From positions 62,001 to 126,000 of the forward strand of contig VGZO01000001.1 in NCBI GenBank assembly GCA_016872555.1: a DNA stretch of 64,000 nt. Direction: 5' to 3'. Below the pieces are notes generated by a model. That model made no database searches. It worked only from the letters and a program-made list of their open reading frames with translations, and was not told the origin of the DNA. Below are positions 1 through 64,000 of the stretch, piece after piece; positions within the stretch are counted from its first letter, which is position 1, and every line of letters starts with the position of its first letter. The position numbers were made by a program, and so were the translations under genes. This stretch comes from Planctomycetota bacterium. Lineage in GTDB: Bacteria; Planctomycetota; Planctomycetia; Pirellulales; UBA1268.

Positions 1-620
<620 letters not shown>

Positions 621-684
621 CCGCGGCGCCGTGCCGCGGCGACCGTCGGGCGCCGGCGTGTTCGCGAACCGCAGGGAACGCCGC

Positions 685-1185
685 ATGGCGCCGACCGGAA
701 CGATCGTCAGCCACCGTCTCGTCCTGCCGGCCGACGCCAACCACTACGGCACGCTGTACGCCGGCAGCCTGCTGCGCTACGCCCTCGAGGCGGGCTATGC
801 GGCGGCGACGCGCGGTGCCGGCCCCGGTGCCAATCTCGTGCTTCGCCGTGTGCTGTCGGTGGAGTGCCGCCAGGGGGTGCCGGTCGGCACGCTCGTCGAG
901 GTCCGCGCCGCGGTGATCGACGTGCGCCAGTGCTACCTTGCGGTGGCCGTGGTCGGGATGCCGCTCGCCGGCCAGGCGGTGCCCTGGATGGACGGCCTGT
1001 TCGGCTTCGTCCAGGTCGACCGCGACGGGCTGCCGGTGCCGTTGCCGACGGCCGTCGAGCCGGTGCCGCCGGATCCACTCTGGCAGCCGCTGGTGGCGCG
1101 GCTCGAGCGGCTCGCCAAGGTCCGCGGCGGCACCGCCGACTGGCTCGGCGCCGGCCTCGACCGCGGCGACGGGATCAGTACTTGA
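685..1185 (+). CDS. Hotdog-fold acyl-CoA thioesterase-like protein
   Basis: A 166-residue protein with the signature of YciA/ACOT-type thioesterases: an N-H-Y-G-T-L-Y-A-G-S-L-L stretch near residue 20, which matches the N-x-x-G-T-x-x-G-G-x-L-L motif that carries the catalytic region and the start of the central helix. Such enzymes hydrolyse acyl-CoA or acyl-ACP thioesters as oligomers in the cytoplasm. I chose the ATG at 685 because CAGGGAA lies just upstream and the hotdog domain begins at once; a GTG at 631 would add 18 residues. It starts 64 bases after the oxoamine synthase and may be co-transcribed with it. Its last 11 bases overlap the end of the convergent barrel gene. The specific substrate is unknown. 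Confidence 0.75.
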   Translation: MAPTGTIVSHRLVLPADANHYGTLYAGSLLRYALEAGYAAATRGAGPGANLVLRRVLSVECRQGVPVGTLVEVRAAVIDVRQCYLAVAVVGMPLAGQAVPWMDGLFGFVQVDRDGLPVPLPTAVEPVPPDPLWQPLVARLERLAKVRGGTADWLGAGLDRGDGIST

Positions 1186-3001
1186 TCTCGACGCCGAAAT
1201 CGATGCCGTTGCTGAACACGTAGTCCTGGACCCGCGTCGGCGCCGGTCCGATCCGGCCGTAGCGCACCGGCCGGGGCTCGACGGTCGTCCGGACGTTGTC
1301 GATCGGGGCCGAGGGATCGTTGGCCCCGACGATCACCGGCGAGCCGTTGACGAGCACGGGTTCGCCGTTGCCGTCGAGGAGGATCGTACCGGGGTTGTAG
1401 TTGGGGTTGGCGATGCTCGTCAGCACCGTGTCGGTCTTGGAGAGGAACGCGGTGTTGGAACTGGCCCGGGAGATCTGGCCGAGCCACATGCCGGTGTAGC
1501 CGCAGTGGAGGAGGATCGCCTGGCTGACGCGGAACTGCGCCCCGAGCCGCCATTCACCGATCGGGGTGAACGTGAACGTGTGCTCGGCGGAGTTGGTGGC
1601 GTTCTGCTGGCCGACGCCGTAGATCTGCACGAGGATCGGATCGCCGGTGATGTTGGCCTGCGAGTTCGACAACGCCGACTGGGCGACGACGTTGGCCGAC
1701 ACGAAGGTCGTGCGGAAGTAGTCGGCGGCCAGCGAGTCGGGGAAGTTGGAGCCGCGGTAGATGTTGTTCTGCCAGTTGAAGCCGGCGGTGAACTTGAGGT
1801 CGCTGGACACGGTCCAGCGCCCCTGCGTGGCGGCCATGTTGATCGAGAACTCGGGCCCGACGATGTTGTTGCTGGTGTAGGTCTCCCAGCCGCCGTTCTG
1901 GAGGGGGGCCCCGAGGCCGCGGTTCTGGAGGTCGTTGGTCGCGATCAGCTGGTCGAGTCCGGCGCTGCCCAGCCCGCCGGTGGCGAACCCACCCTGGCCG
2001 AGACCGTTGAGACCGCCGCCCGCACCGCCGCCGTTGACACCACCGCCACCACCGAGCCCACCACCGCCACCGCCGAGCCCACCACCGCCACCGCCGAGCC
2101 CACCGCCGCCACCGCCGCCGGCGTTACCGCCACCGCCACCGCCGCCACCACCCGTCGCGCCAGCCCCCCCGAATGGGAACTGGTACTGACGGCTCCGGTA
2201 GGAGAGGTCATACCGGTCGGCGACCTGGACGAAGCGCGGTCCGAGGCCGAACTTCCACGCCGAGTTGGTGCCGGCATGGCGGACCTGCCGCTGGATCAGC
2301 GCCGCGACACCGCCGCTCTGGATCCGCGTCGAGTTGGTCTGTGTGAAGCGCTGGCTGATGAGGTGGTCCGGGGGCGGGCTGGTGGTCGTGATCGTCGACA
2401 CCGTCTGGCTGACGTTGACGTTGCCCACGCCGCCGCCGCCGTTCTGCGGCGAGTCCTGCTCGAACTCCTGCTCCGGGGTGTTGACCGCGAACTCGTTGAC
2501 GGTCGTGAAGCTCTGCGACTGCGGGCCGCTGTCGAAGTACGAGATCAGCACGCCCTGGTCGTTGTAGATCCAACCGCCCTCGAAGCGGTTGCCCCAGCTC
2601 ATCTTGGTCCGCATCCAGCTGGTGTCGAGCGACAGGTTGAGCTGGTCGGTGCCGTAGATGATCACGCCCGAGACGCTCCCCGGGGCGTTGTTGAGCTGCT
2701 GGGCGACCAGCGGGTTGAGCGGCTCGACCGGGAAGAACTGCGTGTTGCCGACCGGCACCACGCGGGGCACGGTGATGCCCCAGTAGAGCCGGTCGTAGCT
2801 GAAGAACAGCCCCTCGTCGGCCTCCGGCCAGATCTCGTATTCCTGGAGATCGGGGGGCGCGAACAACTGGAAGTCGTAAAAGTTCTGATCCGGCAGGAGC
2901 GGCAGCCAGTCACCGGCCCGCGCCGTCGCGGTCGCCGTCCAGGCGGCCCCGAGGAGGCAGAGCAGTCGCGATACGCGTGAGAGCCGCAAGTGTGTGGCCA
3001 T
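1175..3001 (-). CDS. Predicted outer-membrane beta-barrel protein with Gly-rich insert
   Basis: A 608-residue secreted protein. It starts with a Sec signal peptide (hydrophobic stretch about residues 8-27, likely cut after ARA-G). The body has many alternating aromatic/polar strands and ends in a Phe-Gly-Val-Glu-Ile-Lys-Tyr tail with a terminal aromatic residue, as outer-membrane barrels do. Between about residues 280 and 325 there is an almost pure Gly linker built from a 7-residue GGGGGGL unit. It resembles the large planctomycete barrel families such as BBP7, but I cannot name the family with certainty. The ATG at 3001 is preceded by AGGA at a good distance. The reading frame stays open upstream to 4438 only as a shadow of the TraB-family gene. 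Confidence 0.72.
   Translation of the reverse strand: MATHLRLSRVSRLLCLLGAAWTATATARAGDWLPLLPDQNFYDFQLFAPPDLQEYEIWPEADEGLFFSYDRLYWGITVPRVVPVGNTQFFPVEPLNPLVAQQLNNAPGSVSGVIIYGTDQLNLSLDTSWMRTKMSWGNRFEGGWIYNDQGVLISYFDSGPQSQSFTTVNEFAVNTPEQEFEQDSPQNGGGGVGNVNVSQTVSTITTTSPPPDHLISQRFTQTNSTRIQSGGVAALIQRQVRHAGTNSAWKFGLGPRFVQVADRYDLSYRSRQYQFPFGGAGATGGGGGGGGGNAGGGGGGGLGGGGGGLGGGGGGLGGGGGVNGGGAGGGLNGLGQGGFATGGLGSAGLDQLIATNDLQNRGLGAPLQNGGWETYTSNNIVGPEFSINMAATQGRWTVSSDLKFTAGFNWQNNIYRGSNFPDSLAADYFRTTFVSANVVAQSALSNSQANITGDPILVQIYGVGQQNATNSAEHTFTFTPIGEWRLGAQFRVSQAILLHCGYTGMWLGQISRASSNTAFLSKTDTVLTSIANPNYNPGTILLDGNGEPVLVNGSPVIVGANDPSAPIDNVRTTVEPRPVRYGRIGPAPTRVQDYVFSNGIDFGVEIKY
2038..2160 (-). repeat. 21-bp tandem repeat coding for poly-Gly linker
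   Basis: Inside the barrel gene the plus strand shows successive near-identical copies of a 21-base unit that reads caccaccgccaccgccgag plus cc. Each unit encodes Gly6-Leu in frame on the minus strand. Degenerate GCC/ACC triplets flank it. The unit is a multiple of three, so copy-number change would lengthen or shorten the linker without breaking the frame. Confidence 0.8.
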
Positions 3002-3256
3002 CGCAGTATGTCCTGGGGAGCAGGAGCGGGTCTTCCGCGTCTGCGGATTCCTCCCGAGGTATCGGTCGTGCGGGTCGACCGAGTTGACGAAAGTTGGTTG
3101 ACCCTGCCGGCGCGGCTGACCCTGCCGACCGTGCCGGTCGCAAGGCTGGCAGCATGGGCCGACCGGGGTATCCTGCATGGTGGGCCGGGCCCCTCCCGGC
3201 TCATCGAATGCAGGGTCGTCGCTGGATGGGACCGTGGAACCCGCGGGAGACGAGGC

Positions 3257-4255
3257 ATGTGTGGCGGATGCGGCAAGGTGGGGAAGAAGGCAGTGGTCGT
3301 GCTGCTGGCCGTCGCCGGGGGAGCGGGCCTGGCGGCCTTCGCCCAGCGCGGCCAGGTGACGCGCGGTGACGAGCCGGCGGCGGTGGCCGAGAAACCCCAC
3401 GGCGCCCGTGCGGCGGCGGACGAAGTCGGTTTCATCCGCCTCCTCCGCGACGAGCGCGGCGACCCGGTGTCGCTGGACACGTCGGTCGTCCATTACCGCG
3501 AGCGGCACCCCGCGGCCGGTCGTGCGCCGCTCGAGGTCGATCTCGTCGGCGCCGTGCACGTCGGCAACGGCTCCTACTACGCCCTCCTCGACCGGCTGTT
3601 CCGCGATTACGACGCGGTTCTCTACGAGCTCGTCGCCCCCGACAACGCCCGGATCCCGCAGAAGGGGCGGAAGCCTTCGGGGATGATCGGCTCGGCCCAG
3701 CACGGCCTCACCGGAGTGCTGGGGCTCGAATTCCAGCTCGAAAAAGTCGACTACACGGCCGCCAATTTCCTCCATGCCGACCTGTCGCCGAAGGAATTCG
3801 ACGCCGCCATGGAGCGGCGCGGCGAATCGTGGTGGTCGATGTTCGGCAAGATGATGCGCGAGGGGATGAAACGGGCCGAGCGCGATGCCGGCCGGGGAGG
3901 CGGCGACGTCGGCGTCGGCGAACTGTTCGGGATGCTGTTTTCGTCGGATGCCGCCCGGGCGGTCCGCCTGCGGCGGATGATGGCCGAGCAGTTCACCGAC
4001 ATGGACGTCCTCACCAGTGCCTTCGGCGGCGAGGACGGGTCGACCCTGATCACCGACCGCAATGCCGCGGCGCTCGAGGTCCTCGGCGAGCAGATCAAGG
4101 CAGGTCGGCGGCGGATCGCGATCTTCTACGGCGCGGCCCACATGGAAGACTTCGACCGCCGACTGCGTACCGATTTCGGCCTCGAACCGGTGGAGACCGA
4201 CTGGGTCGAGGCTTGGGACCTGAGGATGCCGGCTGCGAAACGGGCCGGCCGCTGA
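3257..4255 (+). CDS. TraB/GumN family protein, secreted or membrane-anchored
   Basis: A 332-residue protein with a lysine-containing N-terminus and a hydrophobic stretch (about residues 9-28) that should act as a signal peptide or anchor. Family features seen are the early G-A-V-H-V-G-N-G-S-Y-Y motif followed by Y-D-A-V-L-Y-E-L-V, and a late RN...R-I-A-I-F-Y-G-A-A-H-M block, which contain the conserved GxxH, Glu and Arg residues of TraB-like proteins, thought to be metal-dependent peptidase-like enzymes. The substrate is unknown. The ATG at 3257 follows GGGAGACGAGGC, a good ribosome site; an ORF open from 2990 has no such support. It is divergent from the barrel gene, with 255 bases between the two starts. 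Confidence 0.75.
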   Translation: MCGGCGKVGKKAVVVLLAVAGGAGLAAFAQRGQVTRGDEPAAVAEKPHGARAAADEVGFIRLLRDERGDPVSLDTSVVHYRERHPAAGRAPLEVDLVGAVHVGNGSYYALLDRLFRDYDAVLYELVAPDNARIPQKGRKPSGMIGSAQHGLTGVLGLEFQLEKVDYTAANFLHADLSPKEFDAAMERRGESWWSMFGKMMREGMKRAERDAGRGGGDVGVGELFGMLFSSDAARAVRLRRMMAEQFTDMDVLTSAFGGEDGSTLITDRNAAALEVLGEQIKAGRRRIAIFYGAAHMEDFDRRLRTDFGLEPVETDWVEAWDLRMPAAKRAGR

Positions 4256-4299
4256 CCGGCAGAGGGCGCGGGCCTGGACTCCGCCCGCGGCGCCGGCCG

Positions 4300-5178
4300 T
4301 CAGTTGACCGCGGCGGCGGTGGGGCGCGGTGCACGGATCCGCGCCGGCCGCGCCACGACCCGCTGCCCGGCGGCCTCGAGCGACCAGGCGTCGGCGACGC
4401 GCCGGACGCGGCCGAGGACGCCGTCGTAGCCGAGGCATTCGACGGTTTCACCGACGGGGTCGAACTCGAGATCGCCCTCGTAGCCCGCGGCGACCAGGGC
4501 GCCGACGACGTCCGCCAGTGGCAGTGCTCCCAGGCCGGGGGGCAGGCGTTCCCCGGCCGCGCACGGCGTGCCGGTGCCATCGGCGACCTGAACCACGGCC
4601 AGGGCCGCGGCGAGATGCGGTAGCGCGGCCCGAAACGCCGGGTCGGCCGCGAATTGCCAGCAGTCGAGTGCCAGGCCGACGGCCGGGTGATCGCATTCCT
4701 CGACGAGCGCCGCGGTTTCCGCCCACCCGCCGAGGAGCCCGCACCCGGGGGCGACGGCGGGATGGAACGGCTTGAGGGCCAACGTCACCCCCTTCGCTCC
4801 CGCCAGCGGGGCGAGGGCGTGGAGGGCTTCGCGCACCAGGCGCCGGGCATGGCCTACCGTGTGGCCCCCCCGGCAGCCAGTGTGGATCACCAGGGTGGGG
4901 CATCCGAGGAAGGCGGCCTCGGCGATCGCCTCCCGGGCGTCGGCGAGGCTCTCGCGGAACGACCGGCCGTCGCCGCCGGTGAACCCTCCGGCCGACTGCA
5001 GGCTCGACACCCGGATCCCGGACCGCCGCAGCAACGAGCGGACCTCGTCGGTGCCGAGATCGGAGACCTTGGTCCGCCACAGTCCGATGCAATCGAACCC
5101 GTGCCGGACGAGATGCTCGATCTCGCGGCACAGCTCCCAGCGGAGCGTCGTGATCTCACTGATCGAGGCGTGCAGCAT
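4300..5178 (-). CDS. Xylose isomerase-like TIM-barrel protein (sugar phosphate isomerase/epimerase family)
   Basis: A 292-residue AP_endonuc_2/xylose isomerase-like TIM barrel. The run MLHASISEITTLRWEL, then E-I-E-H-L-V-R-H-G-F-D-C-I-G-L-W, is the usual first strand and helix; later T-L-V-I-H-T-G, G-L-A-L-D-C-W and Y-E-G-D-L-E-F-D-P carry the His/Glu/Asp positions used for metal and substrate binding. Members isomerise or epimerise sugars, inositols or hydroxypyruvate, and the substrate cannot be read from sequence. I chose ATG 5178 because the barrel begins there; a GTG at 5247 is in frame and would add 23 residues. Residues lining the active site look partly divergent, for example LALKPFHP where E is often seen. 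Confidence 0.72.
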   Translation of the reverse strand: MLHASISEITTLRWELCREIEHLVRHGFDCIGLWRTKVSDLGTDEVRSLLRRSGIRVSSLQSAGGFTGGDGRSFRESLADAREAIAEAAFLGCPTLVIHTGCRGGHTVGHARRLVREALHALAPLAGAKGVTLALKPFHPAVAPGCGLLGGWAETAALVEECDHPAVGLALDCWQFAADPAFRAALPHLAAALAVVQVADGTGTPCAAGERLPPGLGALPLADVVGALVAAGYEGDLEFDPVGETVECLGYDGVLGRVRRVADAWSLEAAGQRVVARPARIRAPRPTAAAVN

Positions 5179-5425
5179 GGAACCGTCACCCACTCCACGA
5201 ACCGGTCGGGACGTCGCGCCGTCGCGCCCTTCCGAACCCCTCGGCACCGGACTGGGCGAAGTATGGGACGCCCCCGCGAGGGCTGTCCAGAGAACTTCAC
5301 GACCCGCCGAAACGCGGCCGCGGCGCTCGTCGGGAGACCGCGCGACGGCGCTGGTCGGCGCGGTCCTTCGACCTCTTGACAGCCGCGCCGCGGAGGCGCT
5401 TCGACGGACGGCTGCGGTGCCCGAC

Positions 5426-6838
5426 TCACCCCGCCAAATCGACGCACACCAGCCGGCCGCGGCCGCGCACCAGGAGCAGCCCGCGCGCGATCACCGGTGC
5501 CGCCCAGCAGGGAGGGACGAGCAGCTCGCGCCCCTTGTCGAGCAGCCGGGTTCGTGAGACCTCCGCGAAGCGCTCGGGCGTCGCGCGCACGAGGAGCAGG
5601 TCGCCGTACTCGCCGAGGACGACGAGGTGGCCGTCGACGAGCGCCGCGCTGGCCCGGCCGAGCCCCGGCTCGGCCCACGCGATCCGCCCCGTCCGCCAGT
5701 CGGCGCAGACGAACTGGGCGTCGCCGGCATTGCGGCCGCTCGACCCGTAGACGTGCCCGTCGTGGACCACCGGTGTCGCCCAGTGGGCCCGCAGCGCCCG
5801 GGCGGGGCGGCTGGCGGGTGGATCCTCGCGGACCACCGCGAGCCCGTCGCCCGCCGCGTCGAGGAGCACGCTCCCCGGGCCGTAGGTCTCGGACAGGAGG
5901 ATCTCGCTGCCGACGACGACCGGGTTGGCGGCGTTGACACTGAACAGCTCGTCGGCGCGGAACGGGTGACTGGCCAGCACGGTGCCCGCCGCGGGATCGA
6001 CGAGCAGCAGGCGGTCGCGCATCCAGGCGACGATCCGCGGTCGGCCGGCGATCGTCGTCGCCAGGGGCGAGCTGTAGCTGGCCAGTTCGGCGCCGGCCCG
6101 CCACCGCTCCGCCCCGGTCGCGAGGTCGAACGCCACCAGGCCGCTGTCGAGCGGGCGCACCGTGTCGAGACGGTCCGGGGCCACGGGGCGCGATCCCGGT
6201 GGGCTGCCGCCGACCGGCACGACGACGAGGCGCTCGGCGCCCTCGAGGAGCGGCAGCGGCGCGGCGCCGACGCCGAAAAAGTTGCGGATCACGTGGTACC
6301 GCGCCGTCGTGTCGACCTCCCAGCGCGGGGCGCCGTCGTCGAGGGCGCGGCACACGAGCCGACCTTCGGGGTCGTAGCTCACCACCGCGTCGTCGGCGAT
6401 CACCGGTGCCGTCCGCGGCCCGCCGTCGTATCCGAACATGTCGACGTAGGCGGACGGGGCGAGCTGCTGCCAGAGGACGCGCCCCGTTTCGGCGTCGAGC
6501 GCGCGGAGTCGGGTCTCGGGGCCGACGCGGTCGAAGATCACCACGCGCCCCCGGGCGACCGCCGGTGGGCCGTAGCCCTCCCCGAGCTCGACGTGCCACG
6601 CTACCTTCGGCCCGGCGGCGGGCCACGGCGTCGGCAGTGGGGCAAAACTGCTCCGCCCGTTGCCCGAAAGCCCGAGGAACACGGGCCAGTCCTCGCCGGT
6701 GCGGGGGGAGAGATCGGCCGGAACCGCACCGTCGGCCCGGAGCATTCCCGCCAGCCCGGCGCCCCCCATGGCAGCGAGCAGGGCGCGGCGCGGTTGGACG
6801 GGGGAACGCGTGCGATCGCGGGAGCGTCGTCCGGACAT
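5426..6838 (-). CDS. PQQ-like beta-propeller repeat protein, probable Tat export
   Basis: A 470-residue exported propeller. The N-terminus has a twin-arginine stretch (QPRRALLAAMGGAGLAG) followed by a cleavage-like site. The body repeats blade motifs such as L-R-A-L-D-A-E-T-G-R-V-L-W, V-A-F-D-L-A-T-G-A-E-R-W and V-C-A-D-W-R-T-G-R-I-A-W, typical of PQQ_2-type domains. Planctomycetes encode many of these; some bind PQQ, most have no shown enzyme activity. No dehydrogenase active-site residues or haem motifs are visible. The start at 6838 is fixed by AGGAG ten bases upstream. It is divergent from the ArfB-like gene, and the spacer holds the two-hairpin repeat. Confidence 0.8.
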   Translation of the reverse strand: MSGRRSRDRTRSPVQPRRALLAAMGGAGLAGMLRADGAVPADLSPRTGEDWPVFLGLSGNGRSSFAPLPTPWPAAGPKVAWHVELGEGYGPPAVARGRVVIFDRVGPETRLRALDAETGRVLWQQLAPSAYVDMFGYDGGPRTAPVIADDAVVSYDPEGRLVCRALDDGAPRWEVDTTARYHVIRNFFGVGAAPLPLLEGAERLVVVPVGGSPPGSRPVAPDRLDTVRPLDSGLVAFDLATGAERWRAGAELASYSSPLATTIAGRPRIVAWMRDRLLLVDPAAGTVLASHPFRADELFSVNAANPVVVGSEILLSETYGPGSVLLDAAGDGLAVVREDPPASRPARALRAHWATPVVHDGHVYGSSGRNAGDAQFVCADWRTGRIAWAEPGLGRASAALVDGHLVVLGEYGDLLLVRATPERFAEVSRTRLLDKGRELLVPPCWAAPVIARGLLLVRGRGRLVCVDLAG

Positions 6839-6884
6839 CGGTGTGGTCTCCTCGGCCGTTCTCCACCGCGGCTGCCGCCGGTCC

Positions 6885-6952
6885 GGGAAACCCGCGGCGT
6901 TTCCCGCGGTCGCCCGAGTGGACACAGGCCATGGACGGCTTTGTCCACGGAC
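6885..6952 (+). repeat. Two-hairpin intergenic repeat, copy 1
   Basis: About 68 bases match a second stretch at 40850-40917 with five mismatches, same orientation. Both contain two inverted repeats. The first arm pair is GGGAAAC (6885-6891) with GTTTCCC (6899-6905). The second is GTGGACACAG (6918-6927) with CTTTGTCCAC (6939-6948), with one mismatch in this copy. It lies between two divergent starts, just ahead of the ArfB-like gene. Confidence 0.85.
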
Positions 6953-6968
6953 GGATAAGGTACAGCCG

Positions 6969-7403
6969 ATGGCACTTCCCAAGGAGATCCCCGTTGCCGG
7001 TGGCCGCGTGGTGATCCCCGCCGCGGCGCTCGACTGGCAATTCGTGCGCTCCAGCGGCCCCGGCGGCCAGCACGTCAACAAGACCGCCACCAAGGCCGTG
7101 CTCCGCTTCGCGCCGGAACGGTGCCCCGGCCTCGACGCCGCGGCCCGGCAGCGGCTCGCGGCGCGGGCCGCGGGGCGCCTGGCGGCCGACGGGGCGGTGT
7201 TGATCACCAGCCAGGTCCACCGCGAGCGGGCGCGGAACGTCGCCGACTGCGTCGCCAAACTGTCCGCGCTGGTGGCCGCGGCGCTGGTCGTGCCGCGCCG
7301 CCGCCGTCCGACGCGCGTGCCGCGGTCGGCGGTCGCCGACCGTCTCGACGACAAGCGGCGGACCGCCCGGAAAAAGTCGCTGCGGCGTGGCGCCGACGGA
7401 TGA
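6969..7403 (+). CDS. arfB: ArfB/YaeJ-like peptidyl-tRNA hydrolase (class I release-factor fold)
   Basis: A 144-residue protein with the release-factor catalytic loop G-P-G-G-Q-H-V-N-K-T near residue 30 and a basic C-terminal tail (R/K-rich, about residues 108-143). That is the layout of ArfB, which hydrolyses peptidyl-tRNA on ribosomes stalled without a stop codon; the basic tail enters the empty mRNA channel. The length and the lack of a codon-recognition domain exclude RF1/RF2. A free-standing RF-like rescue factor of another subtype is the alternative. The two-hairpin repeat lies just upstream. The stop TGA overlaps an ATG in the frame of the next gene, but I place that gene's start further down. 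Confidence 0.8.
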   Translation: MALPKEIPVAGGRVVIPAAALDWQFVRSSGPGGQHVNKTATKAVLRFAPERCPGLDAAARQRLAARAAGRLAADGAVLITSQVHRERARNVADCVAKLSALVAAALVVPRRRRPTRVPRSAVADRLDDKRRTARKKSLRRGADG

Positions 7404-7436
7404 CGCCGCCCGCCGCCGAGGGGCCCAGGGCGTTGC

Positions 7437-7442
7437 TATACT
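7437..7442 (+). promoter_or_regulatory. Probable -10 element TATACT
   Basis: TATACT stands out in GC-rich sequence between the ArfB-like gene and the UVR-motif gene, 65 bases before the chosen start. No convincing -35 box is seen. It supports a separate transcript starting after the ArfB gene. Confidence 0.35.
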
Positions 7443-7507
7443 CAGTCGTGAAGGATTCGCACCCCGTGCCGCCGCCCGCGCCGGGGTCCCTCGACGACGA
7501 GACGCCA

Positions 7508-8326
7508 ATGCCCTCCCCCCGCGACATCGACAGCGTTCTCAAGGGCTGGGCTTTCAATCCCGGCGAGGTCAGCGCCCGCCTCGTAAAGACGCGTGCCGGC
7601 CGGGAAGTCTTGCAGATGCGGGTCGACATGGGCCTGCTGCAGATGGAGACCGAGCGCCGCCCCGACGGGATGTTTCCGCACGGCGCCGAGACGTACTACG
7701 ACTACCTCGTCGGCGAGGCGATCCGCGCCGGTGACACGTTCCGCCTCAGCCGCGAGCAGTGCGCGGAGGCGGACCGCGAGTTCGTCCAGTACTACCACCG
7801 CCGGATCTGCTGGCTGTCGCTCCGCGAATACCGCCGCGCCGCCCGGGATGCCGACCACAGCCTCGCCTTCATGGACTTCGTCCGGCAGCATTCCCCCGAC
7901 GACGAATGGACGCTGTCGCACGAGCAGTACCGGCCGTTCGTGCTCTTCCACCGGGTCCAGGCCGGGGCGCTGGCGGCCCTCGAGGAGAAGCGGCCGGCGA
8001 TCGCGATCAGCGAGATCAACGCCGGGCTCGACCGGTTCCGCGACCTGTTCGCCCGCTACGACGCCGCCGACCGTTATTCGGAGGACGAGCTGGTCCGTCG
8101 CCTCGAACAGATGCGTGAGAGCGTCCGCGAGCGCTACGACGTCGGCCGGACGCTCGACGAGCAGCTCACCGACGCCGTCCGCGCCGAGGACTACGAGCGG
8201 GCCGCGCAGCTCCGCGACGCCCTCCGCGAGGTCCGCGAGACCTCCAGCGTCGACGCCCCCCGGGGCGACCGTCGCGACGAAGCGGATCTCGACCCGGACT
8301 TCGGTGCCGACGGCATCCCGTTTTGA
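7508..8326 (+). CDS. UvrB/UvrC (UVR) motif-containing protein
   Basis: A 272-residue soluble protein. Near its C-terminus (about residues 218-247) is a clear UVR motif, L-T-D-A-V-R-A-E-D-Y-E-R-A-A-Q-L-R-D-A-L, the helix pair that mediates UvrB-UvrC contact and occurs in ClpC/McsA-type proteins. The rest (about 1-200) is not a domain I recognise, though it holds many aromatic and charged residues and no signal peptide. It may be an adaptor rather than a repair nuclease; no nuclease or helicase motif is present. I chose ATG 7508 because the conserved-looking R-D-I-D-S-V-L-K-G-W start follows at once and a -10-like box lies at 7437; an in-frame ATG at 7400 overlaps the previous stop. Confidence 0.7.
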   Translation: MPSPRDIDSVLKGWAFNPGEVSARLVKTRAGREVLQMRVDMGLLQMETERRPDGMFPHGAETYYDYLVGEAIRAGDTFRLSREQCAEADREFVQYYHRRICWLSLREYRRAARDADHSLAFMDFVRQHSPDDEWTLSHEQYRPFVLFHRVQAGALAALEEKRPAIAISEINAGLDRFRDLFARYDAADRYSEDELVRRLEQMRESVRERYDVGRTLDEQLTDAVRAEDYERAAQLRDALREVRETSSVDAPRGDRRDEADLDPDFGADGIPF

Positions 8327-8595
8327 CGGCCAGGCCCCCGTGCCCCGGCGACGACGGCATTGCAATTCTTGCAAACCGCTCGACGCCCCACGGTCTCCGC
8401 AGCCGTCACTCCCTTCCCTGCCCCCGCCGTCGCCCGTGAAGCTGGGCTGACGGCGCGGGGAGCACGCACCGTTTCGCGACGCCTTCGGCATTCCGGCGGC
8501 GAATCTTCATCCGGCATCGAACGTGCATGAAGTTCAGGGGCCGACGCGGAGCGACTGCCGCGTGGCCCCGAACCGTCGGAAGCAGGAGTCCCACG

Positions 8596-8931
8596 ATGCC
8601 CGTGCTGTCCCCCGCCCGACCCGCGCGCCCTGCATCGCCGTTCATCACCGGCACGCTCACCGTCGGCGACGCGCCGGCCGCGGTCCGTTGCCTGCCGATC
8701 CGGTCGATCGCGGTCGTGCTCGAGCCGGAGCTCGCCTCCGCCGAGGGCGCCGACGACGTCAGCCGTGCCTGGATGGCCCTGGTGGCCGAGCCCGGTCTGG
8801 AGAGCGTCGTCGCTCCCGATGACGACGACCTCGAGGCGGTGGCGGAATCGCTGATGGCCCTGCCGCCGCGCCTCCGGCGCCGTCAGCGGGCGCTGCCCAC
8901 GCGGGCGCTGGTTTACGGCGCCGGCGGCTGA
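8596..8931 (+). CDS. Small hypothetical protein
   Basis: A 111-residue protein I do not recognise. The support for it is a textbook ribosome site (AGGAG, seven bases before ATG 8596). It is slightly acidic in the middle (run of Asp near residue 78) and basic near the C-terminus (L-R-R-R-Q-R). There is no signal peptide or membrane segment. It sits alone between the UVR-motif gene and the M24 peptidase, both on the same strand. The frame stays open upstream to 8527, but that ATG lacks a ribosome site. Confidence 0.5.
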   Translation: MPVLSPARPARPASPFITGTLTVGDAPAAVRCLPIRSIAVVLEPELASAEGADDVSRAWMALVAEPGLESVVAPDDDDLEAVAESLMALPPRLRRRQRALPTRALVYGAGG

Positions 8932-9074
8932 GCCGCGGCCGGGCGGGAGCCACCGCCGCGCCACCGCGTGGCCTGCCGGCCGGCTACACTCTCACCGCCC
9001 CCTCCGGCCGACCGCGCCGGCACCGGGGGACGGAGCCGGGGGACGGTCGCTGCCGCCCGGCGGAGTCTCGCCCG

Positions 9075-10190
9075 ATGGATGGCAAGCCCTGGCTCGACCC
9101 GGCTGCCTGCCGGCAGCGGCAACGGCGGTTGCTCGAGCGCCTCGCGCCGCTCGACCTCGACGCCGTGCTCGTCGTCCTGCCCGAGCACGTCCAGTACCTC
9201 ACCGGGCCGCGCTGGGACTGGCGGTTCGCCCCGCTGGTCGGCCTCGACGCCGCCGGGAACGCCCTGCTCGTCTGCCCCGACCGCCCGGCCCCGCTGGCGG
9301 CCGCCGACGAGATCGTCACCTACGAGGCGAAGTGGCGCTCGACGCTGCGGATGGACCAGCGGCAGGCCAGCGCCGCTGCGGCTGCCGGCTGGCTGGCGGC
9401 GCGCGGGCCGCTCCGCCGCGTCGGCGTCGAATGGTCCGCCTGCCCGCCCCATGTCGGTCGGATGCTCGGTTCGGCGGAGCTCGTCGACATCGAGCCGCAC
9501 CTCGTCGAGGCACGGCGGAGGAAGGACCCCGACGAGTTGGCCCTGCTGCGCCAGGCGATCGCCGCCACCGGGGAGATGTACCGCGTCGCCCGCGAGATCG
9601 TCCGCCCGGGTGTCTGCGAGCTGGATGTCTTTTCGGCGCTCCAGGCCGCTGCGGTGCGCTCCTGCGGCGAGATGCTCACCGGCACCGGCAACGACTACGC
9701 CAGCGGCCTCCGCGGCGGAGCGCCACGGCCGCTCGACTGCCGGGCCGGTGATCTGTTCATCCTCGATCTCGGCCCTGCGTTCCGCGGGTATTTCGCCGAC
9801 AACGCGCGGACGCTCGCCGTCGACGGCCGTCCGACCGACCGGCAGCTCGCCGCCTGGGAGCACGTCTGCGGCGCGTTCGGGATCGTCGAGCGGATGGCCC
9901 GCCCCGGCGTCCGCTGCCGCGACATCTACGCCACGGTCCAGGAATGGCTGGCGGCCGCTCCGGTCGGGAGCTGGTCGAGCCACCTCGGGCACGGCATCGG
10001 CCTGTTCGTCCACGAAGCGCCGCACCTCAACCCGGCGTGGGACGACACGCTCGCCGAGGGGGAGGTGATCGCCGTCGAGCCGGCCCTGTACGGCGAGGGG
10101 CTCCACTGCGGGATCCGGCTGGAGAACGACTACCTCGTCACCGCCGATGGCCTCGAGCTGCTGTCGCCGTTTCCGCTCGGTCTCGCCTGA
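9075..10190 (+). CDS. M24 family metallopeptidase (Xaa-Pro aminopeptidase-like)
   Basis: A 371-residue cytoplasmic protein with the two-part layout of Xaa-Pro peptidases: an N-terminal creatinase-like domain (about 1-140) and a pita-bread catalytic domain (about 150-371). All five metal ligands are visible: Asp in F-I-L-D-L-G-P, Asp in Y-F-A-D-N-A-R-T, His in G-H-G-I-G-L, Glu in A-V-E-P-A-L-Y and Glu in R-L-E-N-D-Y-L-V-T. It likely removes an N-terminal residue before proline, although some relatives act on other substrates. The ATG at 9075 follows GGCGGAGTC. A TACACT box at 8985-8990 could be its -10. The end is ten bases from the convergent Ala-rich gene. Confidence 0.85.
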   Translation: MDGKPWLDPAACRQRQRRLLERLAPLDLDAVLVVLPEHVQYLTGPRWDWRFAPLVGLDAAGNALLVCPDRPAPLAAADEIVTYEAKWRSTLRMDQRQASAAAAAGWLAARGPLRRVGVEWSACPPHVGRMLGSAELVDIEPHLVEARRRKDPDELALLRQAIAATGEMYRVAREIVRPGVCELDVFSALQAAAVRSCGEMLTGTGNDYASGLRGGAPRPLDCRAGDLFILDLGPAFRGYFADNARTLAVDGRPTDRQLAAWEHVCGAFGIVERMARPGVRCRDIYATVQEWLAAAPVGSWSSHLGHGIGLFVHEAPHLNPAWDDTLAEGEVIAVEPALYGEGLHCGIRLENDYLVTADGLELLSPFPLGLA

Positions 10191-10199
10191 CGGCCGCGC

Positions 10200-12359
10200 T
10201 CACGGCGATTCCGGGGCGGTCACCGTCACGGTGCCGTCGGTGCAGAGCGGTGCTTCGAGTTCGGCACACGACAGGTCGATCCGGTAGTCGACTGCGGTGG
10301 CGACGACCCCGACGGCCCGGATCGTCGCGGTGGCCGTTTCACCGGCCTCGATGCTGGCGATCGCGTCGAACGCGATCACACCCGGGGCGAGGCGTGCCGC
10401 GAGTCCTTCCGCGACCACCGGCTCGATCCCCTCGGCGAAGAACACCCTGGCGACCACGCCGCGGATCGTCCTGTCACTGGCGTTGTGGATCGCGATCGTG
10501 AACTCGAACGGCGCGTCGACCCCGATCGTTTCCGGCAGGCCGGTCAATTCCAGCGCGACGCTGTCGGTGGCCGCCTCGGCGGCCGCGGCCTCGTCGCGGC
10601 GGGGCTCTTCGATCGCGATCGCCATGCCTCCGGCGGTGGTGACGGCTGCGGCTGCCGCCGTGCCGGAGGTGGCCGGCGCGGCGCCGTCATCCGCCAGTGG
10701 TACCGAGGCGCTGGCCGGGTCGACGGTGCGGGCGATTGCCGAGGTCGTCGGGAGGGGGGCACCGGTGCCGGCCGATCCCCGGATGTCCGGCGTCCGCCCC
10801 GCGAGGTGCTGGGGGCGGGCCTGCCGGCTCGGCGCCGGCCGAGCGGCGACGGCACCCGCCTGGGGCGCCGTGCGCGGGATCAGGCCGAGCGGCCGCGGCA
10901 GGCGGTTGAACGCGCCACGCAGCCGGTCGATGAGCAGTTCGCGCTGCGGTGCGGGCGGGTGCCGGGCCGCGGAGTGCTCGGCGAGGTGCGTGCGCGGGAC
11001 CGGTGCAGGAGCGATGGCGGCCGGCGTGCCGGCATCGGTCGCCGCGACGGCATCGGTCGCCGTGGCCTCGTCGCCGGGGGCCGGATCGCTGGCGGCGGCA
11101 TCGTCAGCGATGGCGATGGAATCGGGGGCGGCGGCCGGGTCGATGGTCTCCACCGGCGCGTCGCTGTCGATCGGCCCTGCCACCAGGGCATCGGTCGCCC
11201 GAGCACCGGCGAAGGGCTCGTCGGCACCCTGCTCGTCGGTGGACGATTCGGTCGGCGATTCGGTCGGGAGTGCCGGGTCGCCGGCGACGAGCGCGAGCAC
11301 CTCGGCTCCGGCCGCCGTGGTGCGATCGCCGGCGTCGGGGTCGATCGTCGCGGTCGGGGTGGACTCGGCCACGACGGGCGCTGCGATCTCGGCGGAGTCG
11401 GCCACCGCAGACTCGGCACCAATTTCGGCCGCCACCCACTGCACGGTCTGGTCCCCCGTGGTCGACGAGTCGGCGACGACGGTCTCGGCGATCACCGGGG
11501 TGACGGCCTCGGCGGGCTCGACGGCCGGGCCATCGGCGACCGTGATCGGCGCGGTCGTCGGACGGCGCGACGCGCTCCGCGGCCGCGGTGGCTGCACCTG
11601 GGCCTGGCGGGTGCGGGCCGGTGCGGATGGTTGATGGGTGTGGGCGACGGAGTCGCTCCCCGAGAGCAGGCCGAACGGACGCGGCCAGCGGGCGAGCGTG
11701 TCGCGGAACCGGTCGAGGATCGGAGTCGACGACGGGGTTTCCGGAGGGGCGACGAGCGCTGCGTTGACACGGGGAACCGGGACCACCCGGCGTGGCGTTG
11801 CGGCGACCGCCGGCTCGGGGATCGCGTCTGCCGGTGGCACGTCGTCGGCGCCCGCGAGCGGATCGGCGGCGGCGATCACGGGCACCGCAGCCGTGGGCTC
11901 GAACGCATTCTCTTCCGCGGCCGGTGCGATGACGACGACGAGGGCTTCGTCGAGCTGCCCGGGGAGGGCGATCGCCGGGTCGATCGACTCCGGCGGATGC
12001 GGCACGTCGACGACCAGCGCGGGATCGGTGGGCAGCGCCGGCGGTGCCACGGGCAGCGCCGTGGTGGTTTCGGCCGTCGCCGTGCCGAGCGTGTCGCCGA
12101 GCGGGGCGACGACCGCGGCTGCCGGCTCCGTGCCGGGGATCGGCCATTCGGGACCGGAGGTCCGGATCGGCTGGTTGGCGGCGGCGATCCGCTTCGCCAA
12201 CGGCTTGCGCCCCGTGGCGGCGGTCGCTTCGGTGGATTGGGCGACGACGGAGTGGGCCTTCTGCTGGGGCCTCTCCGCGGCTGCCGCGGGCGCCATCGCG
12301 AACGTCGCCGCGGACAGTGCCGCAGGCAGGAGGGTCGCGGGAAGACGGTGGCGGAGCAT
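10200..12359 (-). CDS. Long Ala/Pro/Thr-rich secreted protein with C-terminal DUF11/CARDB-like domain
   Basis: A 719-residue protein with a signal peptide (about residues 1-28, ending AAAA-E). Most of it (about 30-590) is low complexity, rich in Ala, Pro, Thr, Asp and Val. Within this, one motif occurs twice: P-I-L-D-R-F-R-D-T-L-A-R-W-P-R-P-F-G-L near residue 215 and L-I-D-R-L-R-G-A-F-N-R-L-P-R-P-L-G-L near residue 475. The last 120 residues look folded: beta-rich, with I-A-I-H-N-A-S-D-R-T-I-R-G-V-V-A-R-V-F, as in DUF11/CARDB domains of surface proteins. It may be a cell-surface or periplasmic scaffold; no enzyme motif is seen. The start at 12359 is preceded by GAGGA. It is divergent from bioB. 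Confidence 0.7.
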   Translation of the reverse strand: MLRHRLPATLLPAALSAATFAMAPAAAAERPQQKAHSVVAQSTEATAATGRKPLAKRIAAANQPIRTSGPEWPIPGTEPAAAVVAPLGDTLGTATAETTTALPVAPPALPTDPALVVDVPHPPESIDPAIALPGQLDEALVVVIAPAAEENAFEPTAAVPVIAAADPLAGADDVPPADAIPEPAVAATPRRVVPVPRVNAALVAPPETPSSTPILDRFRDTLARWPRPFGLLSGSDSVAHTHQPSAPARTRQAQVQPPRPRSASRRPTTAPITVADGPAVEPAEAVTPVIAETVVADSSTTGDQTVQWVAAEIGAESAVADSAEIAAPVVAESTPTATIDPDAGDRTTAAGAEVLALVAGDPALPTESPTESSTDEQGADEPFAGARATDALVAGPIDSDAPVETIDPAAAPDSIAIADDAAASDPAPGDEATATDAVAATDAGTPAAIAPAPVPRTHLAEHSAARHPPAPQRELLIDRLRGAFNRLPRPLGLIPRTAPQAGAVAARPAPSRQARPQHLAGRTPDIRGSAGTGAPLPTTSAIARTVDPASASVPLADDGAAPATSGTAAAAAVTTAGGMAIAIEEPRRDEAAAAEAATDSVALELTGLPETIGVDAPFEFTIAIHNASDRTIRGVVARVFFAEGIEPVVAEGLAARLAPGVIAFDAIASIEAGETATATIRAVGVVATAVDYRIDLSCAELEAPLCTDGTVTVTAPESP

Positions 12360-12624
12360 GGCTGGCACGTCCTCGGATGGGGCAGGTCGTTCCCTGGGTG
12401 TATCGGTCGATCCGAAGTCAAAGCTTTTGCGGGTAACGCCGGGCCTGCCCGGATCACCGGAATCTCCGCCCCCGTCGGCACCTCCGCCGGCGATGCCGGG
12501 GAAACTACGGGGACTGTTCCGGCGCCGCCCCCCTCGCCTACATTCACCGGCCACGGCCGTTCCGGGCCGCCGCCGCGGAGCACCCGACCGGCGTCCGTGC
12601 CGTTCGTCTCGAGGAGGAATCTGG

Positions 12625-13713
12625 ATGAGCACCGTTCCCGTCGCCCCTCCCGGGACCGTTCCGCTGAACCCGCCGTTGCCGGCGGATTCGCCGTCGATCC
12701 CCTCTGGAGGGTGGATGGGCCTCGCCGAGCGCGTGCTCGCCGGGGACGGGATCAGCCGGGAGGAGGCCCGCGCCGTGGTCACTTCGGCCGACGCCGAGCT
12801 CCTCGAGGTCCTCGCGGCGAGCTACCGAATCCGCCGCCGCCATTTCGGCGACACCGTCCAGCTGTTCTTCCTGATGAACGCCAAGAGCGGGCTGTGTCCC
12901 GAGGACTGCGGCTACTGCTCGCAGTCGAAGATCTCGACGGCCGACATCCCGCGATACAACCTGCTCGCCCCCGACACGATCCTCGACGCCGCACGGCTCG
13001 CGGCCGAGCGGCAGGCGAAGACGTTTTGCATCGTGATCTCGGCGCGCGGACCGTCGGAACGTGAGATCGACGCGGTCTGCGCGATCGTCCCGCAGATCAA
13101 GGCGCGCCACGAGCTCAACGTCTGCGCCTGCCTCGGGTTGCTCACCCCCGGCCAAGCGCGGCGTCTGGCCGACGCCGGAGTCGACAAGGTCAATCACAAC
13201 CTCAACACCAGCGCCCGCTACTATCCGTCGGTCTGCAGCACCCACACCCACGCCGACCGTGTCGCCACCCTCGCCGCCTGCCGTGACGCCGGCCTCGAGC
13301 TGTGCAGCGGCGGGATCATGGGGATGGGCGAGGACCCCGACGACCTCGTCGACATGGCCTTCGAACTCCGCGCCCTCGGCGTCGAGTCGATCCCGCTCAA
13401 TTTCCTCACCGCGATCGACGGCACGCCGCTGGGGGGCAGCGCCCGGCTCACGCCGCGTGATTGCCTCCGCGGGCTGGCGATGATGCGGCTGGTCAATCCC
13501 GCCTCCGAGATCCGCGTTGCCGGTGGCAGGGAGATCCAGCTCCGCAGCCTGCAGCCGCTGGCGCTGTACGCCGCCAATTCGATCTTCGTCGGCGATTACC
13601 TGACGACGAAGGGGCAGCCCCCGGCCGCGGACGAGGCGCTGATCGCCGATCTCGGCTTCACGATCACCGGCGGCCCGGAGCGCGGCGCGGGCTGTCAGTC
13701 GTCGGCACCGTGA
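12625..13713 (+). CDS. bioB: Biotin synthase
   Basis: A 362-residue radical-SAM enzyme that inserts sulfur into dethiobiotin in the last step of biotin synthesis. The [4Fe-4S] cluster triad is in C-P-E-D-C-G-Y-C-S-Q (about residues 92-101). Later N-V-C-A-C-L-G, Y-Y-P-S-V-C-S-T-H and L-C-S-G-G-I-M-G-M-G-E, and then I-P-L-N-F-L, are the standard BioB blocks holding the [2Fe-2S] ligands. The first 40 residues are a Pro-rich extension before the usual start of the family. The start follows a strong GAGGAGG site. Biotin genes bioA, bioD and bioF are not adjacent; only a distant oxoamine synthase fragment at the window edge could be related. Its end overlaps the TPR gene by 19 bases. Confidence 0.95.
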   Translation: MSTVPVAPPGTVPLNPPLPADSPSIPSGGWMGLAERVLAGDGISREEARAVVTSADAELLEVLAASYRIRRRHFGDTVQLFFLMNAKSGLCPEDCGYCSQSKISTADIPRYNLLAPDTILDAARLAAERQAKTFCIVISARGPSEREIDAVCAIVPQIKARHELNVCACLGLLTPGQARRLADAGVDKVNHNLNTSARYYPSVCSTHTHADRVATLAACRDAGLELCSGGIMGMGEDPDDLVDMAFELRALGVESIPLNFLTAIDGTPLGGSARLTPRDCLRGLAMMRLVNPASEIRVAGGREIQLRSLQPLALYAANSIFVGDYLTTKGQPPAADEALIADLGFTITGGPERGAGCQSSAP

Positions 13714-14027
13714 GCGCCCAGTTCCATCAGGAGCTCGGCCATCTCCCCGGCGGCGTGGTCCTGCCCCTGGCGCCGTGCCTCTTCGATGCCGTCGCGGAGG
13801 AAGCGCCGCGCTTCGGCGATCCGGCCACTGGCCGCGAGGTGGCGGCCGGCCATGTGGAACGCCGGCACGTAGGCCGGGGAGGCCGTGGCCAGGTCGGCGA
13901 AGATCGCCGTCGCCGCGTCGATCTCCCCTTCCTGCGCCATCTCCAGCGCCAGGCCGTAGCGGAGGAACGTGTCGCCCGGGTCGTCGCGGAGCAGGGCCTC
14001 GATCCGTTGGCGGCGTGACGCGGTCAT
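13695..14027 (-). CDS. Small TPR-like protein
   Basis: A 110-residue, mostly helical protein. Two TPR-like helix pairs are visible: about residues 17-50 (G-D-T-F-L-R-Y-G-L-A-L-E, ...A-T-A-I-F-A-D-L) and 52-88 (Y-V-P-A-F-H-M-A-G-R, ...E-A-R-R-F-L-R-D-G-I). Such small tetratricopeptide proteins act as binding adaptors; the partner is not known. Its ATG at 14027 overlaps the stop of the Tat-exported protein (ATGA), so it is translationally coupled as the last gene of the leuC-leuD operon. No signal peptide is seen. Its 3' end runs 19 bases into the end of bioB on the other strand. Confidence 0.75.
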   Translation of the reverse strand: MTASRRQRIEALLRDDPGDTFLRYGLALEMAQEGEIDAATAIFADLATASPAYVPAFHMAGRHLAASGRIAEARRFLRDGIEEARRQGQDHAAGEMAELLMELGAHGADD

Positions 14028-15042
14028 CGGCCCTCCTGCGGCGCGGCGGCGGCATCGGCCGGCCGGTCCGGAACGGTGATCCTCACCAGCCCGCCGCTGC
14101 CGTCGGTGTGGCTGACGATCACAACCTGCCGGGGCAGGCACACCAGCCCGTGTGCCGCTCCGACACGGGCGACGCACACCGGGCGGCAGGTCTGTCGGAC
14201 CCCGGTCAACTCGGCGTCGAGACGCCACAATCCCGGCGGATGTGTTGCCGACCCCTCGACTCCGGCCAGCGCGAACAAACGCCCGGTCTCCGTGTCCCAG
14301 GCGACGTCTCTCACGCCGGGGAGGCCCGTGTCGAGGGCCATCAGCGCCCCGCCCCCCGAGGACGCGTACCACTCCAGCCGCGCCGCGGCGTCCGCCCCGG
14401 GTGCGATCGTGAACACGACCCATTCGTCGCCGGGGCCGAACGTCAGCGCCGCCACCTCCCGGCCGTCGAGCGCGGGGCAGCGGCGCTCCGACGGAGCGTC
14501 GAGGCGGACGCCGGTGATCCGTCCGCGGAGGATCGGCGGTAGCGGCGCGGGCAGGCCGACCACGGCGAACAGCGTGCGCGACGGGCTGATCACCAGATCG
14601 ACGTGCCGGCCGGCGCTGTCGCCGTCGGCACGGCCCAGCGCCACCGTCTGGAGCGTGGCCTCGGCTCCGTCGGTCCCCGGGGGGCGGACGCGGTGGGCAC
14701 GCAGCGCCCATTCCCCGCCGTCGTTCCAGAGCACGAGCATCGTGCTCGAGTCGAGGCTGGCGATCGCGGCCACCGTCCCGGGGACGTCCGCGGCGCCCCC
14801 GTCGGCGCCGAGGGCGGTCCAGCGTTTCGTCGGTTCGGCCGGATCGGCGGCGACCATCCGGCGGCGGGACGGATCGAGGAACGACAGCGTCTGTCCCGTC
14901 CGGGTCACGGTCACCGGCCCGGCGGTGTCGAAGCCGTCGAGCGGCGTGACCGTGGCCGGCTGCACGTCGGCGCCCCACGACCGGCCGACGAGCCCCCCGG
15001 CCACTGCCGCCAGGCCCGCACGGAAAAATCCCCGGCGGGCGT

Positions 15043-15046
<4 letters not shown>
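14024..15046 (-). CDS. Tat-exported protein of unknown function, propeller-like
   Basis: A 340-residue protein with a twin-arginine signal ([19 protein letters not shown], near residue 4) and cleavage likely after residue 25 (WGA-D). The rest is rich in short beta motifs, such as [13 protein letters not shown] and L-W-R-L-D-A-E-L, in a pattern suggesting a beta-propeller; no named domain is recognised. Its start overlaps the leuD stop (ATGA) and its stop overlaps the TPR start (ATGA), so the three are coupled. A link to leucine metabolism is not obvious, and the operon position may be only regulatory convenience. Confidence 0.7.
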
Positions 15047-15684
<638 letters not shown>

Positions 15685-15712
15685 GTCGCTCCCCTGAGTG
15701 GCTCCTCTCGGT

Positions 15713-17122
15713 TCAGGCGTCGGTCGGCCAGGTGCGGACGTCGACGAACGTGCCGGCGACCGCCGCGGCGGCCGCCATCGCCGGCGAGACGAGGTGCGTC
15801 CGCCCCCCCTTCCCCTGCCGCCCCTCGAAATTGCGGTTACTCGTCGAGGCGCAGCGCTCACCCGGCGCGAGCGTGTCGGGATTCATCCCCAGGCACATGC
15901 TGCACCCCGCCTCGCGCCATTCGAAACCGGCGTCGCGGAACACGCGGTCGAGCCCCTCGGCCTCGGCCTGCCGCTTCACGCGCCCGCTCCCCGGCACGAC
16001 CATCGCGTGGACGCTACTGGCGACGCGGTGGCCGCGGACGGTGCGCGCCGCCTCGCGAAGGTCCTCGATCCGGCTGTTGGTGCAGGAGCCGATGAACACC
16101 CGGTCGATCGGGATGCCGACGATCGGCGTGCCCCCGGCGAGACCCATGTAGGCCAGCGATCGGGTCGCCCCGTCGCGCTGTCCGGGATCGGCGAACGACG
16201 CCGGGTCGGGGACGCAGCCGTCGATCCCGACGACCTCGGCGGGGTTCGTGCCCCAGGTGACCTGCGGCACGATCGCGGCGGCGTCGAAGCGTTCGCTGCG
16301 GTCGTAGACGGCGCCGGGATCGCTCGGCAGCCGCTCCCAGCGGGACACCGCGGCATCGAAGTCGCGCGGCGCGAAGTCGCGGCCGCGGAGGTAGTCGAAG
16401 GTCACGGCGTCGGGGGCGATCATCCCGGCCCGGGCCCCGGCTTCGATCGACATGTTGCAGACCGTCATCCGCTCCTCCATCGAGAGGCTGCGGATGCACG
16501 ATCCGGTGTATTCGATCACGAAGCCCGTTCCCCCCTCGGTCGACAGCCGGCCGATGATGTACAGGACGAGGTCCTTGGCGGTCACGCCGGGGGCGAGCCG
16601 ACCGTCGACGCGGATTTCGAGTGACCGCGGTTTCGCTTGGCGGAGCGTCTGCGTGGCGAGGACGTGCTCGACCTCGCTCGTGCCGATGCCGAAGGCCAGG
16701 GCCCCCAGGGCCCCGTGGGTCGCAGTGTGGCTGTCGCCGCAGACGATCGTCATCCCGGGCTGCGTGATCCCGAGCTCGGGGCCGATGACGTGGACGATCC
16801 CCTGGTCGGCGTCGTCGAGGTCGAACAGACGGATCCCGAACTCGCGGCAGTTGCTCCGCAGCGTGTCGATCTGCTGCCGCGAGATCAGGTCGGCGATCGG
16901 CAGCCGCCGGTCGGTGGTCGGGACGTTGTGGTCGGGTGTGGCGAACGTCGCCTCCGGGCGGCGGACGCGCCGGCCGGCCAGCCGCAGCCCTTCGAAGGCC
17001 TGCGGGCTGGTCACCTCGTGGACGAGGTGGCGGTCGACGTACACCAGCGCGAGTTCACCGGGCGGGGCGCAGACGACGTGGTCGTCCCAGATCTTGTCGA
17101 GCAGCGTGCGCGGGGCGGGCAT
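15713..17122 (-). CDS. leuC: 3-isopropylmalate dehydratase large subunit
   Basis: A 469-residue aconitase-family subunit. It has the early H-V-V ... [16 protein letters not shown] region, [11 protein letters not shown] with the first cluster Cys, F-I-G-S-C-T-N-S-R and, later, C-S-M-C-L-G-M-N, which together supply the three [4Fe-4S] cysteines. It acts in the cytoplasm with LeuD in leucine synthesis. It is the first gene of a leftward operon leuC-leuD-Tat protein-TPR protein. No T-box or leader peptide with Leu codons was recognised in the 120 bases before it. A minus-strand TACATT at 17182-17187 could be a -10. Confidence 0.96.
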
Positions 17123-17242
17123 GGGTGGACGAGCCGAGGGGATCGGGCGCCGGGAGACGGCTGCCCGAAGGACCGGCTCGCAATGTACTGCCGCCGTCGT
17201 GGGCGTGCCACGGTCGCGGCCGCTGCCGGCCCGGGGGCGGCG

Positions 17243-17779
17243 TCAGCCGGCGCGGCGCTGGACCGAGGCGCTGGCCAGGTCGGCGAGTTGCGACCGCGAC
17301 AGCGGCACCCACGTGCCGCCGCGCGACTCGACGAACACCGTCGTGTCGGTGCCGACGAGCCGCTGGACGAACAGCCACGCGCGCTCGAGCTCGCGGGGGG
17401 GCGTGTCGGCAGCGACGACCACCAGGTCGAACGCGCCGATATGGTTGCACAATCGCGATAGCGTGCTGTCGACGTTGCCGGGCACGAGCCTTACGCTGCC
17501 CAGCCCATGGAGGCGCCGGTGGGCCTCCTTGAGCGACACACCCGGGCCCTCGGCCGGCTGCCGGCTTTCGAACCGGTCGATGCCAACGTAGGTGACGGGA
17601 GTGCCCCGGGCGCTGTCGGCGGCGAGATGGAGCAGCCGTTCCGCACGGCGCAGGTTCCCGAGGCCGAGCTCGAGGATCCGGGCCGGCCGGCGCGCGAGGA
17701 CGTGACGGCAGAGGATCCGCTCACCCGCCGGCAGCGAGAAGCGGGTCAGCCAGAGGTGGTCGAGCCAGCGTGGAAGCAT
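17243..17779 (-). CDS. Class I SAM-dependent methyltransferase-fold protein
   Basis: A 178-residue protein with a Rossmann-type pattern. Motif I-like R-I-L-E-L-G-L-G-N-L is near residue 34, an acidic strand end Y-V-G-I-D-R-F near residue 64, and F-D-L-V-V-V-A-A-D-T-P near residue 117. This suggests a small methyltransferase fold, but the canonical GxGxG is only partial (G-L-G-N), so SAM binding is not certain. The substrate is unknown. It stands alone between leuC and the HEAT lipoprotein gene, all leftward. The ATG at 17779 is the only good start near the first strand. Confidence 0.6.
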   Translation of the reverse strand: MLPRWLDHLWLTRFSLPAGERILCRHVLARRPARILELGLGNLRRAERLLHLAADSARGTPVTYVGIDRFESRQPAEGPGVSLKEAHRRLHGLGSVRLVPGNVDSTLSRLCNHIGAFDLVVVAADTPPRELERAWLFVQRLVGTDTTVFVESRGGTWVPLSRSQLADLASASVQRRAG

Positions 17780-17952
17780 CGCGGGGCCGATTCGACGGGA
17801 GTCTGCCCCGCGGAAACCGTCCGCCGGGACCTCACCCGTCCAATCGGCTGCCTATCGGCGGCGGTTCAGCTGCCCGCCTCCGCGCCGCTCCCGGCCCCCC
17901 AGCTTTCCCGACCCGCAGCGCCGGCCGCGCTGTCGGGAACGGAACCGCCAGG

Positions 17953-20094
17953 CTACCGTGCCTCGGCGCCGTTCTTGAGGGCCCGCAGGGCCGCGGCGGC
18001 AGCCGCCCGCACCGCTTCCGACGGATCGCCGTCGGACATCAGCTCCAGCATCGGGATCGCGCTCTTGGCAGACGCCCCGATCTCACCGAGCGCCCGGGCA
18101 GCCTCGACCCGCGCCAGCTCGCGGTCCGACCGCAGCGCCTTGCGGAGCCGCGGGACAGCCTGCTCGAAATGCTTCGCGTTCCCCGGCTCGATCTTGAGCA
18201 GCGCCCAGGAGGCCATCGTGGCGAGCATCGGGTCGTCCCCCTTGTCGGCCAGCGCCACGAGCGGGGCGACGGCCGCGGTCGCCGCGGGACCGATCTTGCC
18301 CAGGGCGTAGGCCGCCGCGAGCCGGTTCCCGGCAACGGTGCCGACGGCATCGGTCGCCGATGGTTCGGCCGTGTCGGGAGCGGCCGGGGCGGTCAGGATC
18401 CGCACCAGCCCGGGGATCGCCTCGGCGGCTTCCGAACCGACGCTCGCCAGCGCCAGCGCCGCCTCCCCCTGGACGAGCGTGTCGGTTTCTTCGAGGGCCT
18501 TGGTGAGCGAGTCGACCGCCGGATGCGAGAGCTTGCCGAGCGCCGCCAGCAGCTGGACGGCCGTCATCCGCAGGCTCGGGTCGCCGAGGGCCTCTTCGAG
18601 CGTGGCGACGGCCGTCGGCCCCATCTGCACCAGCGCCTCGGCGGCCGCCATCGACACGTCGGGCTTCGGATCGGCGAGGAGTCGGACCATGTCCTGGGCC
18701 ACCGCCGCTTCGCGCTCGTCGGCGATCGCCCCACGGAGGTCGGCCAGGCCGCGCAGCGACGCGGCCCGAACGTTGGGGCGGTCGCTCTTCAATCCCTCGC
18801 CGAGCCGGGTGACGGCCGCGTCGACGAGGGCCACGTCGTCGGGATGGATCCGTGCCCGCGCCCAGGCCGCGATCGTCGCGAGGAAGGCGTCGGGGTCGGC
18901 GGCGGCCTTTTCGAGGGCCGCATCGGCGCCCGCGCCGCGGACGCGCCCCAGCGCATAGGCCCCGGTGAACCGCAGGGCCCCGTCGGGCGTCTCGAGGAGC
19001 GCGGCCAATTCGTCGGTCGCGGCGGCCGCCGGCTCGCCGATCGCGGCCAGCGCCAGCCCGGCCTGCATCCGCTCATCGATCTCGCCGGTGCCGAGGAGGG
19101 CGATCAGGTCGTCGGTGGCAGGAGCCGCCTCGGGCCCCATCTCCATCAGCGCGATGCTCGCCCAGTAGCGCGCCTTGGGATCCTGCAGCGCCTTGCGGAG
19201 CAGCGGGACCGCCGGTTCACCGATGTCGGCGAGGCTCCGCAGCGCCGGCAGGATCACCGACGGATCGGAGTCGGACAGCAAGCGGACGAACAGCGGCCCG
19301 AGCGTCTCGGGACCGGCGTTGAAGGCTTTCAGGCCCTTGAGCGCCGCGCGACGGGCGCGGGCGTCGCCATGGCTGCTGGCCTTGACGAGGGCATCGAGGG
19401 CCTTCGCGAACCGGTCCGCCTCGGCGGCGGGCAGATCGGCAGCGTGGCGCGGGTCGTCGGCGCGGATCTCACCGAGCGCTGCGGCGGCCTGGGTGACGAC
19501 GATCGGGTCGGCGTCGCCGAGCGCGTCGATCAGCGCCGGGATCGCCGGCGCGGCATCGTGGCCGATCCGCCCGATCGCCCGGACGGCATGCCAGCGGATC
19601 CGCTCCGACGCATGCGTGGCCGCTTCGAGCAGCTTGTCGAGCGCCGGCGCCGCCGCGGCGCCGAGCTTCGCGATGTCGTCGATCGCCGCCACACGACCAT
19701 CCTCGTCGGTGGCCGCCGACAGCGAGCCGAGGAGAGCCGTCACCGCGGCCTTCCCGGCATCCTTGATCGCGGCGACGTCGGCATCGACGTCGTTGGCCGG
19801 CGCCGGCGCTGGTGCCGGTGCGGGAGCGGCCGCCTGTCGGGGCGTGGTCGGCGGCTGGGGGGCGGCCGGCCTGGGCGTGGCCTGCTCGGCGGCGGCCGTC
19901 GGGGCGGGAGCAGGCGCCGGTCGCGGCGGGGCGGGAGGAGCCGCCGGCTTGCTGCAGCCGGCAATCGCCAGCACCACGCAGGCGGTGGCGGCGCCCGTGC
20001 GGGCGGCATGCAGGGCGGACTCGAGCCATGCCCGGTGGCAGGGATCGGCGGCGGCGGGCGACGGATGGCTGAAGCGGGCGGCGGCACGGGACAT
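17953..20094 (-). CDS. HEAT-repeat lipoprotein
   Basis: A 713-residue lipoprotein. Its signal ends in a lipobox, I-A-G-C at residues 44-47, after a charged, unusually long N-region. A Pro/Ala linker (about 48-110) follows, then some fifteen HEAT/PBS-lyase-type repeats to the end, with the recurrent A-A-x-A-L-G-x-I/L-G pattern and D at the turn. Such alpha-solenoids bind other proteins; the location should be periplasmic face or outer membrane. Planctomycetes carry many. The ATG at 20094 has GGAG eight bases upstream, and a minus-strand TATAAT lies 90 bases before it. Nothing suggests an enzyme activity. Confidence 0.85.
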   Translation of the reverse strand: MSRAAARFSHPSPAAADPCHRAWLESALHAARTGAATACVVLAIAGCSKPAAPPAPPRPAPAPAPTAAAEQATPRPAAPQPPTTPRQAAAPAPAPAPAPANDVDADVAAIKDAGKAAVTALLGSLSAATDEDGRVAAIDDIAKLGAAAAPALDKLLEAATHASERIRWHAVRAIGRIGHDAAPAIPALIDALGDADPIVVTQAAAALGEIRADDPRHAADLPAAEADRFAKALDALVKASSHGDARARRAALKGLKAFNAGPETLGPLFVRLLSDSDPSVILPALRSLADIGEPAVPLLRKALQDPKARYWASIALMEMGPEAAPATDDLIALLGTGEIDERMQAGLALAAIGEPAAAATDELAALLETPDGALRFTGAYALGRVRGAGADAALEKAAADPDAFLATIAAWARARIHPDDVALVDAAVTRLGEGLKSDRPNVRAASLRGLADLRGAIADEREAAVAQDMVRLLADPKPDVSMAAAEALVQMGPTAVATLEEALGDPSLRMTAVQLLAALGKLSHPAVDSLTKALEETDTLVQGEAALALASVGSEAAEAIPGLVRILTAPAAPDTAEPSATDAVGTVAGNRLAAAYALGKIGPAATAAVAPLVALADKGDDPMLATMASWALLKIEPGNAKHFEQAVPRLRKALRSDRELARVEAARALGEIGASAKSAIPMLELMSDGDPSEAVRAAAAAALRALKNGAEAR

Positions 20095-20183
20095 GCAAGT
20101 CACTCCGAAGGCTGACCGGAAGGTCGCCGCGACCGCTTCTCGGAGGGTCGCGCGATTCGACGTCGCCGGCAGTTCCACCGCAG

Positions 20184-20189
20184 ATTATA
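20184..20189 (-). promoter_or_regulatory. Consensus -10 (TATAAT) for the HEAT lipoprotein gene
   Basis: Read on the minus strand, these six bases are a perfect TATAAT, rare in this GC-rich sequence. They lie 90 bases upstream of the HEAT gene start. The -35 region at the proper distance is poor, so this is a partial promoter call. Confidence 0.45.
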
Positions 20190-20391
20190 CGTTCAGTCTC
20201 ATCGGTCACACGGAAGTTTCGCCCCCCGGTCACGGGTCGCCCCGGGGCCAGAGTCGCTCCGACCGGCAGATCCGTTGCCTCCCCACCCACGTGTGATGTC
20301 CGACGGGATGACGGGGTCGTGAGAGGTGTGACGGAAATGCCGAGGGCACCGGCGCCGACGCCGTCGGGCGTCTCCCCCGCGAGCGCCCGCA

Positions 20392-20420
20392 TCGACCGGG
20401 CCCGTCCCGCGAACTATGCT
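20392..20420 (+). promoter_or_regulatory. Possible sigma70-type promoter for the secreted-protein gene
   Basis: TCGACC (20392-20397) and TATGCT (20415-20420) are separated by 17 bases, each matching four of six consensus positions. The predicted transcript would carry a leader of about 160 bases before ATG 20590. Confidence 0.35.
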
Positions 20421-20589
20421 TTCGGGTGGCTGCTCCGGAGCGGTCGCGGAGTGCCCGACGGCAACGCCCCGCCCGTGGTCCGCCGGTGGGCGGCGGCATC
20501 GCCGATCACGCGCCCGCCGTCCGTCAATCGAGCTTCAAGTCACACCGGTCCCGTTCGCGATCCCTTTCCTTTCCGCCCGTGGTGAAACC

Positions 20590-21297
20590 ATGCCGATCCG
20601 ACCTGCCACCGTCACCTCCCCGCGGTCCGTTTTCTCCCGCAACCCCCTGCCACTCGTGGGCGGGCGGACGCTGGCGGCGCTGGCGGCGCTGACGGCCGCG
20701 CTCCCCGCAGCGGCCCAGTGGGGCGGATGGGGCTACGGCTCAGGCATGGCCGTGACCGCCGGTCAGGCCGCCGACTACGGCTACTCCGCCGTGATCAATT
20801 CCGAAGGGCAGGCCAACCTCTCCAATTCCGAGGCGGCGAAGAATTGGGAGCAGGCGAAGTCGATGGAGATCGACAACCGCGCCAAGTGGACCGAGACCTA
20901 CTTCGACATGCGGCGGACCAACCGCGAGAAGCGTGCCGAGGAGGAGGGGCCGCGGGTCACCCAGGAACAGGCGATCCGGATCGCCAAGATGGCGACGCCG
21001 CCGCGGCTCGACTCGACCCAACTCGATCCCCTCACCGGGCACATCGAATATCCGCTCGTGCTGCGCGACGGCCGCTTCGCCGAAAACCGGTCGCAACTCG
21101 ACTCGCTCTTCGCCCACCGCGCGTCGACGCAGGGGAGCATCGATTTCGAGGACCACCGCAAGATCCGCCAGACCGTGTCGAACTTCATCGACGCGCTCAA
21201 GGCCCACGTCAACGACTACTCGGCCAACGACTACGGCAGGGCGCGGACGTTCCTCGACAGCTTGCTCCACGAGCTGCGCTTCCCGATCAGCGGCTGA
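20590..21297 (+). CDS. Secreted protein of unknown function
   Basis: A 235-residue protein with a signal peptide (hydrophobic about residues 26-42, cut near PAAAQ-W). A short Gly/Trp-rich start (Q-W-G-G-W-G-Y-G-S-G) is followed by a soluble, charged, helical body with many Asn, Glu, Arg and Lys (K-S-M-E-I-D-N-R-A-K-W-T-E-T-Y-F). I do not recognise the family; similar short secreted proteins are common in planctomycetes. The start follows GGTGAAACC, which is weak. The last 67 bases overlap the end of the convergent MFS gene, a large overlap for two real genes. Confidence 0.65.
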   Translation: MPIRPATVTSPRSVFSRNPLPLVGGRTLAALAALTAALPAAAQWGGWGYGSGMAVTAGQAADYGYSAVINSEGQANLSNSEAAKNWEQAKSMEIDNRAKWTETYFDMRRTNREKRAEEEGPRVTQEQAIRIAKMATPPRLDSTQLDPLTGHIEYPLVLRDGRFAENRSQLDSLFAHRASTQGSIDFEDHRKIRQTVSNFIDALKAHVNDYSANDYGRARTFLDSLLHELRFPISG

Positions 21298-22751
21298 GCG
21301 AGCGGCCGCGGCAAGCCGGTCTCCCGCACCGGGCGTTCGCCTTCGCCCGGGCCGGGTGCGGAGCCGGTGGCGCCGTCGTCGGCTTCGTGCGAGACGGCGG
21401 TGGCGACCGGCGGTGGGACTGCGGCCGCGGTCGCTCCCGGCCCCGGAGCCGCCGCGGCCCCGACCGTCCTCCCGCCGCGGTTGATCCGCGCCATCAGCGG
21501 GATCACCGCAGCGCGGAGAATCGCCGACGTCACGAACAACGTGACGTACGCGGACTTCCCTTCGCCGAGCCACTCGAGCAGCGCCGCCCCGGCGGTCGCG
21601 CCCGATACGGTGGCGACGGCATGGCCGACGTTGTAGACGGTGACGACGCTCGTCCGGTCAGCCGGTGCGACGGCATCGAAGAACAGCAGCGCGACGGCGA
21701 GCTCGTAGCCGGCCCAGCAGCACCCCGCAAGGACCTGGACCGCGACCAGGTACGGCACCGTTTCGGCCGGAACCCACAACAGCACCAGGGGGGTGACCGC
21801 CAGGGCACTGGCCCACAGCAGCCTCGTCGACCCGATCCGCGACCCAAGCCGGCCGAGGGCCGGCAGCGCGAACGCCTTGGCGAGGAAGGCGGTCGCGCCG
21901 ACGGTCATGAAGTCGAGGTAGGAGAACCCCAATTCACGGCGCATGAACGGGGTGAAATAGGGCGCCGAGATCTGGCAGGCGAAGGCGAACAGCCAGAGAA
22001 AGACGACCAGAGCCGCCGGCCCCGACCCCGTCAGCCGGCGGAGCCGCTCGGCGAGAGGCGGAGTGGCGCTCGGCGGCGCCTCGCGGATGATCTGGGCGGG
22101 GCGCTTCAGTTCGCGACACGCCAGCAGGCAGCCGGTGGAAACGAGGCGGAACGCCGCGGCGATCGCGAACAGCACGGCGAACGCCCCGCGCGCGTCGCCG
22201 CGCGACTCCCCCCATTGCAGCACGAGCCCTCCGGCGACGAACCCGGCGAAGGCGGCGAACTGCCCGAGCCGGTGGCGCTGGGCGAAATAGGGAGTCCGCA
22301 TCCGCTCCGGCACCATCGTGCCCATCCAGGCGTTCCAGGCCGGAGCCCCCGCCATCCCCGCCGACCAGTAGAGGCTCGCCGCGACGAGCACCTGCCACAG
22401 GGCGGCGTGGCCGGTCAGCGCCCAGACGATCAGGGGCAAAAAACTCGCCGCTTGGAGGAGCGTGCAGCCGACCACCCAGCCACGGTTCGTGCCGACATGG
22501 CGGACGCCCCATGGCGTGACCGATTGGAGGCAGGCTCCGGCGAGCACCGGGACGGTGGCCGTCATGCCCGCCGCCACCGGGCCGAGCCCCAACTCCAGCG
22601 CGAACGCCGGGATGTAGGTCTCGCCGCAGCCGACCATCACGCTGAACGCGGCGGCGTCCGCCGCCGACACCCACAAGTCGCGGCGGAGTCCGGCGCGGGG
22701 GGGCAGCAACGGGCGGAGCGCGGCGGCGATCCGCGGGCGGCGGGCGAACAC
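21231..22751 (-). CDS. MFS transporter
   Basis: A 506-residue membrane protein with about twelve hydrophobic segments between residues 25 and 430 and a cytoplasmic loop in the middle (about 220-240), the layout of the major facilitator superfamily. The usual MFS loop motifs are weak, but L-G-R-L-G-S-R-I-G-S-T-R between later helices fits. The C-terminal 75 residues are a low-complexity Ala/Pro/Gly tail with no membrane segment. The substrate cannot be inferred. The start codon is GTG at 22751 with a modest ribosome site; no better ATG precedes the first helix. The tail overlaps the convergent secreted-protein gene. Confidence 0.75.
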   Translation of the reverse strand: MFARRPRIAAALRPLLPPRAGLRRDLWVSAADAAAFSVMVGCGETYIPAFALELGLGPVAAGMTATVPVLAGACLQSVTPWGVRHVGTNRGWVVGCTLLQAASFLPLIVWALTGHAALWQVLVAASLYWSAGMAGAPAWNAWMGTMVPERMRTPYFAQRHRLGQFAAFAGFVAGGLVLQWGESRGDARGAFAVLFAIAAAFRLVSTGCLLACRELKRPAQIIREAPPSATPPLAERLRRLTGSGPAALVVFLWLFAFACQISAPYFTPFMRRELGFSYLDFMTVGATAFLAKAFALPALGRLGSRIGSTRLLWASALAVTPLVLLWVPAETVPYLVAVQVLAGCCWAGYELAVALLFFDAVAPADRTSVVTVYNVGHAVATVSGATAGAALLEWLGEGKSAYVTLFVTSAILRAAVIPLMARINRGGRTVGAAAAPGPGATAAAVPPPVATAVSHEADDGATGSAPGPGEGERPVRETGLPRPLAQPLIGKRSSWSKLSRNVRALP

Positions 22752-22849
22752 GGGTCACTCGGGCAGCTGGGCGGGGTCCACGCCGCTCGACCGGTTGGTC
22801 GTCGCAGGGCGCGGCGGCGCGGCGGAGGTGGCAGGCGGAGGAACCCGTT

Positions 22850-22855
22850 TATACT
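22850..22855 (+). promoter_or_regulatory. Probable -10 element TATACT before the epimerase gene
   Basis: TATACT lies 76 bases upstream of ATG 22932, in otherwise GC-rich DNA. No good -35 is seen. It resembles the -10-like boxes at 7437, 8985 and 38661. Confidence 0.35.
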
Positions 22856-22931
22856 TCCTCATCGGTCCCGGCGCCGACACGGGTTTCGTCGTCGGCAGCG
22901 CGGAGCGGACGGGGCCGTCGGAGATGTCGCG

Positions 22932-23843
22932 ATGCGGGCCCTCGTCACCGGTGCCACGGGTTTCGTCGGGCCGCGTTTGCTGCGGCTGCTCGACGCACCG
23001 ACGGTCCTTTCGCGATCGCCGGAGCGGGCCCGCCAACGGCTCGGCCCCTCGGTCGGCCCGATCTTCAAGTGGGATCCGCTCGCCGGTCCCCCTCCTGCGG
23101 AGGCCTTCTCGGGAATCGATACCGTCTTCCACCTCGCCGGCGAGTCGGTCGCCGACGGACGGTGGACCGCCGCGCAGAAGGCGAAGATCCGCGACAGCCG
23201 CGTGATCGGGACGCGGAATCTCGTCCTCGGGATGCTCCAGGCGCCGTCGCGACCGGCGACGCTCGTCTCGTCGTCCGCGGTCGGCATCTACGGCAACCGC
23301 GGCGACGAGGAACTGATCGAGACGAGCCCCGTGGCCAGCGATTTCCTCGCCGGGGTGTGCGTGGAGTGGGAACGCGAAGCGCTCGCGGCGGCGTCGGGCG
23401 GCGTCCGCGTGGCGCTGCTGCGGACCGGCATCGTCCTCGGCAGTGGCGGCGGGGCGTTGGCCAAGATGCTGCTGCCGTTCCGGCTCGGGGTGGGGGGCCC
23501 TCTCGGCAACGGCCGCCAGTGGATGCCCTGGATCCACGTCGCCGACCTGGCGCGCCTCTACGTTCATGCCGCCGATCAGGCCGGCATCTCGGGCCCGGTC
23601 AACGGCGTCGCCCCGGAACCGGTCCGCAACGCCGACTTCACCAAGGCGCTGGCCAGGCAACTCCACCGCCCCGCGTTCCTGCCGGCTCCCTACTTCGGCC
23701 TGCGACTGCTGTTCGGCGAGTTCGCCCAGGTGCTGTTCGACTCGCAGCGCGTGATCCCGCGCGTCGCGCTGGAGACCGGATTCCGCTTCCAATACCCCGA
23801 CATCGCCTCGGCGCTGCGGGCGATCCTCACCGTGGCCGCCTGA
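22932..23843 (+). CDS. TIGR01777-type NAD(P)-dependent epimerase
   Basis: A 303-residue extended SDR protein. The nucleotide-binding motif V-T-G-A-T-G-F-V-G is at residues 5-13. The subfamily signature H-L-A-G-E-S-V-A-D-G-R-W is near residue 67, then K-I-R-D-S-R-V-I-G-T-R-N-L-V, S-S-S-A-V-G-I-Y-G and W-I-H-V-A-D-L-A, all typical of the YfcH/SDR39U1 group. The true reaction of this group is poorly known, although an NADPH-linked sugar nucleotide activity is usually presumed. The start ATG 22932 has GGAGAT upstream. It stands alone on the plus strand between the leftward MFS and Sua5 genes. Confidence 0.88.
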   Translation: MRALVTGATGFVGPRLLRLLDAPTVLSRSPERARQRLGPSVGPIFKWDPLAGPPPAEAFSGIDTVFHLAGESVADGRWTAAQKAKIRDSRVIGTRNLVLGMLQAPSRPATLVSSSAVGIYGNRGDEELIETSPVASDFLAGVCVEWEREALAAASGGVRVALLRTGIVLGSGGGALAKMLLPFRLGVGGPLGNGRQWMPWIHVADLARLYVHAADQAGISGPVNGVAPEPVRNADFTKALARQLHRPAFLPAPYFGLRLLFGEFAQVLFDSQRVIPRVALETGFRFQYPDIASALRAILTVAA

Positions 23844-23871
23844 GCGTTGCTTCGGCGCCGGCGCGATCCCG

Positions 23872-24945
23872 TCACGGGGCGGTGCCGTCAGCGTCGCCTG
23901 TCTCGTCCGGGGAACTGGCACGCGTGAGCCGGTCGCGGATCGCGTCCCACGCCGGCTCGGCCGGGGGCGCGTCGGCGACGATCAGGTCGAGCGACCGGCG
24001 GTCGAGGGCGTGGAGGAGGGCGTAGAGCCGGGCACCGTAGTCCTCGGGCACGGCGGGCATCGGCACGACGACGGCCTCCGTCGATCCGGCGACCGCCCGC
24101 GTCGCCGGCGCGTCGGGCGTGAGGCACAGCCACCCGACCCGCTTCCCCGCGCGGATCGCCCGGCGGACGACGCGCGGGGCGTCGGCGGCGACCTCGAGCG
24201 GCGTCCGCGGTGCGTAGTGGCGGCGGAGCTGGCCGGGGGACCGCGGCACGCCGGCACGGTCGCCGGCGGCGGCGACGGGATGGCCGAGGAGGGTGGCGAG
24301 CGTGGCCGCCGCCACCGGGCCGGGGCGGAGGACGACCGGCTCGGCCGTCGTGCAGTCGACGACCGTCGACTCGATCCCGGCGCGGCACGGCCCACCGTCG
24401 AGGATCAGGTCGACGCGGGCGCCGAGGCTCTCGAAGACGTGTCCGGCCGTGGTCGGCGAGAGGCGCAGCGACCGGTTGGCACTCGGTGCCGCGAGCGGCG
24501 CGCCGACCATGGCGATGAGCCGGCGGATGACCGGGTGCGCCGGGCAGCGGAGCGCCACCGTGGCGCCGCCGGCGGTGACCAGATCGGGAACCGCCGCGGC
24601 ACGCGGCACGACGACCGTCACCGGCCCGGGCCACAGCGCCGCGGCGAGCCGTTCGGCGGCGTCGGGCCAGGCCGCCGCCAGCGAGCGCGCCATGGCGGTG
24701 TCGGCGACGTGGACGATGAGCGGATTGGAGGCGGGCCGTCCCTTGGCGGTGAAGATCCTCGCGACGGCCGCCTCGTCGAGGGCCAGCGCGGCCAGCCCGT
24801 AGACCGTCTCGGTCGGCACCGCCACCAGCCCGCCGCCCCGGAGCACGGTGGCGGCGCGTTCGAGAGCCGCCACCGTGGCGGCTGGCGGATGCGCGCCGCC
24901 ATCCGGCCAGGGCACCGGCAACGTGTCGGGGAGGGCGTGGTCCAT
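23872..24945 (-). CDS. Threonylcarbamoyl-AMP synthase, Sua5 type
   Basis: A 357-residue protein. The N-terminal YrdC domain (about 25-215) shows V-A-V-P-T-E-T-V-Y-G-L, K-G-R-P-A-S-N-P-L-I-V-H and A-P-S-A-N-R-S, which bind ATP, threonine and bicarbonate. A linker S-P-G-Q-L-R-R-H-Y-A-P-R-T-P-L and a C-terminal Sua5 domain follow. It makes threonylcarbamoyl-AMP for the t6A37 modification of tRNAs that read ANN codons. The two-domain form is longer than TsaC, so I call it Sua5-type. The ATG at 24945 has no strong ribosome site; upstream in-frame starts are less likely because the domain starts here. Confidence 0.9.
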   Translation of the reverse strand: MDHALPDTLPVPWPDGGAHPPAATVAALERAATVLRGGGLVAVPTETVYGLAALALDEAAVARIFTAKGRPASNPLIVHVADTAMARSLAAAWPDAAERLAAALWPGPVTVVVPRAAAVPDLVTAGGATVALRCPAHPVIRRLIAMVGAPLAAPSANRSLRLSPTTAGHVFESLGARVDLILDGGPCRAGIESTVVDCTTAEPVVLRPGPVAAATLATLLGHPVAAAGDRAGVPRSPGQLRRHYAPRTPLEVAADAPRVVRRAIRAGKRVGWLCLTPDAPATRAVAGSTEAVVVPMPAVPEDYGARLYALLHALDRRSLDLIVADAPPAEPAWDAIRDRLTRASSPDETGDADGTAP

Positions 24946-25148
24946 CGCGGCCGGTCGGTACTCGGGGTGGCGGGCCGAACCCGCGACGGTCACCGGCGCA
25001 GGCGAGCGGCAGGCCGGGGACGGCACGATGCCGGCCGGCGGAATGGTCGGCCGGGCGTGTCCCGGAGTCAACCGGCACCTGCGGTCGTTGCATGACGGGG
25101 AGGTGATCGGGAACAATCCAGCCTCACCCCACCCCGTCGTGACCTGCC

Positions 25149-25703
25149 ATGGCCACCGCTCAGACCGCCGGATCCCCCGACCCTGCCGCGCTGGTCGCGG
25201 TCGTGATGGGGAGCCGTTCCGACTGGACGACGCTCGAACGCGCCGCGATGGTCCTCGCCGAGCTCGGCGTGCCTCACGAGTGCGCCGTCGTCTCGGCCCA
25301 CCGCACGCCGGAGCATCTCGCGACGTTCGCCCGCGAGGCCGCCGCCCGCGGGCTGCGGGTGATCATCGCCGGTGCCGGGGGGGCCGCACACCTGCCCGGG
25401 ATGCTCGCCGCCCACACGCCCCTGCCGGTCCTCGGCGTGCCGGTCGAATCGCAGATGCTACGGGGGATCGACTCGCTGCTGTCGATCGTGCAGATGCCCG
25501 CCGGCATTCCGGTGGGGACGCTGGCGATCGGACCGGCCGGGGCGGCCAACGCGGCGCTGCTGGCGATCGCGATCCTCGCCCTCACCGATCCCCGTCTCGC
25601 CGAGCGGCTCGCCACCTACCGGCGCGAGCAGACGGAACGCGTCCTCCGCGACGGCCTCGACGGGATCGCCGAGCCATCCGCGCCGCGGGTGTCGACCCGG
25701 TGA
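25149..25703 (+). CDS. purE: N5-carboxyaminoimidazole ribonucleotide mutase
   Basis: A 184-residue class I PurE. It has M-G-S-R-S-D-W near residue 20, the S-A-H-R-T-P loop with the catalytic His, and [12 protein letters not shown]. It moves the carboxyl group of N5-CAIR to make CAIR in purine synthesis, working with PurK. The stop TGA overlaps the GTG start of purK by one reading shift (GTGA), a classic coupled pair. The C-terminal 25 residues are an extra Arg/Glu-rich tail. Confidence 0.95.
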
Positions 25704-26872
25704 CCTCCGCGCTCCCCGCCCGTCGCCGTCCCCCGCTCCTCCCCGGGGCCTGCCTCGGCGTCCTCGGCGGCGGCCAGCTCGGGATGATGTTCGCCACCGC
25801 CGCCCGGCGGATGGGCTACCGGGTCGAGGTGTTTTCCGACGTCGCCGACTGTCCCGCTGCCCGGCACTGCGACCGGCTCCACGTCGTCTCCCTCGACGAT
25901 CCGCAGGCCGTGGTCCGGGCCGCGGCCGACGTCGACGCGGTGACCTTCGAGTTCGAAAACGTCTCCGCCGCCGCCGCCCTGGCGCTCGCGGCACGGACGC
26001 GCGTCCGCCCCTCGCCGAGCGTGCTCCACACCGTCCAGGAGCGGCGCCGCGAAAAGGCGTTTCTCGTCGCCCACGGCTTTCCGGTCGTCCCCCACGCCGT
26101 GGTCACCGACGCCGCGACGCTCGCCGCCGCCGATCGTGTCGGCTTCCCGGCGGTGATCAAGACCACCGCCTTCGGCTACGACGGCAAGGGGCAGCGCCGG
26201 GTGGCGGACCGCGCCGGCCTCGAGGCGGCGTGGCGCGATCTCGGCGCGGGGCCGGTCGTCGTCGAGGCCTGGGTCGAGTTCGTCGCCGAGCTGTCGGTCG
26301 TCGCCGCCCGCGGCGACGACGGGGCGTTCGCGCGGTTTCCTGCGGTCCACAACCGCCACCGCGACCACATCCTCGACCTGACGACCTCCCCGGCCGCGTT
26401 TCCCGAGGCGGTCGGCGCGGAGGCGGCGCGGATCACCGCCGGCGTGTTCACGGCCCTCGACCTGGTGGGGGTGGCGTGCGTCGAGTTCTTTCTCCTCGGC
26501 GACGGGCGGCTGCTCGTCAACGAGATCGCGCCCCGCCCGCACAACTCCGGGCACCTGACGATCGAAGCCTGCGCCTGCTCGCAGTTCGAGCAGCAGGTGC
26601 GGGCTCTGTGCGGCCTGCCGCTCGGCGCGCCGCGGCAGCTCGCTCCCGCCGCGATGGCCAATCTCCTCGGTGAGTGCTGGGGCGACGGCGAACCGGACTG
26701 GCCGGCGGCGCTGGCGGTGCCCGGGGTGAGCCTGACCCTGTACGGCAAGGCGGCGCCGCGTCCGGGGCGGAAGATGGGGCACCTCACCGCCGTGGCCGCG
26801 ACGGCCACCGCGGCCGAGGAGGCGGTGCTCGCCGCCCGCGCCCGTGCCTGCCGCGCCGCGCCGGGCACCTGA
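25700..26872 (+). CDS. purK: N5-carboxyaminoimidazole ribonucleotide synthase
   Basis: A 390-residue ATP-grasp enzyme that carboxylates AIR with bicarbonate and ATP to N5-CAIR. The first strand and loop [11 protein letters not shown], the central V-T-F-E-F-E-N-V, the [15 protein letters not shown]-grasp loop and the metal-site run [13 protein letters not shown] are all present. It starts with GTG at 25700, overlapping the purE stop. The 16-residue Arg/Pro-rich N-terminus before the Rossmann strand is unusual but short. Its end lies only seven bases from the end of the convergent glycosyltransferase gene. Confidence 0.95.
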
Positions 26873-26879
26873 TCGGCGC

Positions 26880-28019
26880 TCACTGCGGGTCGAGCGACCG
26901 ACCCCGCCACGAGGTTTTCGCGCCGGCGAGCTTCCGGGCCAGTGCCCACCACTGGATCGCCACCAGGACCGCGACCCCGAGCGGGTGGCCGAGCCAGCCC
27001 ACGGCACTGCCGGTGAAGCGGCGGTCGAGCTGGATCCGCGTCGCGGCGGAGAGCGCCGCCGCCGCGACCGTGGCGACGATCGCCCATCCTGGCCAATCGC
27101 GCCAGCCGCCGAGGAGCCCCGTCCCCACGAGGACCCAGGGGAGAACCTGTCCGCCGACGAGGAGGACCGTGAACGGGACGATGGTCCGCGGCGCCCCGAT
27201 CCCCTCGGTGGCGTTCTTCGCCAGCCCGGCGAGCGTCGCCCGGCTGGTGTCGTACATCCGGCAGCTGGCGACGTCGGTGGCGTCGAAGATGTCGGTCCGC
27301 AGCCCCGCGCGGCGGTAGGCCCGCGGCAGCATCACGCCGTCGTGGAGCGACCGCCGGATCGCGGCATGGCCGCCGGCGCGCTCGTAGGCCGCCCGTCGCG
27401 TGATGAACCACTGGCCGCACCCCGCCGCCAGCGCCGGCGACGGCTGGGCCCGGGCCCGGCCGAGCGGGAGGAAGCCGAGGAGAATGAAGTGGATCAGCGG
27501 CAGCAGCAGCCGGTCGGCGGCCTGCCCGGTGATCTGCCGGGGAAAGCCGCTGACGAGGTCGGCCGCCGCAGCGTCGAGAAACGCCGCGCCGCGGGCGAGG
27601 GCGTCGGGCACCAGGCGGACGTCGGCGTCGACGAAGGCCAGCGTCTCGTGGCGGGCGGCGGCGGCGAGCTGCGCGCAGGCGTGCTGCTTCCCGCACCATC
27701 CGGCGGGGAGCGGCCGACCGGACAGGAGCCTCACGCGCGGGTCGGCCGCCGCGCGCGCGGCGACCCGCGCGGCGGTGTCGTCGCGGCTGTCGTCGTCGAG
27801 GACCACGACCTCGAGATCGACCCCCCGGCTGGCGAGGAGGTGGTCGAGGAGCCCGTCGATCGCCTCCGCTTCGTTCCGTGCCGGGACGAGTGCCGAAACG
27901 GAGTGGGGATCCCCGGGCGGGGGCGCCGGGGCGAAGCGACGGAGGTTGGCCACGACGAGGAGGGCGGGGAGCGCGGCCGTTGCCAAGGCCACGGCGGCCG
28001 CCACGCCGACGAGCGTCAT
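26880..28019 (-). CDS. GT2 glycosyltransferase, CrtQ-like (carotenoid cluster)
   Basis: A 379-residue membrane-bound family 2 glycosyltransferase. A first hydrophobic segment (1-25) is followed by the catalytic domain with V-P-A-R-N-E-A, the D-D-D-S-R-D-D motif, the D-A-D nucleotide-sugar/metal site (near 130) and a Q-x-x-R/W-like region further on; two to three membrane segments close the C-terminus. This is the layout of CrtQ, which glycosylates diaponeurosporenoate in staphyloxanthin-type pathways, and of the hopanoid-associated HpnB. The context of two carotenoid desaturases and an acyltransferase favours a carotenoid acceptor. Its start overlaps the acyltransferase stop (ATGA) and has a strong GGAGGAAGG site. 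Confidence 0.75.
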   Translation of the reverse strand: MTLVGVAAAVALATAALPALLVVANLRRFAPAPPPGDPHSVSALVPARNEAEAIDGLLDHLLASRGVDLEVVVLDDDSRDDTAARVAARAAADPRVRLLSGRPLPAGWCGKQHACAQLAAAARHETLAFVDADVRLVPDALARGAAFLDAAAADLVSGFPRQITGQAADRLLLPLIHFILLGFLPLGRARAQPSPALAAGCGQWFITRRAAYERAGGHAAIRRSLHDGVMLPRAYRRAGLRTDIFDATDVASCRMYDTSRATLAGLAKNATEGIGAPRTIVPFTVLLVGGQVLPWVLVGTGLLGGWRDWPGWAIVATVAAAALSAATRIQLDRRFTGSAVGWLGHPLGVAVLVAIQWWALARKLAGAKTSWRGRSLDPQ

Positions 28020-28867
28020 CGTCCTTCCTCCGGCGTCCGTCGCGCGTGCGCCGGGTCGAAGCGCTGGCCGCGGAGCCGCGCCACCAGCCCGCGCCAGATG
28101 TCGTAGGGGCCGCCGACGCCCACGGTGCCGTCGAGGAGCGTGCGGAATCGCCCCGGATCGCGGCTGCAAGCGGCCGCGGCGAGGCGATCCTGCGTCGCCT
28201 CGAGTGCCGCGGTCAACCCCTCCTGCCACAGGCGCCGGTCGCGGACCGGCTCGAGATCCAGCGGCGTTCCGATCGCCACCAGCGCCTCGGGGCAGCGCTC
28301 GGTCCAAAACGGATACTCGACCGCCAGCGGCACGATCCGGCCCGGGCCGCCGGCCGCCGCGACATGGGCGATGCCGGAGCGGAGCACCAGCGGGCGCGTC
28401 CGCGGGTCGACGAACTCCCCCTGCGCGGTGCACCAGAAGATCACGTCGCTCCGCGCCATCGCCGCCCGGGCGACGCGGAGGAAGCGGGCGGCGCCGGCGC
28501 GGCTGCGCGGGTCGATGCCGATGAAGCCGATCCGTTCCATGAGCCGGTAATGGCCGAGGGCCGCGGCATCGATCGGCCCGTAGCTCATCCGGCCCGGCCA
28601 GACGATCCGGCCGACCGACAGGAACACCAGCGGATCCCACCACCCCGGATGGTTGGTGTAGACGAGCACCGGCCTGTCGCCGAGGTCGGGGACCGCGTCC
28701 GGGCCGTCGAGGAGGCGGAGGGCGTGGAAGTGGCGCTCGAGATACCCGCGCACGTACCACATGAACCAGTCGTTGAGCCGGTGGGAGAACGGCGGCAGTT
28801 CCTCGGCGCGACCGGTGTCGTCGCTGGCCCCCCTGCCCCGCCGCTCCGCCGTCGCGCGCCGCGCCAT
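28016..28867 (-). CDS. PlsC-type acyltransferase (carotenoid cluster)
   Basis: A 283-residue acyltransferase. The acyl-acceptor motif N-H-P-G-W-W-D gives the H-x4-D catalytic pair, and later blocks G-F-I-G-I-D-P-R-S-R, F-W-C-T-A-Q-G-E-F and I-V-P-L-A-V-E-Y-P-F-W correspond to PlsC/LPLAT motifs II-IV, with the P-loop Glu. In the context of CrtN-type and CrtQ-like genes it probably adds a fatty acyl chain to a glycosylated C30 carotenoid; it is not homologous to the small staphylococcal CrtO. A phospholipid substrate remains possible. I prefer ATG 28867 over GTG 28915. It is coupled to the glycosyltransferase by ATGA. Confidence 0.75.
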   Translation of the reverse strand: MARRATAERRGRGASDDTGRAEELPPFSHRLNDWFMWYVRGYLERHFHALRLLDGPDAVPDLGDRPVLVYTNHPGWWDPLVFLSVGRIVWPGRMSYGPIDAAALGHYRLMERIGFIGIDPRSRAGAARFLRVARAAMARSDVIFWCTAQGEFVDPRTRPLVLRSGIAHVAAAGGPGRIVPLAVEYPFWTERCPEALVAIGTPLDLEPVRDRRLWQEGLTAALEATQDRLAAAACSRDPGRFRTLLDGTVGVGGPYDIWRGLVARLRGQRFDPAHARRTPEEGR

Positions 28868-28937
28868 GCTGGCCCCCACGGGCCGCGTTGACCGTCGCGA
28901 CGGTCGCTCGGCCACTGTCGATCGGACCGGCCCGCGC

Positions 28938-30503
28938 TCAGGCGGGCGATGCGGCCGCGGCCCGCGCCGCGTTGACCGGTTCGACGAGCCCGTCGCGGTC
29001 GACGCAGTCCCCGGCGATCCAGCCCGACATCAGCACCATCGGCATCCCCGGCCCCGGATGGGCGGCACCGCCGGCGAGGTACAGCCCGCGGATGTCGGGC
29101 GACCGGTTCGCGGGCTTGAAGGCACCGAAGAACCGGCCGTGGCTCGCCAGCCCGTAGATCGCGCCGTCGAGCACGCGGTAGCGGTCGTGGATGTCCTGCG
29201 GCGTCAGGGCCCGTTCGAAGACGATGTGGCGCTCGAGGTCGCGGAGGCCGGCGGTCGATTCGAGCTTCTCGATGATCCGCTTGCGGTAGGCGGGGAACAT
29301 CGCCTTCCAATCGTGGTGCGGCCGCAGATAGGGGGTGTGGACGAGAACGTACAGCGCCTCGCCGCCGGGGGGGGCCACCTCGGGTTCGGTGATCGCCGGG
29401 GCGCAGACGTAGCAGGTCGGATCGGGGGCCGGCTCGCCGCGCCGGTAGATCGTCTCGAACTCCTCGTGGGCATCGGCGGAGAAGACGAAATTGTGATGGA
29501 TCAGCTGCTCGTAGCGGCGGTCGAGGCCGAGATAGAGCACGACCCCCGAGCAGGCCGGCTCGTACCGGCGCCGGCCGAGGAACCGGTCGCCGGCCGGCGC
29601 GGTGAGCAGTTCGCGGTGGGTCCGCACCGAGTCGCTGTTGCTGACCACGGCGGCCGCGGGGAGCCGCTCGCCGGCGGCCGTCTCGACCCCACGGACCCGG
29701 CCCCCCTCGACGATGATCCGCCGCACCTCGGTGCGGGTGCGGATCTCGACGCCGAGGTCGATCGCCAGGCTCGACAGCGCCCGCGGGACCGCGCCTGTGC
29801 CGCCGCGCGGATACCAGACGCCGTCATGCGACTGCATGTGGGCGATCCCACACAGCACGGCCGGCGAGGCGTCGGGGGCGCTGCCGACGTATTGCGTGAA
29901 GTGGTCGAGCATCTGCGCGGTGCGCGGATCGGCGACGAACGAGCGCACGGTCCCGGCGACGCTGTGGCCCGGGCGCATGTTCATCACTTCGCGGAGGACG
30001 CCGAGCGACATCCCCCGGCGAGGATCGAACATGTCGCCGAGCCCCCCCACACTCCGCCAGAAGAAAAAGTCGTCCGACAGCCGGTGGAGCCGCTCGGCGA
30101 GGGCCATGAAGCGGCCGTAGCCCGCTGCCGACCCGGTGCCCGGGGCGTAGGAGTCGAGGGTCCGCTGCATCTCGGCGACGTCGGCGACGAGGTCGAGCGT
30201 CGAGCCGTCGGTAAAGAAGCTCCGCCATTGCGGATCGAGCGGCACCAGGTCGAGCGCCGTGTCGAGGTCGCGATCGGCCTCGGCCCAGATCCGCCGCAGG
30301 ACCCCCGGGATCGTGAGGATCGTCGGGCCCATGTCGAACCGGTAGCCCTGCTCGGCGAGCACGGCCGCCTTCCCCCCGACCCAGGAGTTGGCCTCCAGCA
30401 GCGTGACCGCGTAGCCGCGGGCGGCGAGCGTGCATGCCGACGCCAGCCCGGCAAGCCCTCCTCCGACGACGATCACGCGGCGAGTTTCATCGACGTGTTT
30501 CAT
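28938..30503 (-). CDS. CrtI/CrtN-family carotenoid oxidoreductase 2
   Basis: A 521-residue FAD-dependent desaturase. It opens with V-I-V-V-G-G-G-L-A-G-L-A-S-A, the ADP-binding fold, then L-E-A-N and W-V-G-G-K-A (the GGR/K-type loop). The C-terminal I-R-G-L-Y-L-A-G-G-A-A-H-P-G-P-G-M-P block is the carotenoid-desaturase signature. It should dehydrogenate or oxidise the carotenoid backbone at the membrane. Which step cannot be assigned, because CrtN-like desaturases and CrtP-like oxidases share these motifs. It starts 69 bases after gene 1 and ends 70 bases before the acyltransferase, in one leftward operon. Confidence 0.85.
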   Translation of the reverse strand: MKHVDETRRVIVVGGGLAGLASACTLAARGYAVTLLEANSWVGGKAAVLAEQGYRFDMGPTILTIPGVLRRIWAEADRDLDTALDLVPLDPQWRSFFTDGSTLDLVADVAEMQRTLDSYAPGTGSAAGYGRFMALAERLHRLSDDFFFWRSVGGLGDMFDPRRGMSLGVLREVMNMRPGHSVAGTVRSFVADPRTAQMLDHFTQYVGSAPDASPAVLCGIAHMQSHDGVWYPRGGTGAVPRALSSLAIDLGVEIRTRTEVRRIIVEGGRVRGVETAAGERLPAAAVVSNSDSVRTHRELLTAPAGDRFLGRRRYEPACSGVVLYLGLDRRYEQLIHHNFVFSADAHEEFETIYRRGEPAPDPTCYVCAPAITEPEVAPPGGEALYVLVHTPYLRPHHDWKAMFPAYRKRIIEKLESTAGLRDLERHIVFERALTPQDIHDRYRVLDGAIYGLASHGRFFGAFKPANRSPDIRGLYLAGGAAHPGPGMPMVLMSGWIAGDCVDRDGLVEPVNAARAAAASPA

Positions 30504-30572
30504 GCTCAGTCTCGCTCTCCCGCCACCTGCCGGACCGCGGACGATCACCCGGGCCGCGATCGGGTGCACAGC

Positions 30573-32123
30573 CTACACCGCCGCGGGTTCCCCCGTGCGC
30601 CGTCCGGCATCCCGCGGCGGGCGGCCGGGCGCCGACGCCGCGAGCCCGAGGTCGTCGAGGAGGAGCTCGGCGGTGATCCGCGCCGAGGAGTAAATCACCG
30701 GCAGGCCGCTGCCGGGATGGGTGCCACCGCCGACGAGGTAGGTGCGTTCGAGATCCTCGAAGCGGTTGTGGGGCCGCCGATGGAGCATCTGGCCGAGATC
30801 GTGGGCGAGGTTGAACGTGGCGCCGCGGTGGATCTCGTAGGCCTGCTCCCAGTCGTCGGGCGTCACCATCTTCTCGTAGCGGATCCGGTCGCGGACCCGT
30901 TCGATGCCGATCCGCTCGATTTGATCGAGCGCCACCTCGCGGTACGCCGCGGCCTCGCGCGACCAGTCGACGTTGGGGTGGCGGTGGGTCACCGGGATGA
31001 GGATATAGAGCGTCGAGTGCCCCGCCGGCGCCAGGCTCGGGTCGGTGATGCAGGCGTTCTGCACGTACATCGACGGGTCGCGCGAGAGGCGGTGGCGCGT
31101 CTCGATGTCGGCGAGGTTGTCGCGGTAGTTTTCCGACAGGTAGATCGTGTGATGAGGCACGTCGGCGTCGAGCCCCTCGACGCCGAGATAGAGCATGAAC
31201 GTCGAGCAGGAGAAACGCGACGTCGCCAGTTTGCGGTCGTTCCAGCGGCGCCGCAGCCTGTCGGGCACCAGCCGGGTCATCGTCCGGGCGAAGTCGGCGT
31301 TGACCACCGTGGCGTCGGCGGCGTAGCTGCGCTGCGCCGTCCGCACCGCGCTGATCGCCCGGCCGTCGAACTCGAGCGCCTCGACGGCCTCGCCGTAATG
31401 GAACTCGACCCCCATGTCGGCGGCGATCCGCGCCATCGCCTCCGACACCGCCCCGCAGCCGCCCACCGGGTGGTAGACGCCGTGCTCGTACTCGAGGAAC
31501 GAGAGGATCGAGAACAGGCTCGGGCAGCGGAACGGCGACATCCCGAGGTATTTCGACTGGAACGTGAACGCCAGCCGGACGCGCTCGTCGGAGAAGAATG
31601 TCGCCAGTTCGGAGTCGAGGCTTTTCCAGGGCTTGAGGAGCGGGACGAGTTTGAGGAGGTCGGGATTCGCCAGATCGAGCCAGCTCTGGAACGGCTGCTC
31701 GAGAAACGGGGCGAACCGGGAGAACTTGGTCCGCGTCGCCTCCATGAACCGCGTGAACGAGCCGGAATCGGCCGGCGACAGCCGCGAGACCTCGGCCTCC
31801 ATCCGGGCCACGTCCGGCGTGGCACGGAGCTCGCCGCCGCCACCGAACGCGATCCGGTACTGCGGGTCGAGGCGGATCATCTCCACCTCGCGGCGGAGGT
31901 CGTACCCGCAGGCGCCGAACACCTCTTCGAGGACGCGCGGGTAGAGGAAGAACGTCGGACCGAGATCGAACCGGTAACCGCCGGGGGCGGTGATCGTGCT
32001 CGTGCGACCTCCGGGAACGGGAAGCCGCTCGAGGACCCGGACGCGGAGCCCGGCATTCGCCAGGAGCATGGCGATCGCCAACCCGCCCGGCCCGGCACCG
32101 ATGATGTTGACTGTGCGCGCCAT
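30573..32123 (-). CDS. CrtI/CrtN-family carotenoid oxidoreductase 1
   Basis: A 516-residue FAD-dependent desaturase and first gene of the carotenoid operon. The start [18 protein letters not shown] is the Rossmann FAD site, followed by L-E-R-L and V-P-G-G-R-T-S. Downstream are [18 protein letters not shown] and the C-terminal [15 protein letters not shown] block. Family members desaturate phytoene or diapophytoene/squalene-type backbones. The length and motif spacing differ enough from the neighbour for them to have separate steps. A TTGACC-N16-TATAGT promoter lies 143 bases upstream. Confidence 0.87.
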
Positions 32124-32265
32124 CCGTCCGCCGCGGCCGAACCGATCCTGGCCGGCGGGATGGACCGGCGCGGAGCCGGCATTCCATCCCGGAGCCGTTG
32201 GCGGCCTGACGACAGGACACGCCCGAGCCCGACTGCCACCCGAACGGGGTGCCAGAAAGACCGAA

Positions 32266-32293
32266 ACTATAGGTCGGCGCTGCGGACGGTCAA
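32266..32293 (-). promoter_or_regulatory. Sigma70-type promoter of the carotenoid operon
   Basis: On the minus strand the bases read TTGACC (32293-32288), a 16-base spacer, and TATAGT (32271-32266). Both boxes match five of six consensus positions. It points to the first carotenoid gene, whose start is at 32123. Confidence 0.6.
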
Positions 32294-32340
32294 GAAATCG
32301 ACAGCCGCAGCGGCTGCGTCGCCCCCGAGTGCCCCCATGC

Positions 32341-32892
32341 TCACCAGCCGGGATAGACGTATCCCGAGCGGACCGGCCGCAGACCGCCGAACAGCCCGCG
32401 CCGCAGCGGAACGACGACGGTCGCCGGGGCCATCGGCACCATCGGCATGGCGGAAACCGTCACGGCGGGCGCGTAGCCAGCGGTGACGACGGTCGCGGTG
32501 GCGGAGACCGGCGCGGGTGCCATGGCCGTCGCATAGCTCGGAGCATGATAGGTGGTCACCGGGCGGGCGCTGGTGACGAACGTCGGCGCGACGCCGCTGG
32601 GCAGCGCCGAGATCGCCAGCGGCGTGTAGCCGGTGTTGCCGAGCGAACTCGACGGCACCGTGTCGACGACCGGCACGGGCACCGACGCCAGCGGCACGGC
32701 CTGGACGACCGGGGGCGAGAAGGCCGTCACGGCGGCGTAGTTGCCCACCGGCGAGTAGTTGGCGACGTACGGGCCGGCGGCCGGCGCGAACATCGGCACC
32801 ACCGGCCTGTAGACGATCGTCTGGGCGGGCAGCGGCGCCGCCACGGCGGCAACGGCGATCGCGAACATGAACGGAGAGACGGGGCGGAGCAT
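32341..32892 (-). CDS. Small secreted Val/Pro/Ala-rich protein
   Basis: A 183-residue exported protein with a signal peptide (cut near PAQ-T, residue 24). The mature part is almost all Pro, Val, Ala, Thr and Ser with periodic Tyr ([20 protein letters not shown]), and ends in a [16 protein letters not shown] segment that looks folded or membrane-binding. No enzyme motif is seen. It is probably a cell-wall or surface component. The start ATG 32892 has only CGGAAACC upstream. The reading frame remains open far upstream as a shadow of the 33124 gene and should not be read as one large protein. Confidence 0.6.
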
Positions 32893-33123
32893 CGCGGGGT
32901 TTCCGGGGGGAGCGCGGGGCGGAATCGGCCGGAGGCGGGCGTGGCGGGGTGCTGGAGAGTGGCCCGGACCGACTTGTGGAACCGGCGTGACAACCGGAAG
33001 AATACGCCCCCTCGGACGGTGTCTGCAAATTGCGGCCCCCCCGACCACGCCTCGGCGCGGCGGTCGGGACGGCACGATCGCCCCAGTCGCCCCAATCGTC
33101 GTTCCCCGACTTGTGAGGGCCCC

Positions 33124-35874
33124 GTGTCCGCCCCGGTTTCTCCCCCTGGTCTCCAACCGCCTGGGTCTGGCGCCGACGTCGTGTCGGTGCCCCGCGCGCT
33201 GCCGGCGCTGTTGGTGACGCGCTTCTTCACGCTCGCCAACGACCACGCGCTGAAGTGGCTGGCGATCGGCCTGGGCAAGCGGCTCGTCGACCAGGGGCAG
33301 GTGTCGCTCGTCCTCACCATCGGCCTGGTCGGTCTGTCGCTCCCCTACGTCCTCTTCTCGTGGCTCGCCGGGTCGCTCGCCGATCGGCGAGCGAAGACGT
33401 CGGTCATCCGCTGGGCCAAGGTCGCGGAGCTCGGGATCGCGCTGGCGGCGACCGCCGTGGTCGGCCTCGGCCTCGGAACGGGGGGCGAGTGGCGCGGCCT
33501 GCCGGTTGGGCTGTGGCTCCTCCTCGGCACCGTGATGGCGATCGGCATGCAGGCCGCGCTGATGACACCGGCGATCGTCGGCGTGCTGCCCGAGATCGTG
33601 CCGGCGGCACGGTTGACCGCGGCCAACGGCGTGTTCGCGCTGGTGTCGCTGATCGCCGTCCTCGCCGGCACCGCGGCCGGCAACTGGCTCGCCGATGCCA
33701 CGCCGCTCGCGGCGACCGCCCCGGCCTGGGACCGGGCGCTGCCGACGGCGCTGGTCATCGGGGGGATCGCGCTGGCCGGTTGGGTGGCGTCGCTGTGCCT
33801 CCCGCGCCTGCCCGCCGCCGATCCCGACGCGCCGCCGGCGTGGAACGCGCTGTCGCGCACCCGGGCCGACCTCTCCCTCCTGGCCAGCCGTCCCGATCTC
33901 GCCGCGGCGGCCGCGGGCATCGTCTTCTTCTGGGCGATCGGCGCCGTGGCGCAGGCCAACGTCGATCAATTCGCCACCGAGGCCGGGGCGTCGTCGCAGG
34001 CCCAGGTGGTGCCGTTCCTGGTGGCGCTGGTCGCCGGCATCGGCGCCGGGAGCGTCGTCACCGGCAAGCTGGCGGCGCGGCCGGCGGGAGCCGATCCGCG
34101 CGTCGATCTCGGCTTCGTGCCGGTCGGGGCACTGATCATGGCGGTGTCGTTCGTCGCCCTTGCCCTGAGCGGAGGGCGGTTCCTCGAAGGGGGCGGCCAC
34201 GCCTGGGGAGTGCTCGCCTGGTTGGCGATCCTCGGCTTCGGTGCGGGCATGTTCGACGTGCCGCTCGAGACGTTCCAGCAGGCGCGGAGCCCGGGCGACC
34301 GGCTCGGCAGCGTCCTGGCAGCCACCAACCTCCTGCTCTTCAGCGGCATGTTCCTCGCCTCCCTGGGCTACGGGGCGCTGCGCGCTCCGCTCGGTCCCGG
34401 CGGTGGCCCCTGGCTGTCGGCGCGGGCGATCTTCGGGTTGTTCGCGGTCGCCTCGGTCGGCGCCGCCGCCGTCGCGGTGTGGTGCGCGCCGCGGGCGACG
34501 CTGCGGCGCGCGGTCGCGGCCGTGGTCCACGCCGCGTACCGCTTCCGGGTCGTCGACGCCGCGAAGATGCCGGTGACCGGGCCGCTGGTCGTGGTCGCCA
34601 ACCACGTCTCGTGGCTCGACGGTTTCCTCGTCGCGCTGGCATCGCCGCGTTCGACCCGGATGGTCGTCTACGGCCCCAACATCCAGGGGCGGTTCCTCCG
34701 CATGCTCGCCGACCAGTGGCGGTTCATCCTCTTCGACCCGCGGCCGAAGTCGATCGGCGGCGCCTTGAAGACGATCCAGTCGGGGCTCGAGGCCGGTGAC
34801 CTGGTCGGGATTTTCTCCGAGGGGGGCATCTCCCGGACCGGCCAGGTCATCGGCTTCAAGCGCGGCCTGGGGTGGTTGCTCGAACGGGTCAACGCCCCGA
34901 TCCAGCCGCTGGTGATCGACGGCCTGTGGGGGAGCCGGTTCTCGTTCGCGGAAGCGAGGTTTTTCGGTACCAAACGGACGAGCCGGTGGCGCCGCGGGGT
35001 GACGCTCACGTTCGGCCCCCCGCTTCCCGTGGGCACCCCTCCCGAGATCGCGCGGCTGGCGCTCCAGGACGTCGCCGCCACCGCCGCGCGGCAGCGCCAT
35101 GCCGGCTCCGCGCGGAGCGCCGCGACGGCCGCGGTGGAGCTTCCCGCGGGGACCCTCGACGGGGCGGCGCTCGTGGCGCTGGCCGAGGCGTTCGACGGGG
35201 CCTGCCTCGTGAAGCGCGGCGACGTCCTCGCCAGCTCGCTGGCCGCCGACGACCCGCTGGGCCGCACGCTCGGGCCCCTCGGCGCGAAACTGCTCGGCAT
35301 CGACGGGGCGGTGATCGACGGTGCAGCCCCGGCCGGCGAGATTGCCAGCCGTCTCACCGCCGCCCGGGCGACGATCTGGCTGGCCACGGTCGACCAGGTC
35401 GAGCGGCTGGCCTCCTCGCCGGGCAGTGTCGCGCTCCCCGCGACGCTCGACGCCGTCGTCGTGCCGGTGGCGGATCTCGCCTCCCACGCCCGGGCGGCTG
35501 CGGCACGGGCCCCGTTCCAGCGGCGTTTCGGCGTCGAGCCGGTGACCGCGTTGGCCGTCGCCGACGCGCAGGTGCTGCTGGCCATGAACACGCCGCCGGC
35601 GCGGGTGCCGGCGGGGCACGAGGTCGTGCTCGCACCGGACTCGCTGGGGCGCGTCGTGGCGGGGGCGGTGGTCTGGCCCGACGCGGGGCGCCGCGACGAG
35701 CTCGGTCTGGCGCGGCTCGCGGGAAGCGCCGCGGCCGCCGGCGGGGCCGTCGCCGTCGGGGCGATGCTGCCCCGCCCGGGTGGACTGGCGCCCGGAGAGC
35801 CGGGGGCGCTGCCGCTCGCCGAACGCCTCGCGATCGACGGCGACGGATTCCTCCGCCCGGCCGCAGCGGAGTGA
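33124..35874 (+). CDS. MFS-PlsC fusion with C-terminal eroded acyl-ACP synthetase-like domain
   Basis: A 916-residue, three-part protein. Residues about 25-455 are an MFS transporter of the LplT type (G-L-S-L-P-Y-V-L-F-S-W, ...S-L-A-D-R-R-A-K, ten to twelve membrane segments). Residues about 470-670 are a PlsC acyltransferase with N-H-V-S-W-L-D (His494, Asp499), F-S-E-G-G-I-S and matching later blocks. The last 240 or so align by eye with the AMP-forming domain of Aas-type synthetases (F-x-R-F-G-V-E-P-V near residue 800, L-A-M-N-T-P-P, D-S-L-G-R-V-V-A-G) but lack the P-loop and the Y-G-x-T-E motif. It probably recycles lysophospholipid; the third domain should be inactive. It starts with GTG at 33124 after GAGGG. 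Confidence 0.78.
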   Translation: MSAPVSPPGLQPPGSGADVVSVPRALPALLVTRFFTLANDHALKWLAIGLGKRLVDQGQVSLVLTIGLVGLSLPYVLFSWLAGSLADRRAKTSVIRWAKVAELGIALAATAVVGLGLGTGGEWRGLPVGLWLLLGTVMAIGMQAALMTPAIVGVLPEIVPAARLTAANGVFALVSLIAVLAGTAAGNWLADATPLAATAPAWDRALPTALVIGGIALAGWVASLCLPRLPAADPDAPPAWNALSRTRADLSLLASRPDLAAAAAGIVFFWAIGAVAQANVDQFATEAGASSQAQVVPFLVALVAGIGAGSVVTGKLAARPAGADPRVDLGFVPVGALIMAVSFVALALSGGRFLEGGGHAWGVLAWLAILGFGAGMFDVPLETFQQARSPGDRLGSVLAATNLLLFSGMFLASLGYGALRAPLGPGGGPWLSARAIFGLFAVASVGAAAVAVWCAPRATLRRAVAAVVHAAYRFRVVDAAKMPVTGPLVVVANHVSWLDGFLVALASPRSTRMVVYGPNIQGRFLRMLADQWRFILFDPRPKSIGGALKTIQSGLEAGDLVGIFSEGGISRTGQVIGFKRGLGWLLERVNAPIQPLVIDGLWGSRFSFAEARFFGTKRTSRWRRGVTLTFGPPLPVGTPPEIARLALQDVAATAARQRHAGSARSAATAAVELPAGTLDGAALVALAEAFDGACLVKRGDVLASSLAADDPLGRTLGPLGAKLLGIDGAVIDGAAPAGEIASRLTAARATIWLATVDQVERLASSPGSVALPATLDAVVVPVADLASHARAAAARAPFQRRFGVEPVTALAVADAQVLLAMNTPPARVPAGHEVVLAPDSLGRVVAGAVVWPDAGRRDELGLARLAGSAAAAGGAVAVGAMLPRPGGLAPGEPGALPLAERLAIDGDGFLRPAAAE

Positions 35875-35893
35875 CCGCGGACCCTTGTCGGCT

Positions 35894-35921
35894 TTGAGGG
35901 ATGGAGGCCGCGCTGTATTCT
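35894..35921 (+). promoter_or_regulatory. Probable promoter of tRNA-Arg
   Basis: TTGAGG (35894-35899), 16-base spacer, TATTCT (35916-35921), each four of six consensus matches, 36 bases before the tRNA. It fits a stand-alone tRNA transcript. Confidence 0.42.
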
Positions 35922-35957
35922 TGAGCGACGGTCTGCGGACTCGCGCCGCGGCCCGAC

Positions 35958-36031
<74 letters not shown>

Positions 36032-36152
36032 GTTCACGGCACCGCTCGAGGCGGTGAGATGACGTCCGCGATCCGAAGCCATGCGGATGCTCGATCGATC
36101 CGGTCTGAGTCGGCCCTCGGCTCTGCCTCGGGGCGACTGTGGGCAGGTCCAG

Positions 36153-36222
36153 CTTTGGACTTGGGCCTTTGGACTTGGGCCTTTGGACTTGGGCCTTTGG
36201 ACTTGGGCCTTTGGACTTGGGC
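36153..36222 (+). repeat. 14-bp tandem repeat, five perfect copies
   Basis: The unit ctttggacttgggc is repeated five times without a mismatch between tRNA-Arg and ruvC. It is markedly more AT-rich than the surroundings, and 14 is not a multiple of three, so it is not coding. No inverted repeat of any length is formed. Such minisatellites vary in copy number by slippage. Confidence 0.95.
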
Positions 36223-36252
36223 CAGCGCGGCGGCAACCGCTAGTCTGCCCCC

Positions 36253-36828
36253 ATGCGGGCAGCCGGCGGGCAGACACCACGAGCGGTTCGGTCGGCGCCG
36301 CCTGCGGCGGCCTGGCGGGTCGTCGGTTTCGACCCCGGCCTCGACGTCACCGGCTACGGCGTCGTCGAATGTGCCCCGGGCCTGGTCCGGCTGATCGAGG
36401 CCGGCACGGTGCGGTCGCGCGGGACGGCGATCGAGGACCGGCTCGCCAGCCTCCACGCCGGTGTCGCCGAGGTGCTTGCCGACCTCCGCCCCGCGGCCCT
36501 GGCGATCGAACAGATCTTCGTCCACTCGCGGTTTCCCCGCACGGCCGTGCTCATGGGCCACGCCCGTGGGGTGATCTGCCTGGCCGCCGCCCAGGCCGCC
36601 TTGGCAGTCCACCACTATCCGCCGGCCCGTGTGAAGCGGCTGCTCACCGGCAGCGGTCGCGCCGACAAGTCGCAGATGCAGCGCGCGGTGCAGCGCGAGC
36701 TCGGCCTCGCCGGCCCGCCGCAGCCGGCGGATGCCGCCGACGCCCTCGCGGTGGCGCTGGCCGACTGGCACCTGCGGCTGCGGCTGGACCTGCTCGGCTG
36801 CCCCCGCGCGGAGACGACACGGGAATGA
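36253..36828 (+). CDS. ruvC: Crossover junction endodeoxyribonuclease RuvC
   Basis: A 191-residue Holliday-junction resolvase. The catalytic acids are visible: Asp27 in G-F-D-P-G-L-D-V-T-G-Y-G, Glu86 in A-I-E-Q-I-F, and the late D-A-A-D-A-L-A-V-A-L pair. It cuts four-way junctions in concert with RuvAB. The first 20 residues are an Ala/Pro-rich extension before the RNase H fold. The ATGA overlap with ruvA (36825) shows translational coupling. It sits just after the 14-bp tandem repeat. Confidence 0.95.
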   Translation: MRAAGGQTPRAVRSAPPAAAWRVVGFDPGLDVTGYGVVECAPGLVRLIEAGTVRSRGTAIEDRLASLHAGVAEVLADLRPAALAIEQIFVHSRFPRTAVLMGHARGVICLAAAQAALAVHHYPPARVKRLLTGSGRADKSQMQRAVQRELGLAGPPQPADAADALAVALADWHLRLRLDLLGCPRAETTRE

Positions 36829-37454
36829 TCAAGCGCCTCACCGGAGTGCTCGAGCGCGTCGAACCGGCGACCATCGATCTGGCCGTCGGGGCGGTCGTCC
36901 ACGAGCTGCTCGTCCCCGACCTGGTGCGCCGCGAACTGCAGGGGCGTACCGGCACGACCGTGACGCTCCACTGCCTGGAGTTCCTCGAGGGCACGCCGGG
37001 GCGCGGAAATCTCGTGCCGCGGCTGGTCGGTTTCCTCTCCGAAGTCGAGCGCGAGTTCTTCGATCTCGTCTGCGAGGTCGACGGCGTCGGGGTCCGCAAG
37101 GCGCTGCGGGCGATGGTCAAGCCGGTCGGCGAGATCGCCACGGCGATCGAGGAGCAGGATGCCGCGACCCTGGCGACGCTCCCCGGGATCGGCGCCGCGA
37201 CCGCCGAACGGATGATCGCCAAGCTCCGCCGGCGGATGCCGAAGTTCGCCCTCGCCGTGCAGCGGGCGCTGCCGGCCGGCGGCCCCGTGGGGGGCGACGT
37301 GCTCGCCGAGACCCTCGCCGTGCTCCGCTCGATCGGCCACTCCGAGAGCGACGCGCGGCGCCTCGTCGACGGGCTGCGCGACGCCAAGAAACCGTGGCGC
37401 GATCCCCAGGAGGCACTCGAGGCGATCTACCGCCAGGGGCAGCGCCGGCCATGA
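36825..37454 (+). CDS. ruvA: Holliday junction branch migration protein RuvA
   Basis: A 209-residue RuvA. The N-terminal OB domain (M-I-K-R-L-T-G-V-L, ...H-E-L-L-V-P) is followed by tandem helix-hairpin-helix motifs, V-D-G-V-G-V-R-K-A-L and L-P-G-I-G-A-A-T-A-E-R-M (about residues 80-130), and a C-terminal domain III (V-L-R-S-I-G-H-S-E-S-D-A-R-R). It tetramerises on the junction and loads RuvB. One OB-domain feature is odd: the usual R-x-E-D-x-x-L-Y-G-F stretch reads R-G-N-L-V-P-R-L-V-G-F here. It overlaps ruvC by ATGA. Confidence 0.93.
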   Translation: MIKRLTGVLERVEPATIDLAVGAVVHELLVPDLVRRELQGRTGTTVTLHCLEFLEGTPGRGNLVPRLVGFLSEVEREFFDLVCEVDGVGVRKALRAMVKPVGEIATAIEEQDAATLATLPGIGAATAERMIAKLRRRMPKFALAVQRALPAGGPVGGDVLAETLAVLRSIGHSESDARRLVDGLRDAKKPWRDPQEALEAIYRQGQRRP

Positions 37455-37516
37455 CCGCCGGACGCTGGAACGGGTAAGCTCGGGCCGGTGGCACGACCCC
37501 GACACGGAGGCGAGCG

Positions 37517-38554
37517 ATGAGCGGCGGACGGGAGGTCACGGTGCGGCCTGAAGCGGTGGAGACGAGCGGCTCCACCGACCCGGCCGACCGCGATCTCCGC
37601 CCGCAGCGGATGGCCGAGATGATCGGCCAGCGCGAGGTCCACGAGCGGCTGGGGATCGCCGTCGACGCCGCGCGGAAGCGCGGCGAGGTCCTCGGCCACA
37701 TCCTCCTCGACGGCCCTCCCGGCCTCGGCAAGACCACGTTCGCGACCTGCATCCCGCGCGAACTGGGCACGACGCTGCAGATCGCCAGCGGAGCGGCGCT
37801 GTCGGCCCCCAAGGACCTGATGCCCTACCTCACCAACTGCACCGAGGGGTCGGTGCTGTTCATCGACGAGATCCATCGCCTGCCGATCGCGGTCGAGGAA
37901 TTCCTCTATCCGGCGATGGAGGATTTCCGCGTCGACTTCACCTGGGGTGAGGGAGTGGCGGCGCGGACGATCAACATGCCGCTGCGGCCGTTCACGCTCG
38001 TCGGGGCGACGACCCGGTCAGGCCTGATCTCGGCGCCGCTCCGCGACCGGTTCCAGATGCGCGAGCACCTCGACTTCTATTCCGTCGACGAACTGGCCGA
38101 GATCGTCCGACGGTCGGCCGCCCGGCTGCAGATGCCGATGGACGACGCCAGCGCCGTCGAGATCGCCCGCCGCAGCCGGGGCACGCCGCGGCTGGCCAAC
38201 AACCGGCTGCGCTGGATCCGCGACTACTCCACCAGCCGCGCGGGCGACCGTCTCGACCTCGGCATCACGCGCCAGGCCCTCGACATGCAGGGGATCGACA
38301 CGATCGGGCTCGACTCGTTCGACCGCCGCTACCTGGAGACGATCCAGCGGGTGTTCGGCGGCGGTCCGGTGGGGATCGAGGCGATCGCCCACACGATGAG
38401 CAGCGCCGCCGACACGCTCGAATCGGACGTCGAGCCGTTCCTGCTCCGCTGCGAACTGGTGATCCGCACCCCCCGCGGCCGCCAGCTCACCTCCCGCGGC
38501 GAGGAGCATCTCGGGGGCAAACCGGTCTCCGGCGGCCAGACGCGGCTGTTTTGA
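37517..38554 (+). CDS. ruvB: Holliday junction branch migration ATPase RuvB
   Basis: A 345-residue AAA+ motor. Walker A is D-G-P-P-G-L-G-K-T-T, Walker B is F-I-D-E-I-H-R, and sensor and Arg-finger regions read G-A-T-T-R-S-G-L and L-R-D-R-F, followed by the winged helix. It pumps DNA through the RuvA-bound junction. Small departures from the family consensus are present: C-T-E-G-S-V-L-F for the usual D-V-L-F, and P-R-L-A-N-N-R-L-R in the R-S-R-G-T-P-R-I-A region. They leave the core motifs intact. It starts 62 bases after ruvA in the same operon; TAAGCT at 37475 could be an internal -10. Confidence 0.94.
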   Translation: MSGGREVTVRPEAVETSGSTDPADRDLRPQRMAEMIGQREVHERLGIAVDAARKRGEVLGHILLDGPPGLGKTTFATCIPRELGTTLQIASGAALSAPKDLMPYLTNCTEGSVLFIDEIHRLPIAVEEFLYPAMEDFRVDFTWGEGVAARTINMPLRPFTLVGATTRSGLISAPLRDRFQMREHLDFYSVDELAEIVRRSAARLQMPMDDASAVEIARRSRGTPRLANNRLRWIRDYSTSRAGDRLDLGITRQALDMQGIDTIGLDSFDRRYLETIQRVFGGGPVGIEAIAHTMSSAADTLESDVEPFLLRCELVIRTPRGRQLTSRGEEHLGGKPVSGGQTRLF

Positions 38555-38636
38555 GGGTGCCAGGGGGCACGCTGCAGCGGCGGCAAAGCCCCGCTCGCGG
38601 CGAAACGAGCGCCGTCGGGCCATCGCGGGGCTGCGT

Positions 38637-38666
38637 TTGACCCTGCGGAGCGGTCACGACTACACT
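38637..38666 (+). promoter_or_regulatory. Sigma70-type promoter of rpmF-fabD
   Basis: TTGACC (38637-38642), 18-base spacer, TACACT (38661-38666). Both boxes are close to consensus and lie 43 bases before ATG 38710 of rpmF. Confidence 0.6.
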
Positions 38667-38709
38667 CCGCGGTTCCCCCGATCGACGGTTTTTTCGTGTC
38701 AGGTGCGCC

Positions 38710-38889
38710 ATGGCCGTTCCCAAGCGACGTCAGTCGAACCAGAAAACCCGCTCCCGGCGTGCGCACGATTTCCTCGTGCCGCGGCAGTTGACGTTCTGTT
38801 CCAACTGCGGGAAGGCCGTGCCGACGCACCGGATCTGCGGGACGTGCGGCTACTACATGGGCCGCGCGGTCGTGAAGACCGAGGAATGA
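38710..38889 (+). CDS. rpmF: 50S ribosomal protein bL32
   Basis: A 59-residue basic protein that starts M-A-V-P-K-R-R-Q-S, the invariant bL32 start, and ends with a zinc-ribbon pair C-S-N-C and C-G-T-C (four Cys, all present). It is a surface protein of the large ribosomal subunit. It is followed four bases later by fabD, the common bacterial linkage of rpmF to fatty-acid genes; the plsX and fabH genes that usually lie between are absent here. It is short, so it is easily missed in automated ORF lists. Confidence 0.95.
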   Translation: MAVPKRRQSNQKTRSRRAHDFLVPRQLTFCSNCGKAVPTHRICGTCGYYMGRAVVKTEE

Positions 38890-38893
38890 CCAG

Positions 38894-39841
38894 GTGGGAC
38901 AGGCAGCGCACGCCGCGCCGGCGCTGAACGACCCTCCCGCGGCGACGGCGCTGCTGTTTCCCGGTCAGGGCGCGCAGTCGGTCGGGATGCTCGGCGCGTG
39001 GTGCGACGTTCCCGAGGCACTCGATCTGTTCGATCGCGCCAGTGCGCTCCTCGGCTACGACCTCGCCGAAGTCTGCCGCAACGGCCCGGCCGCACGGCTC
39101 GATTCGACGGCCGTGAGCCAGCCGGCGATCCTCGTCACCAGCCTCGCGGCGCTCGAGGTCCTGCGGCGCCGCCCCGGGGGGCTGCCCCCGGCCCTGGTCG
39201 CCGTCGCCGGCCTGTCACTCGGCGAATACACCGCGCTGTCGTTCGCGGGTGCCCTGCAGTTCGAGGACGCCGTCCGCCTCGTCGACGCGCGGGGCCGGGC
39301 GATGCAGGACTGCGCCGACGCCACTCCCGGCGGGATGGTGGCCGTGCTCGGGCTGGAGCGCGAGCAGGTCGCCGGGCTGTGCGCGGCCCACCGCGACGGC
39401 GACGTGCTCGCCGTGGCCAACGTCCTCTGCCCCGGCAACGTCGTCGTCAGCGGCGGGCTGGCGGCCTGCGACCGTCTCGCCGCGGCCGCCACCGCCGCCG
39501 GGGCGATGAAGTGCGTGCGGCTCGACGTCGCGGGTGCCTTCCACACGCCGCTCATGGGGCCGGCGCGCGAACGCTTCACCGCGGCCCTGGCGGCGACACC
39601 CATCGAGCCCCCGCGGATCGCGGTGATCAGCAACGTCGATGCCCGCCCGCACCACGACCCGAACGAGATCCGCGGCCTCCTGGCACGGCAGCTGGTCGGG
39701 GTGGTCGAGTGGCAGGCGTCGATGGAGCATCTGCTCGGTGCCGGAATCCGCACGATGGTCGAGGTCGGACCGGGCCGCGTGCTCCGCGGATTGATGAAGC
39801 GGATCGACCGCCGCGTGGCGGTCGCCGGCGTCTGTGATTGA
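38894..39841 (+). CDS. fabD: Malonyl-CoA:ACP transacylase
   Basis: A 315-residue FabD that moves malonyl groups from CoA to ACP. F-P-G-Q-G-A-Q is near residue 22, the active-site elbow is G-L-S-L-G-E-Y with Ser108 (the usual H at position two is L), and the base is His217 in A-F-H-T-P-L-M. It starts with GTG, four bases after rpmF, and ends with TGA at 39839-39841 just before fabG. An Arg in the malonyl-binding region follows in the D-A-R-G-R-A-M-Q stretch. The substitution of the elbow His is unusual but occurs in some homologues. Confidence 0.94.
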   Translation: MGQAAHAAPALNDPPAATALLFPGQGAQSVGMLGAWCDVPEALDLFDRASALLGYDLAEVCRNGPAARLDSTAVSQPAILVTSLAALEVLRRRPGGLPPALVAVAGLSLGEYTALSFAGALQFEDAVRLVDARGRAMQDCADATPGGMVAVLGLEREQVAGLCAAHRDGDVLAVANVLCPGNVVVSGGLAACDRLAAAATAAGAMKCVRLDVAGAFHTPLMGPARERFTAALAATPIEPPRIAVISNVDARPHHDPNEIRGLLARQLVGVVEWQASMEHLLGAGIRTMVEVGPGRVLRGLMKRIDRRVAVAGVCD

Positions 39842-39887
39842 CGGTGCGCTGCCGCGGAGCCGCGGCGGGGCCGAGGGGAGGGACCAG

Positions 39888-40667
39888 ATGGCCACCGAAA
39901 CCGGACAGCCCCCCGCCCGCCTGCGCGTCGACCTCACGGGGCAGGTGGCGATGGTCACCGGGGCCTCGCAGGGGATCGGCCGCGCGATCGCCGAGACGCT
40001 CGCCGCCAACGGCGCGACGGTCGCCCTCGTGGCCCGCTCGGCGGCCAAGCTCGACGAGGTCGCGGCCGCGATCCGTGCCGCCGGCGGTCGTGCCGAAAGC
40101 TTCCCCTGCGACGTGTCGAAGGCGGCCGACGTCGCCGCCGTCGTCGAGGCGGTCCATGCCGCGCTCGGTCGGATCGACATCCTCGTCAACAACGCCGGCG
40201 TGACGCGCGACACGCTCCTCCCGCGGATGAGCGACGAGGAGTGGGACGAGGTGATCGCCACCAATCTCCGCGGGCCGTTCCTGTTCACCCGGGCGGTGAG
40301 CCGGCCGATGATGCAGCAGCGCTACGGCCGGATCGTCAACGTGGCGAGCGTCTCCGGTCTGATCGGGAATCCCGGCCAGGCCAACTATTCGGCATCGAAG
40401 GCCGGCCTCGTCGGCCTGACGCGGACGGTCGCCAAAGAGCTGGCAGGGCGCAAGATCACCGTCAATGCCGTTGCCCCCGGCTTCATCGCCAGCGACATGA
40501 CCGCCGCCCTCGGTCCGGCGCTGCTCGACGAGGTGAAGAAGCGCGTGCCGGCGAAGCGACTCGGCGAGGCGTGGGAGGTTGCCGAGGCGGTGCTGTTCCT
40601 CGCGTCGCCGGCAGCGGCTTACGTGACGGCGCAGGTGCTGACCGTCGACGGCGGGTTGATCGGCTGA
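39888..40667 (+). CDS. fabG: 3-oxoacyl-ACP reductase
   Basis: A 259-residue short-chain dehydrogenase that reduces beta-ketoacyl-ACP with NADPH. T-G-A-S-Q-G-I-G-R is the dinucleotide loop, N-N-A-G-V-T-R the next, and the catalytic set is S (near V-A-S-V-S-G) with Y-S-A-S-K. T-V-N-A-V-A-P-G-F-I and a V-D-G-G C-terminus match FabG. I chose ATG 39888 because GGGGAGGG sits just upstream; a GTG at 39834 that overlaps the fabD stop would add 18 residues. It is part of the rpmF-fabD-fabG-acpP-fabF cluster. Confidence 0.94.
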   Translation: MATETGQPPARLRVDLTGQVAMVTGASQGIGRAIAETLAANGATVALVARSAAKLDEVAAAIRAAGGRAESFPCDVSKAADVAAVVEAVHAALGRIDILVNNAGVTRDTLLPRMSDEEWDEVIATNLRGPFLFTRAVSRPMMQQRYGRIVNVASVSGLIGNPGQANYSASKAGLVGLTRTVAKELAGRKITVNAVAPGFIASDMTAALGPALLDEVKKRVPAKRLGEAWEVAEAVLFLASPAAAYVTAQVLTVDGGLIG

Positions 40668-40849
40668 CCGCAGAGTCGCCTGCCGCCGAGCATCCGCCGC
40701 AGGTTCCGGGGCGCGGCCGGGGAATCTGGTCGTCGGGCGCCGCGAACGGCGGGGGCCGGGAACGGAAACGGCACCGCGGGGTTGGCTCGCCGACGGGTGT
40801 TTCCACGGGCGCGGCGAGTCCAGCCGCCGCCCTGGGGGCCCGGCGACCC

Positions 40850-40917
40850 GGGAAACCCCCGGCGTTTCCCGCGGTCGCCTGAGTGGACAAAGGCCATGGA
40901 GGGCTTTGTCCACGGAC
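40850..40917 (+). repeat. Two-hairpin intergenic repeat, copy 2
   Basis: It matches 6885-6952 with five mismatches, same orientation. Arm pairs are GGGAAAC (40850-40856)/GTTTCCC (40864-40870), and GTGGACAAAG (40883-40892)/CTTTGTCCAC (40904-40913), both perfect here. It lies between fabG and the acpP promoter. Confidence 0.85.
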
Positions 40918-40938
40918 AGTCAGGACCGCGCCGCGGTC

Positions 40939-40968
40939 TGGACACTGTCCCTGGGCAACGGGTATATC
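40939..40968 (+). promoter_or_regulatory. Probable acpP promoter
   Basis: TGGACA (40939-40944), 18-base spacer, TATATC (40963-40968). The -35 matches five of six, the -10 four of six. The leader before the acpP GTG is about 85 bases. Confidence 0.5.
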
Positions 40969-41060
40969 ACTTGCGGTCCATGGCCCGGTTCCAGCCGCCC
41001 CCAGACGGATTGGGGAGTCCGGCCGAGTGTCAGTCGACCGGATCGCGAGGAGAATACACG

Positions 41061-41300
41061 GTGGCTTCCGTCCAAGAACGGGTGATCGACATCGTCGCGT
41101 CGCAACTCGGCGTGAGCAAGGATCAAATCACCCCCCAGACCTCCTTCATCAACGATCTCGGTGCCGACTCGCTCGACACCGTCGAGTTGGTGATGGAGCT
41201 CGAAGAAGAGTTCGAGATCAACATCCCCGACGACGCTGCCGAGAAGATCCAGACGGTCGGGCAGGCGGTCGAGTTCATCGAGAAGCACCAGGCGGCCTGA
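41061..41300 (+). CDS. acpP: Acyl carrier protein
   Basis: A 79-residue acidic four-helix protein with the phosphopantetheine site [10 protein letters not shown], Ser37 being the attachment point, followed by [13 protein letters not shown]. It carries growing acyl chains for FabD, FabG and FabF. The start is GTG 41061, eight bases after a strong GAGGAG site. No alternative start is needed, because V-Q-E-R-V-I-D-I-V is the usual first helix. Codon use is strongly optimised, as expected for an abundant protein. Confidence 0.95.
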
Positions 41301-41409
41301 TCGTTCCGGGCGGTCGTCCGCCCCGTGCCGTCGGTCGCTCCGGTGGATGACCCGGCGGCGTTTTCCGCCGTTGTGAGGGAGCGGTTTCGGGGATCTCCCG
41401 GGAGACGCG

Positions 41410-42648
41410 ATGAAGCGGCGCGTGGTGGTGACGGGGCTGGGCGTGGTGACGTCGCTCGGCAGGGCCATCGACACCTTCTGGGACCGGCTCGTGAGCGGCG
41501 CCAGCGGGGTTGGCCCGATCACGCTGTTCGACGTGACGGGGTTCCGCGTCCAGTTCGGCGGCGAGGTGCCCTGGCAGGGGGAGTCGGAGGGCATCGCCAA
41601 CCCCAAGGAGCTGCGCCGGCTCGACAGGTTCACCCAGTTCGCGATGGCCTCGGCGATCGACGCGGTGCGTGATTCGGGGATCGACTTCGCCACCGAGGAG
41701 CCGTACCGGTGCGGCGTCGCGATCGGCTCGGGGATCGGTGGGCTGTCGGAGTTCGAGGCCCAGCACGAGCGCCTGCTCACCAAGGGGATCGACAAGGTCT
41801 CGCCATTCACGATCCCGAAGCTGATGGTCAATTCGGCGAGCGGGCATGTCTCGTCGATGTACGGCATCAAGGGGCCGAACTTCGCCGTCGCCACCGCCTG
41901 CGCCAGCGCCGGCAACGCGATCGGCGAAGCGCTGCGGGTGATCCGCTCGGGGGACGCCGACGTGATGATCACCGGGGGGAGCGAGGCCGCCCTGACGCCG
42001 ATGGGGCTGGCCGGTTTCCAGAACATGCGGGCGCTGTCGTTCCGTACCGAGGCCCCCCAGGCCGCCAGCCGCCCCTTCGATCGGGACCGCGACGGCTTCG
42101 TGCTCGCCGAGGGGGCGGGCGTCGTGGTCCTCGAGGAGTACGAGCACGCCCGGCGCCGTGGCGCCCGGATCCACGGCGAGCTGCGCGGGTACGGCGCCAG
42201 CGGTGACGCCGGCCACATCACCCAGCCCGACGAAGAGGGGCGGGGAGCCGCCCGGGCGATGCGGATGGCGCTCGAGGACGCCGAGCTCGCGCCAGATGCC
42301 GTCGACTACATCAACGCCCACGGCACGAGCACGCCGCTGGGCGACAAAGCCGAGACGGTCGCCATGAAGCACGTCTTCGCCGCCCACGCGGCGCGGCTGG
42401 TGATCTCGAGCACCAAGAGCCAGCTCGGCCACACGCTCGGCGCCAGCGGGGGCATCGAACTGGTGGCCTGCGCGCTGTCGCTGGGGCGCGGCGTGATCGC
42501 CCCGACGATCAACCTCGACAACCCCGACCCGGACTGCGACCTCGACTACACGCCCAACGTCGCCCGCGAGGCCCGTGTGAGGGTGGCGATGAGCAACAGT
42601 TTCGGGTTCGGCGGCCACAACGCGTCGTTGGTGCTCGCGCGCGTGTGA
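41410..42648 (+). CDS. fabF: Beta-ketoacyl-ACP synthase II
   Basis: A 412-residue KAS II with a complete triad: Cys164 (codon at 41899-41901) in A-T-A-C-A-S-A-G, His in N-A-H-G-T-S-T-P-L-G-D, and His in K-S-Q-L-G-H-T-L-G-A-S-G. It elongates acyl-ACP with malonyl-ACP. It starts 109 bases after acpP and is followed by a secreted protein gene and a Cys-less paralogue. The C-terminal N-S-F-G-F-G-G-H-N motif is intact. Confidence 0.96.
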   Translation: MKRRVVVTGLGVVTSLGRAIDTFWDRLVSGASGVGPITLFDVTGFRVQFGGEVPWQGESEGIANPKELRRLDRFTQFAMASAIDAVRDSGIDFATEEPYRCGVAIGSGIGGLSEFEAQHERLLTKGIDKVSPFTIPKLMVNSASGHVSSMYGIKGPNFAVATACASAGNAIGEALRVIRSGDADVMITGGSEAALTPMGLAGFQNMRALSFRTEAPQAASRPFDRDRDGFVLAEGAGVVVLEEYEHARRRGARIHGELRGYGASGDAGHITQPDEEGRGAARAMRMALEDAELAPDAVDYINAHGTSTPLGDKAETVAMKHVFAAHAARLVISSTKSQLGHTLGASGGIELVACALSLGRGVIAPTINLDNPDPDCDLDYTPNVAREARVRVAMSNSFGFGGHNASLVLARV

Positions 42649-42740
42649 CGGTCCGGCAAACCGGCCTGGAGGGTGTGCGCGGGGGGCTGTATCGTCCCCC
42701 GCGGCCGGACCCGGATACCGGCCGGGCGCGAGGCACCGCG

Positions 42741-43736
42741 ATGGCGGTATGGCGGATCACCCCCGGAGCGTGCCTCGGCACCGTCGCGCTGGCCGCGGCG
42801 GCCCTGCTCGCGGCGCCCCCTGGCCGGTGCGATGGCCCGTTGCCCGCGGCGGCGGGGCAGGTGTGGCAGGAGCACGACATCCGGCCGTTCACCGCCGCCG
42901 CCGGTCCCGGCAGCGAGCGCCACGTCGTCGATTGGATCCTCCAGGACACCGGCTATTCGACCTGGCACGGGAGCGTCGTCGCCGCGCTGTCCGCCGACGC
43001 CACGGCCGTGCGCTGCTTCCACCAGCCTCCCGTCCAGGAGCGAGTCGGCGAGACCGTGGCCCGATTCGTCGCGGGCTCGGCAGCACCGCACCGGTTCGCG
43101 ATCCGGGTCGTCGGCGTCAAGGACCCCGGGTGGCGCGTCTCGCTCCGCGGGCTGTTGCAGCCGATCCCGGCGGCGACCCCGGGGGTGCAGGCCTGGATCG
43201 CCTCGCGCGAGGAGGCGGCCGTCGTCCTGGGAACCCTCCGCAAACGCCCCGACTTCGCCGAGTTGCCCACCGGGCCGGTGCTCGCCGCCAACGGCGTGCC
43301 GGCGGTCGTCAGCGGGGGGCGGTCGCGACCGTACCTGCGCGACCTCACGCCGCGCCCCGAGGTCTGGCCGGGCTGGCAGCCGTTGTCGGCCAGTTGCGAC
43401 GAGGGATTTTCGATCGACGTGCAACCGCTGCTGTCGACCGACATGGCCGGCGTCGAGGCGGTGATCCGCTGCCGGATCGACCAGGTGGAGCGAATGGCTC
43501 CGCTCCCGGTCGCCGTCGGCGGCACCGGACAGCGGGTGGAGCTCGAGGTCCCGCAGCTGGCGGCGGTGCGCGTCGGAGAGCGGATGCGCTGGCCGGCCGG
43601 CCGGGTGCTCGTCGTCGGCCTGGGGTTGGTCCCGTGGCCGGTTCCAGGGCAGAATGACGCCCCCGTGGTGTCGGCGGTCGCGCCGCGCACCGACGTGGTG
43701 GTGTTCATCGAGCCACGGCTCCGCGATCCGGGGTGA
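42741..43736 (+). CDS. Secreted protein of unknown function
   Basis: A 331-residue protein with a signal peptide (about residues 1-31, cut near GRC-D). The mature part has a beta-rich C-terminus (about 215-330) with the regular pattern V-E-L-E-V-P-Q-L, V-I-R-C-R-I-D-Q-V, R-V-G-E-R-M-R-W, which hints at an immunoglobulin-like or secretin-type fold; I cannot name the domain. A type II/III secretin is unlikely at this size. The ATG at 42741 has GAGG upstream; a GTG at 42645 overlapping the fabF stop would add 32 residues ahead of the signal. It lies between the fabF pair and may be in their operon. Confidence 0.62.
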   Translation: MAVWRITPGACLGTVALAAAALLAAPPGRCDGPLPAAAGQVWQEHDIRPFTAAAGPGSERHVVDWILQDTGYSTWHGSVVAALSADATAVRCFHQPPVQERVGETVARFVAGSAAPHRFAIRVVGVKDPGWRVSLRGLLQPIPAATPGVQAWIASREEAAVVLGTLRKRPDFAELPTGPVLAANGVPAVVSGGRSRPYLRDLTPRPEVWPGWQPLSASCDEGFSIDVQPLLSTDMAGVEAVIRCRIDQVERMAPLPVAVGGTGQRVELEVPQLAAVRVGERMRWPAGRVLVVGLGLVPWPVPGQNDAPVVSAVAPRTDVVVFIEPRLRDPG

Positions 43737-43789
43737 CACCGTCCCCCGCGGCCGCCCTCCCGTGGTCGCCCTCCCGGGGATCGTGCCCG

Positions 43790-45112
43790 ATGCCGGAGAC
43801 CGCAGCCCGCCGAGTCGTCGTCACCGGGATGGGGGTCGTCTGTCCGTTCGGGCTCGCCCCCGCCGACCTCCATGCCGGGCTCCGCGGGGGGCACAGCGCC
43901 GTCGTCCCGATCGAGTCGTTCGACACCGGCGGCCTGCCCCTCCACCATGGCGCCGAGGCCCGCCAGTTCACCGGGGAGATCGACAACTTCGGCCCCCTCG
44001 AAGTGGAGACCAAGAAGGCGATCCGCAAGGGCCTCAAGGTGATGTGCCGGGAGAGCCAGATGGCGGTCGCGGCGGCCCAGCGGGCGCTGTACGCCTCCGG
44101 CCTCGCCGCCGGCGGGGCCGAGCCGGACCGGTTCGGCTGCGTGTTCGGCTCCGACTACATGCTCACGCTCCCCGGGGACTTCACCTCCGGGATCGCGCGC
44201 TGCCGTGGGGCCGACGGCCGGTTCTCCTTCGGGCGCTGGGCCGATGACGGCATGCCGCTGCTCAATCCGCTGTGGCTGCTCAAGTACCTCCCCAACATGC
44301 CGGCCAGCCACATCGCGATCTACAACGACCTCCGCGGGCCGAGCAACTCGATCACGATCCGCGAGGCCAGTGGCCATCTCGCGGTCGGTGAGGCGACGAT
44401 GACGATCCAGCGCGGTGCCGCCGACGTGATGCTCGCCGGTGCCACCGGCACGCGCATCCACCCGATGAAGACCGTCCACGCCCTGCAGTCGGAGCAGGTC
44501 GCGACGGGGACCGACGATCCCACCGGGTGGAGCCGGCCGTTCGACCGGCTGCGGCGGGGGATGGTGCTCGGCGAGGGGGCGGCGGTGCTGGTCCTCGAGG
44601 AGCTCGGCCACGCCCGGGCGCGGGGTGCGACGATCCACGGCGAGGTGCTTGGCCACGCGGCGCGGCAAGCGAGCGATCGCCTCGCCCTCGGCCTGCGGCG
44701 GCCGGCGCTGGCGATGGCGATGCGCCGGGCCCTCGAGGCTGCCGGTCTCGAGCCCGGTGGGCTCGGGCATGTCCACGCGCACGGCTTGAGTACGGTGGGG
44801 TCGGATCGCGATGAAGCCGAAGCGCTGGCCGAGGTCTGCGGCCCCCGCCTAAGCGATATACCGGTCGTCGCGGCGAAAGCCAACTTCGGCAATCTCGGCG
44901 CCGCCAGCGGATTGGTGGAGACGATCGCCAGCCTCGAGGCGCTCCGCGAGGGAACGCTCTTTCCGCTTCGCAACTCCACCGCGCCGGATCCGGCCTGCCC
45001 GATTCGTCCGGCGGTGGCCGGCGATCGTGCGGGGCGCACGTTCATGTCCTCGTCGGTCACGCCCCAGGGGCAGGCGGCGGCGGTGGTGATCGGGTTGCTC
45101 GAGCGCGCCTGA
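43790..45112 (+). CDS. Ketosynthase homologue lacking catalytic Cys and one His (KS-beta/CLF-like)
   Basis: A 440-residue thiolase-fold protein close to FabF. R-V-V-V-T-G-M-G-V-V-C-P-F-G opens it, and the fold signatures G-E-G-A-A-V-L-V-L-E-E and H-A-H-G-L-S-T remain. At the nucleophile position the sequence reads T-I-R-E-A-S-G-H, so Glu192 replaces Cys. The second His motif is K-A-N-F-G-N-L-G, so His is Asn. The first His is kept. It cannot condense chains by the normal route; a role as a chain-length-factor-like partner or malonyl-ACP decarboxylase fits known KS-beta/KSQ proteins. I chose ATG 43790; a GTG at 43733 also exists. Confidence 0.83.
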   Translation: MPETAARRVVVTGMGVVCPFGLAPADLHAGLRGGHSAVVPIESFDTGGLPLHHGAEARQFTGEIDNFGPLEVETKKAIRKGLKVMCRESQMAVAAAQRALYASGLAAGGAEPDRFGCVFGSDYMLTLPGDFTSGIARCRGADGRFSFGRWADDGMPLLNPLWLLKYLPNMPASHIAIYNDLRGPSNSITIREASGHLAVGEATMTIQRGAADVMLAGATGTRIHPMKTVHALQSEQVATGTDDPTGWSRPFDRLRRGMVLGEGAAVLVLEELGHARARGATIHGEVLGHAARQASDRLALGLRRPALAMAMRRALEAAGLEPGGLGHVHAHGLSTVGSDRDEAEALAEVCGPRLSDIPVVAAKANFGNLGAASGLVETIASLEALREGTLFPLRNSTAPDPACPIRPAVAGDRAGRTFMSSSVTPQGQAAAVVIGLLERA

Positions 45113-45686
45113 CGCATCTCACCCGCATGCCGGGCGTGTCGACGAGGCCGATGGTCCCCTCGGTGGCGGCAGGCGGATCCTTGACAGTCGAGTGCCGTGC
45201 CCGTACCCTTTGCAGCTTGCGTCAGCGGGCGGCCGCTGGCCAGGGAGTCGCTCCCAGACGGCCCCGGACCCGCACCTGATCGCTTTCAGGCAGGTGCTGA
45301 GACGGGGCTCCGGTCGCGTTGTGCACAGGTGAGAATGTCGTCCGGACGGACGGCGATTCGCCGAGGTGCGTGGCGTCGAAACGGTAGTTACGCGCGTCGC
45401 GGCGCGAACGTGGAGCACGTCGGCCCCCTGGCCGGGCCGATCGGTGTCGCAGCAGTGGTCGTCCTGCCGGGGCGCTTCCGTCGGATCGGAAGATTGTCGC
45501 GATGGGGCGGCCCGGACCCTGCCGGTGGTCGGTTGCGGAACGCTCACCGTCTGGGTCACGCCAGTGTTGACGCCAGTGATGGCTGTTGGATCGGTGGTCC
45601 GGTGTGGGCCGTACGGGAGCGTGCGGTGGCCCCGGCTGCCGGTCGAGCGTCGTTGGCGGTGCCACGGAAGCGACTCCGAGCGATCC
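45113..45686. other. Long nusA leader region
   Basis: About 570 bases between the KS-beta-like gene and nusA. It holds a near-consensus promoter at 45181-45209 and a leader of roughly 470 bases. Base composition is less GC-rich than coding DNA. An open frame at 45197-45697 lacks coding character and does not resemble RimP, which usually precedes nusA. A short hairpin (GTCGTCCG...GACGGCGAT, 45342-45360) can be drawn, but I could not identify a known riboswitch or tRNA. Confidence 0.5.
45181..45209 (+). promoter_or_regulatory. Sigma70-type promoter of the nusA-infB operon
   Basis: TTGACA (45181-45186) is a perfect -35, followed by a 17-base spacer and TACCCT (45204-45209). It is the best promoter match seen in the window. 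The transcript would have a leader of about 470 bases before nusA. Confidence 0.65.
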
Positions 45687-47066
45687 ATGAAGCCTGAAGA
45701 AATCCTCCGCATCGTCGACGCGATCCATCGCGACAAGAACATCGACAAAGAGATCGTCTTCCTGGCGATCGAGCAGGCCCTCGTCACGGCGCTGCAGCGT
45801 CAGTACGGCGAGGAGTCGCAGATCGTCATCGCCATCGACCGCGACGACGGCCGGCTGACCGGAACCCGCGACGGCGCCGACATCGACACCCAGGAATTGT
45901 CGGGTCGGATCGGTGCCCAGACGGCGAAGCAGGTGATCATCCAGAAGATCCGCGAGGCCGAGCGCGACGCCCTGCACGACGAGTTCGAGGAGCAGGTCGG
46001 GCAGATGGTGTCGGGCGTCGTCACCCGGTTCGAGGGGGCGACGGCGACCGTCCAGCTCGGCAACACCGAGGCGATCCTCCCGCGCAGCGAGCAGATCCCC
46101 GGGGAGTCGTTCCATCCCAACGAGCGGATCCGGGGGACGATCTTCGAGGTTCGGAAGGTCGGCAGTCGGGTGAAGATCATCCTCTCGCGGATCCGTCCCC
46201 AACTCGTTCTCCGGCTGTTCGAACAGGAAATCCCCGAGATCGCCGACGGCGTCATCGAGATCCGGGCGATCGCACGCGAGCCCGGCTACCGCAGCAAGGT
46301 AGCCGTGATCAGCTCCGACAACCGCGTCGACTGCGTCGGTGCCTGCGTCGGGGTTCGCGGCAACCGGATCAAGAACATCGTCGAGGAGCTCGGCGGCGAA
46401 CGGATCGACATCGTCCGCTGGAGCGACGACCTCCAGGTCCTCGTGCCCAACGCGCTGCAGCCGGCCGAGGTCGACGAGGTGATCCTCTGCCAGATGCTCG
46501 GCCGGGGGATCGTCCTGGTCCAGGAAGACCAACTGTCCCTGGCGATCGGCCGCCGCGGGCAGAACGTCCGCCTCGCGAGCAAACTGTGCGGCTGGGACAT
46601 CGAAATCATGACCCGCGAGGAGCTCGACCAGCAGATCGAGCGGGCCGTGAGCGGCTTCTCGTCGATCGAGGGGATGGAGGAGTCGGTGGCCGAGAAGCTC
46701 GTCGGCGAGGGCTTCCTGTCGTACGACGACCTGTCGGTGATCGAGCCGGCTGACCTGATGGAGATGGGTGGCCTGGCGGAGGAGTCGGTGGACGCGATCG
46801 TCGCCGAGGCCGAACGCCGTGCCGCCGTCGCCGAGATGGCCGCCGCCGACGAACGCCGGAAGCAGCGGGAGCAGGAGCGGGTCGACCGGGCCGCCACGGA
46901 GAGCCAGGGTGCCGATGCCGCGGCGACGGTCGACGCCGACTCGGCGGCGGCCGACGGGGGCGGCGGCGATGCCGAGCCTGCGGCGGCGTCTGGCGACGGA
47001 GGGGGTGGCCTCGCTGACGGCGTGGCCGATTCGCCGGTCGTGCCCGGTGCGGATCGCGGCCAGTGA
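45687..47066 (+). CDS. nusA: Transcription termination/antitermination protein NusA
   Basis: A 459-residue NusA. The N-terminal RNAP-binding domain (about 1-125) is followed by S1 (about 130-200, [13 protein letters not shown]), two KH domains (about 205-350; V-G-V-R-G-N-R-I-K and I-G-R-R-G-Q-N-V-R) and a short helix-hairpin-helix region. The last 70 residues are an Ala/Gly/Asp-rich tail. It binds RNA polymerase and nascent RNA to control pausing and termination. It is the first gene in a nusA-infB-rbfA run. The leader is long and rimP is missing. Confidence 0.96.
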
Positions 47067-47140
47067 TACACGAGTGGATCGGTGAGACGATGGTGTCGTT
47101 CCGGTGCGGATCGTTTCGATCGTTGCCATGAGGGGTGCGC

Positions 47141-50113
47141 GTGGCGGTTCGGATTTACACGCTGGCCAACCAGTTGAAGCTCGACAGCAAAGAGCTGGTC
47201 GAGATGTGCACGCGCGCCGGGATCCATGACAAAGGATCCGCGCTCGCGAGTCTGACCGACGAGGAAGTCGTCAAGCTCAAGGAATTCATGGCCGCCCGTT
47301 CGCGGCCTCCCGAGCGGCCCGCCGCGGGATCCGCGCGGCCGTCGATCGGGGCTCCTGTCCGGCCGTCGATTGCGGCGCCGGTGCGGCCGGCTCCGCCGCT
47401 GCGCCCCGCGGCAGCGAAGCCCCCGGCCCCGAGCCGAGCCGACGCCGAAGCACCGGACGGTGCCGAGGGGGGTGCAGGCACCGCGGCAGCGCCCGTCGAG
47501 CCGGCGGGAGGCGCGGCGGTGCCGCGGCCGGCGCCAGTGCCCACGCGCCCCGGCGTCGTCGCGGAGCGCGCCCCGCTCGGTGGCGCGGTGCGACCGTCCA
47601 CGGGGGGCGCCGGTCAGTCAGGGACGGCACGTCCAGCCGGCCCGGGAGATGCTCCGCCCGAGGCTCCCCAACCCCCGACGGCCGCTCCTCCGGAACCCGC
47701 TCCTGCCCCGCGGACGAGCGGGCCGTTGCGGAAAGAAGACTACATCGCCCCTGGTGGTGTCGCGGCCCGTGGGCGGCCCGGTGAGCCGCCGCCGCGTCCC
47801 GAACCGCGCCCGCGCACGATCGGCAGCCGCACCGGTGAAGCCAAGCCGGTGCCGCGGCCCGCGTTCAAGCTGGCGCCGGTGCCGGCGGCCGGCAAGACCA
47901 CGATCGTGCCGCGCGCTCCCCAGGAGCCGGCCGCACAGAAGCCGGATGTGAAGCTACCCCTCGACGCGATCCGCAGTGCGAAGGCCGGCGGTGCGAAGCC
48001 GCTCGCCGATCACATGCGCAAGCATGAGCAGCGGCAGGCCGAGATCGCGCGGCAGCGGACCACCGGCGGCGTCGCGCCGCGTGGCGGAGCCCGTGGGGGA
48101 GCCGGGCCGATGCCCGTGCCCCCGCCGCTGGAGTCGGGTGTCCGCCCCCGGCGGACGCCTTCCAAGGCCGGCGGTGTCGGCGGCAAGTCGGACGACCTGC
48201 TCGGCGGGCGCGAAGCACGGCAACTCAACCGCAAGCGGGTCACCGATTCGCGCGACGACGACGACGGCGGAGGCCGGCGGCGCCGTTCCTCGCGAGCGCG
48301 GCGCGGGGCAGCCGTGTCGACCGCCGCCCCACGGAAGACCAACGCCTCGATCCAGGTGCCGTGCACGGTGCGTGGCCTCTCCGAGGCGATCGGCCTGCCG
48401 GCCAGCGAAGTCCTCAAGAAGCTCCTCTCCCTCGCACCGACGGCGATCCCGAGCATGAGCACGATGCTCGACAGGGATACCGTCGAATTGCTGGCGGTCG
48501 AACTCGGGGTCTCCCTCGACCTCAAGACCGCGGAGGATCTCGAGCAGGAGTTGCTCGCCGGTTTCGATGCCGTCGACGAAGACCCGGTGCTGCGGATGCC
48601 GCGGGCCCCGATCGTGACCTTCCTCGGCCACGTCGACCACGGCAAGACGTCGCTCCTCGATCGGATCCTCGGCATCGACGTCGCCAAGCGCGAGAGCGGG
48701 GGGATCACCCAGCACATCCGTGCCTACGGGGTCAAGCATTCCGGGCGGGCGATCACGTTCGTCGACACCCCCGGTCACGAGGCCTTCACGCAGATGCGGG
48801 CCCGCGGGGCCAACGTCACCGACTGCGCGGTCCTCGTCGTCGCCGCCGACGACGGCGTCATGCCGCAGACCGAGGAGGCGATCAGCCACGCCAAGGCGGC
48901 CAACGTCCCGATCGTCGTGTGCATCAACAAGATCGATCTTCCCGGGACCGACGTGCAGCGGATCTACCAGCAGCTCGCGACGGCCGACCTCCTGCCGACG
49001 GAGTGGGGGGGCGAGACGGAAGTGGTCAAGACCAGCGCCCTCAACGGCGAGGGGGTGGACGACCTCCTCGACACGCTGCTGACGATCGCCGAACTTCACG
49101 ACCTGCGTGCCAACCCCGATCGCCTCGCGGCGGGCGTCTGCCTCGACGCCTCGATCCACGAGGGCAAGGGAGTGATGGCCTGCCTGCTCGTCCAGAAGGG
49201 GACGTTGCGGGTCGGCGACGCCGTCGTCTGCGGCGAGGCCAGCGGCACCGTCAAGGCCCTGCAACCGACGCTCGGCAAGCGCCGCCAGCAGACGGTCGGC
49301 CCCGCCGAGCCGATCCTGATGAGCGGTTTCGACGTCGCCCCGGGGGCCGGTGAGCGGTTTCAGGTCGTGGAGTCGATCGCCCGGGCCCGCGAGGTCGCGC
49401 TCAAGCGGGCCGCGATCCGCCGGCAGTCGACGCTCGTCAGTGCGCCGGTGCACGTGACCCTGGAAAACCTCCTCGAAAAGCTCGGTTCCCAGAAGACGCC
49501 GACGCTCAACCTGATCCTCCGCGCCGACGTCCGCGGCTCGATCGAGGCGATCCTCAAGGAGCTGCAGAAGCTCGACCACCCGGAGGTCAAGATCCGCATC
49601 CTCCAAGCCACCGTCGGTGGTGTCAGCGAGGCGGACGTGCAGCTGGCCGATGCCTCCGACGCGGTGATCATCGCGTTCAACGTCGTCCCCGACGAGCGCG
49701 CCCGGTCGTTGGCCGAGGAGCGTGGCGTGCAGATTCGCCGCTACGAGATCATCTACCAGATGACCGACGATCTGAAGAGCGCGCTGGAGGGGATGCTCGC
49801 CCCCGAGAAGCGCGAGACGGAGCTCGGCCGCGCGGTCGTGCAGCGCACCTTCTCGATCAGTCGGATCGGGGTGATCGCGGGCTGCCGGGTGATCGGCGGC
49901 GTGATCTCACGCAATGGCCGGCTGCGGATCATCCGCGACGGTCGCGTGATCGGCGACTATGGCATCGAGTCGCTGAAGCGGGAGAAGGACGACGCCCGCG
50001 AGGTCCGGGACGGCCTCGAGTGCGGCATCAAGCTGCAGGGCTTCAATGACGTCAAGGAGGGTGATTTCCTCGAGTGCTACCGGATCGAGGAAGTCGCGCG
50101 GACGTTGTCGTGA
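47141..50113 (+). CDS. infB: Translation initiation factor IF-2
   Basis: A 990-residue IF-2. The first 55 residues are an IF2_N domain ([13 protein letters not shown]). About 60-400 is a Pro/Ala/Arg-rich linker. Then comes a second IF2_N-like segment and the G domain with G-H-V-D-H-G-K-T (Gly496-Thr503), D-T-P-G-H-E, N-K-I-D and the C-terminal fMet-tRNA-binding domains. It positions initiator tRNA on the 30S subunit. I chose GTG 47141 because AGGGG precedes it; GTG 47135 overlaps that site. The stop overlaps the rbfA GTG. Confidence 0.96.
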
Positions 50114-50559
50114 GCACGCGGCGGCTTCTCAAGGCGGCAGAGGCGGTCCGGGAGGTGGTCAGCATTGCCATCCTCACGCAGGTCCGTGATCCACGCGTTC
50201 GCGACGTCACCGTGACCGGCGTCGAGATGGCGCCCGACATGCGCTCGGCGACCGTCCGCGTGTCGGTGATGGGGAGCCCGGCGCAGGAGGCGCTGGCGCT
50301 GCGCGGGCTGGCGAGCTCGGCCGGTTTCCTCCAGTCGTTGATCGCCAGCCGGATCGAGACGCGGTACACCCCCCGGCTGCGGTTCGAAATCGACGGCGGG
50401 GTGAAGAAGTCGATCGAGATGGCGCGGATTCTCGCCGAGGTCCTTCCTCCCGCCGGCCGCGACGCCGACGCGGAGCCCGGCAACGACGCGTCAGATCCGG
50501 AGGACCACGGCGGCGGATCGACACCGCTTCCGCCGGCCATGCAGCAGGAGCAGCCATGA
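50110..50559 (+). CDS. rbfA: 30S ribosome-binding factor RbfA
   Basis: A 149-residue KH-fold protein. The core (about 1-115) has the R-R-L-L-K-A-A-E-A-V-R-E-V-V start, R-D-P-R-V-R-D-V-T-V-T-G-V-E and the S-A-T-V-R-V-S-V turn. It helps 16S rRNA 5'-end maturation of the 30S subunit. The acidic Asp/Glu/Pro tail is not part of the fold. It starts with GTG overlapping the infB stop and is coupled to the next gene by ATGA. Confidence 0.93.
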   Translation: MSTRRLLKAAEAVREVVSIAILTQVRDPRVRDVTVTGVEMAPDMRSATVRVSVMGSPAQEALALRGLASSAGFLQSLIASRIETRYTPRLRFEIDGGVKKSIEMARILAEVLPPAGRDADAEPGNDASDPEDHGGGSTPLPPAMQQEQP

Positions 50560-51887
50560 GCGCATCCAGTCGCCAGCAGGCGGTCGCCCGACTCCACAAG
50601 GCACTGCGGACGCAATACCGGCTCGTCCCGACCGACACGGCGCGGCCACTTCTCGAACAGGTGCTGTTCGCCTGCTGTCTCGAGAACGCCCCGTACGAAC
50701 TGGCCCAGAAGGCGTTTGCCCGTCTCGGGGAGGCGTTTTTCGACCTCAACGAGGTTCGCGTCACGACCGTGGCGGAACTGGCGGAGGTGCTCCACGGCCT
50801 TCCTGACCCGCCCCGCGCCGCCCTCGCCCTCCGCCGTGTGCTGCAGAGCGTGTTCGAGTCGAGCTACAGTTTCTCGCTCGAGTCGGCACGGAAGCACTCG
50901 CTCGCCCACGGCGTGAAGACCCTCGAGAGCCTCCAGGGGATTCCGCCGTTCGTCGTCGCCCATGTGGCCTCGACGGCGCTCGGCGGCCACTTCGTGCCGG
51001 TCGATCTCGGTGGGTTGCAGGCCCTGTACCTCGCCGGGATCGTCACGCGCGACGAGTACGTCGCCGGCCGGGCAGCTGGTCTCGAGAGGCTCGTCGCCAA
51101 GAAGAACGGCCCCGAGTTCTCCTCGTTGCTCCACCAATTCGGCGTCGAAGTCCTCGGCAATCTCCACGGTGCGACGGTGCGACGGATCCTGCAGTCGGTC
51201 GCGCCCGACCTCAAGGAACGGTTTCCGAAGCGCGGCGAGCCGATGCCCCTCCCGGCCGTCCCGGCTGCAGCCGACGCGGATGGCGCGAAGGGGGATGGCA
51301 CACGCGGCATGGCCGATGAGCACCGGCCCGCCGGTCCGCAGGCCGCCGCACGCCCGGCTGGCAAGACACCGCTGCCGCCCCCCGGATCGGGACCGAAGCG
51401 CACCGCCGATGGCAAGCCGGTGGCAGGCAGCAAACCGGGGCCGAAGCCGTTCGTCGTCAAACCCAACGTCGGCCGTCCGCCGCCGGCCGACCTGCCCCCT
51501 GCCCCGCCCGCAGCCGCCGAGCCGGAGGTCGTCGAGCCGGCCAAGCCGGTGGCCACGGCAAAGGCCGCCTCCACCAAGCCGCCAGCTACCGGCAAGGGAG
51601 GCGCGCGCGCCGCCAAGGGGGCCGCGGAGCCGGCCGCAGGCGTCGTCCGGCCGGCGCGGCCGGCGGCCGACCGCGGCGCGAAGAAGCCCGCCGCGGAATC
51701 CCCCGCCGGCACCGCGAAGGAGCGTGGCGGTGCCGCCCCCAAACCGCCGGCGAAGCCGCCGCGCCCTGCCGGGCGAACCGACAAGGGGGGCACGCGGGCC
51801 GGCAGCGCGAAAGGGACACCGCGCAAGGCCGACGGCAAGGGAGCCGGCACGGCCGCGGCGCAGCTGACGAGGCGGAAACCGCGTTGA
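50556..51887 (+). CDS. Endonuclease III-like HhH protein without catalytic Lys, with basic tail
   Basis: A 443-residue protein. The folded part (about 1-225) resembles the helical HhH-GPD domain of endonuclease III: A-F-A-R-L-G-E-A-F-F-D-L-N-E-V, then L-Q-G-I-P-P-F-V-V-A-H-V and F-V-P-V-D-L-G. Where EndoIII has the catalytic Lys in L-P-G-V-G-R-K-T, this reads I-P-P-F; Asp of V-D-T-H is kept as V-D-L-G. No [4Fe-4S] cysteines are visible. The rest (about 230-443) is Lys/Ala/Pro-rich and histone-like. It is likely a DNA- or RNA-binding protein, not an active glycosylase. It overlaps rbfA (ATGA) and is followed by yebC. Confidence 0.6.
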   Translation: MSASSRQQAVARLHKALRTQYRLVPTDTARPLLEQVLFACCLENAPYELAQKAFARLGEAFFDLNEVRVTTVAELAEVLHGLPDPPRAALALRRVLQSVFESSYSFSLESARKHSLAHGVKTLESLQGIPPFVVAHVASTALGGHFVPVDLGGLQALYLAGIVTRDEYVAGRAAGLERLVAKKNGPEFSSLLHQFGVEVLGNLHGATVRRILQSVAPDLKERFPKRGEPMPLPAVPAAADADGAKGDGTRGMADEHRPAGPQAAARPAGKTPLPPPGSGPKRTADGKPVAGSKPGPKPFVVKPNVGRPPPADLPPAPPAAAEPEVVEPAKPVATAKAASTKPPATGKGGARAAKGAAEPAAGVVRPARPAADRGAKKPAAESPAGTAKERGGAAPKPPAKPPRPAGRTDKGGTRAGSAKGTPRKADGKGAGTAAAQLTRRKPR

Positions 51888-51901
51888 TCGCGAGGTGATG
51901 C

Positions 51902-52651
51902 ATGGCCGGTCATTCTCATTGGGCGAACATCGCCCGCAAGAAGTCGCTGATCGACGCGAAGCGCGGCAAGCTGTGGAGCAAGCTCGCCAAGGCGATCATC
52001 GTCGCCGCCAAGCACGGCGGTGCCGATCCCGATGCCAATCTCCGGTTGCGGTATGCGATCGACGCCGCCAAGGCGGTCAGCATGCCCAAGGACAACATCC
52101 AGCGGGCGATCCGCACCGGCACCGGTGAGCTCAAGGGAGGCAACCTTGAGGAGTCGATCTACGAGGGGTATGCCGCCGGCGGCGTGGCGGTGCTGTGCGA
52201 GATCCTCACCGACAACAAGAACCGGACCGCCCCCGAGATCCGCAAGATCTTCGAGATGTGCGACGGCAAGCTCGGAGCCACCGGCTGCGTGGCCTACCTG
52301 TTTCAGCGGAAGGGGGTCGTCCGCGTGGCGCAGGGGGCAGTGACCGAGGAGCGGCTCGTCGAGTTGACCCTCGACGCCGGCGCCGACGACGTCAAGCTCG
52401 CCGGCGATCGGTGGGAGATCACCTGCGAACCGGCGGCGATCACCGGCGTGCTCGACGCCCTCCGCGCCGCCGGCCTCGAACCCGAGCCGGGGGGCATCGT
52501 CCGGCTGCCGACGACGACCGTCTCGGTCGACGACGTCGACGTCGCCCGCAAGGTGCTCGCCCTGCTCGAGCGGCTCGACGACCACGACGACGTGCAGAGC
52601 GTCGCCGCCAATTTCAGCATCCCCGACGAAGCCCTCGCCCAGTTGGGCTGA
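51902..52651 (+). CDS. YebC/PmpR family translation regulator
   Basis: A 249-residue protein of the TACO1/YebC family, from A-G-H-S-H-W-A-N-I-A-R-K-K through I-Y-E-G-Y-A-A-G-G-V-A-V to the C-terminal V-A-A-N-F-S-I-P-D. Family members were first called transcription regulators; more recent work shows some promote translation of hard stretches such as polyproline. That reading would fit the Pro-rich proteins here, but it is inference. It starts 14 bases after the EndoIII-like gene. The start is ATG 51902, next to GCGAGGTG. Confidence 0.93.
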   Translation: MAGHSHWANIARKKSLIDAKRGKLWSKLAKAIIVAAKHGGADPDANLRLRYAIDAAKAVSMPKDNIQRAIRTGTGELKGGNLEESIYEGYAAGGVAVLCEILTDNKNRTAPEIRKIFEMCDGKLGATGCVAYLFQRKGVVRVAQGAVTEERLVELTLDAGADDVKLAGDRWEITCEPAAITGVLDALRAAGLEPEPGGIVRLPTTTVSVDDVDVARKVLALLERLDDHDDVQSVAANFSIPDEALAQLG

Positions 52652-52672
52652 GCCGTCGAAGCCGCCGGCCGG

Positions 52673-54238
52673 TCAGTGTTCGACCTGTGGCCAGTAGGTG
52701 TCGAAGTCGAACTTCGGGCTGTTGTCGATGTCGTGGCACTCGAGGCAATTGTTGACCGCACGTTCCTTGCCTTCGGGGGTCGCCAACGACAGGGCGAGTG
52801 ACGCCCGGAGCCGGGTTCGTTCCTCGTCGGCGACCTCGAGGTCGCCCCGCTCCACGGCGGCGTGATCGGCGGCCGGGCCGTGGCAGTTCTCGCAGCCCTG
52901 GTGGGCGAGTTGCGGGGTGACGGCCATGCCCGCGAAGCCCCCTTCGTAGGGTTCGAACTTCTGCGGCACCCAGCCGACGACATGGCACGACAGGCATTCG
53001 GGGTCGCCGTCGCGCCGCGGCGACTGGATCTCCAGGGTCGTCAGCCCCTTGGCGTGGCCCGACTCCTTCCAGACGTCGAAGGCCTCCTGGTGGCAGTCGG
53101 CGCAAGCGGCGCTGCCGGCGAACCGTCGGCCGCTGGGATGGCGGACCGGTGCCATCCCGAGGCCATCGAGGCCGAGCCGCTCGAGCTGCGCCTGGTAGTC
53201 GCCGAGGAGCCGGATCATCTCCTCCGACTCGCCCCAGCGGGCGTCGAGCGGGACACGCTGCGTGCGCAGCGCCACCGGCGCGCCGGGAAACAAGCCGACG
53301 GCGACGGCGTACATCCCCTTGTGACCGAGTTCCACCATCCGCGCCGGTGCCCGTCCGGCCGCGGCCGGCAGAGCCGGGGCCTCGAGCGGCGGCTCGTCGG
53401 CACCGCCGGCGGCCACGACGAGGTCGAACTGCGGAAACAGCGCCGCGTATTTCGCCGCTTCCTCGGCGACCGTCCACGCCAGGAGCACCTGGTGGTCGCA
53501 GCCGGCAGCGGCGAGTTCCGCCGCGGCGGCCTTCAGGCCCTCCGTCGCCGTGGCGATCTCGATCGTCTCGTTGCGGACGGCGGTGGCCTGGCGGTCGCCG
53601 AGCACCGCGGTGATCCCGATCCGCAGGCCGCCGACCTCGACGACCGTGGTCCGCGGTGTGATCTTGGCGTCGAGGCCGTAGAGGCCGACGTTGGCGGAGA
53701 CGAACGGCGTCGGTGCGGTGCCGACGGCGGCGACGGCCGCGACGAGTCCCTCCGTCGGCAAGCGCAGGTCGGCGGGCCCGAGTCCGACGCCGCGGTAGTC
53801 CATCGCCTTGAGTCCCTCGGCGATCGACTGGAACTTGATCACGGTCTGTCGCCCGAACCGCTTCACCTGCCCCCCCAGATCGATCGCCACCGCGGGCCAG
53901 CCGGCCGCGGCCAGGGCGCGGAGGAAGTTGTGGCGACGGCTCAGACCCCCCTTCTGGTTCTCCTTGCCGGTGCAGCCGCAGGGTTCGATGTAGCCGTCGA
54001 GTTCACCGGTGAGGACGAGCACCGCACCGGGCTTCGACCAGCCGTCGAACACCCGCCCGTTCCGCCGGGCGAAGTCGACGGCGACTTCGGCGGCCACCCC
54101 GGGACCGCGATCGGGGATCCCGCCGGCTCCGTCGGGGGTGGCCGGCACCTGCGCGGCCGCCGGCCGCCGGCCAGGTCCGCTCGCCACGACGAGCGCCAGG
54201 GCCGTCAGCACCAGCAGCAGGGCGATCGAGCGCTTCAT
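52673..54238 (-). CDS. Exported metallophosphatase-like protein fused to tetrahaem cytochrome c
   Basis: A 521-residue exported protein. After a signal peptide (about 1-29), residues about 60-320 look like a UshA/SoxB-type calcineurin-like domain: E-P-C-G-C near residue 87, then D-L-G-G, G-P-A-D-L-R and F-V-S-A-N-V-G. The usual D-x-H and G-N-H-D/E motifs are degenerate or missing, so phosphatase activity is doubtful. Residues about 385-521 contain four CxxCH haem motifs (CADCH, CLSCH, CENCH, CLECH), as in cytochrome c554-type domains. It probably acts in periplasmic electron transfer. The start ATG 54238 has GGAGG nine bases upstream. The DUF1573 gene is just upstream. Confidence 0.85.
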   Translation of the reverse strand: MKRSIALLLVLTALALVVASGPGRRPAAAQVPATPDGAGGIPDRGPGVAAEVAVDFARRNGRVFDGWSKPGAVLVLTGELDGYIEPCGCTGKENQKGGLSRRHNFLRALAAAGWPAVAIDLGGQVKRFGRQTVIKFQSIAEGLKAMDYRGVGLGPADLRLPTEGLVAAVAAVGTAPTPFVSANVGLYGLDAKITPRTTVVEVGGLRIGITAVLGDRQATAVRNETIEIATATEGLKAAAAELAAAGCDHQVLLAWTVAEEAAKYAALFPQFDLVVAAGGADEPPLEAPALPAAAGRAPARMVELGHKGMYAVAVGLFPGAPVALRTQRVPLDARWGESEEMIRLLGDYQAQLERLGLDGLGMAPVRHPSGRRFAGSAACADCHQEAFDVWKESGHAKGLTTLEIQSPRRDGDPECLSCHVVGWVPQKFEPYEGGFAGMAVTPQLAHQGCENCHGPAADHAAVERGDLEVADEERTRLRASLALSLATPEGKERAVNNCLECHDIDNSPKFDFDTYWPQVEH

Positions 54239-54299
54239 GCCACGAAACCTCCGTGAACGACCTGCCGGGCCGGGATCCTCCCCGGCCACCGTGCGGCGG

Positions 54300-55499
54300 T
54301 CAGGGGGTGATCGCCACACACACCTTGATCGACATCGTCGGGGACTCCGGATGCCCCGTTTCGAGGACGATTCTTCCCCCGGGGGCCTGCTTGGTGCAGT
54401 TGTTGACCGCCGGTGCGCTGCCGGCGGGCAGTTCGATGGTGATCGGGATCCGCATCACGTTGCCGTTGCCGATCGGCACCGCTTCCCCGATCGTCACCGC
54501 CAACGAGGCCGGCACGACCTCGCGGACGACGGGGCGGACGGCCTGACGGTGCGGCCCCTTCGCGGCCATGAACAGGGCCCAGCGTCCACCCGTCTTGCCG
54601 GAGACCGTTCCCAGGGCGAGCGCCTGGCGATCCGGGTCCCACCCCGCCCCGGCGAGGCTCAGCGCCCCCGATACGGAGACCTCGATCGGAACCTCGACGG
54701 CCAGTTCCTCCGCTGTGCGGAGCACGACGCGCGCGGTCTGTTTGACCAAGCCGATCTCGGTCTCGGGAAGGACGTCGACCACCAGCCGCACCCCGCCGGT
54801 GGCACCCTTCTCGGCGGCGATCGTCTCGGCAGGCAGCGGCTCGACGCCGACCTTGAAGAACCGCTCGGTCGCCGAATTGAGGAGCGCCGTGGAGACGACC
54901 TCGGGCGCCGTGTCGCCGAACGTGAACAGATCGGCGGTCGCCCGCTCGCCGCTCCCCGACGTCGCCCGCGAGATCACGAGCGTCGAGGGCACGGCCCGCC
55001 ACGACGGGACCACCGCCCCTTCGACCACGAACACCACCTCGGGGCGGCCGGGGTCGTTGGTCAGCACGGTCGCCTGCTGACGGAACGGACCGTCGGCCTT
55101 GCCGCGCCACTTCAGACGGACCTTCTCCGATCCCCCCGGTGCAATCGACTTCTCGGCCTCGTCGTTGCCCCCCTGACGGGAGTCGAAATCCATCACCGTG
55201 CAGGAGCAGGACGAGGCCCCTTTGCTGAGGACGAGCGGGGCCTGGCCGACGTTGCGGATGACGAACGCGTGCTCCCCTTCGTTGCCCAGGGCGATCGTAC
55301 CGAAGGCGTGCGTCGTCACGTCGACGGAAACGCGCGCGCTGGTCTCCGCGACGCGGACACCTTCGCCGAGCGGGTCGAACTCTCCGACGCGCCAGGGCTG
55401 GAGCCGGGAGACGAGCGCGGCGGTACCGGTGCCGAAGCCGATGCCGCAGACTACGGCCGCCAGGGCGACGGCCAACGAGGACGGTTTCCGCAGTGCCAT
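54300..55499 (-). CDS. DUF1573 domain protein, membrane-anchored or secreted
   Basis: A 399-residue protein with an N-terminal hydrophobic segment (about 8-30). A DUF1573 domain (about 52-140) follows, with H-A-F-G-T-I-A-L-G, V-I-R-N-V-G-Q-A-P-L-V-L and S-S-C-S-C-T. The rest is beta-rich, including a second Ig-like segment to the end. DUF1573 proteins occur in the bacterial envelope and are abundant in planctomycetes and Bacteroidetes; their role is unknown. I use ATG 55499 because the hydrophobic start fits; ATG 55535 would add 12 residues. It lies 61 bases upstream of the tetrahaem fusion gene, same strand. Confidence 0.78.
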   Translation of the reverse strand: MALRKPSSLAVALAAVVCGIGFGTGTAALVSRLQPWRVGEFDPLGEGVRVAETSARVSVDVTTHAFGTIALGNEGEHAFVIRNVGQAPLVLSKGASSCSCTVMDFDSRQGGNDEAEKSIAPGGSEKVRLKWRGKADGPFRQQATVLTNDPGRPEVVFVVEGAVVPSWRAVPSTLVISRATSGSGERATADLFTFGDTAPEVVSTALLNSATERFFKVGVEPLPAETIAAEKGATGGVRLVVDVLPETEIGLVKQTARVVLRTAEELAVEVPIEVSVSGALSLAGAGWDPDRQALALGTVSGKTGGRWALFMAAKGPHRQAVRPVVREVVPASLAVTIGEAVPIGNGNVMRIPITIELPAGSAPAVNNCTKQAPGGRIVLETGHPESPTMSIKVCVAITP

Positions 55500-55627
55500 T
55501 GCAGCTACCCGTGTGGGCCGGGGTCGCTCCCTCATCGGCGGTCCGACGGAGCGGCGTCGTGCCCGGCCCGGAAGGCACGACCGGCGCGGTCTCGAGCCCT
55601 CGATCTGGCCGAAACCCGCACGCTTTT

Positions 55628-55633
55628 AGTGTA
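55628..55633 (-). promoter_or_regulatory. Possible minus-strand -10 (TACACT)
   Basis: Read on the minus strand, these bases are TACACT, 129 bases before ATG 55499 of the DUF1573 gene. No good -35 is seen at the standard distance. Confidence 0.3.
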
Positions 55634-55684
55634 GCAACCAGTTGCGGTCCGCCCGCCAACCGGTCCCTCCGGTCGCGCCCCCGG

Positions 55685-57193
55685 TCAGTAGGCGCGGGCG
55701 AGGACGCTCGGCCGCTGCACCGGCTGGCCGGTGATGATGCAGCGCCCCGGATCGTCGGGGCCGTCCATCGGGATGCAGCGGACGGTGACCTTGAGGGGAT
55801 CGCACACCGCCGCGACCTCCGGGGTGTCGGCGACATGGGTGATCACGAACCCCCCCTGCCCCTCTCCCGTCGCCCCTTCGTCGGCAAACCGCGCGACGAG
55901 CTCGGCCCGGTCGGCGACGCGCACCGTCCGCGCCTCGCGAAACGCCAGCGCCCGGTCGTACAGGCCGCGCTGGATCTCCTCGAGCAGCGCCGGGGCCGCC
56001 GCCGGGAACGATTCCAACGGCAGCGCCACCCGCTCACGCGGCCCCCGGTCGCGGCGCGACACACTCACGGCGCCGGCGGCGAGGTCGCGCGGGCCGATCT
56101 CGACGCGCACCGGCACCCCCTGCTTGATGTGCTGCCACACCTTGTCGCCGCCGCGCATGTCGCGGGCGTCGGTGCGGACGCGGATCGGCTCGTCGCCGTA
56201 GCGGACGGCGCCGAGCGTCGCCTCGAGGCCCCGGCATGCCTCGAGGACCCGGGCCCGCTCCTCGTCGGTGCGGTGGATCGGCAGGAGGACGATCTGCGTC
56301 GGTGCGATCCGCGGCGGCAACACGAGCCCGTCGTCGTCGGAGTGGGTCATCACCAGGGCGCCGATGAGCCGCGTCGACACGCCCCACGACGTCGTCCAGC
56401 AGTAGGCCTCGGCGCCGGTCGTGTCGGCGAACTTGATCTCCTGGGCGCGGGCGAAGTTCTGCCCGAGGAAGTGCGATGTCCCCGCCTGCAGCGCGCGGCC
56501 GTCCTGCATCATCGCCTCGATCGAATAGGTCTCGACCGCCCCGGGAAAGCGCTCGGCGGCCGGCTTCGGTCCCTCGAGGACCGGCATCGCGAGGTGCTCA
56601 CGGGCGAACGCGGCGTAGATGCCGAGGATCCGCAACGTCTCCTCGACCGCCTCGGCGGCGGTGGCGTGGGCCGTGTGCCCCTCCTGCCAGAGGAACTCGG
56701 CGGTGCGGAGGAAGACGCGCGGGCGCATCTCCCACCGGACGACGTTGGCCCATTGATTGATGAGCACGGGAAGGTCGCGCCACGACTGGATCCACTTGGC
56801 GTACATCGCCCCGATGATCGTCTCGCTGGTCGGGCGGACGACGAGCGGCTCTTCGAGCTTGCCGGCCGGTACGAGCCGGCCGTCGGCAGACAACTCGAGG
56901 CGGTGGTGGGTGACGACGGCGCATTCCTTGGCGAATCCGGCGACGTGCTTCGCCTCCTGCTCGAGGTAGCTGACCGGGATGAACAGCGGGAAATAGGCGT
57001 TTTGGTGGCCGGTGGCCTTGAACGCCCGGTCGAGCACGCCCTGCATCCGCTCCCAGATCGCGTAGCCGTGCGGCTTGATCACCATGCAGCCGCGCACCGG
57101 CGACTGTTCGGCGAGGTCGGCGGCGCGGACGACCTGCTGGTACCACTCGGGATAGTCGTCGCGCCGGGTCGGGCTGATCGCATGGTCGGGCAT
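55685..57193 (-). CDS. proS: Prolyl-tRNA synthetase, archaeal/eukaryal type
   Basis: A 502-residue class II synthetase. The start D-Y-P-E-W-Y-Q-Q-V-V and motif 2 region V-V-R-W-E-M-R-P-R-V-F-L-R-T, with the E-F-L-W-Q-E-G-H-T run, are those of the archaeal/eukaryal ProRS type; the long insertion domain of the common bacterial ProRS (near residue 230) is missing. It charges tRNA-Pro. The C-terminus ends in R-A-Y, as is typical for this type. The start ATG 57193 has AGGAG eight bases upstream. This form is known in some bacteria, so it is notable but not a contaminant sign. Confidence 0.93.
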   Translation of the reverse strand: MPDHAISPTRRDDYPEWYQQVVRAADLAEQSPVRGCMVIKPHGYAIWERMQGVLDRAFKATGHQNAYFPLFIPVSYLEQEAKHVAGFAKECAVVTHHRLELSADGRLVPAGKLEEPLVVRPTSETIIGAMYAKWIQSWRDLPVLINQWANVVRWEMRPRVFLRTAEFLWQEGHTAHATAAEAVEETLRILGIYAAFAREHLAMPVLEGPKPAAERFPGAVETYSIEAMMQDGRALQAGTSHFLGQNFARAQEIKFADTTGAEAYCWTTSWGVSTRLIGALVMTHSDDDGLVLPPRIAPTQIVLLPIHRTDEERARVLEACRGLEATLGAVRYGDEPIRVRTDARDMRGGDKVWQHIKQGVPVRVEIGPRDLAAGAVSVSRRDRGPRERVALPLESFPAAAPALLEEIQRGLYDRALAFREARTVRVADRAELVARFADEGATGEGQGGFVITHVADTPEVAAVCDPLKVTVRCIPMDGPDDPGRCIITGQPVQRPSVLARAY

Positions 57194-57241
57194 CGGTGCG
57201 CTCCTGCAGCGGTCGCCGCGCGGGGCGGTTGGGGGAGCGGG

Positions 57242-57247
57242 ATTGTA
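57242..57247 (-). promoter_or_regulatory. Possible -10 (TACAAT) for proS
   Basis: On the minus strand this is TACAAT, 49 bases before the proS start. The -35 region is weak. Confidence 0.35.
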
Positions 57248-57279
57248 GCGGCGCGGCGTTCCCGCGCCGGCCGGGGCGG

Positions 57280-57309
57280 TTGGGCGCGGTGCGTCGAGCG
57301 GCGTAGAAT
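57280..57309 (+). promoter_or_regulatory. Possible promoter of the YhaM-like/RNase R operon
   Basis: TTGGGC (57280-57285), 18-base spacer, TAGAAT (57304-57309). It lies 85 bases before ATG 57394. Confidence 0.4.
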
Positions 57310-57393
57310 CACCGAGATCGCGGCCGCACCCGACACGGCCGCGCCAGCGGTGGCCGTTCCCGGCCCACCGCCGGCTGCGGGTGTGGAGGCAGG

Positions 57394-58473
57394 ATGGCGA
57401 CCGGCCAGGGGGATTCGACGGCAGCGCGTTCTGGACGGCCGTCGGCCGCCGACGCCGAGGCGACAACCGGCCCCGTGGACGGACGCCCCGGTGGGCGACG
57501 CCCTGCCGTAAAGCGCCGGCTGGTGAGCGAATTGCCCGCCCAGGGCAGCGTCGACCAGGTGTTTCTCGCCACGCACAAGCAGCTCCGGCCCAACCGCAAC
57601 GGGCAGTTGTTCCTCCAGGTGGAACTGGCCGACCGGAGCGGCTCGATCACCGGACGATTGTGGAACGCCTCGACCACCGACAACGACGCCTTCGAAGACG
57701 GCGACTACGTCCGCGTCGAAGGGGCGACGCAGCTCTACGCCGGCAACCTCCAGATCATCATCAGCGCGATCGCCCGAGTCGATCCGCGCACCGTCGACGA
57801 GCGGGAGTTCGCCGTCCTCGGCCCCGGCGACGTCGAGGCGCTCGACGGCGAGCTGGCGGCGCTGCTGGCGACGGTCCCCCCGGGGGACCTGGCCGATCTG
57901 GTCGCCGAGTTCCGCGCCGACTCCCAGCTGATGGCGACCTTCCGGCGCAGCCCGGCGGGCGTCAAGCAGCACCATGCCCACGTCGGCGGCCTGCTCCTCC
58001 ACGTGGTCACGCTTTTGCGGCTGGTCGATCGGGTGGCGCCGCTCTACCCGGCCGTCGACCGCGACCTGCTCCTCGTCGGGGCGTTCATCCACGACATCGG
58101 CAAGACGGTGGAGCTGGAGAGCGAGCGCGGCTGCTCGTACACCGACGTCGGGCAACTCGTCGGCCACGTCGTCCTCGGCGTGGAGATCCTCGAGGAGAAG
58201 ATCCAGGGGGTGCAGGAGCGCACCGGCCGCGAGTTCGACCCGGCGACGGCGACGCGCCTCAAGCACATGGTCGTCAGCCATCACGGCGAATACGAATACG
58301 GCGCCCCGCGGTTGCCGATGACCCTCGAGGCGATCCTCCTCCATCAGCTCGACGCCCTCGACGCCCGCGTCGCCGGCGTGACCCAGCTCCTCGAGGGCGG
58401 GGCGGCGCTCGACGGCGGGTGGACGCCGTTCCAGCAGCAGCTCGGCCGGAAGTTCTTCAAGGGGCGCGGCTGA
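57394..58473 (+). CDS. OB-fold plus HD-domain 3'-5' exoribonuclease, YhaM-like
   Basis: A 359-residue protein. A low-complexity N-terminus (1-40) leads to an OB fold (about 45-135; V-E-L-A-D-R-S-G-S-I-T-G-R-L-W) and an HD domain (about 180-330) with H-H-A-H-V-G-G-L-L-L-H, F-I-H-D-I-G-K and S-H-H-G-E-Y-E-Y-G. This is the YhaM/CBF1 arrangement, a 3'-5' exonuclease on RNA and some DNA in Firmicutes. It starts 18 bases before the RNase R gene ends up in the same transcript, so an RNA-decay role fits. The catalytic metal residues H and D of the HD motif are present. Confidence 0.82.
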   Translation: MATGQGDSTAARSGRPSAADAEATTGPVDGRPGGRRPAVKRRLVSELPAQGSVDQVFLATHKQLRPNRNGQLFLQVELADRSGSITGRLWNASTTDNDAFEDGDYVRVEGATQLYAGNLQIIISAIARVDPRTVDEREFAVLGPGDVEALDGELAALLATVPPGDLADLVAEFRADSQLMATFRRSPAGVKQHHAHVGGLLLHVVTLLRLVDRVAPLYPAVDRDLLLVGAFIHDIGKTVELESERGCSYTDVGQLVGHVVLGVEILEEKIQGVQERTGREFDPATATRLKHMVVSHHGEYEYGAPRLPMTLEAILLHQLDALDARVAGVTQLLEGGAALDGGWTPFQQQLGRKFFKGRG

Positions 58474-58491
58474 CGAGCCGCTCGATCGACC

Positions 58492-60561
58492 ATGCCGCGG
58501 CCGGGGAAACCGCACCGCTCCGGCGCCGGGCGTCGCCCCGAAGAGGTCGAGGGGGTGTTTCGCCGCGCCCACGCCGGCCACGGCTTCGTGCGCCAGACGG
58601 CGGTGGACGGCGGCGTTCCCCCCGACGTCCACGTGCCGGCCCACGCCAGCCGCGACGCCGCCACCGGCGACACGGTGCGGGTGCGGATCCTGCGCAGCCG
58701 CGAGGCCGGCCGACCGGGGCCGTCGGGGGAGGTCGTCGCCGTCCTCCGGCGGCGGACGACGCGCTTCGTCGGCAGCTACTTCGAGGCCGCCGGCGGCGGC
58801 TGGGTGCGGATCGACGGCACGGCGTTCGCGCGGCCGGTCGCCGTCGGCGATCCGGGTGCGAAGGGGGTGCGGGTCGACGACAAGGTCGTCGTCGAGATGG
58901 TCCGCTTCCCGACGGCGCTTCGCGACGGGGAGGGGGTGGTGGTCGAGGTCCTCGGCGCGGCCGGCGCCCCGGGGGTCGACACGCTCGCGGTGATCCACGA
59001 ATTCGGCTTGCCGGGGCCGTTTCCCGAGCCCGCCCTCGACGTCGCCCGCGCTGCCGCGGCGGCCTGGGAGGGCGCCGTTCCCGCCGACCGCCGCGACCTC
59101 ACCGACACGGTCACGGTGACCATCGATCCGGTCGATGCCCGCGACTTCGACGACGCGATCTCGCTCGAGCGCGGCGACCGCGGCCACTGGCTGCTCGGCG
59201 TCCACATCGCCGACGTCGCCCATTTCGTCCCCGAGGGTTCGGCGCTCGACCAGGAGGCGCGGAGACGCGGCACGAGCGTCTACCTCCCCGACCGCGTGAT
59301 CCCGATGCTCCCCGAACTGGTGAGCAACAACCTCGCCAGCCTCCAGCCGGACCGCGTCCGCTTCACGCGCACCTGCTGGATCGAGTTCACGGCCGACGGC
59401 CTCCCCGTGCACACCTCCGTCGAGCGCTCGGCGATCCGCAGCCGGCGGCGCTTCACCTACGAGGAGGTCGACCTGTTCCTCGCCGACCCGGCGACGCGGG
59501 CGGTGGAGATGGCACCGGCGGTCCGCGACCTGCTCGGGCGGATGCGCGACCTGGCGCGCCTCCTGCGCGGCCGCCGCGAGGCGCGGGGCAGCCTGGAGCT
59601 GGTGATGCCCGAGGTGAAGATCGACCTCGACCGCGACGGCCGCGTGCGCGGGGCGCACGTCGTCGCCCACACCGAGAGCCACCGGATCATCGAGGAGTTC
59701 ATGCTCGCCGCCAACGAGGCGGTCGCGGAGCGGCTCCACGCGGCGCGGTGCGGCTTCCTCCGCCGCGTCCACCGGGCTCCCGATCTGCGCAAGCTGCGGC
59801 AGCTCACCGAGTTCGTCTCGGAGCTGGGCTTCGAGGTCGACACGCTCGAGAGCCGGTTCGAATTGCAGCGGCTCCTCGGCCTGACGCGCGGCCGACCGGA
59901 GGAGCACGCGGTCCACTACGCCGTGCTGCGGAGCCTGTCGCGCGCCGTCTACGGCCCGCAGGACGAGGGGCATTACGCGCTGGCCAGCGACTGCTACTGC
60001 CACTTCACCTCGCCGATCCGCCGCTACCCCGATCTCCAGGTGCACCGCGCCCTCGACCGCCTCGCCCGGGGACGGAAGACGCCGTTCGACGGCCTCGATC
60101 TGCTCGGCGACGAGTGCTCGCAACTCGAACGCCGCGCGGAGGCGGCGGAACGCGAGCTGGTCAAGCTCAAGCTCCTCGCCGCGATGGCCGGGAAGATCGG
60201 CACCGAGCTCGACGCCGTCGTGACCGGCGTCGAGCCGTTCGGCCTGTTCGTCCAGGGGCTCGAGTTGCCCGCCGAGGGGCTGCTCCCGGCCGCGGCCCTG
60301 CCCGACGACGTCTACCGCTTCGACCGCGCCGCCCACACGCTCGCCGGCCGCCGCCCGGGGAATGCGTTCCGCCTCGGCGACCGGATCCGCGTCGCCGTGG
60401 CACGCGTCGATCTGGACCGCCGCGAACTGGAATGGCGCCACGCCGGCGCCGCGGCGGGGGGCCGGCGCCGGCCGCCGCCGGGGCGCCGGCCGCAGTCCGC
60501 GGGGCGATCGCGATCGCACCCGGGGCGCGGGCGCCGCCCGCCGCGCCGCCGGGAGCGGTGA
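58492..60561 (+). CDS. rnr: Ribonuclease R family exoribonuclease
   Basis: A 689-residue RNB-family enzyme. A cold-shock/OB region (about 20-120) precedes the RNB domain with D-P-V-D-A-R-D-F-D-D-A (Asp212, Asp218, Asp220, Asp221), which binds Mg. R-Y-P-D-L-Q-V-H-R follows, then an S1 domain (about 565-650) and a basic Arg/Gly tail. It degrades structured RNA 3' to 5'. It is shorter than E. coli RNase R (about 813 residues) because the N-terminal winged helix is absent. It follows the YhaM-like gene by 18 bases. Confidence 0.92.
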   Translation: MPRPGKPHRSGAGRRPEEVEGVFRRAHAGHGFVRQTAVDGGVPPDVHVPAHASRDAATGDTVRVRILRSREAGRPGPSGEVVAVLRRRTTRFVGSYFEAAGGGWVRIDGTAFARPVAVGDPGAKGVRVDDKVVVEMVRFPTALRDGEGVVVEVLGAAGAPGVDTLAVIHEFGLPGPFPEPALDVARAAAAAWEGAVPADRRDLTDTVTVTIDPVDARDFDDAISLERGDRGHWLLGVHIADVAHFVPEGSALDQEARRRGTSVYLPDRVIPMLPELVSNNLASLQPDRVRFTRTCWIEFTADGLPVHTSVERSAIRSRRRFTYEEVDLFLADPATRAVEMAPAVRDLLGRMRDLARLLRGRREARGSLELVMPEVKIDLDRDGRVRGAHVVAHTESHRIIEEFMLAANEAVAERLHAARCGFLRRVHRAPDLRKLRQLTEFVSELGFEVDTLESRFELQRLLGLTRGRPEEHAVHYAVLRSLSRAVYGPQDEGHYALASDCYCHFTSPIRRYPDLQVHRALDRLARGRKTPFDGLDLLGDECSQLERRAEAAERELVKLKLLAAMAGKIGTELDAVVTGVEPFGLFVQGLELPAEGLLPAAALPDDVYRFDRAAHTLAGRRPGNAFRLGDRIRVAVARVDLDRRELEWRHAGAAAGGRRRPPPGRRPQSAGRSRSHPGRGRRPPRRRER

Positions 60562-60597
60562 ATCGCGCGGCTCCTGGCGCCGCGGATGGCCAGGTCC

Positions 60598-60603
60598 TAA
60601 AAT
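60598..60603 (+). promoter_or_regulatory. Possible -10 (TAAAAT) for gcvT
   Basis: TAAAAT lies 53 bases before the gcvT GTG, in the 94-base gap after the RNase R gene. The -35 region (TGGCGC at 60575) is weak. Confidence 0.33.
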
Positions 60604-60655
60604 CCGCCACCCGCCGGAACAGGATCGCGGGCCTTTCGTCGTGAGGTGCCCAGAC

Positions 60656-61810
60656 GTGACCACCGCATTGCTCCGCACGCCGCTCCACGACTGGCATCAG
60701 ACGCACGGTGGCCGGATGGTCGATTTCGCCGGGTGGGCGATGCCGGTCCAGTACGCCTCGATCGTCGACGAGCACCTCGCCGTCCGCCGCGCCGCGGGCA
60801 TGTTCGACGTCTCGCACATGGGGCGGCTGACGGTCGCCGGGCCGGGTGCGGCGGCATGGCTCGAGGAGCAGCTCACCCGGCGCGTGGCGGGGATGGCCCG
60901 GGGTCGGGTCCGCTACACGCTCGTCGCCGCCGAGGACGCCGCCGGCACCCGGATCCTCGACGACGCGCTGGTGGTCCACGGGCCGGTCGTGCCCGGTGAC
61001 GCCGCCGCCGACACCTGGGGGCTGGTCGTCAACGCCGGCAACCGGCAGCGCGTGGTGGAGTGGCTGCGGTCGCGGCTCCCCGTCGCGGGCGTGCGCCTCG
61101 TCGAGCGCACGGCAGAGACGGCGATGATCGCGGTCCAGGGACCGGCCGCGGTCGGCATCGTCGCCTCCCTCGCCCCCGCGGCCGACCGGCCGCGGCTCGA
61201 GGCCCTCGGCGGCTACACCTCGACCGTGACGACGCTCGCCGGTGTCCCCGCCGCGGCCAGCCGCACCGGCTACACCGGCGAGGACGGTTTCGAGGTCGTG
61301 GTCGACGCGACGGCGGCCCAGCCCGTCTGGGAAGCGCTGCTCGGCGCCGGCGCCGCGGCGGGGCTCGTCCCCTGCGGCTTGGGGGCGCGCGACACGCTGC
61401 GGCTCGAGGCCGGCATGCCGCTGTATGGTCACGAGCTCGTCGAGGACAGCGACCCGTTCGCCATCGGTCTGGGCCTCGCCGTCGATCTCGAGGGGCGACG
61501 GTTTCCCGGCTCCGAGACGTTCCGGGCCGCGGCTGGCCGCCCGCCCGCCCAGGTCCGTGTCGGGATCGTCTTCGAGGGGCGCCGGGCGGCGCGCGAGGGG
61601 AGCCTCGTCACCGCGGGAGGCGCGGCGTGCGGTCGGGTGACCAGCGGCAGCTACGTGCCGTCGCTCGGCCGGGCGGTCGCGATGGCCCTCGTCGACGCCC
61701 GCCACGCCTCTCCCGGCACGGCCGTCGACGTCGTCGTCCGCGACAGCGGCCAACCGGGCACGGTGGTGGCGCTCCCCTTCTACCGTCGGCCGCGCCCGGC
61801 CGCCGGCTGA
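60656..61810 (+). CDS. gcvT: Glycine cleavage system T protein (aminomethyltransferase)
   Basis: A 384-residue folate-binding GcvT. P-L-H-D-W-H-Q near residue 9 and F-A-G-W-A-M-P-V-Q-Y, G-M-F-D-V-S-H-M-G, S-R-T-G-Y-T-G-E-D-G-F-E and the C-terminal G-R-V-T-S-G-S-Y-V-P match the family, including the T-site residues for tetrahydrofolate. It transfers the methylene unit from lipoyl-GcvH to tetrahydrofolate. I chose GTG 60656 after GAGGTG; upstream GTGs add up to six residues. gcvH follows; no gcvP is in the window. Confidence 0.94.
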   Translation: MTTALLRTPLHDWHQTHGGRMVDFAGWAMPVQYASIVDEHLAVRRAAGMFDVSHMGRLTVAGPGAAAWLEEQLTRRVAGMARGRVRYTLVAAEDAAGTRILDDALVVHGPVVPGDAAADTWGLVVNAGNRQRVVEWLRSRLPVAGVRLVERTAETAMIAVQGPAAVGIVASLAPAADRPRLEALGGYTSTVTTLAGVPAAASRTGYTGEDGFEVVVDATAAQPVWEALLGAGAAAGLVPCGLGARDTLRLEAGMPLYGHELVEDSDPFAIGLGLAVDLEGRRFPGSETFRAAAGRPPAQVRVGIVFEGRRAAREGSLVTAGGAACGRVTSGSYVPSLGRAVAMALVDARHASPGTAVDVVVRDSGQPGTVVALPFYRRPRPAAG

Positions 61811-61829
61811 GCCGCGGCGCGGTCGAGGC

Positions 61830-61859
61830 TTGGGATCCCGCACCCCGCGCCGCTATCCT
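61830..61859 (+). promoter_or_regulatory. Possible promoter of gcvH
   Basis: TTGGGA (61830-61835), 18-base spacer, TATCCT (61854-61859), 47 bases before ATG 61906. It would allow gcvH to be expressed apart from gcvT. Confidence 0.38.
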
Positions 61860-61905
61860 CTCCGTCCCGAACCGTCCCTCTCACTTCCCGGGAGTCGTCG
61901 CCGCC

Positions 61906-62292
61906 ATGTCCGCCCCCCTGCGCTTCGCGAAGTCGCATGAATGGATCCGCCCCGAGGCCGACGGGACGGCGACGGTGGGGATCTCGAAGTACGCCGTCGA
62001 GGCCCTCACCGATCTGGTGTTCATGCAACTGCCGAAGGTGGGCACACGCGTCGAGGCGGGTCAGTCGTTCGGTGAGATCGAGAGCGTGAAGGCGGTCAGC
62101 GACCTGTATGCCCCGGTGTCGGGTGAAGTGGTCGCCGTGAATTCCACGCTCCCCGACCGGCTCGACACCCTCGGCAGCGATCCCTATGGCGAGGGCTGGA
62201 TCGTGCGCATCCGGCCCGACGATGCCCGGGCCCATGAAGCGCTGCTCGACCAGACGGCCTACGACGCCCTCATCGCCGCGAACCCCCATTGA
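61906..62292 (+). CDS. gcvH: Glycine cleavage system H protein
   Basis: A 128-residue lipoyl-carrier protein. H-E-W-I near residue 11 and the lipoylation loop E-I-E-S-V-K-A-V, with Lys62 as the attachment site, are intact; later P-V-S-G-E-V and Y-G-E-G-W-I are typical. It shuttles the aminomethyl group between GcvP and GcvT. It starts with ATG 61906, preceded by GGGAG. The next gene is a lipoate ligase-like protein, the enzyme that could load Lys62. Confidence 0.95.
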   Translation: MSAPLRFAKSHEWIRPEADGTATVGISKYAVEALTDLVFMQLPKVGTRVEAGQSFGEIESVKAVSDLYAPVSGEVVAVNSTLPDRLDTLGSDPYGEGWIVRIRPDDARAHEALLDQTAYDALIAANPH

Positions 62293-62338
62293 GCCGCACG
62301 GTGGCCAGCGCGTCATGGCCCCGGGGGAGGTCCGTGGG

Positions 62339-63130
62339 ATGAGCGAGCGATCGGCGCCGGAGTCGCTCCCCGTCTGGTCCGACACACCGGTGCCCGGCCC
62401 CGTGAACATGGGAGCCGACGAATGGCTCGCTGCGGAGGCGCTGCGCCACGGCGGGCCGGTGATCAGGGTGGCGCGGTGGTCCGAGCCGACGCTCTCCCTC
62501 GGGGCCTTCCAGGTGCGGCGTGCAGTGCCCGACGCCCTCCGCGGCCTGGCGCTGGTGCGCCGGCCGAGCGGTGGCGGTGCGATCGTGCACGGCACCGATC
62601 TGACCGTCGCGATCGCGGTGCCGCGGAGCCATCCGTGGGGCGAGTCGGTCCAGCGGCTGTACGACGAGGTCCACGGCGCGCTGGTCGCGGTGCTCCGCGG
62701 TCGTGCGATCGCCGCGCGGCTCCACCGAGACGCGCCGGTCTCTGCATCCGGCGCCGAGGAGCCCTACCTGTGCTTCGACCGCCGCTCCCCCGGCGACGTG
62801 GTCGTCCCGACACCCGCCGGGACGGCGAAGATCCTCGGCAGCGCGCAGCGCCGCCTCCGGGCGGCGGTTGTCCAGCACGGCTCGCTGCTCTGGGGGGCGA
62901 ACATGGCGGTCGCGGCGCCGGCGCGGCATGCCGGAGTCGCCGACGTGGCACGGGCCGCGGGTGTCGCGCTCGCCTCGGACGACATCCTCGACACCTGGCT
63001 CGCCGGCATCGCGGCCGCGGCCGGGCTTCGGCTTGAAATGCAATCCGGATGCACGTGGGACCAAGCCGGACCGGTGATCACCGAATTGGCCGGGAGATTC
63101 CGCGATCCAGCCTGGACGGAGCGTCGATGA
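62339..63130 (+). CDS. Lipoate-protein ligase A / LipM-like protein
   Basis: A 263-residue protein of the biotin/lipoate ligase fold. R-R-P-S-G-G-G-A-I-V-H-G and K-I-L-G-S-A-Q-R-R carry the conserved Gly-rich loop and Lys that bind the lipoyl (or octanoyl) group. It is shorter than E. coli LplA and lacks the extra C-terminal domain, as in LipM octanoyltransferases and split ligases. The neighbour gcvH is the likely acceptor. ATG 62339 has a strong GGGGGAGG site; an earlier ATG at 62315 would add eight residues. Confidence 0.83.
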   Translation: MSERSAPESLPVWSDTPVPGPVNMGADEWLAAEALRHGGPVIRVARWSEPTLSLGAFQVRRAVPDALRGLALVRRPSGGGAIVHGTDLTVAIAVPRSHPWGESVQRLYDEVHGALVAVLRGRAIAARLHRDAPVSASGAEEPYLCFDRRSPGDVVVPTPAGTAKILGSAQRRLRAAVVQHGSLLWGANMAVAAPARHAGVADVARAAGVALASDDILDTWLAGIAAAAGLRLEMQSGCTWDQAGPVITELAGRFRDPAWTERR

Positions 63131-63325
63131 CACCAAGGGGCGGCTGGGGGCGAGCCATGGAAAAGACCGCCCCAACCGGCCGCGTCCGCCCGTGGACGGC
63201 AGGGGTCACTGGTGCGATTGGCGAGACCCGGGATAAGATTGGCTTTTGAAGGTGAGAGTGGGTGGTGGCCGATCGGAGCGCCGCACGGGTCGGTTGCGTG
63301 CGGACCGCTGCGCCAGGGGGCTTGA

Positions 63326-64000
63326 ATGATCACGAAATTGATCGTGGCCAACGGAAAAAGCGCCGGCCGAGCCATTCTCATCAAACGCAACACTCTGCTC
63401 ATCGGGCGCGCGGAGGAGTGCGACGTCCGACCGCTGAGCGAGGATGTCAGCCGGCGGCACTGCGCCGTTCACGTCGGCCCGGCCGATGTCTGGGTCGAGG
63501 ACCTGGGAAGCCGAAACGGCACGTTCGTCAACGGCGAGAAGATCAGCGGCAAGGTCAAGGTCGCCTCGGGCGATCTGCTCCGGGTCGGTGCCCTCGAGGT
63601 CCGGATCTCGTGCACCGAACCGGCAGTCGCGGCCGAGTCGGATCAGGACGTGTCGCGGTGGTTGATGGCCGACGACTCCCCGGCCGGCATGTACGACACG
63701 ACGCGGTCGCTGAAGCCCGAGCCATCCGCCGAGAGCGACGCCAGCAGCATCCATCACGTGGCGTCCGCCGCGGAACCGTCCACCGACGGCACCGGGTCGA
63801 TGGTGTCGGGAATTGCCGGGGGCGGCGGCACGTCGGCCGGCGCGGCGTCGACGGGGATCGGCTCGGGTAGTGCGACCGTCGCCGGCGGCAGCCGGGGCGA
63901 TTCGTCCCGTGTCGGCTCGACGGTGGGGATCGACGCGCTCCGCGACAGCAAGGGGAAGCCGGCCGGCCTTCCCGCCAATTCCAAGAAAGCGGCCGAGAAC
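63326..64000 (+). CDS. FHA domain protein (3' end outside the window)
   Basis: The first 225 residues are visible and the frame is open to the window edge, so the gene is truncated. Residues about 5-95 are an FHA phosphothreonine-binding domain: L-L-I-G-R-A-E-E-C-D-V-R, V-S-R-R-H-C-A-V and V-E-D-L-G-S-R-N-G-T-F-V-N-G hold the conserved Gly-Arg, Ser-x-x-His and Asn residues. After that comes a low-complexity Ser/Gly/Ala/Thr segment. FHA proteins read Ser/Thr kinase signals; planctomycetes have many such kinases. ATG 63326 follows AGGGGGC, six bases away. Confidence 0.9.
   Translation, partial: MITKLIVANGKSAGRAILIKRNTLLIGRAEECDVRPLSEDVSRRHCAVHVGPADVWVEDLGSRNGTFVNGEKISGKVKVASGDLLRVGALEVRISCTEPAVAAESDQDVSRWLMADDSPAGMYDTTRSLKPEPSAESDASSIHHVASAAEPSTDGTGSMVSGIAGGGGTSAGAASTGIGSGSATVAGGSRGDSSRVGSTVGIDALRDSKGKPAGLPANSKKAAEN

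Follow-up and report, generated by a model that had tools for sequence, protein, structure and literature searches.

We have identified, in planctomycete DNA, a FabF-fold ketosynthase (KS), here named KSE, that carries a glutamate at the place of the catalytic cysteine and is maintained under purifying selection. Chain-length factors (CLFs) are known mainly from secondary-metabolite clusters, where they lie beside their KS; KSE is by contrast a near-universal, single-copy and apparently dead KS that an entire order, Pirellulales (hereafter the order), encodes in its core fab-nusA region. With modest confidence, we read it as a catalytically dead, CLF-like heterodimer subunit that docks acyl carrier protein (ACP), most likely as the partner of KSC, a second Cys-type KS of the same genome. 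KSE belongs to a lineage of independent origin whose active site has gained an acid, and its gene is split from that of the KS whose tandem partner was its ancestor.

An altered active site in the fab-nusA region

The window, the whole stretch of 64,000 nucleotides that was analysed, holds fabD, fabG, acpP, fabF, a secretin-like gene, KSE, nusA, infB and rbfA in that order (Table 1). KSE is a protein of 440 amino acids with an ATG start and about 33% identity to the window's FabF. Pfam matches both ketoacyl-synthase halves (2e-32 and 2.6e-18), and the AlphaFold2 monomer (pLDDT 88.5) has the FabF fold, with a Foldseek TM of 0.84 to FabF that places KSE in the thiolase/KS fold. The NCBIfam fabF equivalog model scores it at 240 bits, below the cutoff of 494.

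Table 1. Genes of the window that bear on KSE
Feature	Coordinates	Strand	Basis
fabD, malonyl-CoA:ACP transacylase	38894..39841	+	Pfam PF00698
fabG, 3-oxoacyl-ACP reductase family	39834..40667	+	Pfam adh_short_C2
acpP, acyl carrier protein, start inferred	41061..41300	+	DSLDT phosphopantetheine motif; conserved synteny
fabF, with all catalytic residues (TACAS, His, His, Lys); alternative candidate partner	41410..42648	+	NCBIfam fabF, 598 bits
Secretin-like secreted protein	42741..43736	+	Foldseek matches secretins, 2e-7
KSE, Cys-less FabF-fold ketosynthase	43790..45112	+	Alignment, Pfam, NCBIfam, AlphaFold2

In the alignment, Cys164, His304, Lys336 and His341 of the window's FabF correspond to Glu192, His331, Lys363 and Asn368 of KSE, the cysteine motif ATACAS being replaced by TIREAS with Glu192 at the cysteine place. 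KSE therefore lacks the Cys-His-His-Lys active site of an active FabF or KAS II, and the FabF gating-loop motif GFGG is also absent. These alignments bear out the preliminary description, which had noted the glutamate, the asparagine at the second histidine and the nearby active fabF, which ends 1.1 kb before KSE, a single unrelated gene intervening. Two cysteines were considered as a displaced nucleophile: Cys86, though nearly invariant, falls opposite Asp72 in the ACP-docking helix of FabF; Cys403 lies outside the active site and is also present in FabF. By alignment, therefore, neither is a candidate nucleophile, and no conserved cysteine maps to the KSE pocket.

The intervening gene encodes a protein of about 330 amino acids that is found just upstream of KSE, on the same strand and 25-511 bp away, in 57 of 80 loci; the two genes stay paired even at loci away from the fab region. 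As its product is secreted and secretin-like, it is unlikely to be a functional partner, and is probably not part of the KSE enzyme. A search for promoter- or terminator-like sites around the KSE gene found none, which carries little weight in a GC-rich genome. Elsewhere in the window, a perfect 14-base tandem repeat of 5.1 copies (CTTTGGACTTGGGC) spans 36153-36223, just upstream of a ruvC-like ORF.

Conservation and selection

All 59 nearest genomes contain a KSE match. Except in a few, whose assemblies are fragmentary, it is a clear orthologue (47-97% identity), and named records assign the relatives to Pirellulales and other Planctomycetota. Across the order, KSE passes a strict threshold in 138 of 148 genomes and KSC is present in 142, each usually as a single copy. 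KSE seemed to be absent from part of family f17, but each of the four low-scoring genomes that were re-checked proved to hold a divergent copy that keeps the glutamate. Records titled Candidatus Kuenenia stuttgartiensis (L184, L187, L191, L204-L206, L208, L210, L212, L240) also contain a Pirellulales-type KSE, at 67-78% identity, and are probably misnamed or contaminated bins.

Glutamate occupies the cysteine position in 64/64 distinct orthologues of the order, asparagine the second-histidine position in 63/64 and the active-site lysine is present in 62/64. The first histidine, described earlier as retained, is indeed present in KSE itself but fails as a family feature: it occurs in only 55/64 orthologues and is lost in nine, to Q, F or R. 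The dN/dS of KSE against near relatives is 0.14-0.16, similar to that of fabD and above that of fabF. An invariant glutamate combined with this ratio identifies KSE as a maintained protein under purifying selection, and with reading frames open throughout and dN/dS about 0.15 we reject a pseudogene or sequencing artefact.

The same residues bear on whether KSE might be a KSQ-like malonyl-ACP decarboxylase that supplies acetyl-ACP as chain starter, as had also been suggested for this gene. A residue longer than cysteine at this position mimics the acylated cysteine, both in KSQ and in FabF mutants C163Q/C164Q, and KSE shares such a residue and, in most members, the first histidine and the lysine. 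FabF Cys-to-Gln mutants undergo a structural shift (PMC4528935). Yet KSE always has glutamate and never the glutamine of KSQ, the second histidine is almost always asparagine, and three of the four members of a divergent sublineage lack both the first histidine and the lysine while the glutamate stays. As the histidine and lysine can be lost without the glutamate, decarboxylation is disfavoured, and we regard it as highly improbable. Glu192 most likely fills a dead site and stabilises the subunit, with no chemistry of its own. The retention of Lys363 and the first histidine in most members is nonetheless more than pure inertness needs, and counts against a wholly inert subunit.

Ancestry and the KSC cluster

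Maximum-likelihood trees (quick search, SH-aLRT support) place KSE together with the acidic KSs that adjoin fabF in sister family f22 (support 99), and these join KSD, a second Cys-less paralogue of the KSE genome, and all tandem partners of KSCs. Glutamate or aspartate stands at the cysteine position in 134 of the 136 members of this acidic planctomycete clade, and KSE shares with it the acid, the PLW[LM]LK segment and monophyly. At the base of the clade lies family f39, whose KS pair bears cysteine; with a Cys-bearing partner in that position, the cysteine was probably lost once. The f39 genes (L172, L173, L147-L151) form a tandem pair with the full Cys-His-His-Lys set in both members, which looks like the state preceding the loss.

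A single clade of acidic KSs and Streptomyces CLFs is rejected (AU p 0.0078), and the acidic planctomycete clade arose apart from those proteins; membership of KSE in the Streptomyces CLF lineage is thereby discarded. From E. coli, ApeR alone entered the trees, as ApeC was too short. The Cys-less paralogues of anammox bacteria, with Val or Phe at the cysteine position, fall on another branch, which sets aside a ladderane assignment for KSE.

KSC is encoded on contig C29 and has a complete Cys active site; KSD lies on contig C30 and has aspartate at the cysteine position, an acid being found there in 15/16 KSDs. Sampling of five sister families showed an acidic KS immediately upstream of KSC in 20/20 genomes, the pair sitting within a dehydratase-ACP-dehydratase cluster. 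Further classes of the phylum also have an acidic KS (Glu or Asp) directly beside a KSC-type gene. Within the order and family f22, 27 of 28 loci instead read HD1-ACP2-HD2-KSC, with no acidic KS gene (neighbours were not recognised at the remaining locus, L267). It is in these two groups that KSE and KSD stand away from the KSC cluster, and both paralogues were found in the examined genomes of these partnerless groups.

The interface glutamates of KSC described below are kept at 28/28 of the same loci. A cluster that has lost its partner gene while KSC retains the interface residues suggests that, in the order and its sister order, the in-cluster partner was relocated, with one copy now beside fabF, and that its role is served in trans. 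In the KSE genome the cluster (L072:4531-7931, contig C29) appears as a second type II fatty-acid-like system of FabA-like, ACP, FabA-like and Cys KS genes, and is order-wide. The genome also encodes, at L336:7565-16663 (contig C43), a multidomain polyketide or polyunsaturated-lipid synthase of 3032 amino acids, with two KS, an AT, three carrier domains, a KR and dehydratase domains.

Interface and ACP-docking signatures

In FabF structures, the dimer interface includes the region of residues ~130-141 (PMC4528935, PMC5206705). In this region acidic KSs carry the segment PLWLLKYLPN, in which the tryptophan is present in 133/136 and the lysine position is basic in 131/136 (K in 121/136, R in 10), whereas KSC has the pattern x-E-x-E-Q-E, with glutamate at three positions in about 90% or more. 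The opposite charges favour a pair of KSC with an acidic KS. The segment of KSE (P160-LWLLKYLPN-169) is nearly unchanged in 64 orthologues, and that of KSD is more diverged. Residues 160-168 are the least confident part of the KSE monomer model, which fits, but does not prove, a segment that becomes ordered only in the dimer.

Docking residues are distributed with a matching asymmetry. In the AcpP-FabF complex, ACP contacts come mostly from the non-acylated KS monomer (PMC7138838), so an asymmetric pair should keep its docking base in the acidic KS. This is what we observe: the position matching E. coli FabF Arg68 has kept its basic residue in 136/136 acidic KSs against only 30% of KSCs, and in KSE the docking residues are K80, K83 and R87. 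These complementary signatures, together with the tandem arrangement of clade members and Cys-type KSs, strengthen the proposal of a CLF-like heterodimer partner that was first made for KSE from its active site.

The probable partner of KSE

From sequence, we infer that KSE would form the inactive half of a heterodimer in which an active Cys-His-His-Lys ketosynthase performs the chemistry. KSE would provide the ACP docking surface, and its interface segment, with the invariant tryptophan, may help to close the partner's acyl tunnel, thereby setting the chains accepted and the chain length. Ancestry and interface residues both favour KSC, whose cluster has lost its partner gene, as the most likely partner. 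Co-occurrence does not decide the matter, because KSC, like KSE, is found in nearly all genomes of the order; KSE-bearing genomes in which KSC is missing are two draft assemblies (G427 and G480), and in a third (G435) KSC is broken at a contig end.

Gene position, in contrast, favours FabF, the partner named in the preliminary description. KSE could be a duplicate recruited to the fab operon as an inactive FabF partner, the FabF-KSE heterodimer tuning primary fatty-acid chain length. The fabF-KSE-nusA arrangement is common to the order and sister family f22, KSE directly follows fabF in several genomes, and of 20 long-flank loci in the order, 14 have fabF and nusA beside KSE, although the other six have no fabF nearby. 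FabF, moreover, has neither PLWLLKYLPN nor ExEQE and keeps its own ACP-docking bases, and the KSE segment is of the type found in KSC tandem partners. Pairing with FabF thus survives through shared gene order, and we consider it rather unlikely.

Pairing of KSE with KSC has its own difficulties. KSE itself neighbours fabF and not KSC, adjacency to KSC being seen in the sister-family clade, and the partner may have changed with the move. KSD, too, could be the real KSC partner, leaving KSE to another KS of the genome, or KSE and KSD could pair with each other. The presence of both paralogues where the in-cluster partner is missing, and the near-constant acid of KSD, speak for a role of this kind; two dead subunits would, however, have no nucleophile between them, and the more diverged KSD interface also argues against these pairings, which appear improbable. 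A broader possibility, tentative and to be held with some doubt, is that the dispersed KSE (by fabF) and KSD act in trans as alternative dead subunits for KSC, or for FabF too, in Pirellulales- and Planctomycetales-like bacteria. If true, switchable KSE and KSD subunits would form a chain-length system that connects primary fatty-acid synthesis to another lipid pathway present throughout the phylum.

Comparison with known systems

The pattern of KSE has been seen before. Rattray et al. (2009) reported Glu163, His298, Leu300, Lys328 and Asn333 in the FabF paralogue RB4527 (NP_866153) of Rhodopirellula baltica, and an Asp/His/His pattern in NP_865682, leaving both functions open (PMC2649909). 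RB4527, compared here through the published active-site table, shares the residue pattern and phylum of KSE; that paper gave the table and a simple tree, with no function or partner (PMC2649909). While the Glu/His/Lys/Asn pattern is thus already reported, the planctomycete Glu/Asp clade, its tandem KSC partner, the relocation of the gene and the asymmetric signatures of docking and interface are new here; none of them appeared in the papers that were searched. Our analysis turns an active-site oddity of 2009 into a testable heterodimer hypothesis, and the KSC cluster suggests that a second type II fatty-acid-like system is conserved across Planctomycetota.

Actinobacterial CLFs (KS-beta), such as the actinorhodin CLF (PDB 1tqy_B), resemble KSE in having a KS fold without the cysteine, which is glutamate in all KSE orthologues, and in having a related family encoded beside an active KS, with a heterodimer expected. 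They differ in lineage, and the failure of the acidic clade to group with proven Streptomyces CLFs counts against a CLF reading in the strict sense of common ancestry. The actinobacterial CLFs have Gln where KSE has an acid, and the Streptomyces CLFs compared here have Asp at the first histidine, whereas KSE keeps the lysine and usually that histidine; unlike CLF genes, the KSE gene also lies apart from the Cys-type KS cluster. KSQ loading domains and malonyl-ACP decarboxylating KSs likewise exchange cysteine for a longer polar side chain, but KSQ has glutamine and keeps both histidines, while KSE has glutamate and an asparagine for the second.

The nearest parallels in organization and in pathway type come from two other systems. 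The FabF paralogues of anammox bacteria (Brocadiales) are, like the KSE group, planctomycete Cys-less KSs in tandem with a Cys-type KS, although they have Val/Phe, Asn and Glu where KSE has Glu, His and Asn (at the cysteine, first and second histidine). An anammox Cys-KS and its adjacent Val-KS (genome G278, L328:1498-4055) are closely homologous to chains B and C in PDB 9s5h/9s5i, which suggests that these entries represent a solved planctomycete KS heterodimer and a structural precedent for KSE. In aryl polyene clusters the short CLF ApeC (PMC8358021) partners a FabF-like KS without being active itself, and the pathway is reducing and fatty-acid-like, as we propose for KSE; ApeC is about half length, whereas KSE is full length with both halves.
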